From a virus: a stretch of DNA of 39,486 bases. A program made the translations under genes and the position numbers. The first letter of the stretch is position 1. Each line of letters begins with the position of its first letter. The notes below the pieces were generated by a model. It saw only the letters and a program-made list of their open reading frames with translations, made no database searches and was not told the origin of the DNA. The stretch is from positions 1 to 39,486 of IMG/VR virus record IMGVR_UViG_3300025728_000019. One strand, given 5' to 3'. Positions 1 through 39,486 of the stretch are shown piece by piece.

Positions 1-262
1 CTTCCTTCCCCGCGTAATACCGTTCCGCGAGTTCCCGCACCGTTGACTCACCGTTCATGTCCCCAGTCGTGTTGGTCCTGGTTTTGAACTTCTCCTTCAA
101 CGCAGCCTCAGCCCCAGACTTAGACCGGCCCGTTGCTTTCACGCGCCGAGTCTCACCATCATCATCACGGAACCTAGCCAACGCCACCCACGAACCATCC
201 GCCTGCTTCGTCGTGTTGATGTTCCCGTACGTACCAATCGCCAACTGAGGCCGCGGACTCAC
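1..262 (-). CDS. int: Tyrosine integrase, N-terminal part (truncated by window edge)
   Basis: Reading leftwards from a GTG at 260-262, about 87 residues are visible before the window ends. They contain the typical actinobacterial integrase start: an arm-DNA-binding fold with 'GTYGNI', 'WVALARFRDDDGETRRV' and 'GRSKSGAEAALKEK', followed by the beginning of the SAM-like core-binding domain ('STVRELAERYYAGKE'). The catalytic domain with the R-H-R-Y residues lies outside the window, so activity cannot be judged. The family integrates and excises phage DNA by site-specific recombination. The GTG overlaps the TGA of the upstream DUF7352 gene (GTGA), so the two are probably translated together from a lysogeny transcript. 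Identification rests on the N-terminal pattern only, but that pattern is distinctive. Confidence 0.85.
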   Translation of the reverse strand, partial: MSPRPQLAIGTYGNINTTKQADGSWVALARFRDDDGETRRVKATGRSKSGAEAALKEKFKTRTNTTGDMNGESTVRELAERYYAGKE

Positions 263-570
263 TCTTGATCACCGTACTTCCCGAACAGGCCGGGAGTTTC
301 TTCGTATACGTGCCAGACGAACGGCCCAGCCAGAGTTGACCCGACATAACTGGAACGTGCGGGGATTGGTTGGCCTGTGCCAAACACCCGGAACCGTTGG
401 GGAATTAGCTCGGCACTCCCCGGTGTGACCTCAGCCCAGACGGCGACAGTAGTGCGCGCGCCTTGACTATCAACGTGCAGCACTCGACCCGGCGAGGGAA
501 TCAACACCTCGTGCCACTCATCATCAACGGGCACTTCATACTTCCAGACAGACCGGCTTGTTTGGCTCAT
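259..570 (-). CDS. DUF7352-like small protein upstream of integrase
   Basis: A 103-residue protein starting 'MSQTSRSVWKYEVPVDDEWHEV' style: the WKYE(L/V)P.DD pattern followed by a strand-rich stretch ('GRVLHVDSQ', 'TVAVWAEV', 'RFRVFGTGQPIP', 'YVGSTLAGPFVWHVYEE') matches my memory of the DUF7352 family common in actinophages. No function is established. It has no signal peptide or membrane segment. It sits between the ImmA-like gene and the integrase on the same strand and overlaps the integrase start by 4 bases, so it belongs to the lysogeny operon. Family assignment is from pattern memory, not a search. Confidence 0.75.
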   Translation of the reverse strand: MSQTSRSVWKYEVPVDDEWHEVLIPSPGRVLHVDSQGARTTVAVWAEVTPGSAELIPQRFRVFGTGQPIPARSSYVGSTLAGPFVWHVYEETPGLFGKYGDQE

Positions 571-623
571 ACCATAACCTTATCTCGTTTTGCAATTAAG
601 TGCATTATGAATTGCATCAGAGT

Positions 624-1031
624 TCACTGCGCTTTGCTGAGGGTTCGTTTGCGGGCTGCGATGGACGGGCATTTGAGGCAGTCCCAACACCCCGCAGACT
701 TCGCCTGCTTATCCGTCAACGTAGCCGCCCGGTCCATCAACACTTGCTGCGTCACACCCAACTCACCCGCCAACACCTTCAACGACTTCTGCCCCTTACA
801 CACACCCACAATCCGATCCAACGGCAGAAGACGACGCGCCACCTCATACCGGACCTGCATCTCAACCACCTCAACCTGATGCCCACTGTGACCCCACTCC
901 ACATGAATCAACTCATGCAAAAGCGTGCACAACTGCTGCGCCGCGTCCAGGCGATCATCCAACCAAATCGTTTCCCCGTCCGTGAGCCCAGCGTAACCAT
1001 CCTCAAGACGCTCCCTAACAACTTGCACCAC
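624..1031 (-). CDS. ImmA/IrrE-like metallopeptidase
   Basis: This 135-residue protein contains 'LLHELIHVEWGH' (about residues 37-48), a HExxH zinc-peptidase motif, followed by 'EMQVRYEVARRLLP', the usual downstream helix with a Glu ligand candidate in ImmA/IrrE proteins. The C-terminal half ('KSLKVLAGELGVTQQVLMDRAATLTD') looks helix-turn-helix-like, as in the IrrE family. Known relatives cleave phage or mobile-element repressors; here the likely target is the repressor encoded next to it (inference). No ATG exists in the frame between the preceding in-frame stop and the motif, so a GTG (two adjacent GTG codons near 1026-1031) is taken as start; the frame is open for about ten more codons upstream without a better start. 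The C-terminal Cys residues (CWDC, C) might bind a second metal. Confidence 0.8.
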   Translation of the reverse strand: MVQVVRERLEDGYAGLTDGETIWLDDRLDAAQQLCTLLHELIHVEWGHSGHQVEVVEMQVRYEVARRLLPLDRIVGVCKGQKSLKVLAGELGVTQQVLMDRAATLTDKQAKSAGCWDCLKCPSIAARKRTLSKAQ

Positions 1032-1193
1032 AACAAAACCCCAACTCTGTTCATGTCGCTACCCCCAGATGAGAGCGAATGGGATTACCATAACCGGCGC
1101 CCACGACATTTAACAGACGTAATGGTTTGGTTGAAGGTCACACATCCATACCAGTTCCAGACGATTTACATAACGGTGGCGTTACCAAGTGGG
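1032..1193. other. Gap between ImmA-like gene and repressor gene
   Basis: About 160 bases with no convincing gene. The ImmA-like gene may have its own weak promoter here on the minus strand, but no clear -35/-10 pair was found. Nothing else is visible. Confidence 0.4.
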
Positions 1194-1712
1194 TCAGTCC
1201 TCTAGATGCTCCATGTTCCGGGCCGCATCCGTCGAACTAGCAGCAAGACCATACGCCGAACGAGTGTCACCCGTACGTATCTCCACAACGCTCGGACCAT
1301 CCACCCGCGCACGCAGGATCTCGTTCTCACGCTGCAACGCACCAACCTTACGAGTCAACTCCAACAACAACTCATCAATCGGCAACTCACTTGCACGCGC
1401 CGGCTCAGGCTCAACCCCAAGCTTGTTCCAGTCCCGTAGTTCTGTTAGTTCGAAGCGGGTTCCCTTACGCGCGGCAATCACATCGCGCACAGCACCACGC
1501 TTCCAACCAAGCACCTCTTCAAGGGCTGACTGCGCAACAGCACCACGCGGCACCTTAGCGCCAGAGAGCCAGTTGTAAATATTCCTCGCCTGGACCCCAT
1601 CCGGGAACTCACGCACGAACGTAGTCGTGTTCATCTTCCGGTCCTCAAGGTGGTCACGGAGCAACCGCGCCAGTTCGGACCTGTTATCTTCGCTCATTTC
1701 AATAATGTCCAT
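1194..1712 (-). CDS. Helix-turn-helix repressor (CI-type immunity repressor candidate)
   Basis: A 172-residue protein. Residues about 10-75 form a lambda-repressor-like fold: 'ELARLLRDHLEDRKMNTTTF' then 'FPDGVQARNIYNWLSGAKVPRG', where 'NIYNWLSGAKVPR' is the recognition-helix and following turn, then 'ALEEVLGWKRGAV'. The C-terminal part has a Leu-rich helix ('IDELLLELTRKVGALQRENEILRARV') that looks like a coiled coil for dimerisation. There is no LexA-type autoprotease domain, so control would come through the neighbouring ImmA-like peptidase or another antirepressor (inference). It is divergent from the Cro-like gene at 2082, the standard arrangement of a genetic switch. A second in-frame ATG (MSEDNR) five codons in is an alternative start; neither has a good ribosome-binding site. 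Confidence 0.82.
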   Translation of the reverse strand: MDIIEMSEDNRSELARLLRDHLEDRKMNTTTFVREFPDGVQARNIYNWLSGAKVPRGAVAQSALEEVLGWKRGAVRDVIAARKGTRFELTELRDWNKLGVEPEPARASELPIDELLLELTRKVGALQRENEILRARVDGPSVVEIRTGDTRSAYGLAASSTDAARNMEHLED

Positions 1713-1755
1713 CCGTCAGGCCACCCCTGCATAGAGGGTAGGCGTACTCGACTTT

Positions 1756-1787
1756 CACCTAGTTACGTGCTCATTCGTACCTAGGTG
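1756..1787. promoter_or_regulatory. 12-bp inverted repeat upstream of repressor gene (operator candidate)
   Basis: CACCTAGTTACG (1756-1767) and CGTACCTAGGTG (1776-1787) are inverted copies matching at 11 of 12 positions, separated by 8 bases. The centre-to-centre spacing is about two helical turns. It lies about 45-75 bases upstream of the repressor start on its transcribed side, suggesting autoregulation or control by another DNA-binding protein. It differs in sequence from the TTTCAGT array nearer the cro-like gene. Confidence 0.5.
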
Positions 1788-1912
1788 TACTTAGCAGCTT
1801 GCTCAGGGCTACTTGGTTCATCGTGGGCCTGCACTCTCATGCAACCCCCAAGGGTCGATCAGGTTTGGGTCAAGATCTAAACCCTCCCTTGGCACCATCG
1901 TGGCGCACCCCT

Positions 1913-2070
1913 GACTGAAACACCAAAGAAAATCTTGTAGTTCAAAACGGCTGAAACACTGAAAACTCGCCTTGTAATTTCATGAATTTTCAGCGATTTT
2001 TCCGCGTGATCTAGCGGTTGTTCACACTGTTTCAGTCTTTTGGTGTTGACTGTTTCAGTCTGATTCAGTA
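1913..2070. promoter_or_regulatory. Array of TTTCAGT-type operator half-sites
   Basis: The core TTTCAGT occurs repeatedly in both orientations. GACTGAAACA at 1913-1922 is the reverse complement of the core. CTGAAAC follows at 1951-1957, ACTGAAAA at 1958-1965 and TTTTCAG at about 1987-1993. Two identical direct copies of ACTGTTTCAGTC lie at 2026-2037 and 2049-2060, 23 bases apart, and a weaker copy (CTGATTCAGT) at 2060-2069. The last two sites overlap the -35 and spacer of the cro promoter, so binding there would block early transcription. Arrays like this are typical repressor/Cro operators; which protein binds is inference. Confidence 0.6.
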
Positions 2071-2081
2071 GGGTTCATCAC
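2046..2081 (+). promoter_or_regulatory. Leaderless early promoter of the cro-like gene
   Basis: TTGACT at 2046-2051, a 17-base spacer, TAGGGT at 2069-2074, then seven bases before the ATG at 2082. The expected transcription start falls on or next to the A of the ATG, so the mRNA should be leaderless, a common arrangement in actinobacteria. There is no ribosome-binding site upstream of the ATG, in agreement. Confidence 0.7.
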
Positions 2082-2327
2082 ATGGAAAACACAACAGCCC
2101 GGAGGAACGTCCAAGCCATCACAGACATCCGCATCGGGGAAGTAATCAAAGCCAACCGCAAACTCCGCCGACTGACCCTGGATGAACTCGGGACCGCTGT
2201 CGGCCTGACCCACTCAAGCATCGCCAACTTCGAATCCGGACGCCGCACCCTCACAAGGGAACGCGCCGACGCACTAGCCAACGTCCTCGGCATCAACCCC
2301 CGAGTGCTAGACCCCGAAGCCGCATGA
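2082..2327 (+). CDS. Cro/XRE-family helix-turn-helix regulator
   Basis: 81 residues with a complete HTH_3 domain at about 17-75: 'IGEVIKANRKLRRLTLDELG', 'VGLTHSSIANFESGRRTL' (recognition helix TLDEL-x-VGLTHSSIANFE) and 'ALANVLGINPRVL'. It is the first gene rightwards from the switch, divergent from the repressor gene, and begins the long early operon, so a Cro or early-regulator role is inferred. The ATG start is set by the -10 box seven bases upstream. Its stop overlaps the next start (ATGA). Confidence 0.88.
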   Translation: MENTTARRNVQAITDIRIGEVIKANRKLRRLTLDELGTAVGLTHSSIANFESGRRTLTRERADALANVLGINPRVLDPEAA

Positions 2328-2485
2328 CGGCCATGACCACGACCATCTGGTCAACGACCAAAACCCAGCCGATCACCTTTGATCGCATCAGCCCTACCGA
2401 AGTTCAGATAACCGACGAACGAGGCGCCACCCAGATATACGCAGTGGCAGACCTCCAACGAGTACTAGACAACGAGGCCTACTAG
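2324..2485 (+). CDS. Small early protein, unknown function
   Basis: A 53-residue frame from the ATG that overlaps the cro-like stop codon (ATGA) to a TAG at 2483. The sequence looks like a real folded small protein: 'ITFDRISPTEVQITDERGA' and 'YAVADLQRVLDNEAY', the pattern of a short beta hairpin plus C-terminal helix. No family is recognised. Position and coupling to the cro-like gene suggest an early regulatory or excise-like role, but this is not supported by a motif. Confidence 0.55.
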   Translation: MTAMTTTIWSTTKTQPITFDRISPTEVQITDERGATQIYAVADLQRVLDNEAY

Positions 2486-2498
2486 AAATGAGCACCCC

Positions 2499-2789
2499 AT
2501 GAGCACCCCGACAGTAACCCCCGTGAAGATCAGTCAGGTGGATCTCCTGCGCGAATGGTTGAAGGCCGGCAAGACGAAGGGCCAGCACGTCAACTACTTC
2601 GTGTTCAGCAAGTTCGCGACCGAGTACATGACGTACATCGAACAGGGCCGTCACATCCCTGCCGGGTTCGGTAAGCACCGCGCCACCCGTTACCCGAACA
2701 GCCGTTACAACGTGGTTGAGGACGGCACCCGCGACGCACTCAAAGCCAGGCTCATGGGCAAGCGATCCGACTGGAAGTTACTCGCATGA
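2499..2789 (+). CDS. Early protein, unknown function
   Basis: 96 residues, basic (many Lys/Arg), with an N-terminal amphipathic helix 'SQVDLLREWLKAGKTKGQH', a Tyr/Phe-rich middle ('VNYFVFSKFATEYMTYIE') and a basic tail. No membrane segment or known motif. The ATG at 2488 runs into a stop after four codons, so the start is the second ATG at 2499. It could bind nucleic acid, given charge, but no family is recognised. Overlaps the next gene by 4 bases. Confidence 0.65.
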   Translation: MSTPTVTPVKISQVDLLREWLKAGKTKGQHVNYFVFSKFATEYMTYIEQGRHIPAGFGKHRATRYPNSRYNVVEDGTRDALKARLMGKRSDWKLLA

Positions 2790-2947
2790 GCCCCCGCTAT
2801 GACGATGACGACGAACTCTGGGTAGTCGAATGCCGGGACTGCTGCTGGCAATCAAGCGGGCGAGTTGAGCACCGCATCAACGACAGGGCAGACGCCCACA
2901 CCGAAGACACCGGACACAAGACTGACGTATTTAGCGAGGATCGATGA
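2786..2947 (+). CDS. Small acidic Cys-containing protein
   Basis: 53 residues from an ATG overlapping the previous stop. Contains 'WVVECRDCCWQSSG' near the N-terminus, a C-x2-CC cluster that could hold zinc, then 'HTEDTGHKTDVF', which could supply His ligands. The pattern (ECxxC...A..H...TGH) resembles the short 'treble-clef-like' proteins found in actinophage early operons. No function known. Next gene overlaps by 4 bases. Confidence 0.6.
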   Translation: MSPRYDDDDELWVVECRDCCWQSSGRVEHRINDRADAHTEDTGHKTDVFSEDR

Positions 2948-3063
2948 CCCGCCATCGCGAACCGCGCGACTGGTTGTTCTACAGCCAACGCGAAGACGAC
3001 GAAGCACAACAACAAACCCGGCTAGAGAACGACAACGATTCCCGCAGAAAGGGAGAGCAATGA
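2944..3063 (+). CDS. Very small charged protein, unknown function
   Basis: A 39-residue frame with ATGA overlaps at both ends, which is the main support. Composition is highly charged (Arg, Asp, Glu, Gln) with 'DWLFYSQRED' near the start and a GGAGAG-type ribosome-binding site for the next gene encoded in its own 3' end. No recognisable fold. Confidence 0.5.
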   Translation: MTRHREPRDWLFYSQREDDEAQQQTRLENDNDSRRKGEQ

Positions 3064-3281
3064 GTGATCGTGACGATCGAACCGCCCACTGGGGCTCATG
3101 CGAGGACGACGACTGTGGAACGGCCATGGTCATCTATGCGCACAGGTACGCGGGCCATGATCTGCCGGACGAGGACGACTGGGAAAACGGCGGCACGTTC
3201 TACATCGACTGCCCGGTTTGCGGCGGAACCTTCGACTGGGGCGGATCTGACCCAGCGGAAAACATCATCAAGAACTACTAG
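3060..3281 (+). CDS. Small acidic zinc-ribbon-like protein
   Basis: 73 residues from the ATG at 3060, which overlaps the previous stop and follows GGGAGAG. Two Cys pairs are visible: 'CEDDDCG' near residue 14 and 'CPVCGGTFDW' near residue 52, arranged as a zinc ribbon. The rest is strongly acidic ('DLPDEDDWENGG'). Earlier in-frame starts exist but would run over two other small genes and are rejected. Function unknown. Confidence 0.65.
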   Translation: MSDRDDRTAHWGSCEDDDCGTAMVIYAHRYAGHDLPDEDDWENGGTFYIDCPVCGGTFDWGGSDPAENIIKNY

Positions 3282-3291
3282 GAGACGACAA

Positions 3292-3489
3292 GTGATCTAC
3301 AACCAGTTCAACCGTAAGAACCCGCACCGCCCCACCGTTTCCAAAGGCGACATCGCCGGCGCTTGGTGGGTTCAAGGCATCGACCCTAACGGCAGACTCC
3401 ACGCCTCCCTGGAATGGACCCTCGAAGCCGCACACACCGTAGCTACCGGATGGGCAGCAAACGGATACCCCCGCAAGGACGCGGCATGA
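3292..3489 (+). CDS. Small early protein, unknown function
   Basis: 65 residues from a GTG at 3292 preceded by AGGAGA at 3280-3285. Contains 'AWWVQGIDPNGRLHASLEWTLEAAHTVA', a plausible strand-turn-helix. No family recognised. The start was chosen by ribosome-binding site and lack of overlap with the preceding gene. Overlaps the next gene by 4 bases. Confidence 0.6.
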   Translation: MIYNQFNRKNPHRPTVSKGDIAGAWWVQGIDPNGRLHASLEWTLEAAHTVATGWAANGYPRKDAA

Positions 3490-3620
3490 CCCGCCAACCC
3501 ATCAACTGGAACCGTGACGCGCTCGAATCCGTACGCGAAACCCTCGTTGGCGTACTCATCCTCGTTGGCCTGCCCGCATCCACAATCGTCATCGCCGCAA
3601 TCATCGGAGGCACGCGATGA
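3486..3620 (+). CDS. Small single-pass membrane protein
   Basis: 44 residues from an ATG overlapping the previous stop. Residues about 20-40 ('LVGVLILVGLPASTIVIAAI') are a clear hydrophobic membrane segment; the N-terminus is polar ('RQPINWNRDALESVRE'). A role in exclusion or membrane attachment is possible, but nothing in the sequence tells. Overlaps the next gene by 4 bases. Confidence 0.6.
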   Translation: MTRQPINWNRDALESVRETLVGVLILVGLPASTIVIAAIIGGTR

Positions 3621-3919
3621 CCGTCCAAGCAGGCATTGAAGTTGATGTTGATCTTGAGTTGATCGTCGGGGAGATGGATGCGCAAGTATGCGAACACTCC
3701 CAGCACCAGACGCACAGGCACCACAGCGACGAACCGGCCAGCCACTACGTACGAGGCTTCTGCGTTTGCTACGGCTGGACTGACGCTTACGTTGTCTGTC
3801 CACGATTTGTTGCCTTCGCCTTGAGTGACGAGCCGAACAGGTGCCCAGACTGCAAAGTCGTCTCCACCGCCAACCAGATGTTCAAGGTTCTAGGCCCGAT
3901 TGGGAGCACATCCAAATGA
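3617..3919 (+). CDS. Cys/His-rich early protein
   Basis: 100 residues. The middle has 'CEHSQHQTHRHHSDEP' (about 25-40) then 'VRGFCVCYG' and, near the C-terminus, 'NRCPDCKVV', so two metal sites are likely. The 'CEHSxHxT' opening recurs in small actinophage proteins of unknown function in my memory. No membrane segment. Coupled to both neighbours by 4-base overlaps. Confidence 0.65.
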   Translation: MTVQAGIEVDVDLELIVGEMDAQVCEHSQHQTHRHHSDEPASHYVRGFCVCYGWTDAYVVCPRFVAFALSDEPNRCPDCKVVSTANQMFKVLGPIGSTSK

Positions 3920-4053
3920 GTTTCAACCCAGCCAAGAACCACGAGCACTGCACCGCTACGAGGGAGTGGTGCGGCCCGTTCCCCGTCACAACCACCCACC
4001 ACCACCCCGACTGCACCAACCCCGCCACCGACAAAGAAATGAGAAACCGATGA
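3916..4053 (+). CDS. Very small Cys/His protein
   Basis: 45 residues from ATGA overlap to ATGA overlap. Contains 'HEHCTATREWCG' and 'THHHPDCTNP', so three Cys and several His in a pattern suitable for one zinc site. No known function. Confidence 0.55.
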   Translation: MSFNPAKNHEHCTATREWCGPFPVTTTHHHPDCTNPATDKEMRNR

Positions 4054-4229
4054 GCCGCCACCTGGAACTAGTCCCGAGCAACGACCTCGTGAACGGGGCG
4101 TCAGTGTTCAACCGCGACATGCTACTCGGCAACACCACCACCACCGAACACGAACGCAGGGCAGCAGCACGGTACTTAGCTAAGTACGCACCAGACCTGC
4201 ACTCAATGGTGCTTGGCGGTGTCGCATGA
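4050..4229 (+). CDS. Small early protein, unknown function
   Basis: 59 residues with a helical C-terminal part ('TTTEHERRAAARYLAKYAPDL'). No recognisable family. 4-base overlaps on both sides and steady codon use support it as a real gene. Confidence 0.6.
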   Translation: MSRHLELVPSNDLVNGASVFNRDMLLGNTTTTEHERRAAARYLAKYAPDLHSMVLGGVA

Positions 4230-4381
4230 CATCGGCAGATTTCTATTACTTGGAAGAACATCGAGACCTTCTCCGGGCATCGAACCTAGCCGCCACAGTC
4301 CGCAACAGTCACGCACCCGACTGCGCCTGCCACGAAGACAGCGCCATCACCGAACCCATCCCAACAAAGGACGCCGAATAA
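4226..4381 (+). CDS. Small early protein with Cys-x-Cys-His motif
   Basis: 51 residues: an N-terminal helix ('YYLEEHRDLLRASNLAATVRN') followed by 'HAPDCACHED', a compact metal-binding-type cluster. The TAA stop shares its last base with the ATG of the exonuclease gene (TAATG), so the two are translationally coupled. Function unknown. Confidence 0.6.
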   Translation: MTSADFYYLEEHRDLLRASNLAATVRNSHAPDCACHEDSAITEPIPTKDAE

Positions 4382-5232
4382 TGACGGTCACGGTCGAGTC
4401 AGAAGCAAGCAGCCTCCACATATTCGATGACCTGATCCAGGGTGAGCCGGAGTGGTTGCAAGCCCGGTGCGGTATCCCCACCGCCTCAGTCATCGGGCAG
4501 TTCATCACCCTAGGATCACCAGACGCGCTGGCCGTTGACTGCCCCCGCTGCGGTGAACCAGCCGGGAGCCAGTGCATCAGCACCGCACGCAAGATCCCCA
4601 CCCCGATCAAGACCCCGCACGATGAACGCGCACACGAAGCGAACCACCTCCCGCCAGTGTTCCGAGTGTCATCCACTGACTACTCACGCGCACTCACGTT
4701 GGCCCTCGTAGCCGAGCGAATCACCGGCTACGTCGAGCCCGCACAAGTCAGCCGGGACATGGAACGTGGCACGTTGGATGAGCCCTACGCCCGCGACGTG
4801 TACAGCGAACGGTACGCACCAGCCCATGAGGTTGGTTTCATGGTCCGCGACTTCGGATGGGGACGAATTGGGTACAGCCCGGATGGGTTGATAGGTGATG
4901 ACGGGCTCTTGGAAATCAAGTCACCCCGGCAGAAGAAGCACCTCGCCACGATCCTGGCTGACGAAGTACCCGCAGAACACATGGCCCAAATCCAAACCGG
5001 CCTACTCGTATCAGGCCGGTCATGGCTCGACTTCATGTCCTACAACGGCGGAATGCCACCCTTCGTCAAACGCGTCCACCCAGACCCGCTCTGGCAAGCC
5101 GCCATCATCGAAGCCGCCCACGAATTCGAAAACACCGCCGCCGTCATGATCGGCAACTACCGCCTCCAAACAGCAGGCAACCCACCAACCGAACGCATCG
5201 ACCACTTCCCCGACATCGAGATTGGAATCTGA
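4381..5232 (+). CDS. YqaJ-family phage exonuclease with a zinc-finger insertion
   Basis: 283 residues. 'EWLQARCGIPTAS' (about 24-36), 'GYSPDGLIGDDG' (about 164-175) and 'LLEIKSPR' (about 176-183, with the catalytic E-x-K) are the motifs of the lambda-exonuclease/YqaJ PD-(D/E)xK fold, which resects double-stranded DNA for phage recombination. Between the first motif and the next helix lies an added stretch at about 45-90 with 'DCPRCGEPAGSQC' and later His residues, matching the small zinc-binding module seen in actinophage proteins. The start shares a base with the previous stop (TAATG). The protein encoded next is the usual neighbour of this nuclease. Strong assignment; the role of the insert is unknown. 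Confidence 0.92.
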   Translation: MTVTVESEASSLHIFDDLIQGEPEWLQARCGIPTASVIGQFITLGSPDALAVDCPRCGEPAGSQCISTARKIPTPIKTPHDERAHEANHLPPVFRVSSTDYSRALTLALVAERITGYVEPAQVSRDMERGTLDEPYARDVYSERYAPAHEVGFMVRDFGWGRIGYSPDGLIGDDGLLEIKSPRQKKHLATILADEVPAEHMAQIQTGLLVSGRSWLDFMSYNGGMPPFVKRVHPDPLWQAAIIEAAHEFENTAAVMIGNYRLQTAGNPPTERIDHFPDIEIGI

Positions 5233-5233
5233 A

Positions 5234-5794
5234 ATGAACGACCTTGACATGACCGAAAGCCTCGCGCCCAAGAGCGACCAGCTCGACGCCGTTGACCTTG
5301 TTGCCGGGCCACGCACGTTCACCATCGAGAACGTCACCAAGCACAACAATGAGCAGCCATTCAACTTCCACCTCGCAGGGTTCCCCCGCGTATGGCGACC
5401 GGGTAAGTCCATGCGCCGCGTTATTGCCAAGGCGTGGGGCAGCAAAGCATCCGCGTACATCGGGCAGAGCGTGACCCTTTACTGCGACCCCACTGTCCAG
5501 TTCGGCAACGAGGCTGTTGGTGGGACGCGCATCAGCCACATGACCGGCATTGGGGATAAGCCCCTCAAGGTGCCGCTGCTGATCAAAAAGGGCCGCTCAT
5601 CAGTGTTCACAGTCCAGCCCCTTGCGCCACCAGCGCCGGCCCGCGACTTCCTGGCTGAGGCGCAACTAGCAGGCGGCGACATCGACAACATCAAAGCCGT
5701 CTACTACGCAGCCCAACAAGCAGGCGCACCCCAGACCGTACTTGCTGACATCTACGCACTCGCAACCCCGGCCAATGAAACGCCCGCCTCGTAG
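5234..5794 (+). CDS. Conserved phage protein paired with YqaJ nuclease (recombination-associated, unknown function)
   Basis: 186 residues from the ATG at 5234, two bases after the nuclease stop. The pattern 'LVAGPRTFTIENV', 'FHLAGFPRVWRPGKSMRRV', 'AWGSKASAYIGQSVTLYCDP' and 'VGGTRISHMTGI' matches a widespread phage family that sits next to exonucleases in both proteobacterial and actinobacterial phages. I do not know an established activity; a single-strand-annealing or nuclease-partner role is inference from neighbourhood, since no RecT/Erf gene is recognised nearby. The C-terminal third is an Ala-rich, helical region ('ARDFLAEAQLAGGDIDNI'). Confidence 0.75.
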   Translation: MNDLDMTESLAPKSDQLDAVDLVAGPRTFTIENVTKHNNEQPFNFHLAGFPRVWRPGKSMRRVIAKAWGSKASAYIGQSVTLYCDPTVQFGNEAVGGTRISHMTGIGDKPLKVPLLIKKGRSSVFTVQPLAPPAPARDFLAEAQLAGGDIDNIKAVYYAAQQAGAPQTVLADIYALATPANETPAS

Positions 5795-5978
5795 GACCTA
5801 CCCGCGCTGCGCCTGCTCCAAAGTCGCTTGCCAAGGACTAGAACAAGCACGCGCAATCCACGCCGAAATATGGGCACTCCGCGGCGGTGAGGTCCTGGTC
5901 CGCTACTACACCTGCCAGTTCGGATACACGCACTGGACCCGTCAACTCGAACCACAACAACAAAGGAACGCAGCTTGA
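5775..5978 (+). CDS. Small Cys-rich protein
   Basis: 67 residues from an ATG lying 20 bases inside the end of the upstream gene, in another frame. 'RCACSKVACQG' near the start and 'VRYYTCQFGYTHWTR' near the end look like a short treble-clef or zinc knuckle; 'Y.C..G..HWT' is a recurring ending in small phage zinc proteins. Function unknown. Its TGA overlaps the TTG of the glutaredoxin gene. Confidence 0.65.
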   Translation: MKRPPRRTYPRCACSKVACQGLEQARAIHAEIWALRGGEVLVRYYTCQFGYTHWTRQLEPQQQRNAA

Positions 5979-6250
5979 AAACCCGCACGATCACCGTCTA
6001 CACGCAACCGAATTGCCAGCCCTGCAAAGCAACAAAGCGGTGGCTCGACAAGCGAGACATCACATTCCAAGAAACAGATGTCACCAAACCCGAAAACGCC
6101 CAAGATGCAGAAGCCATCCGCGCACTCGGATTCAAAGAAGCGCCCGTAGTCATCGTCTCAACCGGCGACCCAGAAACCGACCTCATGTGGTCCGGATTCA
6201 TACCTGACAACCTCACAAAATACGCACACACAACGAGAGAAGCAGCATAA
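5975..6250 (+). CDS. nrdH: NrdH-like glutaredoxin
   Basis: 91 residues with a thioredoxin fold: '[21 protein letters not shown]' holds the CQPC redox centre (about residues 14-17), followed by 'ITFQETDV', '[16 protein letters not shown]' (the cis-Pro at the 'APVV' position) and 'WSGFIPDNL'. NrdH proteins pass electrons to ribonucleotide reductase. No reductase gene is in the window, so this one would serve the host enzyme (inference). The start is a TTG at 5975 overlapping the upstream TGA. Actinophages often place nrdH among early replication genes. Confidence 0.88.
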
Positions 6251-6252
6251 CT

Positions 6253-6753
6253 ATGGCCGGCGAAACAACTATCACTGTTATAGGCAATTTGACCAATGAC
6301 CCGGAGTTGCGCTTTGTGCCCTCCGGATCCGCGGTCGCTAACTTCACCATCGCATCCACGCCGAAAGTGTTCGACCGCCAATCGAACGAATGGAAGGACG
6401 GCGAAACCCTGTTCCTCCGCGCATCAGTGTGGCGCGAAATGGCAGAAAACGTTGCCGAATCACTGACCAAAGGAATGCGAGTCGTGGCATCCGGGCGGCT
6501 CAAGTCCAGGCAGTACGAAACCAACGGCGAAAAGCGAACCGCCATGGAGCTAGAGATTGACGAGATAGGCCCGTCACTCCGCTACGCCAACGCCAAAGTA
6601 AACCGCACCCAACGCAACGGCAACAGCGGTGGATTCGGTGGGCAACAGCAACCCGCCATGGCAGCGGCGGCACCACAGCAGGATCCGTGGGCAACGCCCG
6701 CAGCGAACGCGGGTGGCTGGGGAAACGGACCCGACTCCGAACCTCCTTTTTAG
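6253..6753 (+). CDS. ssb: Single-stranded DNA-binding protein
   Basis: 166 residues. OB-fold at about 5-110: '[18 protein letters not shown]', '[10 protein letters not shown]', '[18 protein letters not shown]' and '[16 protein letters not shown]'. A Gly/Gln-rich linker follows, and the protein ends in the acidic tail 'DSEPPF', close to the bacterial SSB tip (DDxPF) that recruits partner proteins. It coats ssDNA during replication and recombination, working with the nearby exonuclease and resolvase. Starts at an ATG two bases after the nrdH stop. Confidence 0.95.
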
Positions 6754-6762
6754 CCACCACCC

Positions 6763-6789
6763 GCTGCCCCGCCGAGTAGGCGGGGCAGC
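6763..6789 (+). terminator. Strong hairpin after ssb (terminator-like, no U-tract)
   Basis: GCTGCCCCGCC (6763-6773), five-base loop, GGCGGGGCAGC (6779-6789): a perfect 11-bp GC-rich stem. It is followed by AACCCCAAAGG, not a T-run, so it is either a weak/rho-assisted terminator or an mRNA-stabilising 3' structure for ssb. The next gene starts 20 bases later. Confidence 0.55.
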
Positions 6790-6809
6790 GCAACCCCAAA
6801 GGATCAGCA

Positions 6810-7241
6810 ATGACCACCGAACTAGAAGCAGCCACGGAAAGGCTGACAAACGCCACACGCGAAGCATTCCCACCCCAACGCCGCGGCACCGGCAAACGCA
6901 AAGCAGTCATCAACTACGAACAAGTCAAACAACTAACCCAACAAGGCCACACAGCCGCACAAATCGCAGTCCAACTCGGATGCTCAGCCAGCGCAATCAA
7001 CCAAATCCGTCGCCGCCTCGGAATCACCAACCCAAACAAATGGCTAACCCACGAACGCAGACAACGCATCGAAGCCCTCATAGAAGACGGATGCTCCCAA
7101 GCCGAAATCTGCCGAACCGAAGGAGTTGACCCGGAAACCATGCGCCGCCACTACCCAACAGCCATATGGACCCAAGAACAACAGACCGAATACCTACGAA
7201 CCCTCCGCATCGGACGAACCTGGAACTGGAACGCAGCATGA
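6810..7241 (+). CDS. Helix-turn-helix DNA-binding protein
   Basis: 143 residues with two HTH segments: 'VKQLTQQGHTAAQIAVQLG' with 'SASAINQIRRRLGI' (about 40-75), and 'IEALIEDGCSQAEICRTEGV' with 'DPETMRRHYP' (about 87-120). Both look like resolvase/sigma-type trihelical domains. Paired HTH proteins of this kind are frequent in actinophage early regions, with no assigned role. An AAAGGA site lies upstream of the ATG. Ends with a 4-base overlap into the next gene. Confidence 0.78.
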   Translation: MTTELEAATERLTNATREAFPPQRRGTGKRKAVINYEQVKQLTQQGHTAAQIAVQLGCSASAINQIRRRLGITNPNKWLTHERRQRIEALIEDGCSQAEICRTEGVDPETMRRHYPTAIWTQEQQTEYLRTLRIGRTWNWNAA

Positions 7242-7900
7242 ACCACCCACACGGAACACCGAAGGGCTACACCAGTGGCCGTTGCCGCTGCACCCCTTGC
7301 CGCCAAGCACACGCCAAGGACGCCCGAGACGCCCGACGCCAAAAAGCCTACGGACGCTACACCAAACACAAACGATCAGCACAACAAGCCCTAAACCACA
7401 TCAACACCCTCCGCGCCACCGGAATCACCCTCAAACAAATCCACACCAACACGGGCATCGCAATGATCACCCTCGGAGAAATCACCCTCGGCAAACGAGC
7501 CACCATCCAGGCTGACACCGAACAACGAATCCTCAACTACACCCCAACCCCCGAACAAGCCAGCCCCCACGCGACCGTCAACACCCCCGGCGCCGCTCGC
7601 CGCCTCCAAGCGCTCCAATACAACGGCTGGGACCAAGACACCTTAGCCCAAAAACTAGGCCTCCAACGATCCCACGTCTGGAAACTCACCCACCAAAAAA
7701 TCAGCGCCACAACACCTATCGCCGCCCGCATCACAGACCTCTACAACCATTTATGGAACCAAAACCCCGCACCCACCAAAGGCAGCAACCTCGCCCGCGC
7801 AATCGCCCGCCGCAACAGATGGCTACCACCCCTCGCCTGGGACGAAGACAAACTAGACGACCCGCAACACTTCGGATACCCACAGGAGATCGCAGCATGA
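7238..7900 (+). CDS. Zinc-binding and helix-turn-helix protein
   Basis: 220 residues. It opens with 'HGTPKGYTSGRCRCTPCRQAHA' style, the actinophage zinc module with the C-x-C-x2-C cluster, here at about residues 4-25. The middle has HTH-like helices ('LRATGITLKQIHTNTGIAM' and 'LQALQYNGWDQDTLAQKLG' with 'QRSHVWKL'), and the end carries 'WLPPLAWDEDKLDDP', a signature seen in phage and host regulators whose function is unclear to me. Starts at an ATG overlapping the previous stop. Probably binds DNA; target unknown. Confidence 0.75.
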   Translation: MNHPHGTPKGYTSGRCRCTPCRQAHAKDARDARRQKAYGRYTKHKRSAQQALNHINTLRATGITLKQIHTNTGIAMITLGEITLGKRATIQADTEQRILNYTPTPEQASPHATVNTPGAARRLQALQYNGWDQDTLAQKLGLQRSHVWKLTHQKISATTPIAARITDLYNHLWNQNPAPTKGSNLARAIARRNRWLPPLAWDEDKLDDPQHFGYPQEIAA

Positions 7901-8196
7901 AGCGTGATACCCGCACCGCCTACCGAGCTAGGGCAGCCGCAACGGAACGCAGCATTGACGCCGGCATGGCAGAAGCTAAGGCGGCGCAGGCAGAAGAAGC
8001 AGCCCGGAACGCAGCCGCATACGCCGAACACACCAGGCCTGTTCCGTTCACCCCCGACCAACTCAAAACGGCCCGCGCTGTACGGACCATGTACGGCTGG
8101 CACCGTGTCATCCGCGTCAACACAGCAACCGTGACAGTCAATGGCGACTTCGGAGACTACCGCGTGCCTGAGAAGAACATCCTGGAAGTCCGGTGA
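7897..8196 (+). CDS. Conserved early protein, unknown function
   Basis: 99 residues: a basic, Ala-rich helical first half ('RAAATERSIDAGMAEAKAAQAEEAARNAAAYAEH') in which a coiled coil is likely, then a small conserved domain 'FTPDQLKTARAVRTMYGWHRVIRVNTATVTV' ending 'YRVPEKNILEVR'. The 'YGWHRVVKVN..TVTV' pattern recurs in Arthrobacter-type phages in my memory, without a function. 4-base overlaps on both sides. Confidence 0.68.
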   Translation: MKRDTRTAYRARAAATERSIDAGMAEAKAAQAEEAARNAAAYAEHTRPVPFTPDQLKTARAVRTMYGWHRVIRVNTATVTVNGDFGDYRVPEKNILEVR

Positions 8197-8327
8197 CCGC
8201 CGCGTCTGACCGTGAGCGCCGGCAGTCACGCAAGCAAGCGGACGGGGCGCGAAAACAAGCCATGCGCGAACAACGGGAAAGGGGTGCACGTGACGCCGAA
8301 GCCAGGGTTCAGGTTCGTGAAGCTTGA
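8193..8327 (+). CDS. Very small charged helical ORF
   Basis: 44 residues from a GTG that overlaps the preceding stop (GTGA) to a TGA at 8325. Composition is almost entirely Arg, Lys, Glu, Gln and Ala ('DRERRQSRKQADGARKQAMR'), so a single long helix. It overlaps the first 38 bases of the replication-protein gene if that starts at 8290. Support is the coupled start only; it could instead be the unused leader of that gene. Confidence 0.4.
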   Translation: MTAASDRERRQSRKQADGARKQAMREQRERGARDAEARVQVREA

Positions 8328-8739
8328 TGTCGAGTACTTTGACCACCCGAAGATAGACCCGCTGAGTAATGACGCGAAGGTGCTGCACATGTACCTGATA
8401 TGCCGGTCTGGGCGTTTGAAGTCTGACGGTGAAGTGTCACTGTCAGCGGCTAAGTCTCAGGGCCGTGAAGCGTTGGATGAACTCGTTGAGGCTGGGTTGC
8501 TGTCAACTGAGGACAGCAAAACGTACAGGGTGAATGACTACCTCGACTACCAGACGCCCAAAGAGCAGATCGAACAGAAATCAGTTGACCGGGCAACAGC
8601 CGGCGCACGCGGCGGGCATGTAAAGAACCACGCAAACAAGCTCTTGTACGACGAGATGTGCGCCTACTGCCAGGAGGCTGCGGTCAAGGCTGAGTCTTGG
8701 TTGAAGCACCCGGATCTGATGTGCAAGCAGCCGTCATGA
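8290..8739 (+). CDS. Replication initiator-like protein (phage replisome-organiser N-domain)
   Basis: 149 residues from a GTG at 8290. 'FVKLDVEYFDHPKIDPLSNDAKVLHMYLICRSGRLKSDGEVS' style opening (about 8-50) is the winged-helix pattern of phage replisome-organiser and DnaD-like initiators ('K.D...F.HPK...L...A..LY...LC....DG'). 'AKSQGREALDELVEAGLLSTED' and 'YRVNDYLDYQTPKEQIEQK' continue it. Such proteins bind iterons and load the helicase. The iteron-like repeats just downstream fit this. A longer version from GTG 8212 is possible but overlaps the small coupled ORF. It is shorter than usual initiators because it stops where the repeats begin. Confidence 0.75.
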   Translation: MTPKPGFRFVKLDVEYFDHPKIDPLSNDAKVLHMYLICRSGRLKSDGEVSLSAAKSQGREALDELVEAGLLSTEDSKTYRVNDYLDYQTPKEQIEQKSVDRATAGARGGHVKNHANKLLYDEMCAYCQEAAVKAESWLKHPDLMCKQPS

Positions 8740-8891
8740 GTGGCAAAAGTGGCAAACGAGTAGCAAACAGGGTGGCAAAGACGGTGGCAAAAAGGTGCCT
8801 AGAAGAAGCAGTGGCAAAGAAGTGCCTAGAAGTAAGAAAGCTAGGGGTACTTTCCGCCGCCGACATCACCTTACTTAACGCGGGGGTTTGA
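8736..8891 (+). CDS. Small Lys/Val-rich ORF encoded by the repeat array
   Basis: 51 residues from an ATG overlapping the initiator stop (ATGA). The first 35 residues are translations of the GTGGCAAA repeats ('GKRVANRVAKTVAKRCLEEA'), basic and helical; the end is 'LGVLSAADITLLNAGV'. It may be a real coupled gene, the C-terminal part of an initiator broken by a stop, or chance openness across iterons. A role cannot be given. Confidence 0.4.
   Translation: MSGKSGKRVANRVAKTVAKRCLEEAVAKKCLEVRKLGVLSAADITLLNAGV
8740..8837 (+). repeat. Iteron-like direct repeats (candidate replication origin)
   Basis: GTGGCAAA occurs at 8740, 8749, 8772, 8784 and 8811, with a one-base variant (GTAGCAAA) at 8760. 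The last two copies are part of a 27-base tandem unit (8784-8810 and 8811-8837) that also repeats GTGCCTAGAAG (8795-8805 and 8822-8832). Directly repeated 8-mers with roughly helical spacing immediately after an initiator gene are the usual form of a phage origin. Replication activity is inferred, not shown. Confidence 0.6.
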
Positions 8892-8899
8892 AAAATCGC

Positions 8900-9250
8900 A
8901 TGGCTTACAAATTTGATGAACATGACGCTTCTGATCTGTCCCGGATTATTCGTCGCCGCCGTCCTGGTTGGAACCATAACGGGATCATGGGGCAGTTGCA
9001 GCAGGCTGCGGAACGTGGCGCTTCACTCTCTCAGGTGACGGCGGCGGCGGAAAGAACTTGGATGAATGAGAAGGCTAAAACCCCGGCTGCTCTTCTCTGG
9101 GAAGAGCACTGGACTGACACGAAGGAGAAGGCCTTGAACATGAGTGGTGCGCGGTTGTGTAGCGGTTGTGACCCGGCACGTAAGCATCCGGTGGATGAGA
9201 TGGTGCGTTCTACGTCTGGTTCGTGGTTCTGCCGGGAGTGCGCCGAATGA
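8900..9250 (+). CDS. Early protein with C-terminal zinc motif
   Basis: 116 residues from the ATG at 8900. The first half is helical ('DASDLSRIIRRRRPGWNHNGIMGQLQQAAE', 'LSQVTAAAERTWMNEKAKTPAALLW'), typical of a protein found directly after phage replication initiators, and the end has 'CSGCDPARKHPVDEM' and 'WFCRECAE', a four-Cys zinc site. A TTG at 8888 overlapping the previous stop is an alternative start; GGGGG at 8882-8886 favours the ATG. A replication accessory or loader role is possible from position only. Confidence 0.7.
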   Translation: MAYKFDEHDASDLSRIIRRRRPGWNHNGIMGQLQQAAERGASLSQVTAAAERTWMNEKAKTPAALLWEEHWTDTKEKALNMSGARLCSGCDPARKHPVDEMVRSTSGSWFCRECAE

Positions 9251-9618
9251 CCCGCACGAGGTCTAGTGCTAAGGCTGCTGGGTCGAAGCATGCACGCAGC
9301 ATCGCTGACTACTTGCAGGAGCATGTGAGCCGGTTCATCGACAAGATGCCGTTGTATGGGGCTAAGGACCGTGGGGATGTGGCGAACGTGGAGACTTTCA
9401 ACGAACTCCCCGTAGCGGTAGAGGCCAAGGACTACGGGGGCCGGCTTGAGGCTGGTACGTGGCTGCGTGAGGCCGAGACGGAGCGGATCAACCTTGGCGC
9501 TGTGGCTGGTGTTGTCATCGCGAAACGGCGCGGTGTTACGGCCCCTGGTAAGCAGATCGTCCTCATGGAAGTAGACGACTTGTGCGCGTTGCTTACCGGC
9601 AAAAGACCCGAACTTTAG
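9247..9618 (+). CDS. Holliday junction resolvase-like nuclease
   Basis: 123 residues. 'KDRGDVANVETFNELPVAVEAKDYGG' style core gives D44 in 'RGDV' and E59-x-K61 in 'VEAKDY', the PD-(D/E)xK arrangement of Hjc-type and actinophage resolvases; 'GTWLREAETERINLGAVAGVVIAKRRG' and 'VLMEVDDLCALLTG' complete the family pattern. It would cut branched DNA during replication, recombination or packaging. It pairs with the YqaJ nuclease and SSB upstream as the recombination set. Overlaps the preceding gene by 4 bases. Confidence 0.85.
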   Translation: MTRTRSSAKAAGSKHARSIADYLQEHVSRFIDKMPLYGAKDRGDVANVETFNELPVAVEAKDYGGRLEAGTWLREAETERINLGAVAGVVIAKRRGVTAPGKQIVLMEVDDLCALLTGKRPEL

Positions 9619-9713
9619 GCCGCTTTCCCAGTGAATTTTGGTGCAATATCGGGTACACTTGGTTACATCGGGGTGGACGTGAGCAGCCAGCCCAAGAGCG
9701 TAAGAAGCCAGTC

Positions 9714-9848
9714 ATGAGCCTGAACCCACTCCAAGAACTCGCATCCCTCGTTGAAGGCTTCGATGAGGATCATCACGACTATCGGGAAGTGCGGGCAGCT
9801 AAACGCCTCATCCACGACCTGATCAAAGCAGACGAGGCAACCAAATGA
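9714..9848 (+). CDS. Very small early protein
   Basis: 44 residues, acidic and helical ('LQELASLVEGFDEDHHDYREVRAAKRLIHDLIKADE' pattern). Stop overlaps the next ATG. The 95 bases upstream are gene-free. No family recognised. Confidence 0.55.
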   Translation: MSLNPLQELASLVEGFDEDHHDYREVRAAKRLIHDLIKADEATK

Positions 9849-10045
9849 GTCATCCATTCGAGGCGCGTTACGAAGGTTTCTGCCGGCTTGTTTGCGGTGA
9901 ACCTATTGCGGTTGGTGATCTGGTGGTTTTCACGGATGACGGCCTGATGCACAATGAATGCTCCGATCAGCCCGAGCCTGTAGAACGCCCCGTGACTGTC
10001 TGCTCGGATTGCTGGTTGGTGCAGCCTTGCGATTGTGAGAAGTGA
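9845..10045 (+). CDS. Small Cys-rich (zinc-binding) protein
   Basis: 66 residues with 'GFCRLVCGEPIAVGD' style opening (a C-x3-C, then a beta turn), 'MHNECSD' in the middle and 'CSDCWLVQPCDCEK' at the end. The arrangement looks like two zinc sites. The first half resembles the PARP/DNA-ligase-like 'C..CG..I..G' treble-clef start ('CG.PI..GD.V'). Function unknown. Confidence 0.65.
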   Translation: MSHPFEARYEGFCRLVCGEPIAVGDLVVFTDDGLMHNECSDQPEPVERPVTVCSDCWLVQPCDCEK

Positions 10046-10047
10046 CC

Positions 10048-10170
10048 ATGACCCTCAAGGACCAAGCAGCCGCCCTCGCCACGTTACCCCCGCATTTGGC
10101 CGCGAAACTCCGCAACCTCCCCCCGGAACAACTCACCCAACTACTCACAACCAAGGAACCCACCAAATGA
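10048..10170 (+). CDS. Very small early ORF
   Basis: 40 residues between two closely placed genes, starting two bases after the previous stop and ending with ATGA overlap. Contains 'LATLPPHLAAKLRNLPPEQLTQLL', two related L-P-P-x-x-L turns, which suggests a small helical hairpin. No known role. Confidence 0.5.
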   Translation: MTLKDQAAALATLPPHLAAKLRNLPPEQLTQLLTTKEPTK

Positions 10171-10526
10171 GCATCCGTGAACTTCAAGCACTGGCCTACA
10201 AGCAGTCCGCTGACAAGGGCTTCCACGACGATGAGCCAACCGAGGGCCCAGAGCTGTTGATGCTGAACTCGCAGCGGATCGCGCTCATGCACTCCGAGCT
10301 GTCCGAAGCGCTGGAAGAACTCCGCGCCGGTCAGCCCGTGAACCACACCTACTACAAGTACGACAAGCCAACGAAGCCAGAGGGCGTGCCATCCGAAATG
10401 GCTGATGTCGTTATCCGAGTCATGGACTTCTGCGGCGCCAACGAAATCGACCTTGAAGCCATCATCACCGAGAAGCTAGCCTACAACGCCACCCGCGGTC
10501 ACAAGCACGGCGGGAAGCAGTTCTGA
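10167..10526 (+). CDS. MazG-like nucleotide pyrophosphohydrolase
   Basis: 119 residues. 'LMHSELSEALEELRAGQP' (about 40-57) gives the E-x2-E metal motif, and 'PSEMADVVIRVMDFCGANEID' (about 75-95) gives the second E-x2-D motif of the all-alpha MazG/dUTPase-like fold; 'EKLAYNATRGHKHGGKQF' is the usual ending. The family hydrolyses NTP/dNTP or ppGpp-like nucleotides; phage members are thought to adjust host nucleotide pools. Shares a base with the next gene's ATG (TGATG). Confidence 0.85.
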   Translation: MSIRELQALAYKQSADKGFHDDEPTEGPELLMLNSQRIALMHSELSEALEELRAGQPVNHTYYKYDKPTKPEGVPSEMADVVIRVMDFCGANEIDLEAIITEKLAYNATRGHKHGGKQF

Positions 10527-11002
10527 TGACTGATTTGCGGGCACTCCTGGCACCCATCCGGGAAAGACTGGCAGCAGCAACGAAACTGGGCGAATGGGAG
10601 GTGCGCGGCAAAGACGTGGTGATCTATGACCCGAACGGTTACGGAGCCCATCGCATCGTAGCTTGGGTGGATCACGCCGAATACACGGAGCCAATCGCGA
10701 ACGCTCCCACGGACCTCACCCGCCTACTAGCCGCCATCGAAGCCGTGACTGGGCTGCACCGAGAGGGAACGCGGGACTTCATCACTGCGCTGCCATGCAT
10801 ACGTGAGGAATGCGACTGCGAGAACGAGTGCCCAACTGAGGAGCTGCCCGTCTGCCGTCACTGCTGGAACCAGCTTGAGCAGATAGATCCGTACTTCGGG
10901 GAGCAACACCACGTCTCAGAGGTCATGTGGCCTTGCCCGACCGCTACCGCTGTTGCCGCCGCTTTGGGGTCTGACACCACAAACCAGGAAGGAACACAAT
11001 GA
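10526..11002 (+). CDS. Ead/Ea22-like early protein with Cys clusters
   Basis: 158 residues. The middle 'PIANAPTDLTRLLAAIEAVTGL' (about 55-78) is the signature turn-helix of Ea22/ead-type phage proteins ('I.AARTDVP.LLAALE..'). The N-terminus has a helix ('ALLAPIRERLAAATKLG') and a W-containing sheet. Downstream there are Cys-rich motifs 'CIREECDCENECP' and 'VCRHCWNQL', apparently a zinc site. Role unknown; often found in accessory parts of early operons. Confidence 0.65.
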   Translation: MTDLRALLAPIRERLAAATKLGEWEVRGKDVVIYDPNGYGAHRIVAWVDHAEYTEPIANAPTDLTRLLAAIEAVTGLHREGTRDFITALPCIREECDCENECPTEELPVCRHCWNQLEQIDPYFGEQHHVSEVMWPCPTATAVAAALGSDTTNQEGTQ

Positions 11003-11310
11003 GCGCGAGCAGTGCCGTTGAGCGTATGCGCGCCGACCTGCGTTACGCGGACCATTACCGTAAGCAGGCCAACGCAGCAGACAGCCTTGGGATGCTGCTC
11101 GAATGTGAGACGCCGGGAACGTTGAGTGAAGTCTCTGTCAAGCGGGGGCGCTGGTTTCGGCGCTTCATCGGTCGGGACGATTATCAGGAGGAAATCATCC
11201 TGTCCACCGAAGAACGCCGCGAGTTCGCCCAATGGTGCAAAGAACGCGCCGAAAAGCTCCGGAAGCAAGCCGACGACACCGAAGCGCGGCTGACTGGCAA
11301 TGTCCCGTAA
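10999..11310 (+). CDS. Early protein, unknown function
   Basis: 103 residues, mostly charged helices ('AVERMRADLRYADHYRKQANAADSLG', 'EERREFAQWCKERAEKLRKQADDTEARL'), with a short basic strand segment between ('VKRGRWFRRFIGRDDYQEEIIL'). Probably a coiled-coil hairpin. No family recognised. Ten bases of its end overlap the next small gene. Confidence 0.6.
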   Translation: MSASSAVERMRADLRYADHYRKQANAADSLGMLLECETPGTLSEVSVKRGRWFRRFIGRDDYQEEIILSTEERREFAQWCKERAEKLRKQADDTEARLTGNVP

Positions 11311-11422
11311 CCCTCATTGCCCCCAATGCGGTCACCACCACCAAGACCGTTGTGGGGCTATCCTCCACCACCCAACCACGGACGGCGCCCACAAATGCGG
11401 CTGCGAAAGGAAAACAACATGA
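11300..11422 (+). CDS. Very small zinc-finger-like protein
   Basis: 40 residues with 'HCPQCGHHHQDRCGAI' and 'HKCGCERK': four to five Cys and several His in a C-x2-C...C...C-x-C layout that suits one or two zinc ions. It begins inside the end of the upstream gene and overlaps the next ATG by 4 bases. The 'CP.C.H.H...C' pattern recurs in tiny actinophage proteins. Confidence 0.6.
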   Translation: MSRNPHCPQCGHHHQDRCGAILHHPTTDGAHKCGCERKTT

Positions 11423-11631
11423 CTCCTGCAACCACTACCAAATTCGAGGAAGAGCTAGGCAAAGCACTAGCTGACCGTATGGGGCTCTGCCACGAAACCA
11501 CACTTCAGGACTACACAACTGAGTCTCTTAAGTCGGGCGTTGTTGTGAAAATGCAGACGTTCAGGTTCATGAGCCGCGAAGACTATGAGGGCCTGCGCGC
11601 TGTTGCTAAGACTCGTTCGGAGGCTAAGTGA
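11419..11631 (+). CDS. Early protein, unknown function
   Basis: 70 residues from the ATG overlapping the previous stop. 'FEEELGKALADRMGLCHETTLQDY' is helical, followed by a strand ('GVVVKMQTFRFMS'). Nothing recognisable. GGAAA precedes the start. Confidence 0.6.
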   Translation: MTPATTTKFEEELGKALADRMGLCHETTLQDYTTESLKSGVVVKMQTFRFMSREDYEGLRAVAKTRSEAK

Positions 11632-12437
11632 TTTGCCGTTGCGGTAACGAGTCGAGCGCGTGGTTGTGCCCCACGTGTGTCAACAAGCTTGAGTATCTGA
11701 TTGTGCGGGTGGATGCGGTGGTTGCTGAGGTGCGTGCCGTGATCCCGAGACTCACACTGACGGCGACGTATGGTGACCGTGCGCCTGGGGTTAGGGCTCA
11801 ACACGCACCCGCCCCCGTGAGTGTGGATGCTGTCAGCGCGTTGGATGCGTTGCAACGCTGGATGCTCGGCACGTGCCTGCGGTTGGCTGAGATAACCCGC
11901 AAACCTCTCAACGGCAAAACACACGAACTATTGGGTTCGTACTTGATCGCCAACATGCCACGACTCGCCACACTCTCATGGGCACCCGACCTGCACCCGC
12001 AACTCGAAACACTGGTGAAGGACTGCGAACGGATCACCGCCGAACACGACCCCCGAGTATTCGCCGGCAGGTGCGCGAACTGCGACAGTGACCTGTACGC
12101 CGTGAAAGGCCAACCAGAAGCGCGCTGCGGCACATGTGGTGCGACCTACGAAGTCCTCAAATGGAGGGAAGGAGCCACAGCCGCAACAGGCTACTACGTA
12201 GGGACACCAGCAGAACTATCCCGAGCACTCAGCCACCCCGAATACAACCTCAACATAACCGTCAACCAAATCTGCATGTGGGCCACAAGCAGACACAACA
12301 AGCCACCCAAACTAGCACGAGCCAACGAAGCCACCGACCCAGACGGCCAACCACTAAAACCAAAATACAGGCTCCGGGACGTACTCGAACTCAACGCCAA
12401 GAAGCGCAAGCCACTAGACGGGACACAGGCCGCATGA
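11628..12437 (+). CDS. Zinc-finger and helix-turn-helix protein
   Basis: 269 residues from a GTG overlapping the previous stop. N-terminal 'CRCGNESSAWLCPTCVNKL' (four Cys, residues 3-18), a helical middle domain with 'ALDALQRWMLGTCLRLAEI', a second zinc ribbon 'GRCANCDSDLYAVKG' with 'ARCGTCGATYEV' (about 148-178), and a C-terminal winged-HTH-like segment ('VGTPAELSRALSHPEYNLNITVNQICMWA' ending 'PKYRLRDVLELNAKK'). This domain order is common in actinophage genomes without a known function; a DNA-binding regulator is the likely reading. Codon style changes inside the gene near 11,900, from G/T-rich to A/C-rich. Confidence 0.75.
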   Translation: MICRCGNESSAWLCPTCVNKLEYLIVRVDAVVAEVRAVIPRLTLTATYGDRAPGVRAQHAPAPVSVDAVSALDALQRWMLGTCLRLAEITRKPLNGKTHELLGSYLIANMPRLATLSWAPDLHPQLETLVKDCERITAEHDPRVFAGRCANCDSDLYAVKGQPEARCGTCGATYEVLKWREGATAATGYYVGTPAELSRALSHPEYNLNITVNQICMWATSRHNKPPKLARANEATDPDGQPLKPKYRLRDVLELNAKKRKPLDGTQAA

Positions 12438-12646
12438 GAACAAAAGCGCAGCGGCGTTGGATCCGCAAGGGTCACACGCATGAGATGATCCCGCCCCGCC
12501 CACTGCCGTACATGAACGGGAGGCGCTACTCATTCCTGCTCGGCGCCCACGAATCCTGGCGGCAACAACGCAGCACCGGCCTACTGCTTGACATGCCAGT
12601 GCGACCCATCTGCAAACAAATGATCCACAACGGAGGCAAACCATGA
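12434..12646 (+). CDS. Small basic protein, unknown function
   Basis: 70 residues, rich in Arg ('RTKAQRRWIRKGHTHE', 'MNGRRYSFLLGAHESWRQQRS'). No recognised domain. 4-base overlaps with both neighbours. Confidence 0.58.
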   Translation: MRTKAQRRWIRKGHTHEMIPPRPLPYMNGRRYSFLLGAHESWRQQRSTGLLLDMPVRPICKQMIHNGGKP

Positions 12647-12876
12647 CCCTCACATGGTTTGAGAAGCTGCCAAGCATGGACGCTTACCGGGTAGGAGGGC
12701 ACTTCGCCCCGTACGCAGTACTCGCCCGAGACAAACGATTCACTGACTCGGAACTAGCAGCGGAATACTGGGCGGCAGCACTAGACGCAGACCTAATGGC
12801 ACCCAGCAACCTCGTAGCCATCACCGCAACTGTAGGACGCTTCGCAACCCACGAGCACGCGTTCAGTGAACTTTGA
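12643..12876 (+). CDS. Small early protein, unknown function
   Basis: 77 residues with a helix-rich end ('DSELAAEYWAAALDADLMAPSNLVAITATV'). No family recognised. It is the last gene before the promoter/terminator pair at 12888-12993, so it may end a transcription unit. Confidence 0.58.
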   Translation: MTLTWFEKLPSMDAYRVGGHFAPYAVLARDKRFTDSELAAEYWAAALDADLMAPSNLVAITATVGRFATHEHAFSEL

Positions 12877-12887
12877 TGTACTGGGGG

Positions 12888-12917
12888 TTGCACTAAAGTG
12901 CTTTGGTGTAGTAATCT
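12888..12917 (+). promoter_or_regulatory. Promoter-like sequence with embedded palindrome
   Basis: TTGCAC at 12888-12893 and TAATCT at 12912-12917 with an 18-base spacer. The -35 region overlaps GCACTAAAGTGC (12890-12901; arms GCACT/AGTGC), an operator-like palindrome. It is followed 70-75 bases later by a terminator, before any gene. Confidence 0.4.
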
Positions 12918-12956
12918 AAAGATAGTCGATCAATGGCTTTCGGGCTGACGATCAAA

Positions 12957-12993
12957 ACGCAAGGCCGGGGACTCAACACCCGGCCTTTTGCGT
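12957..12993 (+). terminator. Rho-independent terminator before the DUF7455 gene
   Basis: AAGGCCGGG (12961-12969), nine-base loop, CCCGGCCTT (12979-12987) then TTTT ending in TTGCGT; the flanking ACGC/GCGT can extend the stem with a small bulge. Good GC-rich stem plus U-tract. It lies 25 bases upstream of the next gene, so it could end a short RNA, attenuate readthrough into 13018, or both. Confidence 0.7.
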
Positions 12994-13017
12994 ACCCCCA
13001 CGCACGGGAGGCCCGCC

Positions 13018-13302
13018 ATGGCTGCTGATCTTGACAAGCCCAGCTTGAACGCGTCACACCGCTGCGATGCCTGCGGATCAAGGGCCTACGTGCGAGTCAA
13101 CATCGAAACCGGCATCAACGACGCCGGCTACGTGGACAACGGCGAACTGTTTTGGTGCTGCCACCACGCGAGAGAGCACATGCCAGTCATCAAAGCCCGA
13201 TCAATCGTGCTCCACATACTCGACGAAACCCGATTCCTCACAGAGCACGTCAAGGATGACCACTGGGTTGAAGGTCAAGCAGCGAAGAAGCCAGGAACAT
13301 GA
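13018..13302 (+). CDS. DUF7455-like zinc-binding protein
   Basis: 94 residues from an ATG preceded by GGGAGG (13006-13011). 'HRCDACGSRAYVRVNI' and 'GELFWCCHHAREH' give the C-x2-C ... C-x-H-H arrangement, and 'LDETRFL' near the end completes the pattern of DUF7455, a small protein widespread in actinobacteria and their phages. No function is established. It follows the terminator at 12957-12993 and has its own good ribosome-binding site. Confidence 0.82.
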   Translation: MAADLDKPSLNASHRCDACGSRAYVRVNIETGINDAGYVDNGELFWCCHHAREHMPVIKARSIVLHILDETRFLTEHVKDDHWVEGQAAKKPGT

Positions 13303-13484
13303 CCTACAAACACACGCCCAGCATCCGGACCATAGCGGAAACCGCTGACACGGAACTGCTCACCGGCTGCATCACCCACCTCGACGGCACCCTCGACCGC
13401 ATGCAAACCGCGTCCGCACGGTTAGCCGTCATGCGAGCCATCCAAAACTTGAACGGCGCCCGAAAAAACATCGGACCACGATAG
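13299..13484 (+). CDS. Small early protein, unknown function
   Basis: 61 residues, basic and helical ('IAETADTELLTGCITHLDGTLDRMQTASARLAVMRAI' pattern). Coupled to the DUF7455 gene by a 4-base overlap. It ends exactly where the structured gene-free region begins. Confidence 0.58.
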   Translation: MTYKHTPSIRTIAETADTELLTGCITHLDGTLDRMQTASARLAVMRAIQNLNGARKNIGPR

Positions 13485-13819
13485 TTCACTGTTCAACACG
13501 AGTGAACAAAACAAAGTATTGAACAAACTTCCTGCACCCGGTGAAGCTGGATGACGTACCAGTGATGGTTTCCGTCCATGTCAAGCCCTGACAGCTGCTC
13601 ATCTGAACATGGGCTGCCGGGTGCAGGAACAAAACTTGCTGAGCCCCGCACCAGGGGATGCACCAGCAAGGCAGGTAAGCCATTACCTCAGAGCCGCAGA
13701 CGTGCGGCAAATGGCACGCCCTCCCCGGTCTCATCTAATCTAAACGATCCTGGGGCTCGGGCACGGACTGGACGCAGACACGGGCGCCCACCAGCTTCAA
13801 GTGCTGGCAGTCCACTCGC

Positions 13820-13893
13820 ATCGTCTTGGTGTAGTGGTAGCCCATCGGTCTCCAAAACCGAAAGCGCGGGTTCGATTCCCGCAGACTTTGCCA
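13820..13893 (+). tRNA. tRNA-Trp (anticodon CCA), degenerate acceptor and D stems
   Basis: Anticodon arm TCGGT-CTCCAAA-ACCGA (13845-13861) is perfectly paired with anticodon CCA at 13852-13854. The T arm GCGGG-TTCGATT-CCCGC (13866-13882) is canonical, and CCA is encoded at 13891-13893. The acceptor stem pairs at five of seven positions only: ATCGTCT against AGACTTT leaves mismatches at positions 2:71 (U-U) and 3:70 (C-U). The D stem has a mismatch at 11:24. So the 3' two-thirds is a good tRNA and the 5' part is not. It may be a working but odd tRNA, a decaying one, or a tRNA-like domain of the surrounding RNA. Confidence 0.75.
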
Positions 13894-14011
13894 AAACACG
13901 TACCCGAAACGTATAGCTCCCACGGGAGAGCATCAGCCGGGAACGCAACACCGCAACTTATCGCCCCACGTTCAGCGGAAACAAGAAGAACAGGGCACCT
14001 TTTTCGAGCCA

Positions 14012-14028
14012 TTAACTCTCAGAGTTAA
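14012..14028. promoter_or_regulatory. 17-base palindrome upstream of a small membrane protein gene
   Basis: TTAACTCTCAGAGTTAA is a perfect palindrome around a central C. It could be an operator or an RNA hairpin (7-bp stem, loop TCA). A run of five T at about 14000-14004 precedes it. GTTCAC at 14031-14036 can pair with GTGAAC at 13502-13507, which could close the whole upstream RNA. Confidence 0.4.
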
Positions 14029-14056
14029 CAGTTCACCCTTGAGCAAGGAGCGCACC

Positions 14057-14218
14057 ATGTACAAGCCTGTCATGACCTCACTAGGTGTCATCTTCACGCT
14101 GGCAACTGTCACGCTGCTTGTACTAGGCATCTGGGTTGAGGACGCTCGGTTCTACTACACCGCCATTGTCTCGGGGATGCTCACTGCGGGGGCTTGGATT
14201 GGCTTGGTGGGAGCATGA
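14057..14218 (+). CDS. Small membrane protein
   Basis: 53 residues from an ATG with a strong AAGGAG site at 14045-14050. Two membrane segments: 'LGVIFTLATVTLLVLGIWV' and 'FYYTAIVSGMLTAGAWIGLV', joined by a short charged loop (VEDAR). It is not in the lysis module and has no holin-like position. Overlaps the next gene by 4 bases. Function unknown; exclusion or signalling at the membrane is possible only as inference. Confidence 0.7.
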   Translation: MYKPVMTSLGVIFTLATVTLLVLGIWVEDARFYYTAIVSGMLTAGAWIGLVGA

Positions 14219-15525
14219 GCAAGTGCAAGTACGCGCTGATCGCGTCACCCCAAACAGAAGCGCTATCCTCACGGTCAGCGTCCAGGCTCACAGGCATCTC
14301 CAAATCACAGATCAACTCACACCGAAGCAAGACATGTGTTTGCGACGAGACTGCCGCTGCTTCTGTCGCGTCCGGCGAATCCGAGACGCACAACGCTGAC
14401 GGGTCCGCCAACTACGTCCGGTTCAGCGAACGCCCATGGGGTTACGAAGACTACCGCGCATTCATCGCCACAACAGGCCAAGACCCCGATAAGGTCACGT
14501 TCTCGTGGGGCTGGACAAGCAACGCAACCGGTACTGGCTTCTGGAACAAGCTCAACAACGTCCGACCCATCACCGCTGAGGCTCATGGCGGTCCCGCTTG
14601 GCCCGTAATCCAGCAAGCCGAACCCGTTGGCGTGACCATCAAGTCACGCCCCGCCAAACCAGTGCGGAACATGCGCCTAGCTCTCAAGGGCGCTGACACC
14701 CAGATAGGGTTTAGGCAGCTACCAGACGGCACCATGGACCCGTTCCACGACGCCGACGCAATGGAATGCTTCGTGCAAGCAGCCCTGCAACTACAGCCAG
14801 ACAAGATCCAAATCCTTGGCGACTTCCTAGACCTCGCATCACAGGGCCGGTTCGCTCAAGAGGCAACGTTCGCGCAAACCACGCAAGCAGCCCTCAATAC
14901 TGGGCATGCGTTCCTCGCCAAGCTACGGGCCTCATGCCCTGACGCTCAAATCGTTGTCATTGAAGGCAACCACGACAAGCGCATGCAGAACTTCATCGAA
15001 GCCAACGCCGTCGCAGCCTTCGGGTTGAAACGTGCTGGAATGCCCGAGTCGTGGCCCGTCATGTCCCTCCCGTACCTGCTCAGGTTAGACGATCTCAACA
15101 TCCAATACGTTGACGCCTACCCAGCAGCGACGGACTGGGACAACGACAACACCCGCAACATCCACGGCACCAAAGCCAACGCCAAGGGTTCCACAACAGC
15201 GCAGTACGTCCACGAACACCCGCACCTAAACACGTGGGCTGGTCACACACACCGCGCCGAAATCACCTACCACAGTGTTATCGGCCCCCGCGGCGAGCCC
15301 ATCGAATCGTACTCCGCTAACCCTGGCTGCTTGTGCCGCACAGACGGCGCGGTCCCGTCCGTTCATGGCGCTATCGGTGCTGACGGTACACCAGCCCGCA
15401 TCGTGGAGAACTGGCAGCAAGGTTTCGGGCTCGCCTACTACAACGACACCGAATCATGGCCGTTCGTCTACCGCATCCGCGACGGCGTTGCACTCATGGG
15501 CGGCATGGAATTGACCGCAGCATGA
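14215..15525 (+). CDS. Metallophosphoesterase with N-terminal helix-turn-helix-like segment
   Basis: 436 residues. Calcineurin-like motifs: 'ILGDFLDL' (GDxxD, about 201-207), 'IEGNHDKR' (GNHD, 251-254), 'NIHGTKAN' (His about 317) and 'WAGHTHRAEI' (GHxH, about 343-346). The usual first D-x-H motif is replaced by a degenerate 'TQIGFRQLPDGTMDPFHD' (about 162-179). Residues about 17-40 ('EALSSRSASRLTGISKSQIN') look like an HTH, so it may act on or near DNA. Relatives hydrolyse phosphodiesters in nucleic acids, nucleotides or proteins; the phage substrate is unknown. Lies between the two structured RNA/tRNA regions and is coupled to its neighbours by 4-base overlaps. Confidence 0.85.
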   Translation: MSKCKYALIASPQTEALSSRSASRLTGISKSQINSHRSKTCVCDETAAASVASGESETHNADGSANYVRFSERPWGYEDYRAFIATTGQDPDKVTFSWGWTSNATGTGFWNKLNNVRPITAEAHGGPAWPVIQQAEPVGVTIKSRPAKPVRNMRLALKGADTQIGFRQLPDGTMDPFHDADAMECFVQAALQLQPDKIQILGDFLDLASQGRFAQEATFAQTTQAALNTGHAFLAKLRASCPDAQIVVIEGNHDKRMQNFIEANAVAAFGLKRAGMPESWPVMSLPYLLRLDDLNIQYVDAYPAATDWDNDNTRNIHGTKANAKGSTTAQYVHEHPHLNTWAGHTHRAEITYHSVIGPRGEPIESYSANPGCLCRTDGAVPSVHGAIGADGTPARIVENWQQGFGLAYYNDTESWPFVYRIRDGVALMGGMELTAA

Positions 15526-15749
15526 GTGACGAGACTAAGCGTGCCGTGGAGGACGCCATAGCAGCGCACATTGCCTCCGAAAACGAAGGCGAACCGCTTG
15601 AGTACCTGACTGACTGGATCTTCGTGGCCGCCGCCGCTATAGCTGAGGACTGCGACCGCACGTCTTACTGGTTCCTCAGCAATGACGGCATCCCGTATCA
15701 CAGTCAACTCGGGCTACTCCATCGCGGGATTGAGTACGTCACCGCATGA
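15522..15749 (+). CDS. DUF7213-like small protein
   Basis: 75 residues. 'TKRAVEDAIAAHIASE', 'LTDWIFVAAAAI', 'SYWFLSNDGIPYHSQLGLLHRGIEY' follows a pattern I know from many actinophages (helix, 'LTDW.LV', a Tyr/Leu strand, '..LGLL..A'), assigned to DUF7213. No function established. Translationally coupled on both sides. Confidence 0.7.
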   Translation: MSDETKRAVEDAIAAHIASENEGEPLEYLTDWIFVAAAAIAEDCDRTSYWFLSNDGIPYHSQLGLLHRGIEYVTA

Positions 15750-15835
15750 AACGCACGCTGCTGTATCACAAGCCGCGCCGCTGGATCCGCACATGGGGAT
15801 TGCACAAACCTAGCGGAACCAACACGAATAAGTGA
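15746..15835 (+). CDS. 29-residue basic peptide ORF
   Basis: ATG overlaps the previous stop; a TGA ends it at 15835, just before the second structured region. The peptide is strongly basic ('MKRTLLYHKPRRWIRTWGLH'). Too short for family assignment; coupling is the only support. Confidence 0.45.
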   Translation: MKRTLLYHKPRRWIRTWGLHKPSGTNTNK

Positions 15836-16053
15836 GGGTAAGCCGCGAGCTAACCAACACTTATAACCAAAGCCAGCAAATAGCCGGAATGGTTATTATC
15901 CGAGAACCGATAAGCCATGTTGCCGTACGTGCACATCCCCAAATGTCACCGTACGGCAACACGAAGCCGAAACAATAGCCAAACGGCTAGAGTTCCGGCA
16001 TCTCACCCATAACTAAATAGCGTCCCGAAGCGAACATGAGCGCTAGGGAGCAT
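15836..16053 (+). ncRNA. Candidate structured RNA leading into tRNA-Asn
   Basis: About 220 gene-free bases directly upstream of tRNA-Asn. Stems seen: ATAACCA/TGGTTAT (15863-15869/15890-15896); TTATC/GATAA (15896-15900/15909-15913); an 11-bp perfect stem GTTGCCGTACG/CGTACGGCAAC (15919-15929/15950-15960) with an inner ACAT/ATGT pair; TAGCC-AAAC-GGCTA (15976-15989) inside GCCG/CGGC (15966-15969/15996-15999); TAGCG/CGCTA near 16018-16045. The motif AGCC recurs at least six times. It resembles the 13484 region in style, not in sequence. It could be a separate ncRNA or an unusually long processed tRNA leader. Confidence 0.45.
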
Positions 16054-16125
16054 TGGTCACTAGCTCAACGGCAGAGCAACGCACTGTTAATGCGTCGGTT
16101 CGTGGTTCGAATCCACGGTGATCAG
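16054..16125 (+). tRNA. tRNA-Asn (anticodon GTT)
   Basis: A full cloverleaf: acceptor TGGTCAC/GTGATCA (7 pairs, one G-U), D stem GCTC/GAGC, anticodon arm ACGCA-CTGTTAA-TGCGT (16079-16095) with GTT at 16086-16088, and T arm CGTGG-TTCGAAT-CCACG (16101-16117). The discriminator is G, as usual for Asn. CCA is not encoded, unlike the Trp-type tRNA upstream. Confidence 0.93.
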
Positions 16126-16156
16126 CTCATAACCCCTGCCAACCTTGGAGGCTGCC

Positions 16157-16315
16157 ATGTCGAAAGGTGACAGGGACCACCGAAAGCGTCTGCGCTCAAC
16201 CAAGCGATGCCCAGAAGCACAGAACGGCGGATGCGCATACTGCATCACCGGAACCTGCAAACGAGCCGCACGCCGCAAGGACAGGCAAGCAGGCAAAGCA
16301 GAGACGAGGCCGTGA
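16157..16315 (+). CDS. Small basic Cys-rich protein
   Basis: 52 residues from an ATG with TTGGAGG at 16144-16150. 'KRCPEAQNGGCAYCITGTCKRAARRKDR' holds C-x8-C-x2-C-x4-C in a basic background, typical of a small nucleic-acid-binding zinc knuckle. Function unknown. Stop overlaps the next start. Confidence 0.6.
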   Translation: MSKGDRDHRKRLRSTKRCPEAQNGGCAYCITGTCKRAARRKDRQAGKAETRP

Positions 16316-16458
16316 TGCTCAGGAACGGTCGATCAAAAATAGATTGGAACCTGAACTTCTTCGGATGCTCCTGCTGCAACAGCAAGAACCGACGCAGAGC
16401 AGCAAGACACTCAGCACGCCAAGCCGAGAAACGAGCATGGAAAGCAGACCAATGCTAA
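16315..16458 (+). CDS. Small basic Cys-containing protein
   Basis: 47 residues: 'FFGCSCCNSKNRRRAARHSARQAEKRAW', a C-x-C-C cluster followed by a very basic helix. ATG at 16315 or the GTG just before it (16312) may be used. Overlaps the next gene by 22 bases in another frame. Confidence 0.55.
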   Translation: MLRNGRSKIDWNLNFFGCSCCNSKNRRRAARHSARQAEKRAWKADQC

Positions 16459-16925
16459 CCGGGCAAGTAGGCCTCGTGGCAGACAAGCGGTTCTGGATGG
16501 GCCGTGCGATACTCCGCATCACCGGTTGGCGCTACCACCACGTTGTTGTGGCTATCTCAGACGTTGAGTGCATCAGCTCCGAACCAGGAGGCACACGACG
16601 CCGGTTGATCAGCGACTACCCCGGTGTTGTGTGGTCACAGTACGCCATGACCGATAAGCAAGCACACATGGTTGCCGGCATAGCAGAGTTCAGCATCGGG
16701 GTCAGATACGACTACCTAGCCTGCATAATGCACGCCGCCTCTGCCATCACACGTATTGACACGCCACTCTGGTTACAACACTGGCTCGCAGACCGCGCAC
16801 CAACCACCTGTTCAGCCCTAGCCAAAGTAGCCATAGACGCGGCAGGGTTACGCACACCACACGGACCACTACCCACACCCAACGACTGGGACATGCTGTT
16901 CCGTGCACGCGGGTGGATCACGTGA
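16437..16925 (+). CDS. Permuted papain-fold (NlpC/P60, YiiX-like) protein
   Basis: 162 residues from ATG 16437. 'LTGQVGLVADKRFWMGRAI', 'RYHHVVVAISDVECISSEPGGTRRRLI' (catalytic His candidate in 'HHVVV', then the 'E.EPGG.R' turn), 'VRYDYLACI' and 'TTCSALAKVAIDAAG' (catalytic Cys candidate about 123) follow the circularly permuted NlpC/P60 order (His before Cys) of actinobacterial YiiX-type proteins. Known relatives are amidases/peptidases or acyl-transfer enzymes; the phage substrate is unknown. No signal peptide, so it is cytoplasmic or holin-released. Stop overlaps the HNH gene start (GTGA). Confidence 0.7.
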   Translation: MESRPMLTGQVGLVADKRFWMGRAILRITGWRYHHVVVAISDVECISSEPGGTRRRLISDYPGVVWSQYAMTDKQAHMVAGIAEFSIGVRYDYLACIMHAASAITRIDTPLWLQHWLADRAPTTCSALAKVAIDAAGLRTPHGPLPTPNDWDMLFRARGWIT

Positions 16926-17248
16926 CGGCCAAGGTATGTGCTACGCGTGGATGCCCAGTCATCACCGAGGGAACCTACTGCACCGCACACACACGCGCTA
17001 CTGACAGGGCACGAGGCAACAGCAACCAACGTGGGTATGGTGCAGCGCATCAACGCACACGCACAACACTAGACATCCGAGTACAAGCAGGACTCATCAA
17101 CTGTGCAAGGTGCGGTCAACGCATCAAGCAAGGCGAGCCATGGCACCTAGACCATGACGACAAGGACCGGGGCATATACCTTGGCCCATCGCATGCCTTC
17201 TGCAACACCTCAGCAGGCGGACGCAAAGCACACGCACAACCAACCTAA
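16922..17248 (+). CDS. HNH endonuclease
   Basis: 108 residues from a GTG overlapping the previous stop. 'CATRGCPVITEGTYCTAH' at the N-terminus and 'CARCGQRIKQGEPWHLDHDD' then 'LGPSHAFCNTSAGG' give the zinc-Cys pairs and the H-N-H core (LDHD...H..CN). This small HNH type is typically encoded just before the terminase genes of siphoviruses and assists DNA packaging by nicking/cleaving with the terminase. Position here is exactly that. Confidence 0.9.
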   Translation: MTAKVCATRGCPVITEGTYCTAHTRATDRARGNSNQRGYGAAHQRTRTTLDIRVQAGLINCARCGQRIKQGEPWHLDHDDKDRGIYLGPSHAFCNTSAGGRKAHAQPT

Positions 17249-17329
17249 ACAACCCTCAAAGCGGGTGCCACACCCCCACGGGGGAGGGGCTAAGGGGCCG
17301 GCCCAGCTAGACCGCCGGTGAGGGGAAAA
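17249..17329. other. GC-rich gap before packaging genes (possible cos/packaging region)
   Basis: About 80 bases with CCCCC-AC-GGGGG (17273-17284), GGGCCGGCCC (17295-17304), a 10-bp palindrome, and CCGCCGG near 17311. It lies between HNH and the first packaging gene, where cos sites of HNH-encoding siphoviruses are often found. It also marks the switch in codon style. No sequence proof of a cos site. Confidence 0.35.
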
Positions 17330-17629
17330 ATGTCCGCGGAGGGTTCAAAACTTTTCAGAGGTGGCTCAATGCCGCCCGTCGAGGCCTGGGAGGCACTAAT
17401 GGATGTTGGCGTGACGATCCTTGTTTCCAAGGCTGTTGCTGAGGGTTTGAAGTCCAATCCGGACCATGTTCAGGAGTGCATTCGTGAGGCTGAGGCGTCG
17501 ATGAATGTTGTGGCTTTGGGGCGTAAGCGCATTGTTGCTACGGTGCCTCGTTTGGTGGATGTGCGGGACTCGTCCATGGGTAAGGGTTTGGTTGAGTTAA
17601 GGTTTCAGGCGCCCACGAGGGCCGCGTAA
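17330..17629 (+). CDS. Protein of unknown function at start of packaging operon
   Basis: 99 residues from ATG 17330, preceded by GAGGGG. 'PVEAWEALMDVGVTILVSKAVAEGLKSNPDHVQECI' is helical, followed by strand-rich 'KRIVATVPRLVDVRDS' and 'GLVELRFQAP'. It sits where some phages have a small terminase-associated protein but shows no HTH. Ends with a TAATG overlap into the small terminase gene. Not recognised. Confidence 0.6.
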   Translation: MSAEGSKLFRGGSMPPVEAWEALMDVGVTILVSKAVAEGLKSNPDHVQECIREAEASMNVVALGRKRIVATVPRLVDVRDSSMGKGLVELRFQAPTRAA

Positions 17630-18180
17630 TGACTAGCGGTGGTTCGCGGGCTCGTTCGGGTCCTGCTCCTGAGCCTGGTTCTGGTCGTTCTGCGGCTCGT
17701 GGTTTGAATTTTCAGGCGCTTCCTTCTGAGGGTTATAAGGGTAGGATCCCTGATTTCCCGTTGGATCCGATTGTTTTGTTTGATGAGCATTTCAAGGACG
17801 GCGCGAAGGTACGCGAAGCTGACGCTGAAGCATCCGCTGACTTCCATTCTCGGGAGGGTGTGGTGTGGTGCGAGGCTTGGCGTTCGCCGCAGGGTGCTGC
17901 GTGGGCTGTTGAGTCTTGGCGTTGGCCTGTGATTGCTGAGTATTGCCGGTTGAAGGTTGCTGTGGAGTTGGATCCTGGGGCTAATGCGGCTTTGGTTGGT
18001 CAGCTTCATAGGTATCGGGAGCAGATTGGTTTGACTCCTGCGGGTTTGCGGCTTAATGGTTGGCAGGTTGCTCGTGATGAGGTTGGTGCCCGCCGTGATG
18101 GTCTTCCTGTTCCTGAGTCTTCTGGCGGTCGAATGTCAGCGCGTGAGCGCAGATTGAAGGCTGTAGGGGATGAAAAGTGA
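17629..18180 (+). CDS. terS: Terminase small subunit
   Basis: 183 residues. After a Gly/Ser/Pro-rich tail, 'WCEAWRSPQGAAWAVESWRWPVIAEYCRLKVAVE' and 'LVGQLHRYREQIGLTPAGLRLNGWQV' match the P27-like small terminase pattern of actinophages ('W...W..PQA..W...DW..L...A.L......', 'E.R...D..GL.P..R....W'). It recognises phage DNA for packaging. It directly precedes and overlaps the large subunit gene by 11 bases. Confidence 0.83.
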   Translation: MTSGGSRARSGPAPEPGSGRSAARGLNFQALPSEGYKGRIPDFPLDPIVLFDEHFKDGAKVREADAEASADFHSREGVVWCEAWRSPQGAAWAVESWRWPVIAEYCRLKVAVELDPGANAALVGQLHRYREQIGLTPAGLRLNGWQVARDEVGARRDGLPVPESSGGRMSARERRLKAVGDEK

Positions 18181-19906
18181 GCCGCGTAATGCGTCTGAGG
18201 CTTTGCGTTGGTGGTCTGGCCCGACTTTAGACATTGTTCCGGAGTGGATTGAGCAGCATTGTGTTGTTCCTGATGGCGATTTTGACCTTGATGGGAACAA
18301 ACCGCCGTTTAGTTTGCGTGATTATCAGTTGTGCTTCATTGGGAATCATTACGCGGTGCATAAGGATGCTTCGCCTGATGTGAAGTCTGCGGCGTTTGTT
18401 CATCGTTTGTCGGTGTTGGTTGATGCGCAGAAAAAGGGCAAGTCGCCGTTGGCTGCTGCCCTGATTTGTGTTGAGGCTGTTGGGCCTGCCTTGTTTGCGG
18501 GTTTTGCTCGCGGTGGTGAGGTGTGGGATTGCGCTGAGCAGGGTTGCGAATGCGGGTGGGTTTACACGTACGCTGCCGGCGAACCGATGGCCCGCAAGTG
18601 GGCGTCTCCGCTGATTCAGATCACGGCTAACTCTGAGGCGCAGACGGCGAACACGTTTGATTCGTTGCGTCCGATGATTGACTTTGGTCCTTTGTCGGCT
18701 CAGATCACGCGAACTGGTGAGGAAGTTATCCGCCTCCCTGGTGGTAAGCAGTGCCAGATTGTGCCTGTCACGGCGAAGGCTAAGAGTCGTCTTGGGCAGC
18801 GTGTCACCTATGTCCTGTGGGATGAGGGTGGGCTGTACGACACTGAGGGTATGTGGAATGTTTACCGTACGCAGTCGCGTGGTTTGACTGCTATGGGTGG
18901 TCGTGGCGTGATCATGACGAACCCGGATGACCCTGCAACGGACAACGTTGTGAAGGACATCCTGGAGAACCCCGCCGATAAAACGGTGTATGTGCAGCAT
19001 ATTGAGCCGCCTAAGTATTTGAAGTGGTCGAACAAGGCTGACCGGAAGAAGATCCTGAAGTTCAACTATTCGGATGCGCCGTGGGTTTTGATGAACCTCC
19101 CTGGTCTTGAGTCTGATATCGAGGCTGCGATGCGGCGTGATCCTGCTGAGACTGAGCGGTTCTATGGGAATCGTCGGGTGCAGGGCGCGGGTGCGTGGCT
19201 GAAGGAAGTTCCGTGGGATGGCAAGCAGGCTCCGCGGGAAGTTCCTGATGGGACGGCCATTGTCGTTGCGGGTGACTTGTCTAACAACAATGACTGGACC
19301 GGTTTCCGGGCCATGACTGCTGACGGGTATCAGTTCACGCCGACTTATGGGCCTCATAAGGTGCCGACGATTTGGCGTCCGAATGATGGTTCGTTGTTGA
19401 TTCCGCGTGGTGAGGTTCGTGCTGCTTTTGATGAGTTGCAGGAGCGTTTCAAGGTGGTGCGGGCTTATTTTGACCCGGCTGGTTCCGCGCGTGGTATCTC
19501 TGCTGAGGCTGATGCTATGGAAGTTGTTGAGGATGACTCTTGGCGCCTTGAACTCAAGCAGTGGCAAGCGCAGTACAAGTCAGACGATGACAAGCCGACA
19601 GTGTTTGCTTGGGAGACTTCGAGCGTTTCGAAGATCCACCCGGTTCTTGAGGCGTTCAAGCAGGCGGTGAATGGTGACGAGTCGGTTTTCCGTCATGACG
19701 GTTGCCCAACGACGAAGATTCACGTGCTGAACGCGATTGTTCGGCCCCGTACTGGGCAGCGGTACATCCTGGGTAAGCCCAACGAAAACCAAAAGATTGA
19801 CCAAGCTATGTCGTCCATCCTCTGCTATGAGGCGTGGTCGGATGCGCTCGTTGCTGACGAGTTCAATATCGATGAAACCGATTCACGCATGTTCGTGTTT
19901 AGTTAG
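18170..19906 (+). CDS. terL: Terminase large subunit
   Basis: 578 residues. ATPase: deviant Walker A 'DAQKKGKSPLAA' (about 85-96), Walker B 'VTYVLWDEGG' (about 212-221), 'ITANSEAQT' after a Cys-containing insert ('DCAEQGCECGW', about 120-130), and 'GVIMTNP' coupling motif. Nuclease: 'VVAGDLSNNNDWTG' (Asp about 369) and 'AYFDPAG' (Asp about 435), the RNase H-like acidic residues. It translocates DNA into the prohead and cuts it. The Cys insert within the ATPase is shared with many Arthrobacter-type terminases as far as I remember. Confidence 0.95.
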   Translation: MKSEPRNASEALRWWSGPTLDIVPEWIEQHCVVPDGDFDLDGNKPPFSLRDYQLCFIGNHYAVHKDASPDVKSAAFVHRLSVLVDAQKKGKSPLAAALICVEAVGPALFAGFARGGEVWDCAEQGCECGWVYTYAAGEPMARKWASPLIQITANSEAQTANTFDSLRPMIDFGPLSAQITRTGEEVIRLPGGKQCQIVPVTAKAKSRLGQRVTYVLWDEGGLYDTEGMWNVYRTQSRGLTAMGGRGVIMTNPDDPATDNVVKDILENPADKTVYVQHIEPPKYLKWSNKADRKKILKFNYSDAPWVLMNLPGLESDIEAAMRRDPAETERFYGNRRVQGAGAWLKEVPWDGKQAPREVPDGTAIVVAGDLSNNNDWTGFRAMTADGYQFTPTYGPHKVPTIWRPNDGSLLIPRGEVRAAFDELQERFKVVRAYFDPAGSARGISAEADAMEVVEDDSWRLELKQWQAQYKSDDDKPTVFAWETSSVSKIHPVLEAFKQAVNGDESVFRHDGCPTTKIHVLNAIVRPRTGQRYILGKPNENQKIDQAMSSILCYEAWSDALVADEFNIDETDSRMFVFS

Positions 19907-19915
19907 GGGCTCCAA

Positions 19916-21298
19916 GTGGCTTTGAGCACTGCGCAAGCAACTCTTGTGAAGTCTCTGACTGACAAGGCCGAAACGTTTTCTCGTCTGGATGACAAGTACG
20001 GCAAGTATTACGAGGGCATGCAGGTTCTTGAGCATATCGGGCTTGCTGTTCCGCCTGAGTTGCGCCGGTTCGAGACGATTATCAACTGGTCACGGGTTGC
20101 TGTTGACTCGGTTGAGCAGCGGCTCAGGGTGAAGGACTTCATCCTTCCAGGTGAGAACACCGTTTCGGATGTTTTGCGTGAGCATTGGGACGCGAACAAC
20201 CTCGATTCCGAAGCTGGCCTTTTGCATAAGGACACGCTCATTTATGGGCGCGGGTTCGTGTGTGTTGGGGCTAACCCGGATGACCCGGACCATCCTTTGA
20301 TTACGGTTGAGTCGCCGCGTGAGTTGTCTGTGATCGTTGATCCGCGGACTCGTCGCGTTAGTTCGGCGTTGCGCCTTTATGGTGGCACCAATGAGGACCC
20401 GACGCCGGCGTTCGCGACTTTGTATGAGCCGAATCAGACAACTTGGCTGGTAAAGCAGGGCGGCTCTTGGAACGTTGACCCTGATAACCCGCCCGATATT
20501 CACAACCTGGGGCGCGTCCCGATTGTGATGTTCTTGAATCGGCGCCGTACTGGTGACTGGGCTGGCGTGTCAGAGATGAAGGACGTTATTGGTCTGGTTG
20601 ACGCTGCGGCTCGTGCGGTTACTGACGGGCAGTTGGCGTTGGAGACTATCGCTGTTCCGAAGCGGTACGTGCTGGGCATGACTAAGGGTGACTTTGTTGA
20701 TGCTGAGGGCAAGCCGCTCCCGGTTTGGCAGGCGTACTTCGGTTCACTCTGGGCTAACGCTAACAAGGACGCCAAGGTTGGGCAGCTTGACGGCGCGGAC
20801 ATGAAGAACTTCCACGAAACCGTGAGTCACTACGCGCAAATGGTCGCTTCGGTGACTGGTTTGCCTACCCGTTACCTGGGTCAGACTTCGGTAAACCCTG
20901 CTGCTGAGGGCGCTATTCGGGCGGATGAGTCTAGGCTGGTGCTGAACGCTGAGGGTAAGGCCGCGTCGTGGGGTGACGGCTGGGCGTGGGTGATGGGTAT
21001 CGCTGAGCGGTTCCGTACAGGTGTGTGGCCGTTGGCTAATCAGATCAAAACTGAGTGGTATGACGCGGGTACTCCTACGTTTGCGCAGAAGGCTGACGCG
21101 TTGACGAAGCTGTATGCGAATGGTCAGGGCGTTATCGCCCGCGAGTCGGTTCAGGATGAACTTGGCTGGTCGCAGGCTAAGAAGGACCGTGACCGTGAGT
21201 ACCGGACTGTTGAGATGCAGGATCCGTATCTTGCTCAGGTTGCTTCGAAGGGACCGGTGAATGGTGCAGTTGCAGCAGTTACCGGAGGCGGCGCTTAA
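19916..21298 (+). CDS. Portal protein
   Basis: 460 residues from GTG 19916. 'YYEGMQVLEHIGLAVPPELRRFETIINWSRVAVDSVEQRLRV' opening, 'DTLIYGRGFVCVG', 'VIVDPRTRRVSSALRLY', 'VPIVMFLNRRRTGDWAGVSEMKDVIGLVDAAARA' and the helix-rich end match SPP1-gp6/actinophage portals. It forms the dodecameric channel for DNA entry and tail attachment. Its end overlaps the next gene by 38 bases. Confidence 0.93.
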   Translation: MALSTAQATLVKSLTDKAETFSRLDDKYGKYYEGMQVLEHIGLAVPPELRRFETIINWSRVAVDSVEQRLRVKDFILPGENTVSDVLREHWDANNLDSEAGLLHKDTLIYGRGFVCVGANPDDPDHPLITVESPRELSVIVDPRTRRVSSALRLYGGTNEDPTPAFATLYEPNQTTWLVKQGGSWNVDPDNPPDIHNLGRVPIVMFLNRRRTGDWAGVSEMKDVIGLVDAAARAVTDGQLALETIAVPKRYVLGMTKGDFVDAEGKPLPVWQAYFGSLWANANKDAKVGQLDGADMKNFHETVSHYAQMVASVTGLPTRYLGQTSVNPAAEGAIRADESRLVLNAEGKAASWGDGWAWVMGIAERFRTGVWPLANQIKTEWYDAGTPTFAQKADALTKLYANGQGVIARESVQDELGWSQAKKDRDREYRTVEMQDPYLAQVASKGPVNGAVAAVTGGGA

Positions 21299-22265
21299 GT
21301 ATTCTGGTTTTCAGCGTGCGGAGATCGGCGCTGCGGTTTCGGCTGTTGCGCGTCAGTGGCGGCGCATGGGGTCTGATTTTGATTTGTCGTATGCGCGGCT
21401 TGAGCCTGCCTTGTTGGCTGTGTTGTTCACTGCTCAGGAGCGGGTCGCTGATGGGGCGTTGGCGTATGTGCCTGACGTTCTTGGTGATGCGGCTCCTGAG
21501 CCTGTGTATGCGTCGGCTGGTTCAAGGTTTGTTGGTGTTGCTGGTGATGGGTTGCCTGTCGCTTCCATGGCGTACGCCGCGGTGGTTCAAGCGAAGATGG
21601 CCGTTAGTCAGGGCTTGGATGTTGCCGAAGCGCTTGCAAGAGGCGGGCGTCACCTCACGTTAGCGTCTGGGACTCTTTTGTCTGATACTGGGCGTTCCGC
21701 TGAGAAGGTTTCTGGTGGGGCTCATCGCGTGAAGTTGTGGACGCGGATGTTGAATCCGCCGTCTTGTGGGCGTTGCGTGATCCTTGCTGGCAAGAGGTCG
21801 CGGCATGCTGAGGCGTTCAATCGTCATCCTGGTTGTGATTGCCGGAATGTGCCCTCTAGCGAGGACACGGGCGATGATGCTCGGACTGACCCGAAGGCGT
21901 ACCTTGACGGGCTCTCCAAGGATGAGCAGGACCGTGTTCTTGGATCCAAGGCGAACGGTCAGGCTTTCCGTGACGGCGCCGACATGAACCAGCTCATCAA
22001 CGCTTACCGCCGCAAGGGTGCTGTCAGGCCGGCGCAAATCCACGGGCAGAACATCAAGTACACCACTGAGGGAACAACGCGCCGCGGTCACGCTTACTGG
22101 CAGATGTCACAGGCGCAGTACATACGTGAACAATCGGTGTTCCGTGACGGCTCAAAGTACAAGCGACTCAAGGCCCCCCGGTTGATGCCCGAAACGATTT
22201 ACTCCACGGCTAAGGATCCTGCTGACGCTAAGCGGCTCCTGAAACTGTACGGCTGGATTGTCTAG
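21261..22265 (+). CDS. MuF-like minor head protein (capsid morphogenesis)
   Basis: 334 residues. The N-terminal half is helical; the C-terminal half has 'LNPPSCGRCVILAGKRSR' and 'FNRHPGCDCRNVP' (about 168-200), the Cys/His cluster of phage MuF/VIP2-linked head proteins, then 'DGLSKDEQDRVLGSKANGQAFRDG'. MuF proteins bind the portal and may be carried in the head. In related phages this gene is often annotated as capsid maturation protease, but no protease motif is obvious here. Starts 38 bases inside the portal gene. Confidence 0.8.
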   Translation: MVQLQQLPEAALKYSGFQRAEIGAAVSAVARQWRRMGSDFDLSYARLEPALLAVLFTAQERVADGALAYVPDVLGDAAPEPVYASAGSRFVGVAGDGLPVASMAYAAVVQAKMAVSQGLDVAEALARGGRHLTLASGTLLSDTGRSAEKVSGGAHRVKLWTRMLNPPSCGRCVILAGKRSRHAEAFNRHPGCDCRNVPSSEDTGDDARTDPKAYLDGLSKDEQDRVLGSKANGQAFRDGADMNQLINAYRRKGAVRPAQIHGQNIKYTTEGTTRRGHAYWQMSQAQYIREQSVFRDGSKYKRLKAPRLMPETIYSTAKDPADAKRLLKLYGWIV

Positions 22266-22278
22266 CCATTTCATTCTT

Positions 22279-22306
22279 CCCCTTGGCGCGATGCCCTGGG
22301 GTTTTT
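22279..22306 (+). terminator. Terminator-like hairpin between MuF and scaffold genes
   Basis: CCCC-tt-GGC-gcgat-GCC-ct-GGGG followed by TTTTT. The stem is interrupted by a 2x2 internal loop. It may lower readthrough from packaging genes, or the downstream structural genes may rely on partial readthrough. Confidence 0.5.
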
Positions 22307-22330
22307 CCATCCGCGACGGAGGACAAACAC

Positions 22331-22810
22331 ATGTCGGAAGCGACAACCACTGAGGCCACGGCAACTCCCGCGGCTGAAGCAACCACCACCACCCAGGAAC
22401 TCGGTGACGGCGGGATCAAGGCACTGCAAGCGGAGCGCGACGCCCGCAAGGCTGCTGAGAAGACCAACGCCGAACTTGCTGCGAAGCTCAAGGAGTTTGA
22501 GGACTCCAAGCTTTCGGAGTTGGAACTTGCGAAGCGCGCCGCGGAGGATTCCGCGACTGAACTCACCAAGCTCCGTACCGAGAATATCCGCAACACGGTT
22601 GCCCTCACGAAGGGTGTCCCCGCGGATCTGGTTGAGTTCCTGACCGGCGACACGGAAGAAGCGGTAGCCGCGAAGGCTGACCTTCTGTTGGCCCGGTTGA
22701 ACGCGCCGACATCCCCAAGGCCGGACCCTTCGCAGGGCCCGAAAGGCGACCCGGCGTTGGGCAGCGACCCGCTGCTTGACGCTCTGAAAAACAAGCTTGG
22801 CATCCAGTAA
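22331..22810 (+). CDS. Scaffold protein
   Basis: 159 residues from ATG 22331 with GGAGGAC upstream. A Thr/Ala-rich start, a long coiled coil ('IKALQAERDARKAAEKTNAELAAKLKEFEDSKLSELELAKRAAED'), and a short basic/hydrophobic C-terminus ('DALKNKLGIQ') are classic for HK97-group scaffold proteins that guide capsid assembly. It immediately precedes the major capsid gene. Confidence 0.88.
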   Translation: MSEATTTEATATPAAEATTTTQELGDGGIKALQAERDARKAAEKTNAELAAKLKEFEDSKLSELELAKRAAEDSATELTKLRTENIRNTVALTKGVPADLVEFLTGDTEEAVAAKADLLLARLNAPTSPRPDPSQGPKGDPALGSDPLLDALKNKLGIQ

Positions 22811-22838
22811 GGCTGCCTCCCTCTTTTAGGAGACTGTT

Positions 22839-23741
22839 ATGGCGATCACCGCCGCAACTAAGCTTTCCGATTTTTCCGGCTTCATTGACCGGGACAAGTC
22901 GGCGGCTATTTTCGAGCAGGCCGCGAAGACCTCTGTGGTTCAGCAGCTTGTTCCCCGTGTGCCGCTTGGCGCGTCTGGTCAGTCCATCCCGGTTGTTACC
23001 GGCAAGATGTCTGCTGGTTGGGTCGCTGAAGGTGCGCAGAAGCCCGCTTCCAAGGGTTCCATGGCGCTCAAGACCATGGACCCGAAGAAAATCGCCGCTA
23101 TTGCGGTGGTTTCTGAGGAAGTCCTGCGCGCTAACCCTGGCGGTTACATTGACCTGATCCGCCCGCAGATCGCTGAGGCGTTCGCTGTCGCGTTCGACGC
23201 TGCTGCCCTGTATGGCACAAGCTCCCCGTTCGCGACGAACCTCGCAACGGGTTCCAGCACTCAGGAGTTCACTGGCACGGCCCCGGCTTTCACTGCCGTG
23301 TATGACGACCTGAACGCGGGCCTGTCTACCCTAGTGAACGCCGGCAAGCGCCTGACTGGCTGGGCTTTCGATAACCGGTTTGAGCCTGTCCTGAACGGTT
23401 CCAAGGACACTGCTGGTCGTCCGCTGTTCACGGAAGTGCCGTACACGGAGACTGCCGGCCCCGTCCGTCAGGGTCGCCTGCTGGGCCGTCAGGCCTTCAT
23501 TGGTGATGGCATCTACGATTCCACGACCAAGACGTACGGGTTCGCTGGCGACTGGTCGCAGGCTGCTTGGGGCGCCGTTGGCGGCATCTCCTACCGTGTT
23601 TCCACTGAGGCTACGGTGACCATCAATGGCACGCTGACCTCCCTGTTCGAGAACAACCTTGTTGCGATCCTGGCGGAAGCTGAGTACGGCTTCCTCGTGA
23701 ACGACCCTGCGTCGTTCGTGAAGTTCCAGAACGCTTCCTAA
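22839..23741 (+). CDS. Major capsid protein (HK97 fold)
   Basis: 300 residues, strong AGGAG site. 'SAAIFEQAAKTSVVQQLVPRVPLGASGQSIPVVTGKMSAGWVAEGAQKPASKGSMALKTMDPKKIAAIAVVSEEVLRANP' pattern, then 'IAEAFAVAFDAAALYG' and the late 'ISYRVSTEATVTI...LFENNLVAILAEAEYGFLVNDPASFVKFQ' ending, are the HK97 gp5-like capsid signatures. No long N-terminal delta domain, in agreement with a separate scaffold gene. Confidence 0.95.
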   Translation: MAITAATKLSDFSGFIDRDKSAAIFEQAAKTSVVQQLVPRVPLGASGQSIPVVTGKMSAGWVAEGAQKPASKGSMALKTMDPKKIAAIAVVSEEVLRANPGGYIDLIRPQIAEAFAVAFDAAALYGTSSPFATNLATGSSTQEFTGTAPAFTAVYDDLNAGLSTLVNAGKRLTGWAFDNRFEPVLNGSKDTAGRPLFTEVPYTETAGPVRQGRLLGRQAFIGDGIYDSTTKTYGFAGDWSQAAWGAVGGISYRVSTEATVTINGTLTSLFENNLVAILAEAEYGFLVNDPASFVKFQNAS

Positions 23742-23757
23742 CCGAAGGAGTAGCCCT

Positions 23758-24036
23758 ATGGCTGCACGTAGAAATGCTGCGCCGAAGCCGGAGGAAACTC
23801 CGGTGGAGGCTGAGGCCATGCCCGTTCCTGATGAGGCGGTTACTGAGGCTCCGGTTGAACCTGCGGAAGAAACTCCGGTGGAGGAATCGGCTGTTGTAAC
23901 GACTGATCAGTTTGAGGTTGAGGCTAAGCCCGTGCCAGAAGGCTACAAGGTCGTCATTGGTCCGTCCGGGGTTGAGTCCACGGTGCCTGACAGCATCGTG
24001 GACGCCTTGGTTGATTCTGGCTACAAGGTCAAGTAA
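23758..24036 (+). CDS. Pro/Glu-repeat protein next to capsid gene
   Basis: 92 residues. The first two thirds is a low-complexity acidic linker with repeats of E-x-T-P-V-E and E-A-P-V-E ('PEETPVEAEAMPVPDEA'); the last 35 residues form a small conserved domain 'KPVPEGYKVVIGPSGVESTVPDSIVDALVDSGYKVK'. It could be a head decoration or a peripheral head protein, but that is inferred from position. Confidence 0.65.
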   Translation: MAARRNAAPKPEETPVEAEAMPVPDEAVTEAPVEPAEETPVEESAVVTTDQFEVEAKPVPEGYKVVIGPSGVESTVPDSIVDALVDSGYKVK

Positions 24037-24050
24037 GGGGGTGTGCGGTC

Positions 24051-24437
24051 ATGGCATATACGAATGTCGCTGACGTTGAGGTGCGCTATGGCCGCACACT
24101 CACTACAGCCGAGTCCGCGCAGGTTGATGCGTGGATTGGTGATCTTGAGGCTGAGATTCTTGAACGGATCCCGAACCTTGCCGATCTGATTACTGCTGGT
24201 CGTCCTACTGTTGAGACGCTTGCCCGTGTGGTTAGTCAAGCGATTATCCGTCATCTTGATAACCCGAAGGGGCTCAAGTCGCGGACGGTTGCGATTGATG
24301 ATTATTCGACTACGGAGCAGCCGTGGATTCAGGGTACGCCGGGTGGTGGTCCTGAGTTGTCGGATGATGAGTGGGCTAAGTTGTTGCCGGGTTCGTCTGG
24401 TGATGCGTTCACGATTAATCCTTGGGGTGCTGCGTGA
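24051..24437 (+). CDS. Head-tail adaptor (Gp15/Gp19-like)
   Basis: 128 residues. 'TNVADVEVRYGRTLTTAESAQVDAWIGDLEAEILERIPNL' and 'LARVVSQAIIRHLDNPKG' match the short helical adaptor that docks to the portal in SPP1/HK97-type connectors. GGGGGTG precedes the ATG. It is followed by the closure, tail-completion and tail-tube genes in standard order. Confidence 0.82.
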   Translation: MAYTNVADVEVRYGRTLTTAESAQVDAWIGDLEAEILERIPNLADLITAGRPTVETLARVVSQAIIRHLDNPKGLKSRTVAIDDYSTTEQPWIQGTPGGGPELSDDEWAKLLPGSSGDAFTINPWGAA

Positions 24438-24829
24438 GTGCGGTTGATGCGGTGTATGCGGGCCGGCGTGAGGCGGAAGCGCTCATGCTTGATACCTGCA
24501 CAGTGCATCGCCCTGGCCCCCCAGCAACGGATCCAGACACAGGTGCGGTTACTCCGAGCCTGACGCTGCTGTACACGGGTCCGTGTAAGATCCAGCAGAC
24601 GCTTGCCCAGTCGAGTAATCCGGAGGCTGGTGGGCATCAGTTTACGGTGCAGGATACGCGGTGGGATACGCCTGTTGATGCTGGCGTGTTCGAGGTCAAT
24701 GACGTGGTGACGATGGTTGAGGCGATCCTGGATCCGCAGTTGACGGGCCGCGTGTATCGGGTGACTGATCCGTTCCATAAGTCTGGTGCGACTGCGCAGC
24801 GGACGCGGGTTGTGGCGGTGGCGTCGTGA
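24434..24829 (+). CDS. DUF6093-like head closure protein
   Basis: 131 residues from GTG 24434 overlapping the previous stop. 'GRREAEALMLDTCTVHRPG', 'TDPDTGAVTPSLTLLYTGPCKIQ' and 'GGHQFTVQDTRWDTPVDAGVFEVNDVVTM' match the beta-barrel DUF6093 family that takes the head-completion (stopper) place in actinophages. Confidence 0.8.
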   Translation: MSAVDAVYAGRREAEALMLDTCTVHRPGPPATDPDTGAVTPSLTLLYTGPCKIQQTLAQSSNPEAGGHQFTVQDTRWDTPVDAGVFEVNDVVTMVEAILDPQLTGRVYRVTDPFHKSGATAQRTRVVAVAS

Positions 24830-25209
24830 GTGATGGTCTTGAGGAAGTGCGGCGGTTGTCGCAGAATCTTGGGCGTATCGCTGGTGATGCTGTGAAGGAT
24901 GTTGATGAGGTGCTTAAGAAGGGCGCTCAGAACATCAAGTCGGAGATGCAGGCTGATGTTAGTGGTTCGCCTCACTTCAAGGGCATGGCTGGTTCGATCA
25001 CTTATGACTCTCACTACCTTCCTGGTCGTGCGCGGTATGTGATTGGTCCGGATAAGTCGCGGCGCGGCGGTTCGTTGGGGAACATCTACTATTTCGGCAC
25101 TAGCCGCGGTGGTGGTTCGGGCGATATTGATAAGCCGTTGCGTTCTGAGGAACCTCGTACAGTGTCGGCGCTTGAGGCGTTGGCTGCCCGTTGGGCGGGC
25201 CGGTTATGA
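24826..25209 (+). CDS. HK97 gp10-like head-tail/tail completion protein
   Basis: 127 residues from a GTG overlapping the preceding stop. 'NLGRIAGDAVKDVDEVLKKGAQNIKSEMQADVSG' and 'SITYDSHYLPGRARYVIGPD' are the pattern of the gp10-like family ('...A..IK...A.......S.HL..SI....'), which joins tail to head. Overlaps the next gene by 4 bases. Confidence 0.82.
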   Translation: MSDGLEEVRRLSQNLGRIAGDAVKDVDEVLKKGAQNIKSEMQADVSGSPHFKGMAGSITYDSHYLPGRARYVIGPDKSRRGGSLGNIYYFGTSRGGGSGDIDKPLRSEEPRTVSALEALAARWAGRL

Positions 25210-25613
25210 CTGGTGATGCTCTGGCGAATGGTTTTGAGGCGTTGCTGACTGGGTTCACGGTTTATAAGGACAAGGTTCCGTCGAATCCCACGTTTCCTTA
25301 CGTGTTGGTGTTGACGAACTTCCCGACCGTTTCTGATCGCTCGCATTCCCGCACTGTTCATGCCCGCGCGCTCAGGTCCAGGACTTCGGTTGTTGGGCTC
25401 ACGGCTGCGTCGGTGCGGATCGTTGCGCAGAAGCTGACTGGTTGCCTTGAGGGTAAACGCCCAACGGTTACTGGCTGGGTGTTGGGTGCGATTGAGTCTG
25501 TCCCGAATGAGCAGCCGATCCAGCCTGACATGGATGTGACTATCCCTGGTACTGCTGAGCATCCGTTGTATCAGCCGTTTGATTGGGTGCTGACAGGTTC
25601 CCAGATCCCGTAA
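25206..25613 (+). CDS. Tail terminator protein
   Basis: 135 residues. 'GFEALLTGFTVYKDKVPSNPTFPYVLVLTNFP' and 'AASVRIVAQKLTGCLEGKRP' follow the gpU/tail-terminator pattern of actinophages, the ring that ends tail-tube growth. Follows the gp10-like gene and precedes the tail tube gene, the standard place. Confidence 0.78.
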   Translation: MTGDALANGFEALLTGFTVYKDKVPSNPTFPYVLVLTNFPTVSDRSHSRTVHARALRSRTSVVGLTAASVRIVAQKLTGCLEGKRPTVTGWVLGAIESVPNEQPIQPDMDVTIPGTAEHPLYQPFDWVLTGSQIP

Positions 25614-25616
25614 CTT

Positions 25617-25643
25617 ACGCGCCTCCATCGTGGGGCGTTTTTC
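25617..25643 (+). terminator. Terminator between tail terminator gene and tail genes
   Basis: CGCCTC (25620-25625), six-base loop, GGGGCG (25632-25637), followed by TTTTTC. A compact rho-independent hairpin inside the late operon. Confidence 0.65.
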
Positions 25644-25664
25644 TTTGCCCTGAGAGGGGTTCAC

Positions 25665-25850
25665 ATGTTTGTCCGCGTGAAGGATTCAACGTCAGGCCAC
25701 GAGTTTGACGTTCACGAATCTGACTGGCGCATTGAGGACGGCTCGCTGGTGCTGGTCAAGCCTGACCGATACCCGCCGACTCATGCGCCCCGCTTGCCCA
25801 AGTTCAACGTCAGCCCAGCAAGGGCTACCAATCCTAATGAGGAGTCCTAA
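25665..25850 (+). CDS. Small protein before the tail tube gene
   Basis: 61 residues from an ATG with GAGAGGGG upstream. 'FVRVKDSTSGHEFDVHESDWRIEDGSLVLVKPDRYP' is a strand-rich fold that recurs in actinophage tail regions as a small unnamed protein. No function known. Confidence 0.65.
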   Translation: MFVRVKDSTSGHEFDVHESDWRIEDGSLVLVKPDRYPPTHAPRLPKFNVSPARATNPNEES

Positions 25851-25852
25851 CT

Positions 25853-26365
25853 ATGTCTGACATTCCCTCCACTCCCGCTGATGGTATGACGCTCGTGAAG
25901 ATCGTCACTGCCATCGCTGATACTTCCGCCCCCAAGGTCGCGACGGAGATTAACGCGGCGTCGTCCGTGGACATCTCCTGTTACCTGACCGCTGGCGGTT
26001 GGAAGCCTTCCCTGTCTGAGCAGGTCATCACGGATGAGCGTCTTTGCACGACTCAGACGTATGAGCAGAAGGGCCGTTCGCAACGTGGTCTTGATGTCGA
26101 GTACATCGACAACACGAACACTTCGAACGCGGCCACGTATAACAAGGCCAAGGACACCCTGGTTCCTGGTACGCCGATGTTCATTGTGGTTCGTACGGGT
26201 CTTCCGTATGAGACCGCTGCTGCTGCGGCGCAGAAGTTCAGTGTTTACCCGATCACTCCGGGTGAGTACAACGAACTGCCGCCCGAGGCGAACAGCGTCT
26301 TCAAGATCGCACAGAAGCTCTTCGTGACCGGCAAGGTCAAGATCAGCGCTCCTGCTGCGGCTTAG
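25853..26365 (+). CDS. Major tail tube protein
   Basis: 170 residues, with AGGAG before the ATG. 'VTAIADTSAPKVATEINAASSVDISCYLTAGGWKPSLSEQVITDERLCTTQTYEQKGRSQ' pattern matches actinophage tail tube proteins, with the later 'TLVPGTPMFIVVRTGLPYE' and 'VYPITPGEYNELPPEAN' beta-sandwich strands. It polymerises around the tape measure. A strong hairpin follows the stop. Confidence 0.88.
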   Translation: MSDIPSTPADGMTLVKIVTAIADTSAPKVATEINAASSVDISCYLTAGGWKPSLSEQVITDERLCTTQTYEQKGRSQRGLDVEYIDNTNTSNAATYNKAKDTLVPGTPMFIVVRTGLPYETAAAAAQKFSVYPITPGEYNELPPEANSVFKIAQKLFVTGKVKISAPAAA

Positions 26366-26373
26366 CTAGTGCC

Positions 26374-26414
26374 ACCTGACCGCCCGTGTGTTGTGGGACC
26401 GCGGGCGGTCAGGT
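26374..26414 (+). terminator. Strong 13-bp hairpin after the tail tube gene
   Basis: ACCTGACCGCCCG (26374-26386), 15-base loop, CGGGCGGTCAGGT (26402-26414). The stem is perfect; the following TTCTAGTCCC is not a good U-tract. It may act as a partial terminator or a 3' stabiliser that raises tail tube mRNA relative to the next genes. Confidence 0.6.
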
Positions 26415-26456
26415 TCTAGTCCCACTTGTCCCGCTCAAATTCTTTGGAGTAACAAC

Positions 26457-26720
26457 ATGGTTCGCAGAATTGATGCATCCACGATCTCGGTCGATACGCC
26501 GCACTATGAGCAAGCCACACAGTGGCTAGCGGATAACGGGATTGATCCGTTTGAGGTCCCGATGGATTCGGAGATGGTGGTTACTAAAGATGCCATCACC
26601 TATGACCGATTCCCCCGTAATGAAAACGGGGCTTACCTGATCGACAAGGGCAAGAATGCCATGGTCAGGGAAACGGTTACCGTTCCCAAGAAGTCTTCCC
26701 CCGAATCGCACGGACTCTAG
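26457..26720 (+). CDS. Small protein between tail tube and tail-assembly genes
   Basis: 87 residues from ATG 26457 with TTGGAGT upstream. 'IDASTISVDTPHYEQATQWLADNGIDPFEVPMDSEMVVTKDAITYDRF' is conserved-looking, ending in basic 'VPKKSSPESHGL'. Unknown function; position suggests tail assembly. Confidence 0.65.
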   Translation: MVRRIDASTISVDTPHYEQATQWLADNGIDPFEVPMDSEMVVTKDAITYDRFPRNENGAYLIDKGKNAMVRETVTVPKKSSPESHGL

Positions 26721-26730
26721 GAGTATCGCA

Positions 26731-27267
26731 ATGGTTTTGACTGTGAAGCGTCCTGAAACTCGTGTGTTGTTTTGCTTGGATGGTGATTTGAAGGCGGCGC
26801 ACGAGGCGGCTGAGGCTGAGTTCAATGAGGCCCGGAACAAGGCTCTGGCTGATGCGCGGCTGAATGATCCGGTGAAGGATCTGGCGCAGAAGGTATCTGA
26901 CATCGAGGCTGAGATGAAGGCCGCGTCGGTGACGTTCCTGATTCGTGGGCTCCCTCGTGGTGCGTGGTCTGATCTGGTTGCTGCTCATGACCCGCGTGAG
27001 GGCAACACGCTGGATAAGTCGTACGGGTACAACGTTGAGGCGTTGATGGTTGAGGCCATCCCGAAGTCCATCGTCAGTGTTGAGAACAGCGCCGGCGAGG
27101 TGTTGCCGTTTGATCCCGCGAAGGAGTGGGACGCGCTGGCTGACGAGATGACCAACAGCCAGTATGAGGATTTTGTTCTTGCTGCGATGCGCGTGAATGC
27201 GGGGCGAAACGATGTCCCTTTTTCGCTCAGCGCATTCAGGATGATCCAGGACTTCGAGCAGAAGTAG
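26731..27267 (+). CDS. Tail assembly chaperone (gpG-like)
   Basis: 178 residues from ATG 26731 with TAGGAGT upstream. Charged helices ('LKAAHEAAEAEFNEARNKALAD') and 'VTFLIRGLPRGAWSDLVAAHDPREGNTLDKSYGYNVEAL' form the chaperone that binds the tape measure. Near its end lies CCCTTTT (27216-27222) in the right frame for a -1 slip, which would join residues 1-164 to the downstream frame. The unshifted product ends at TAG 27265. Confidence 0.88.
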   Translation: MVLTVKRPETRVLFCLDGDLKAAHEAAEAEFNEARNKALADARLNDPVKDLAQKVSDIEAEMKAASVTFLIRGLPRGAWSDLVAAHDPREGNTLDKSYGYNVEALMVEAIPKSIVSVENSAGEVLPFDPAKEWDALADEMTNSQYEDFVLAAMRVNAGRNDVPFSLSAFRMIQDFEQK

Positions 27268-27611
27268 AGGCCGCTGCGTCACTTGGTATTTCGTTGAAGC
27301 GGTTTCATGGGTGGGAGCCCGTGACCGCGTACGAGTACCAAGCTGGCCGTCTGGTTTCGTCGCGTCCTGAGCCTGAATGGGATGAGGGTGAGCAGACGAT
27401 CATGCTGGCGTTGCAGTTGTACCGGAATGGTTTGTGCCCGAAGTGTGGCGGGCCGTTGTCGGTGTGCACTGACGCGGCGAATGAGATGCGCTTTGATGCC
27501 GGCTTGCCGATCCGCTGCCACGCTACCACGGCGCGGGGTAGGGCCGCTGAGGCTTACCGTGACCTGCCGGGTTCTGAGGCGTTGATGTTTGTACCCCGAC
27601 TGAGGGATTAG
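27222..27611 (+). CDS. Tail assembly chaperone frameshift extension (gpGT-like)
   Basis: This frame is entered by -1 frameshifting at C-CCT-TTT (27216-27222). Reading on gives 'FAQRIQDDPGLRAEVEAAASLGISLKRFHGWEP' style sequence, typical of the T part of actinophage chaperones, then 'YEYQAGRLVSSRPEPEWDEGEQ', and a four-Cys zinc-like stretch 'LCPKCGGPLSVC' with 'IRCHATTARGR'. The fused protein would have about 293 residues. An isolated start (TTG 27294) is possible but lacks the conserved first part. Stop overlaps the stop of the minus-strand moron gene. Confidence 0.82.
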   Translation, partial: FAQRIQDDPGLRAEVEAAASLGISLKRFHGWEPVTAYEYQAGRLVSSRPEPEWDEGEQTIMLALQLYRNGLCPKCGGPLSVCTDAANEMRFDAGLPIRCHATTARGRAAEAYRDLPGSEALMFVPRLRD

Positions 27612-27868
27612 TTCTTTTCGATTGCTGCGAGCACGCGTTTGCCGAAGCCTATGCCGGTTAGCACCAAGCCACTAGCGAGGACGATCCACGCGGCGGGTGT
27701 TGGCGCTCCGGGTGTTTCGACGGTGCGGAACGTTCCAGGCTGTAGGCCTACGTGGGTTGTTGAGAATCCGACGATTACGAGTAGCAGCCCGATTATCGCC
27801 AGCACGAGCCCGATTATGAGCAGCTTTGTTCCCGGTCGCCTTTTCGTGGTCGCCGTCTTTTCCGTCAT
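27608..27868 (-). CDS. Minus-strand moron: small two-helix membrane protein
   Basis: 86 residues from the ATG at 27866-27868 (MTEKTATTKRRPG). Basic start, then two membrane segments: 'KLLIIGLVLAIIGLLLVIVGF' (about 16-36) and 'AAWIVLASGLVLTGIGFG' (about 58-75), joined by a polar loop. It is inserted, in reverse, between the tail chaperone pair and the tape measure, where phages normally have nothing. Its stop overlaps the stop of the plus-strand gene. A -10 box lies 6 bases upstream of the ATG. Reverse, self-promoted membrane genes inside late operons are typical lysogenic-conversion or superinfection-exclusion morons; the function here is unknown. A longer start (27886) lies upstream of the -10 box and is rejected. 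Confidence 0.8.
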   Translation of the reverse strand: MTEKTATTKRRPGTKLLIIGLVLAIIGLLLVIVGFSTTHVGLQPGTFRTVETPGAPTPAAWIVLASGLVLTGIGFGKRVLAAIEKN

Positions 27869-27874
27869 CCCGCA

Positions 27875-27880
27875 ATTGTA
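27875..27880 (-). promoter_or_regulatory. Leaderless-type -10 box of the membrane moron
   Basis: TACAAT on the minus strand, six bases before the ATG at 27868. No convincing -35. The spacing puts transcription start at the ATG, and no ribosome-binding site is present. Confidence 0.6.
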
Positions 27881-27907
27881 GGGCACATGGCGCCGATTTT
27901 TTAGAGG

Positions 27908-30853
27908 GTGAACATCATCGCGGACAGATCCATATCAATTTCCCTTGAGGCCCGTGTTCAGGGTTTTGTGGCTGGGATGCGGACGGCTCAGCAGGCGGCT
28001 TCTGATTTCGCTTCTCGTACGGCGGCGTTTGCTCGTGAGAATGAGGAACATTTCGACCGGGTTGGCAAGGCGTCCATGCTGATGGGTGGTGCGTTACTCG
28101 CTGGCGCGCTGCTTTCGGTGAAGTCGTTTATGGAGTTCGACTCTGCAATGTCTGAGGTTCAGGCGTCCACTCATGAGACTGCCGGGAACATGGACTTGCT
28201 GCGCGAGGCGGCTATCAACGCTGGCGCTGACACGGCGTTCTCTGCCGCTGAGGCAGCTAAGGGCATTGATGAGTTGGCGAAGGCTGGCGTGTCTACCAAG
28301 GACATCTTGGGCGGTGGCTTGGCTGGTGCGCTGTCCCTGGCTGCTGCCGGTTCGCTGGAGGTTGGTGACGCAGCTGAGATAGCCGCTACCTCCCTGACTC
28401 AATTTAAGCTCTCCGGGCAGGACATCCCTCACCTTGCGGATCTTCTCGCGGCTGGTGCTGGCAAGGCGCAGGGTTCCGTTGAGGACATCGGTAACGCGTT
28501 GAAGCAGTCCGGTCTTGTCGCTTCCCAGTTCGGGTTGTCGATGGAAGACACAACAGGCACGTTGGCGGCGTTCGCTTCTGCTGGTCTGGTTGGTTCCGAC
28601 TCGGGCACCTCACTCAAGACGATGCTTCTGCACTTGGCGGCGCCCGCTAAGGAAACAGCGTCTCTGATGGCTGAGCTTGGTATTGCTGCTTACGATTCTG
28701 CGGGCAAGTTCGTTGGTATCACTGGTCTTGCTGAGCAGTTGAAGACGAAGCTTGGTGGTTTGACTCAGGCGCAGCGTGACTCGGCTTTGGCTACGATCTT
28801 CGGGTCTGATGCTATCCGTGGCGCGAATGTTCTTTACGAGCAGGGCGCGAAGGGTATCCAGGGCTGGATTGATCAGGTCAACGAGGCAGGGTACGCGGCT
28901 GTCACTGCGAGCATCAAGCAGGACAACCTTGCTGGTGACCTTGAGAAGCTGGGCGGCTCGTTCGACTCTGTTCTGATCAAGGGCGGGTCAGGGGCGGCTC
29001 AGGCTTTGCGCGGCATTGTGCAGGGCGCCGAGGACCTTGTTGACGCTATCGGCAAGATCCCTACCCCGATCTTGAACGCTGCTGTTGGCATCGCTGGCAT
29101 GACAGGCGGGGCCTTGCTGCTTGGCGGTGCCGTACTAACCATGCTGCCGCGGCTGCTTGAGTTCCATGCCTCACTGAATCGTATTGCTCCTGCCGGGTCA
29201 CGGGCTAGGTCCGCGATTACTGGTGTGGGCAAGGCTGCCGGTGTTGCCGCTGGGGCTTTGATTGCTTTGCAGGTCGCTTCGGCGGTGTTCAGTGAGAAGC
29301 ATACGAAGTCGGCTGAGGATTACGGGCAGGCGCTTCTCAAGTTGCAGAAGAATGCGAACGATACCTCGGGCGCTATCACAACTCTTGACTCCACGTTCCA
29401 AGGCTGGAATAGCCTTGCTGGTGTTACGCCGGGTATCAATAACGCGGCTGATGCGATCAAGCGTTTGACTCATCAGGACTTCACTGATGTCACCCTGAAT
29501 AAGGGGCTTGATGGTTTCCGTGAGTTCGTTACTGGTTCCAAGGGTGAGATTGGTCAGCTTGAGGACCGCATGAAGGGCCTCGGGGAAGCAATGGGCAACC
29601 TAGTGAAGAACGGTGGCGCGGAGACTGCCGCGGCGTCTTTCCGGGAGTTGTCAGCCGAGTTCGAGAAGAACGGCAAGACAGCTAAGGACGCACTAGAGTT
29701 CCTTCCTGGTTATAAGGAAGCCCTTCAAGGTCTTGCTAATCAGGCTGGCGTGACGCTTTCCGAGCAGGATTTGTTGGACTTCGCTATGGGCAAGGTCCCG
29801 GGTTCCATGAAGTCAGCCGCGGACGCCACGCAGACCTTCATCACGAAGGCGGGCGAGGCGGCGCCGATGACCGAAGGCATGTCCAAGGCTCTTGAGGATG
29901 TCGGGCTCAGTGCTTACGGGGCGGTGACTGATATTGAGAAGTTCACTCAGTCTTTGTTCAACGCTGGGCTTCTGTCACTGTCTGCGTCTGATGCGAGTAT
30001 CGCTTACGAGGCTGCGATTGATGCCGTCACTGAGTCGGTAACTAAGAACGGCACGACCCTTGACCTGCACACAGAGAAGGGCCGCGCGAACCAGTCCGCC
30101 TACAACGACTTGGCGAAGGCTGCTATGGCTACCGCAACTGCGACCGCTGAGGAAACCCTCAAGACGCAGGGTTCCGCAGCGGCTCAGCAAACCCTTCAAG
30201 CTGGTCTTTCGCAGAGTTACAAGGATCTGATCACCGCTGCGGGCCAGTTCGGTATTACTGGTGACGCTGCGGACACGATGGCGCGTAAAGCGTTGGGTAT
30301 CCCTAAGAACGTCAACATTGATGCGTGGATCGCTGACCATGCTTCCACCACTTTGGACACGATCAAGGGTAAGGCTGAGAGTCTTGACGGCAAGGTCGCT
30401 ACGGTCAGGATCCAAACCATCCAGGAAACCTATAACAGGGTGATCAACGGTGGTCCGGATCCTAACAGGCCCGGTCAGGCCGCGCCGATGGCTGACGGTG
30501 GTGCCGTGCTTGGGCGTGGTCAGAAGGGCGTTGACTCTGAGCTTCGTTTGCTGGCCCCTGGTGAGCACGTCCTTGATGACGGCGACGTGGATGCCATGGG
30601 TGGTCAGGCTGGGGTGTACGAGTTCCGTAAGCAGTTGCATTCCGGTGGGTCTGCTACGGGCTACCAGTACGCGCCGGCTGCTGCTCCTGCCGTGAATCGT
30701 GCGCCGGCTGTTGCTTCTGCTTCTGCCTCTACTCCTGCTGATGTGCGTGTGTATATCGGTAACGAGCAGATTGATGCGCGGATCGTGCATGTTGCTCGGG
30801 CTGAGATTACTTCGGCTGATTCTAATTCTCAGTTCGCACGGAGGGGGCGGTAG
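27908..30853 (+). CDS. Tape measure protein
   Basis: 981 residues from GTG 27908 with GAGGG upstream. 'FDSAMSEVQASTHETAGNMDLLREAAINAGADTAFSAAEAAKGIDELAKAGVS' style and 'GLVGSDSGTSLKTMLLHLAAP' are the conserved tape-measure domain; a hydrophobic stretch near 385-412 ('PTPILNAAVGIAGMTGGALL') is the usual membrane-active part; long helices and a C-terminal Gly/Ala-rich, 'DGGAVLGRGQKGVDSELRLLAPGEHVL' segment follow. It sets tail length, here roughly 140-150 nm if 0.15 nm per residue applies. Confidence 0.93.
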   Translation: MNIIADRSISISLEARVQGFVAGMRTAQQAASDFASRTAAFARENEEHFDRVGKASMLMGGALLAGALLSVKSFMEFDSAMSEVQASTHETAGNMDLLREAAINAGADTAFSAAEAAKGIDELAKAGVSTKDILGGGLAGALSLAAAGSLEVGDAAEIAATSLTQFKLSGQDIPHLADLLAAGAGKAQGSVEDIGNALKQSGLVASQFGLSMEDTTGTLAAFASAGLVGSDSGTSLKTMLLHLAAPAKETASLMAELGIAAYDSAGKFVGITGLAEQLKTKLGGLTQAQRDSALATIFGSDAIRGANVLYEQGAKGIQGWIDQVNEAGYAAVTASIKQDNLAGDLEKLGGSFDSVLIKGGSGAAQALRGIVQGAEDLVDAIGKIPTPILNAAVGIAGMTGGALLLGGAVLTMLPRLLEFHASLNRIAPAGSRARSAITGVGKAAGVAAGALIALQVASAVFSEKHTKSAEDYGQALLKLQKNANDTSGAITTLDSTFQGWNSLAGVTPGINNAADAIKRLTHQDFTDVTLNKGLDGFREFVTGSKGEIGQLEDRMKGLGEAMGNLVKNGGAETAAASFRELSAEFEKNGKTAKDALEFLPGYKEALQGLANQAGVTLSEQDLLDFAMGKVPGSMKSAADATQTFITKAGEAAPMTEGMSKALEDVGLSAYGAVTDIEKFTQSLFNAGLLSLSASDASIAYEAAIDAVTESVTKNGTTLDLHTEKGRANQSAYNDLAKAAMATATATAEETLKTQGSAAAQQTLQAGLSQSYKDLITAAGQFGITGDAADTMARKALGIPKNVNIDAWIADHASTTLDTIKGKAESLDGKVATVRIQTIQETYNRVINGGPDPNRPGQAAPMADGGAVLGRGQKGVDSELRLLAPGEHVLDDGDVDAMGGQAGVYEFRKQLHSGGSATGYQYAPAAAPAVNRAPAVASASASTPADVRVYIGNEQIDARIVHVARAEITSADSNSQFARRGR

Positions 30854-31692
30854 TGGCTGTTGCTGTTGTTGCTGAGTCGTTGCCGGGTGGTCCTGGTCCG
30901 AAGTGTGGTGTGACTGTTACGGGGCTGGGTGTTGGTACGTCGGTTGTTACGGTGTGGCGGACGGTTGATGGTGTGCGTGGCCCGGTTCGTGGTGCTCGTC
31001 GCATTGTGATGAATGATGCGGGGTTCGTTACGGATTGGGACGCGCCTATCAACCGTCCTGTCAGCTATGAGGTTGAGGTGTTGTCTGGTCCGGGCGGTCC
31101 TGTGCGTAAGACCGCGGCGGATGTGACTGTTGCGTCTGTGACTGGTTGGTTGATGGATCCGTTTGTTCCGCAGTCTGCTGTGCCTGTGTTGGGTGCGCCG
31201 CGGGATAACGGGGACATTTACTTGCGCGGTCAGGCTCTTGCTGAGTTGGAGTATGGCGCGGATGTGTCGATGTTCAACGTGATGGGCGGTGATAAGCCTA
31301 TTGCGTTGTTTGGTGAGCGGATGGCTGAGCGTGGCCTTGACCTTGCTATGGGCACCCGCTCAGCCGTTGAGTCGAAGCGACTCAAGGACTTGCTGCGGTC
31401 CAGCTCTGGCTTTTTGTTCCGTCCCGGCCCTGACCTTGACGGGCTGCTCCTGGATGCGCTGATGTTCATTGCTGCGCCGTCCGTGTCTCAGGTCCCCGTG
31501 GATACGGCGTGGGGCGGGGAACTTACTTGGTGGAATTTCAAGGCTGACACTGTTGCCGCGCCAACGATCAAGGTCCTGACTGCGACGTTCACGTATGGGG
31601 ATGTGCAGTTATTGACGGACACGTATCAGCAGAAGCAGGATTCCATGGCTGGGCTGACTTATTTGGATGACTTGAAGAACCCGCTTGGTTAG
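30853..31692 (+). CDS. Distal tail-type minor tail protein
   Basis: 279 residues from a GTG sharing a base with the tape measure stop. A beta-sandwich start ('GVTVTGLGVGTSVVTVWRTVDG', Ig/fibronectin-like) then 'GWLMDPFVPQSAVPVLG' and 'LLRSSSGFLFRPGPDLDGLLLDALMFIAAP' and a closing strand domain. The position right after the tape measure is that of Dit-like proteins that start the baseplate. Confidence 0.75.
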   Translation: MAVAVVAESLPGGPGPKCGVTVTGLGVGTSVVTVWRTVDGVRGPVRGARRIVMNDAGFVTDWDAPINRPVSYEVEVLSGPGGPVRKTAADVTVASVTGWLMDPFVPQSAVPVLGAPRDNGDIYLRGQALAELEYGADVSMFNVMGGDKPIALFGERMAERGLDLAMGTRSAVESKRLKDLLRSSSGFLFRPGPDLDGLLLDALMFIAAPSVSQVPVDTAWGGELTWWNFKADTVAAPTIKVLTATFTYGDVQLLTDTYQQKQDSMAGLTYLDDLKNPLG

Positions 31693-31693
31693 T

Positions 31694-31975
31694 TCAAACG
31701 CTGACCCCGGCGCGGTGCAGCGCGTTATGCCAATCCACGTGAGCCACTGCCGGGTGCTTACTAGCTCCAACGTATGAGTCCTGCGAGAACATCCCACAGA
31801 GCTGGCACACGACGCGGGACGGCATATCCCGCACAAACAGAGACGCAAATGTATGCGGGTTATCGCGCTTGTCCTGAGTGTCTGCCGCTAATTTCTCGAC
31901 TGCTTCCGGCGAGGGGTTAGCGTCGCGCAGTTTTTGGATTGCCGATTCTAGCCGCTCTGTTTCAGTGATTGCCAT
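31694..31975 (-). CDS. Minus-strand moron: small Cys/His protein
   Basis: 93 residues. N-terminal helix with coiled-coil character ('TETERLESAIQKLRDANPSPEAVEKLAADTQD'), then 'VVCQLCGMFSQDSYVGASKHPAVAHVDWHNAL', a C-x2-C ... H ... H zinc-finger-like pattern. It is inserted in reverse between two minor tail genes; its stop lies one base after the plus-strand stop. A -10 box sits six bases before its ATG. Like the other moron it should be expressed from the prophage independently of late genes. A DNA- or RNA-binding role is plausible from the zinc pattern only. Confidence 0.75.
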   Translation of the reverse strand: MAITETERLESAIQKLRDANPSPEAVEKLAADTQDKRDNPHTFASLFVRDMPSRVVCQLCGMFSQDSYVGASKHPAVAHVDWHNALHRAGVSV

Positions 31976-31981
31976 CCCTCA

Positions 31982-31987
31982 AGTTTA
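31982..31987 (-). promoter_or_regulatory. Leaderless-type -10 box of the zinc-finger moron
   Basis: TAAACT on the minus strand followed by six bases and the ATG at 31975. No clear -35 or ribosome-binding site. Same geometry as the membrane moron. Confidence 0.6.
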
Positions 31988-32020
31988 ACGGCTTTCGACC
32001 CAATTTAATAGGAGTCCTTG

Positions 32021-33319
32021 ATGCGTCGTGTTGATGTTGAGACGTTGGACGCGTTGGGTGGTTCTAGGCCTGCTGACAGCCTGACGGTGTGGGCGTGGCG
32101 TGCTGGCAGGTTGGTTGTTCCTGAGCCGTTGATGGTGAAGGACTGGTCGTTTGATGATGACGCCGGGGACAACGTAAAGGTTGGTCAACGGGTCAGCCTG
32201 ACGGTTGCGGATCCTGACGGGGTGCTGGGGGCTTGGCGGTTCGATGACCCGCTAGGTGTTGGTGGAACGAAGTTGCAGGTCATTTATAACGTGGGTGGTT
32301 CCGGGGCGATCAATTATGGGTGGTTCCGGATCACCGGCAACTCGCCTACTGAGTTCCGCGAGTCCCGCGTGATTGACGAGTACGGGTATATCGAGCCGGA
32401 CGGTTCGCTGCCACCTCATAAGAGGCGTGTGTTTGTGCCCGCTGGTGCCATTGTAAAGCTTGAAGCCGTTGACTTGACTGGGGATGTTGACCGGGACCGT
32501 TTGCAGGCTCCGGAGTCACCTAAGGCCGGCGCGACTGTGGTTAGCGAGTTCAAACGGTTCACGTCCCGGTATTTCCCGACCATTGTTGATGCGGGTGTTG
32601 TTGATACTGGCGTGTCTCGGCAGTTGGTGTATGACAAAGAACGTTTGGAGTCGTGCCAGGATCTGTTGTCTCGCGTGTCTGCCCGTTATCGGATGGGTGG
32701 TGATGGTGAGGCGCACATTTATCCGCAGCGTGGTTCGTCTGTACTGCGGATTGAACCTAACGCGGGGCTCGTTGCCGTGTCGCGGGATCAGTCGATTGAT
32801 GGGTTGTATAACCGTTGGCGGGTTGAGGGTAAGAACGTAGCCACTGGTGATCCGGTGTTTGGTGTGGCCGATCTTGAGTCTGGGCCACTCAAATATGGTG
32901 GCCCGCACGGTCAAGTGCCGTTCTTCTACTCATCCGAGATGATCACGACTGTTGCTGAGGCGACAACCTACGCGCAGGAGTTGCGGGACAAGTTCCTTGA
33001 CGGCCTCGCTGTTGAGTTGTCGGTTGAGACTATCCCGCGCCCGGAGTTGCAGGCCGGTGACCGCATCGAGGTTGGTTGCCCTGTGACAGCTGGGCATGTG
33101 GTGTACCTGCCCGGTGATATCACCTCTATCAAACGCTCCGGTGACACGTTGCCGCGCGGCACGTCCATGACCGTGCGCTGTTCGTACACGGACGTCATTG
33201 CCGCCCTTGATCGTACTGAGTGGGCTAAGTGGATCACCGGCGAGATGCCCGAGTTGACGTGGAACATGATGCCCGCGAACTGGGGCTCACTACCCGCTAT
33301 TGAGTGGGACGAAACCTAA
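32021..33319 (+). CDS. Minor tail protein (baseplate hub-like)
   Basis: 432 residues from ATG 32021 (TTG 32018 possible), AGGAG upstream. 'LTVWAWRAGRLVVPEPLMVKDWSFDDDAGDNVKVGQRVSLTVADPDGVLGAW' style start and 'YGWFRITGNSPTEF' are typical for the second minor tail protein of Arthrobacter-type siphoviruses. 'ELSVETIPRPELQAGDRIEV' and the 'TRTEW..W' region near the end match Siphovirus ReqiPepy6-like tail hubs, as I remember them. Confidence 0.75.
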   Translation: MRRVDVETLDALGGSRPADSLTVWAWRAGRLVVPEPLMVKDWSFDDDAGDNVKVGQRVSLTVADPDGVLGAWRFDDPLGVGGTKLQVIYNVGGSGAINYGWFRITGNSPTEFRESRVIDEYGYIEPDGSLPPHKRRVFVPAGAIVKLEAVDLTGDVDRDRLQAPESPKAGATVVSEFKRFTSRYFPTIVDAGVVDTGVSRQLVYDKERLESCQDLLSRVSARYRMGGDGEAHIYPQRGSSVLRIEPNAGLVAVSRDQSIDGLYNRWRVEGKNVATGDPVFGVADLESGPLKYGGPHGQVPFFYSSEMITTVAEATTYAQELRDKFLDGLAVELSVETIPRPELQAGDRIEVGCPVTAGHVVYLPGDITSIKRSGDTLPRGTSMTVRCSYTDVIAALDRTEWAKWITGEMPELTWNMMPANWGSLPAIEWDET

Positions 33320-33331
33320 AGGAGGTTGTCT

Positions 33332-34294
33332 ATGGCTGGCTTGAATAAGACCATGGCTGCGATGCCTCCTGATGGGTTCCGGGTGGAGTTCGGTTCGGCG
33401 TATTGGGATGGTGTTGAGTGGTGGGCGAACGTCCGCGGTGAGCTTCTTATGGCTCGGTGGATGGACCCTATTCAGCCTGAGCAGGGCGGGAAGATTGTTG
33501 TGGCGATCATGTCTGATGGCATGGGTTTGGCTACGGCGTTGGTGTTGGGTCCTTACACTGAGCAGCCTCGACCGTCTACGGGGACTGTGTTGACGGTTGG
33601 TGTGGATGAGATTGTGTTCACCGGGGACGATGGTGGCACGTACGCTACGAAGTGGTTCATTGGGGCGATTGGTGGTTACGCTCCGGGGGATCCGGTGATG
33701 TTGTCGTGGGATGCGACTAGGGCGACGATCATTGGTGAGATCCCTGTGATTGCGCCGCCTCCTGCTTCGGATCCGTTGCCGCCCCCGGTGGCTGTGCCTG
33801 TGGAGCAGGCGGGGCAGGAAACGTTGATCGCTACGGCCTCTGATACGTGGGGTGTTGGTGGTTGGGGTCGTTGGGCTGGTTCCACTGGCGGCGGCGAGCA
33901 AGTGTATTCGGGTAGCTGGGGCGGTCAGACGATGACTGGTTCCTGGTTCTATGGTGCGCCTCGTCCTGCTTTGGCTGGGAAGACGATCACGCGGGTTCAG
34001 TTCCGTGTACCTGACCGGCTCGAAGTCGGCAGCAATAACAGTGCGGCGACGATGCATGTGTATGCGCACACGTCCCAGTATCGGCCCGGTGGCGACGTGG
34101 GCCGATCCGTTGGGCCGTTTGACATTGTTCTTGCCGCGCATCAAGACCCCGCATGGGTTGATCTGCCTACCAGTTTCGGCGCGGTAATCGCTGCTGGTGG
34201 CGGCATCAGCATTGCTGGTGACCCGTATATAGGCCTCAACGGCAGGCGCAAAGACCCGGACTCGGGCAAGCTACTCGTGGATTGGACCACCTGA
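33332..34294 (+). CDS. Minor tail protein
   Basis: 320 residues, AGGAGG before ATG. The first part ('GFRVEFGSAYWDGVEWWANVRGELLMARWMDPIQPEQGGKIVVAIM') is an OB-like strand domain; 'IAPPPASDPLPPPVAVPVEQ' is a Pro linker (about 148-168); the C-terminal part has a jelly-roll look ('SGSWGGQTMTGSWFYG', 'ITRVQFRVPDRL', 'MHVYAHTSQYRPGGD'). Probably a tail-tip fibre protein binding surface sugar or displaying the carbohydrate-binding domain. Confidence 0.7.
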   Translation: MAGLNKTMAAMPPDGFRVEFGSAYWDGVEWWANVRGELLMARWMDPIQPEQGGKIVVAIMSDGMGLATALVLGPYTEQPRPSTGTVLTVGVDEIVFTGDDGGTYATKWFIGAIGGYAPGDPVMLSWDATRATIIGEIPVIAPPPASDPLPPPVAVPVEQAGQETLIATASDTWGVGGWGRWAGSTGGGEQVYSGSWGGQTMTGSWFYGAPRPALAGKTITRVQFRVPDRLEVGSNNSAATMHVYAHTSQYRPGGDVGRSVGPFDIVLAAHQDPAWVDLPTSFGAVIAAGGGISIAGDPYIGLNGRRKDPDSGKLLVDWTT

Positions 34295-34896
34295 TGACTC
34301 AGACCTTGAAGAACAAGGTTGTCGTTCCTACTAACAGCGACGAATACGACCTAACAGCGGACCTCGCAACGGCGTTCTTGGGCGCTAATGTCGTGATCCC
34401 TATCGGCTCATCTTCCGAGCGGACCACGCTGCAAACCGCTGGCGTCATGACGGGCCAGTGTATTGTGCGCACGGACCTGCCCGGACAGCCCATCGAGACG
34501 TGGAATGGTACGAAGTGGCTGGACTACGCGGCTGGGAACATCACATACAACGCGAACGGGTACTATCAGGCGTTCGGCGGCGGATACGGTAACCCCGGCT
34601 ACGAGAAGCTGCCAACTGGTAGGGCGACCCTGCTGGGCATGGTCGGCACCACGCAGACCACATTCTCGATGTCCGCTAACACCTCGTATGTTATCGGCAC
34701 CATCCCGTCAGCTATCGCTCCTGCCGCCGACGAGCTGTACAACCCTGGAACGTCTTCGGCCATGGGCAACAAGTGCACACTGTATGTCCGGTCAAACGGC
34801 AACATCAGCTTCGAAACGGCGACCGGGTTCGCAGGTATCTCGCAAGCCTCATTCTTCATCGGGCTCGGTGGGATTAACTGGCGGTCGAAGCCCTAA
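34294..34896 (+). CDS. Minor tail / tail-tip protein
   Basis: 200 residues, starting with an ATG overlapping the previous stop (TGATG). Mostly short beta strands and Gly/Thr/Ser-rich turns ('AFGGGYGNPGYEKLPTGRATLLGMVG', 'NTSYVIGTIPSAIAPA'), with 'LPGQPIETWNGTKWLDY', a motif common to tail fibre heads. Likely a small receptor-binding or fibre-tip protein. Confidence 0.65.
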   Translation: MTQTLKNKVVVPTNSDEYDLTADLATAFLGANVVIPIGSSSERTTLQTAGVMTGQCIVRTDLPGQPIETWNGTKWLDYAAGNITYNANGYYQAFGGGYGNPGYEKLPTGRATLLGMVGTTQTTFSMSANTSYVIGTIPSAIAPAADELYNPGTSSAMGNKCTLYVRSNGNISFETATGFAGISQASFFIGLGGINWRSKP

Positions 34897-35249
34897 TGGA
34901 CGGGCAAGAACCGAATATGTGGACGGTTGGTATTGGCGCTGTGACCGCTGTTGGTGGTGCGGTCGCAGGCTGGTACAGCAAACGCCGAAGTGAGCAGCGT
35001 GAAGAACGCGCCGATGACCAGACGGAACAGAACGTGCAGATCATCCAGCGCGACCGGCTACTAGAGATCGTCAACTCTGAACTGGTGGAACCGCTGCGGC
35101 AGGAAGTCAAGGAGGTTCGGGAGCGGCTGGAAAAGGCTGAGTCCCGCAACACTTCTCTACTCGCGTACGTATATCGGCTCATTGCCGTGCTCCGACGCAA
35201 CCACCTTGAACACGAGATACCCGAACCCCCGGATGGGATTGAACTATGA
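34896..35249 (+). CDS. Membrane-anchored coiled-coil protein (lysis-associated)
   Basis: 117 residues. One membrane segment at about 8-25 ('MWTVGIGAVTAVGGAVAGWYS'), a basic stop-transfer (KRRSEQREER), and a long coiled coil ('VEPLRQEVKEVRERLEKAESRN'). The start shares a base with the previous stop and its end overlaps the endolysin. The layout resembles DUF2746/holin-like proteins that precede or follow endolysin in actinophages; antiholin or spanin-like roles are inference. Confidence 0.68.
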   Translation: MDGQEPNMWTVGIGAVTAVGGAVAGWYSKRRSEQREERADDQTEQNVQIIQRDRLLEIVNSELVEPLRQEVKEVRERLEKAESRNTSLLAYVYRLIAVLRRNHLEHEIPEPPDGIEL

Positions 35250-36052
35250 GCGGCTATCTTTTCCCGTTCCCGCGAAGCATTGACAGGTCGCAGGATTTCG
35301 GCGCCAATCCTGGTTGGGGTCCGAATCCACCGGGAGGGCATAACGGTGACGACTGGCGCACCCCTATCGGCACGCCTGTGCGTGCTGCGGGTGATGGCGT
35401 GGTTGTTTTCGCTGGGCAGTTCGATACCACGTACGCGGATAACTTCGGCTGGAACCTCATGTACGGCGGCAACATGGTTGTCCTGAACATGGACGGCGAG
35501 ACTGCCCCGTACTTCGAGTACGGGCACAACTCCAAGCTGTTGGTTCAAACCGGGCAGCGCGTGAAGCGCGGACAGATCATCGCCTTGAGCGGCAACAGTG
35601 ACGGCGGCACGAATGTCAGCACCGGCCCACACTGCCATGTTGGATGCCTGCCCTACAACTTCAACCTCAACACAAACACTTACGGACGCGTCAACCCGCG
35701 ACTGTACATGACCGACTACTGGGAAGACGAAGCCGGGAGTATCAACTCTGCCGGCGAAGTCACCATGCTCACGGAAGAAGACGATATGTTCACGGACGAT
35801 GACCGGAAGCTGCTTGTCGCACTCAAGCAGGGTTTCTTTGACGGCGGCACCTCTATGCCTGAGGGCAAGCCGATCAAGGATCTCATCAATGACAGCTTCA
35901 CCGCGGTCCGTACGCAGCTCGCGACGATTGGCGGGAAGCTGACCACGGCTCCGGGCGGTGACGTGAAGGCGGATGCTGAGGCGATTGCTAAGGCCCTCGC
36001 CCCGGACCTTGCTAAGGCACTGCTCGTTGAACTGTCGAAAGGTGACGCCTGA
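35246..36052 (+). CDS. lysA: Endolysin, M23 (LytM-type) endopeptidase
   Basis: 268 residues. M23 motifs: 'GGHNGDDW' (H32, D36), 'YGHNSKL' (H94) and 'GPHCHVG' (H129-x-H131), a zinc peptidase that cuts peptide bridges in peptidoglycan. The C-terminal 100 residues ('TDDDRKLLVALKQGFFDGG' and 'DAEAIAKALAPDLAKALLVEL') are helical and likely a cell-wall or oligomer domain. No signal peptide, so release depends on the holin encoded next to it. It shares a base with the next start. Confidence 0.93.
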   Translation: MSGYLFPFPRSIDRSQDFGANPGWGPNPPGGHNGDDWRTPIGTPVRAAGDGVVVFAGQFDTTYADNFGWNLMYGGNMVVLNMDGETAPYFEYGHNSKLLVQTGQRVKRGQIIALSGNSDGGTNVSTGPHCHVGCLPYNFNLNTNTYGRVNPRLYMTDYWEDEAGSINSAGEVTMLTEEDDMFTDDDRKLLVALKQGFFDGGTSMPEGKPIKDLINDSFTAVRTQLATIGGKLTTAPGGDVKADAEAIAKALAPDLAKALLVELSKGDA

Positions 36053-36237
36053 TGTTCGCCCCCGAAACTCGTGCATGGATTTACCGGATTCTGACTGCGG
36101 CTGCTCCGGTGGCTGCGTTCTATGGCTGGGTCAGTAATGATGCTTTGCCGTTGTGGCTTGGTCTTGCTGGCGCGGTTCTTGGTACTGGGCTGGCTGCTCT
36201 GAACACACCCACCAAGGGCAAGCACGAAGCTGAGTAG
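36052..36237 (+). CDS. Small holin
   Basis: 61 residues with two membrane segments: 'ILTAAAPVAAFYGWV' and 'LWLGLAGAVLGTGLAALN', short loop, charged tail ('KGKHEAE'). This is the r1t-type/actinophage holin layout, placed right after the endolysin. It would form membrane holes that free the enzyme. Confidence 0.83.
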   Translation: MFAPETRAWIYRILTAAAPVAAFYGWVSNDALPLWLGLAGAVLGTGLAALNTPTKGKHEAE

Positions 36238-36251
36238 ACCACCCCACCCGT

Positions 36252-36295
36252 GGCAGGACCGTACCGCTAACGGTATGGTTCTGCCCCTTTGTTTT
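36252..36295 (+). terminator. Terminator after the lysis module
   Basis: GGCAGGACCGTACCG (36252-36266), loop CTAA, CGGTATGGTTCTGCC (36271-36285): 15 pairs including two G-U, then CCTTTGTTTT. A strong rho-independent terminator separating lysis genes from the tailspike gene. Confidence 0.75.
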
Positions 36296-36306
36296 AGGAG
36301 GCCCGT

Positions 36307-38289
36307 GTGGCTGTCACAGTAACTCCGCTCGGGTTCAAGAAGCCTGACGGTAACGAGCTTGTCCGCAATGGTGACAACGTAATCGCGGACAATGCGCAGA
36401 AATCGCAGGACCTTCATCAGGCGGCGCAGGCACGGTTTGCCCTGTTGGAGAATGCCGCTGGTTTCCCCGGCGCACCACTGGACTTCGCGGACACCGTTGT
36501 TGAGGCCCTGGTGCTTGGCCCGTCTGACACGTCAGATGCGCTGAACGGGAAGTACGCGCAAGTCTCGCACCTCCCCGTGAACGTGAAGCAACTTGGTGTG
36601 ACTGGCAACGGTTCCACAGACGACCGGGCAGCCATCCAAGCGGCGAGCACCGCAGCGGGCGTTGGCGCGACACTGTACTTCCCCCCTGGCGCTTACCTCC
36701 TTGCGAGTGCCACCGTACCCGGTGACCGAATCCTCGTCATCCCAGCCGGCCAAACATGGATCGGCTCAGGCGCCGCGTCAACGATCAAAGTGGCGAACAA
36801 CTTCGGCGCGTACAAGACAATCATTGGTTGCACCAATGACAGCACTGACGTTGGCAGCTTCACCATGGATCGGCTTCGGTTCGATCAGAACAGCGGCAAC
36901 GGCAACACGTACCTCGCCGCTGACTTGGCAGTGAACACCAAACACGTCCTCCGCGTCCTGTCGTTCACCGCGGGTTCGTCCATCCTGATCCGGGATTGCA
37001 TCTTCGACAACTCGGACTGCATGAACACCCTGTACATCGCCGCTGACACCATTGACGTTTCCCGCAACCTTTGGCGCGGCACCGGCACGTCAGGTGGTGG
37101 GAACTTCCGCGACCACTCATCCATCTACACCACCACCACTGTTGAGGGTGGAACGCAGACCATCATCAACAACACGTTCCGCGGCAACCTCGGCATGGGC
37201 TCATCTGTTTGTGCGATTGAAACTCACGGCGGTTCGCAGACGGTCACGGGTAACAACATTTCCGGGTACATGATCGGGGCGAACCTCACCGGCTGGTCAA
37301 GCACCGTCCGGTGCCAGTCCATTGTGTTCAACAACAACCCCATCACGAACTGCGCATTCGGGATCCAGGTATGGTCCCGGTACTCAGGCACCATCACCAC
37401 GGGACCGGCGATGACAGGCGTGGAAATCCACGCCAACCCGATCATCGTTGACCGTGACTCCTGGTTGCCCATCACGGGCATCTCCGCAACGTCATGGGCT
37501 ATCTGTGTTGAGGAAGCATCCACGGCACCGGTTGATGGGCTCAACATTTCACAGAACTACATCCGCTACAAACCGTCCGTTCTGACGCCACCCGCGAACG
37601 ACGCCCGAAGCGTTGGTATCCGGCTGGTCATGGCCTATGCCGCTGCGGTACTCAACAACGTGAAGGTGTTGGATAACACCATCGTCAACCCGCTCTCGTC
37701 CGGGATGCACATCTCAGGCATTTTCAACGGCCTTGAGGTTCGGGGGAACAGGGTAGTTGACCCTGCCCAGTCCACGCATTCGTCCGTGGTGGATGTTTAC
37801 CGTTCAGCGGGCGTTATCTCGGGGACGTTGAATGATGCGACGTTCGAGAACAACACTCTCGTTGACACCCGCGCCACGCACTATTGCGCGTACTTCTTCA
37901 TCGCCCTCTCAGCCATGACAGCGGCGAACAACTTCACGTTCCGGAACAACAACGCCCGGTACGCTGACGGGGCAACACCGCCAACGTCGATCTGGCCCAG
38001 CTCCACGGCTGGGTGCGCGCCGTACATCCAGGAAACGCAGAAGGTGTGGGCGGGCGTGTTCCAACCTTCAATGGCTGGTTCCAATGTCCGCGAGTCCACA
38101 ACGGGAAGGGTTTACACGCAGGTAGCAACCCCGTCCGGGACCACTTGGAAGCTTGGGGCGAGTGTTGGTATGTCGTTGACCACAACGGCGCCTGCTGCTG
38201 GTGCTGCTGGCGCGCTACCGGCAACACCTGACGGTTACGTTGCTGTTTCAATCAACGGTGTTGACCGTCGCCAACCGTACTACACGTAG
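36307..38289 (+). CDS. Tailspike with right-handed beta-helix (pectate-lyase-like)
   Basis: 660 residues from GTG 36307, with TTTTAGGAGG upstream. Residues 1-95 look like a virion-binding N-domain ('GFKKPDGNELVRNGDNVIADNAQKSQDL'). 'VNVKQLGVTGNGSTDDRAAIQAAS' (about 96-119) is the standard entry to the pectate-lyase/glycosidase beta-helix, followed by about 12 rungs rich in N-N-x-F/I ('IINNTFRGN', 'TGNNISGYM', 'VFNNNPITN', 'RNNNARYAD'). The C-terminus is a small strand domain. It probably binds and may cleave a surface polysaccharide. Its place after the lysis genes is unusual but known in some actinophages. Confidence 0.85.
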   Translation: MAVTVTPLGFKKPDGNELVRNGDNVIADNAQKSQDLHQAAQARFALLENAAGFPGAPLDFADTVVEALVLGPSDTSDALNGKYAQVSHLPVNVKQLGVTGNGSTDDRAAIQAASTAAGVGATLYFPPGAYLLASATVPGDRILVIPAGQTWIGSGAASTIKVANNFGAYKTIIGCTNDSTDVGSFTMDRLRFDQNSGNGNTYLAADLAVNTKHVLRVLSFTAGSSILIRDCIFDNSDCMNTLYIAADTIDVSRNLWRGTGTSGGGNFRDHSSIYTTTTVEGGTQTIINNTFRGNLGMGSSVCAIETHGGSQTVTGNNISGYMIGANLTGWSSTVRCQSIVFNNNPITNCAFGIQVWSRYSGTITTGPAMTGVEIHANPIIVDRDSWLPITGISATSWAICVEEASTAPVDGLNISQNYIRYKPSVLTPPANDARSVGIRLVMAYAAAVLNNVKVLDNTIVNPLSSGMHISGIFNGLEVRGNRVVDPAQSTHSSVVDVYRSAGVISGTLNDATFENNTLVDTRATHYCAYFFIALSAMTAANNFTFRNNNARYADGATPPTSIWPSSTAGCAPYIQETQKVWAGVFQPSMAGSNVRESTTGRVYTQVATPSGTTWKLGASVGMSLTTTAPAAGAAGALPATPDGYVAVSINGVDRRQPYYT

Positions 38290-38302
38290 TAGGATGGCCC
38301 GC

Positions 38303-38584
38303 ATGACGCATCTTGTGCAGTTCGGGGCTGACCTTGACGGCCCAACGATCACGCTCGGCCCGGACGTTCAGCGCGTGGAGATACGCCCTGACCTGTCCGT
38401 GCGGGTTGTTGGTACTGTCCCGAAACTGGCGGGCGCTAAATTCCCCCGCTGTGTTCTCAGCGAGGCGGACGGCACAGCAACGCTGACCGATGTTTGGGGT
38501 CGACGCCACGAAGTACTAACAGCACGCGCCTACCTGTTAGCAGCCGAACGGCAAGGCATCCCAGTAGAAACCGTCACAACCTAG
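38303..38584 (+). CDS. Small protein after the tailspike
   Basis: 93 residues from ATG 38303 (AGGA 8 bases upstream; ATG 38294 is possible). Strand-rich: 'VQFGADLDGPTITLGPDVQRVEIRPDLSVRVVG', 'LTDVWGRRHEVLTARAYLLAAE'. It could be a tailspike chaperone or accessory protein by position. Not recognised. Ends just before a bidirectional terminator. Confidence 0.65.
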   Translation: MTHLVQFGADLDGPTITLGPDVQRVEIRPDLSVRVVGTVPKLAGAKFPRCVLSEADGTATLTDVWGRRHEVLTARAYLLAAERQGIPVETVTT

Positions 38585-38594
38585 AACCCCAGCA

Positions 38595-38628
38595 GAAAGC
38601 CCCCACCCTTCACCGGGTGGGGGCTTTC
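38595..38628. terminator. Bidirectional terminator at the end of the late operon
   Basis: GAAAGCCCCCACCC (38595-38608), loop TTCACC, GGGTGGGGGCTTTC (38615-38628): 14 perfect pairs flanked by A and T runs, so it works in both directions. It separates the late operon from the convergent minus-strand genes. Confidence 0.9.
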
Positions 38629-38632
38629 GTTG

Positions 38633-38857
38633 TTAGTAGGCGTAGCCGCCCCTGACCTTGAGGCGCACCTTACGCCAAAGCCTGCCGCCGATGGTCACCG
38701 GCTCGTAGGTTGCCAGCCAACCATCTTTGAAGAACTTCCGAGCCTCCGTTGTCGGCAGTTCCAAAACCGACCGGGCGCCATCCTGATCAGTAAAACCGAT
38801 TACAGTTAGGTCCCCAACCACGCTGATATAGTACGCGTCCTTAGTCGCTTCCACCAC
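38633..38857 (-). CDS. Minus-strand small protein, unknown function
   Basis: 74 residues from GTG (38855-38857) with AAGGAAGGGG upstream. 'AYYISVVGDLTVIGFTDQDGARSVLELPTTEARKFFKDGWLATYEP' suggests a small beta fold with one helix; ends 'RLWRKVRLKVRGGYAY', basic. Second gene of a two-gene unit with 38874-39179. Not recognised. Confidence 0.68.
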   Translation of the reverse strand: MVEATKDAYYISVVGDLTVIGFTDQDGARSVLELPTTEARKFFKDGWLATYEPVTIGGRLWRKVRLKVRGGYAY

Positions 38858-38873
38858 GGGCCCCTTCCTTGCC

Positions 38874-39179
38874 TCAGAGCTTCCCAGCCAGAGGTTTAAA
38901 CTCGCAGGGCCTATCTTCGGGGTGATAGACCACCGAAACGTTTTGCCTCAATGCGGCGCCCAGGATGGCGGGTATCGCTTCGAAGTCAAAACGTTCGCCG
39001 GTCACAGTACCTTCACCTGCCATCCGCGCCCCCCTGAGTAAGGCGATCCGGACCGATTTATCTGACGACGACTCGGCGGTCAGGGACCCGTCCAGCCATA
39101 GATGGATTTCGTGAGCGTCTTCGCCTAGCCAGAGTATAGGCTCGCGATTCGGGTTGACGTGAACAATTGCAGGACTCAT
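38874..39179 (-). CDS. Minus-strand protein, unknown function
   Basis: 101 residues from ATG 39179 with GGGAGA nine bases upstream and TATAGT further upstream on the same strand (about 39197-39202), so it has a normal leadered promoter. 'AIVHVNPNREPILWLGEDAHEIHLWLDGSL', 'VRIALLRGARMAGEG' and 'ILGAALRQNVSVVYHPEDRP' suggest an alpha/beta protein. No family recognised. Confidence 0.68.
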   Translation of the reverse strand: MSPAIVHVNPNREPILWLGEDAHEIHLWLDGSLTAESSSDKSVRIALLRGARMAGEGTVTGERFDFEAIPAILGAALRQNVSVVYHPEDRPCEFKPLAGKL

Positions 39180-39215
39180 CTTCTAAGTCTCCCAAACTAT
39201 ATACAGAATTAACAG

Positions 39216-39243
39216 GCCCCGCCCTCCATTAGGAGAGCGGGGC
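39216..39243. terminator. Hairpin terminator between right-end minus-strand genes
   Basis: GCCCCGCCCTCC (39216-39227), loop ATTA, GGAGAGCGGGGC (39232-39243): 11 of 12 positions pair. Flanked by T-rich sequence on the plus side (GTTTCGTTGTTT) and TGTTAATT on the minus side; most likely ends the minus-strand gene at 39264. Confidence 0.7.
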
Positions 39244-39263
39244 GTTTCGTTGTTTAAGCTGGT

Positions 39264-39419
39264 CTAGTTGCCGTCGAGTTGGTCTAGTGTGATGGCGCAA
39301 ACAGCATCGGTAATGAGCGGGGCTGGTGGTGCGCCGTCACCTTCGATTATTTTCATGCCCTCCGGAAAGAGTAAGGGCATGTGGACGGCAGAACGTTCCC
39401 CCAGGTTTTCATCTGTCAT
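39264..39419 (-). CDS. Minus-strand small protein with leaderless promoter
   Basis: 51 residues from the ATG at 39417-39419 ('MTDENLGERSAVHMPLLFPE', then 'IIEGDGAPPAPLITDAVCAITLDQLDGN'). A -10 box lies seven bases upstream, so the ATG rather than the longer start at 39446 is chosen. Acidic, no membrane segment. Not recognised; likely expressed from the prophage. Confidence 0.6.
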   Translation of the reverse strand: MTDENLGERSAVHMPLLFPEGMKIIEGDGAPPAPLITDAVCAITLDQLDGN

Positions 39420-39426
39420 GCCGCAT

Positions 39427-39455
39427 AGTCTACTCAGGGGTAGCAAGTCAACAAG
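39427..39455 (-). promoter_or_regulatory. Leaderless-type promoter at the right end
   Basis: On the minus strand, TAGACT (39427-39432) is seven bases before the ATG at 39419, with TTGTTG about 16 bases further upstream as a possible -35. Same geometry as the cro and moron promoters. Confidence 0.55.
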
Positions 39456-39486
39456 GGCCGTGATTAAACCGTTGTAGAGCTAACCG

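Follow-up and report, generated by a model that had tools for sequence, protein, structure and literature searches.

The question raised by this locus is whether a gap of about 570 bases between the early and late genes of a phage encodes a large structured RNA enclosing a tRNA, as proposed in a first-pass annotation, and what kind of RNA this could be. The window, by which we mean the whole stretch of 39,486 nucleotides analysed, is an IMG/VR virus record from a tailed phage; its terminase, portal and head protease genes lie at 18-22 kb, and a recombination exonuclease is encoded at 4-5 kb.

The gap and its relatives

Positions 13485-14056 do form a gap, bounded by the stop codon of the ORF 13299-13484 and by the ATG at 14057. 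The perfect 13-nt arms announced for this gap (13529-13541/13617-13629, 75 nt apart) are present, and the tRNA in its middle was identified by both ARAGORN and Rfam RF00005 as tRNA-Trp (13820-13893). At least nine inverted repeats had been claimed; those of at least 7 nt that we listed were only six, and shorter ones are present in the MFE structure. The sequence 13484-14060 folds with a z-score of -3.72 and its part 13484-13820 with -3.74, each beating 100 of 100 dinucleotide-preserving shuffles. Long open frames traverse the gap, including one of 112 aa (13578-13916); five gap-crossing frames searched against PHROGs and four searched against Pfam gave no match.

Relatives were fetched through the metallophosphoesterase encoded downstream (phrog_20266), which gave 57 viral loci and seven bacterial genomes (Pseudarthrobacter, Arthrobacter, Paeniglutamicibacter, Mycetocola and Leifsonia), cited below by their L numbers. 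A search of Micrococcaceae genomes yielded one strong prophage, L093, and a class-wide genome search two weak matches, L098 and L099. We observed that the gaps upstream of the metallophosphoesterase in the relatives are mosaics of short conserved blocks that come, go and change places. In L003, whose neighbouring protein is 87% identical, hairpin A runs straight into the 3' part, and nothing corresponds to 13634 to ~13892, which in the window comprises pseudoknot B, the mini-tRNA and the tRNA. A and D alone are kept in L003, L078, L080 and L084, and the full leader is absent in L071 and is therefore dispensable in some relatives. The features of the window are the following.

12888-12917, + strand: promoter-like TTGCAC-N18-TAATCT, upstream setting, outside the RNA; a consensus match only
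12962-12986, + strand: terminator-like hairpin (z -4.18) with a weak T tract, upstream setting, outside the RNA
13485-13527, + strand: window-specific insertion holding the arms of the 5' pseudoknot proposed in the first-pass annotation; missing from L003
13529-13629, + strand: module A, a 13-bp closing stem with inner hairpins and the motifs GGUSAA and GCUGCC
13635-13670, + strand: module E, a hairpin CTTGCTG/CAGCAAG with CCCC/GGGG inside
13673-13715, + strand: module B, an H-type pseudoknot with stem 13673-13677/13684-13688, 13679-13683 pairing with 13711-13715, and an inserted hairpin 13693-13698/13703-13708
13718-13762, + strand: module F, a hairpin common to the window and L039
13765-13814, + strand: miniature tRNA-like element with a 6-bp acceptor GGACUG/CAGUCC, a T arm CCAGC-UUCAAGU-GCUGG and no anticodon arm
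13820-13893, + strand: tRNA-Trp (CCA), with two acceptor mismatches and an encoded CCA
13898-13941, + strand: module G, a probable pseudoknot, ACGU/ACGU with CCCG/CGGG, from sequence comparison by eye
13951-13996, + strand: module D, a pseudoknot in which CCGC/GCGG is crossed by GCCC/GGGC and GUUC/GAAC, ending ~60 nt before the ATG at 14057
14003-14033 (approximate), + strand: window-specific insertion, palindrome TTAACTCT-C-AGAGTTAA; missing from L003
15836-16130, + strand: second structured tRNA-bearing RNA, with a 19-nt inverted repeat, module H at 16011-16050 and tRNA-Asn at 16054-16126

Conserved modules, pseudoknots and tRNA-like elements

The outer stem of module A keeps 12-14 consecutive base pairs in 13 loci despite complete turnover of its sequence, the variants including CCTGCACCCGG, CCTGTGGTGTGG, TTCCTGACGCCGG and TTGGTGCGCGTTGG. 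All 132 cells are paired in these 13 loci; shuffles have a mean of 78 and a maximum of 104. In most loci the module starts no more than a few bases from the stop codon of the preceding gene. We also noticed that GCUCAU in module A and AUGAGC in the leader module H, both invariant, could pair over a long range in L005, L006, L036, L059 and L093.

In module B a 5-bp stem encloses the loop AGCCAU, five bases of which pair with a 3' AUGGC, and the inserted hairpin has the loop GACG. All 238 cells are paired in 18 loci (15 distinct sequences), with two-sided changes at 13 of the 16 pairs. The covariation score is 0.63 versus 0.22 in shuffles and no slid version comes close; the alignment relied on a model of the two ordinary stems and so is biased for these stems, but the pseudoknot pairs lie outside the model. 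In the Paeniglutamicibacter prophage L016/L072 the pseudoknot has become CCUAU/AUAGG with unchanged geometry, with a tRNA-like element just downstream. Since a generic scan for B-like pseudoknots by base pairing alone gave 69 control matches and is not discriminating, only sequence-supported members were counted. BLAST of the module B consensus against phages returned chance matches only (Vibrio and other phages), the pattern AGGAGGTCASTRTCTC matched unrelated coding sequence in L088-L091, and L065, where the module B pattern matched in coding-like sequence, was discarded.

Module D has 98% of its cells paired in nine loci, with two-sided changes at two pairs. The same crossing topology is formed by a second type of sequence in L005, L010, L036, L061 and the Arthrobacter phage Seahorse; the copies of Seahorse and L005 are identical across ~40 nt. 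Further types, read by eye only, seem to be present in L008/L038 and L011/L012. Module G has the counterpart CUUGG/CCAAG in L039 and L084, also compared by eye. DNA-level roles for B and D (operator, cruciform or packaging site) were rejected because their crossed, compensated pairs point to RNA.

The conserved pseudoknots, at 13673-13715, 13951-13996 and probably 13898-13941, thus differ from the one first named. The arms of the latter (13484-13490/13501-13507 and 13490-13499/13516-13525) are complementary, but 13485-13527 is wholly absent from L003, the closest relative with the region. Likewise, the closure of the whole element through GTTCAC (14031-14036), a motif that abuts the window-only insertion ~14003-14033, found no comparative support. 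Both proposals rest on window-only insertions and are thus unsupported, and the 5'-3' closure was rejected. These two insertions, which flank the conserved RNA, are rich in inverted repeats (GTTCACT/AGTGAAC and TTAACTCT/AGAGTTAA) and are possibly DNA operator sites.

Between B, or another leader, and D we found either a tRNA or an element with a 6-7 bp acceptor and a canonical T arm. Counting genuine tRNAs, 28 acceptor-plus-T-loop elements are present in 33 regions (15.7 kb), where shuffles gave 0.05 and 0.19 are expected from other DNA of the same loci. Their lower half varies from 27 to ~70 nt, and the anticodon loop is often absent or defective: the arm is missing in the window (13765-13814), L052, L093 and TripleJ, and loops of abnormal size occur in Faja and in Seahorse and Isolde ('anticodon tt'). 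The element 13765-13814, 92% identical to L052 8172-8224, consists of acceptor and T arm only and was called neither by ARAGORN nor by the Rfam tRNA model (RF00005). The tRNA-Trp genes of the window and of L010 (3508-3580) both have mismatched pairs at acceptor positions 2 and 3.

Besides B, two other leaders were recognized, module H (AACUNAAUAG-stem-AACAUGAG-stem') and module I (GGAGGYC, a GNRA-capped hairpin, then CGCCGGCAC), both with exchanged stems. From the leader end to the tRNA or tRNA-like element the distance is 0-6 nt in about ten B cases and in the H and I cases. In L007 (5604-5640) the module H hairpin is inverted relative to its relatives, with the loop CTCATGTT and not AACATGAG, as if the DNA had been flipped. 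The second RNA of the window, 15836-16130, folds with a z-score of -5.95, and its tRNA-Asn was called by ARAGORN and by the RF00005 covariance model.

Together, these data answer the first part of the question. Judging from compensatory changes in relatives, 13529-13998 is a structured RNA and not a gene, and that the gap holds a real, conserved structured RNA seems to us practically certain. The large RNA enclosing a tRNA at the early/late junction, as first proposed, is borne out by covariation in independent relatives, conserved synteny and the lack of any recognisable protein family; unrelated, non-covarying sequence in homologous phages had been named as evidence against it, and the opposite was seen. 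Instead of a single closed fold, we prefer to see in the RNA a mosaic whose modules are independent; in the window these are hairpin domain A, pseudoknot B, the miniature tRNA-like element, tRNA-Trp and pseudoknot D. The modules, which are exchanged between phages, follow one another as A; a leader B, H or I; a tRNA or tRNA-like 'top half'; then D. This shared module structure, with compensatory changes across independent phages, points to a new modular RNA family.

Occurrence in Arthrobacter phages and comparison with known RNAs

A BLAST search with the full regions of the relatives showed that at least 25 cultured Arthrobacter phages (about 26 distinct names) carry modules belonging to this system; these phages include Seahorse, Richie, Bauer, Auxilium, Isolde, Raphaella, Faja, EvePickles, AbbyDaisy, TripleJ, MargaretKali and Gorpy. 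In most of these genomes the RNA lies in the last 0.3-2 kb, with the last early gene, often annotated as helix-turn-helix, on its 5' side and an HNH endonuclease or small ORFs on its 3' side. A survey of 46 Arthrobacter phages in 2017 reported tRNAs in one cluster only (PMC5513430). In the named phages the RNA is currently annotated as undetermined tRNAs, 'tRNA-His with intron' or ORFs; the following three ORFs are situated within the structured RNA and are unlikely to be genes.

L100 799-999: Auxilium gp90
L104 867-1055: EvePickles gp93
L101 993-1157: Isolde gp94

On L070, a 5-kb virus contig, modules B and I adjoin tRNA-Lys and tRNA-Asn (370-684); since no metallophosphoesterase is seen nearby, the RNA may extend beyond phages of the metallophosphoesterase type.

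Promoter-like and/or terminator-like sequences, consensus matches only, were found upstream of the RNA in nearly all of 20 loci; a stricter consensus scan of the + strand around 12888-12986 detected neither promoter nor terminator. The order of a promoter-like and then a terminator-like sequence, in the window and in most relatives, suggests that a late promoter is controlled by antitermination. In the named phages a motif AAGTG(T) is located between these two sequences or close to them.

Only tRNA was matched when the window and its relatives were compared with Rfam at gathering and permissive thresholds. The GOLLD covariance model gave no match in the window and 12 related records at E ≤ 10, nor any above the cut-off in 14 control genomes, which makes the positive control for this search weak, and the ROOL model gave none, as was also the case for its positive controls. 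GOLLD and ROOL, which the first-pass annotation had brought forward, therefore serve as analogies only. We found no description of the RNA in the open-licence literature and are confident that it is absent from Rfam.

Among known RNAs, GOLLD and ROOL are nearest in kind to the window RNA, being ornate, phage-borne and tRNA-associated. GOLLD is a tRNA-associated RNA of phages and prophages, several hundred nt long, with pseudoknots and a variable region that can hold tRNAs (PMC12286853). The window RNA resembles GOLLD (RF02032) in being phage-encoded and tRNA-associated, as membership would require, pseudoknotted and hundreds of nt long; it differs in that its modules shuffle individually and in its tRNA-like top halves with dedicated leaders. 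ROOL (RF03087) is likewise a large pseudoknotted phage RNA near tRNA genes, whereas the window RNA has no single conserved monomer fold. The HDV-like theta ribozymes of gut phages are pseudoknotted, lie beside phage tRNAs and were proposed to help tRNA maturation at the 3' trailer (PMC10879173). They too adjoin phage tRNAs, but module B sits 5' of the tRNA and is an H-type pseudoknot of simple build, with a single hairpin inserted. The nested double pseudoknot with P1 to P4 and a catalytic C that defines theta ribozymes was not found in module B, where no helix separates the pseudoknot strand from the closing strand.

In eukaryotes, a tRNA-like element (mascRNA) marks the site of RNase P cleavage at the 3' end of MALAT1, and a tertiary structure directly upstream gives protection. 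The arrangement of tRNA-like element and upstream structure is similar here, in an unrelated organism and sequence, and cleavage would have to be presumed. Plant RNA viruses carry tRNA-like structures with upstream pseudoknots at the 3' ends of their RNA genomes; here also a pseudoknot neighbours a tRNA-like element, but inside the transcripts of a DNA phage.

Possible role of the RNA

We tentatively favour the view that the RNA is a late-transcript leader, cut at its tRNA and tRNA-like elements by RNase P and RNase Z, with the pseudoknots protecting the ends. The RNA would be the 5' or an intercistronic part of the late transcript, made after the polymerase has passed the promoter-proximal terminator. 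Its tRNAs or tRNA-like top halves would attract RNase P and RNase Z and so be the sites of cleavage. The 3' end created on the upstream fragment would be sealed by the leader pseudoknot or hairpin, and the 5' end created on the late mRNA would be protected by pseudoknot D. A stable noncoding RNA and a protected late mRNA would result, and genuine tRNAs such as tRNA-Trp would be freed by the same cuts. RNase P, RNase Z and the CCA-adding enzyme mainly read the upper half of a tRNA. Since this half is retained and the lower half is free to vary, a processing signal fits better than decoding. The structure itself, its early/late position, the promoter- and terminator-like sequences, the excess of acceptor-plus-T-loop elements and the leaders abutting tRNA-like elements all argue for processing. 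Against it, no tRNA-like element follows directly in about 8 of the 18 B loci (in the window module F intervenes), and most modules are missing in some relatives (L003, L078, L080 and L084; the leader in L071).

Other explanations have to be weighed against these data. One could argue from the long open frames across the gap that there is no functional RNA, the hairpins around an acquired tRNA being incidental, or that the gap holds a short protein gene missed in annotation; given that A, B and D covary, that the frames matched nothing in PHROGs or Pfam, and that relatives have deleted or swapped modules inside them, this is extremely improbable. An unlikely proposal is that D, together with A, acts as a regulated 5' UTR of the small ORF and the metallophosphoesterase gene, the remainder being an inserted tRNA cluster. 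D does end close to the next start codon in D1 loci, and A plus D stand alone in L078, L080 and L084, but the ties of the B, H and I leaders to tRNA-like elements would be left unexplained and the Seahorse D precedes a different gene.

The RNA could also be a standalone, abundant ornate RNA of the GOLLD/ROOL kind, a multimeric cage or scaffold acting during lysis with tRNAs as passengers in a variable linker; being phage-borne, tRNA-associated, pseudoknotted and hundreds of nt long fits what is described for these RNAs. However, neither family was matched in the window or relatives, and a loose mosaic with losses of single modules (L003, L078) is unlike a fixed cage monomer, so that we regard this as unlikely. 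A role in counter-defence, in which top halves and odd tRNAs would be decoys, stabilised by the pseudoknots, that titrate or outlast anticodon nucleases of the host or a tRNA-sensing defence, would account for the degenerate anticodon arms, the frequent Trp-type tRNAs and the high turnover of the lower half; it is quite unlikely, as a decoy for anticodon nucleases should keep the anticodon loop that most of the tRNA-like elements lack. Just as improbable is a processive antitermination element like the HK022 put RNA, a nascent RNA modifying the polymerase to read the late operon. The place of the window RNA, where the late operon begins and beside a promoter-terminator pair, is suitable, but an RNA downstream of the terminator cannot act on that terminator, several relatives lack most modules, and tRNA-like elements are unexpected in such a role.

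Going back to processing of the late transcript, it is conceivable, and we put this forward with greater reserve, that phages of Arthrobacter and its relatives place strings of RNA cassettes, each a dedicated structured leader with a tRNA or an anticodon-less top half, where the late transcript begins, to act as programmable signals for processing and protection. If true, this would be an RNA-punctuation system new to DNA phages. The RNA system belongs to many culturable Arthrobacter phages, in which it was previously annotated merely as odd tRNAs, hypothetical ORFs or empty gaps; several small ORFs annotated within it are probably not genes. Its natural anticodon-less tRNA top halves offer material for studies of RNase P and RNase Z recognition, and these phages provide an easily tested setting for the role of large tRNA-bearing phage RNAs, a question shared with GOLLD and ROOL.
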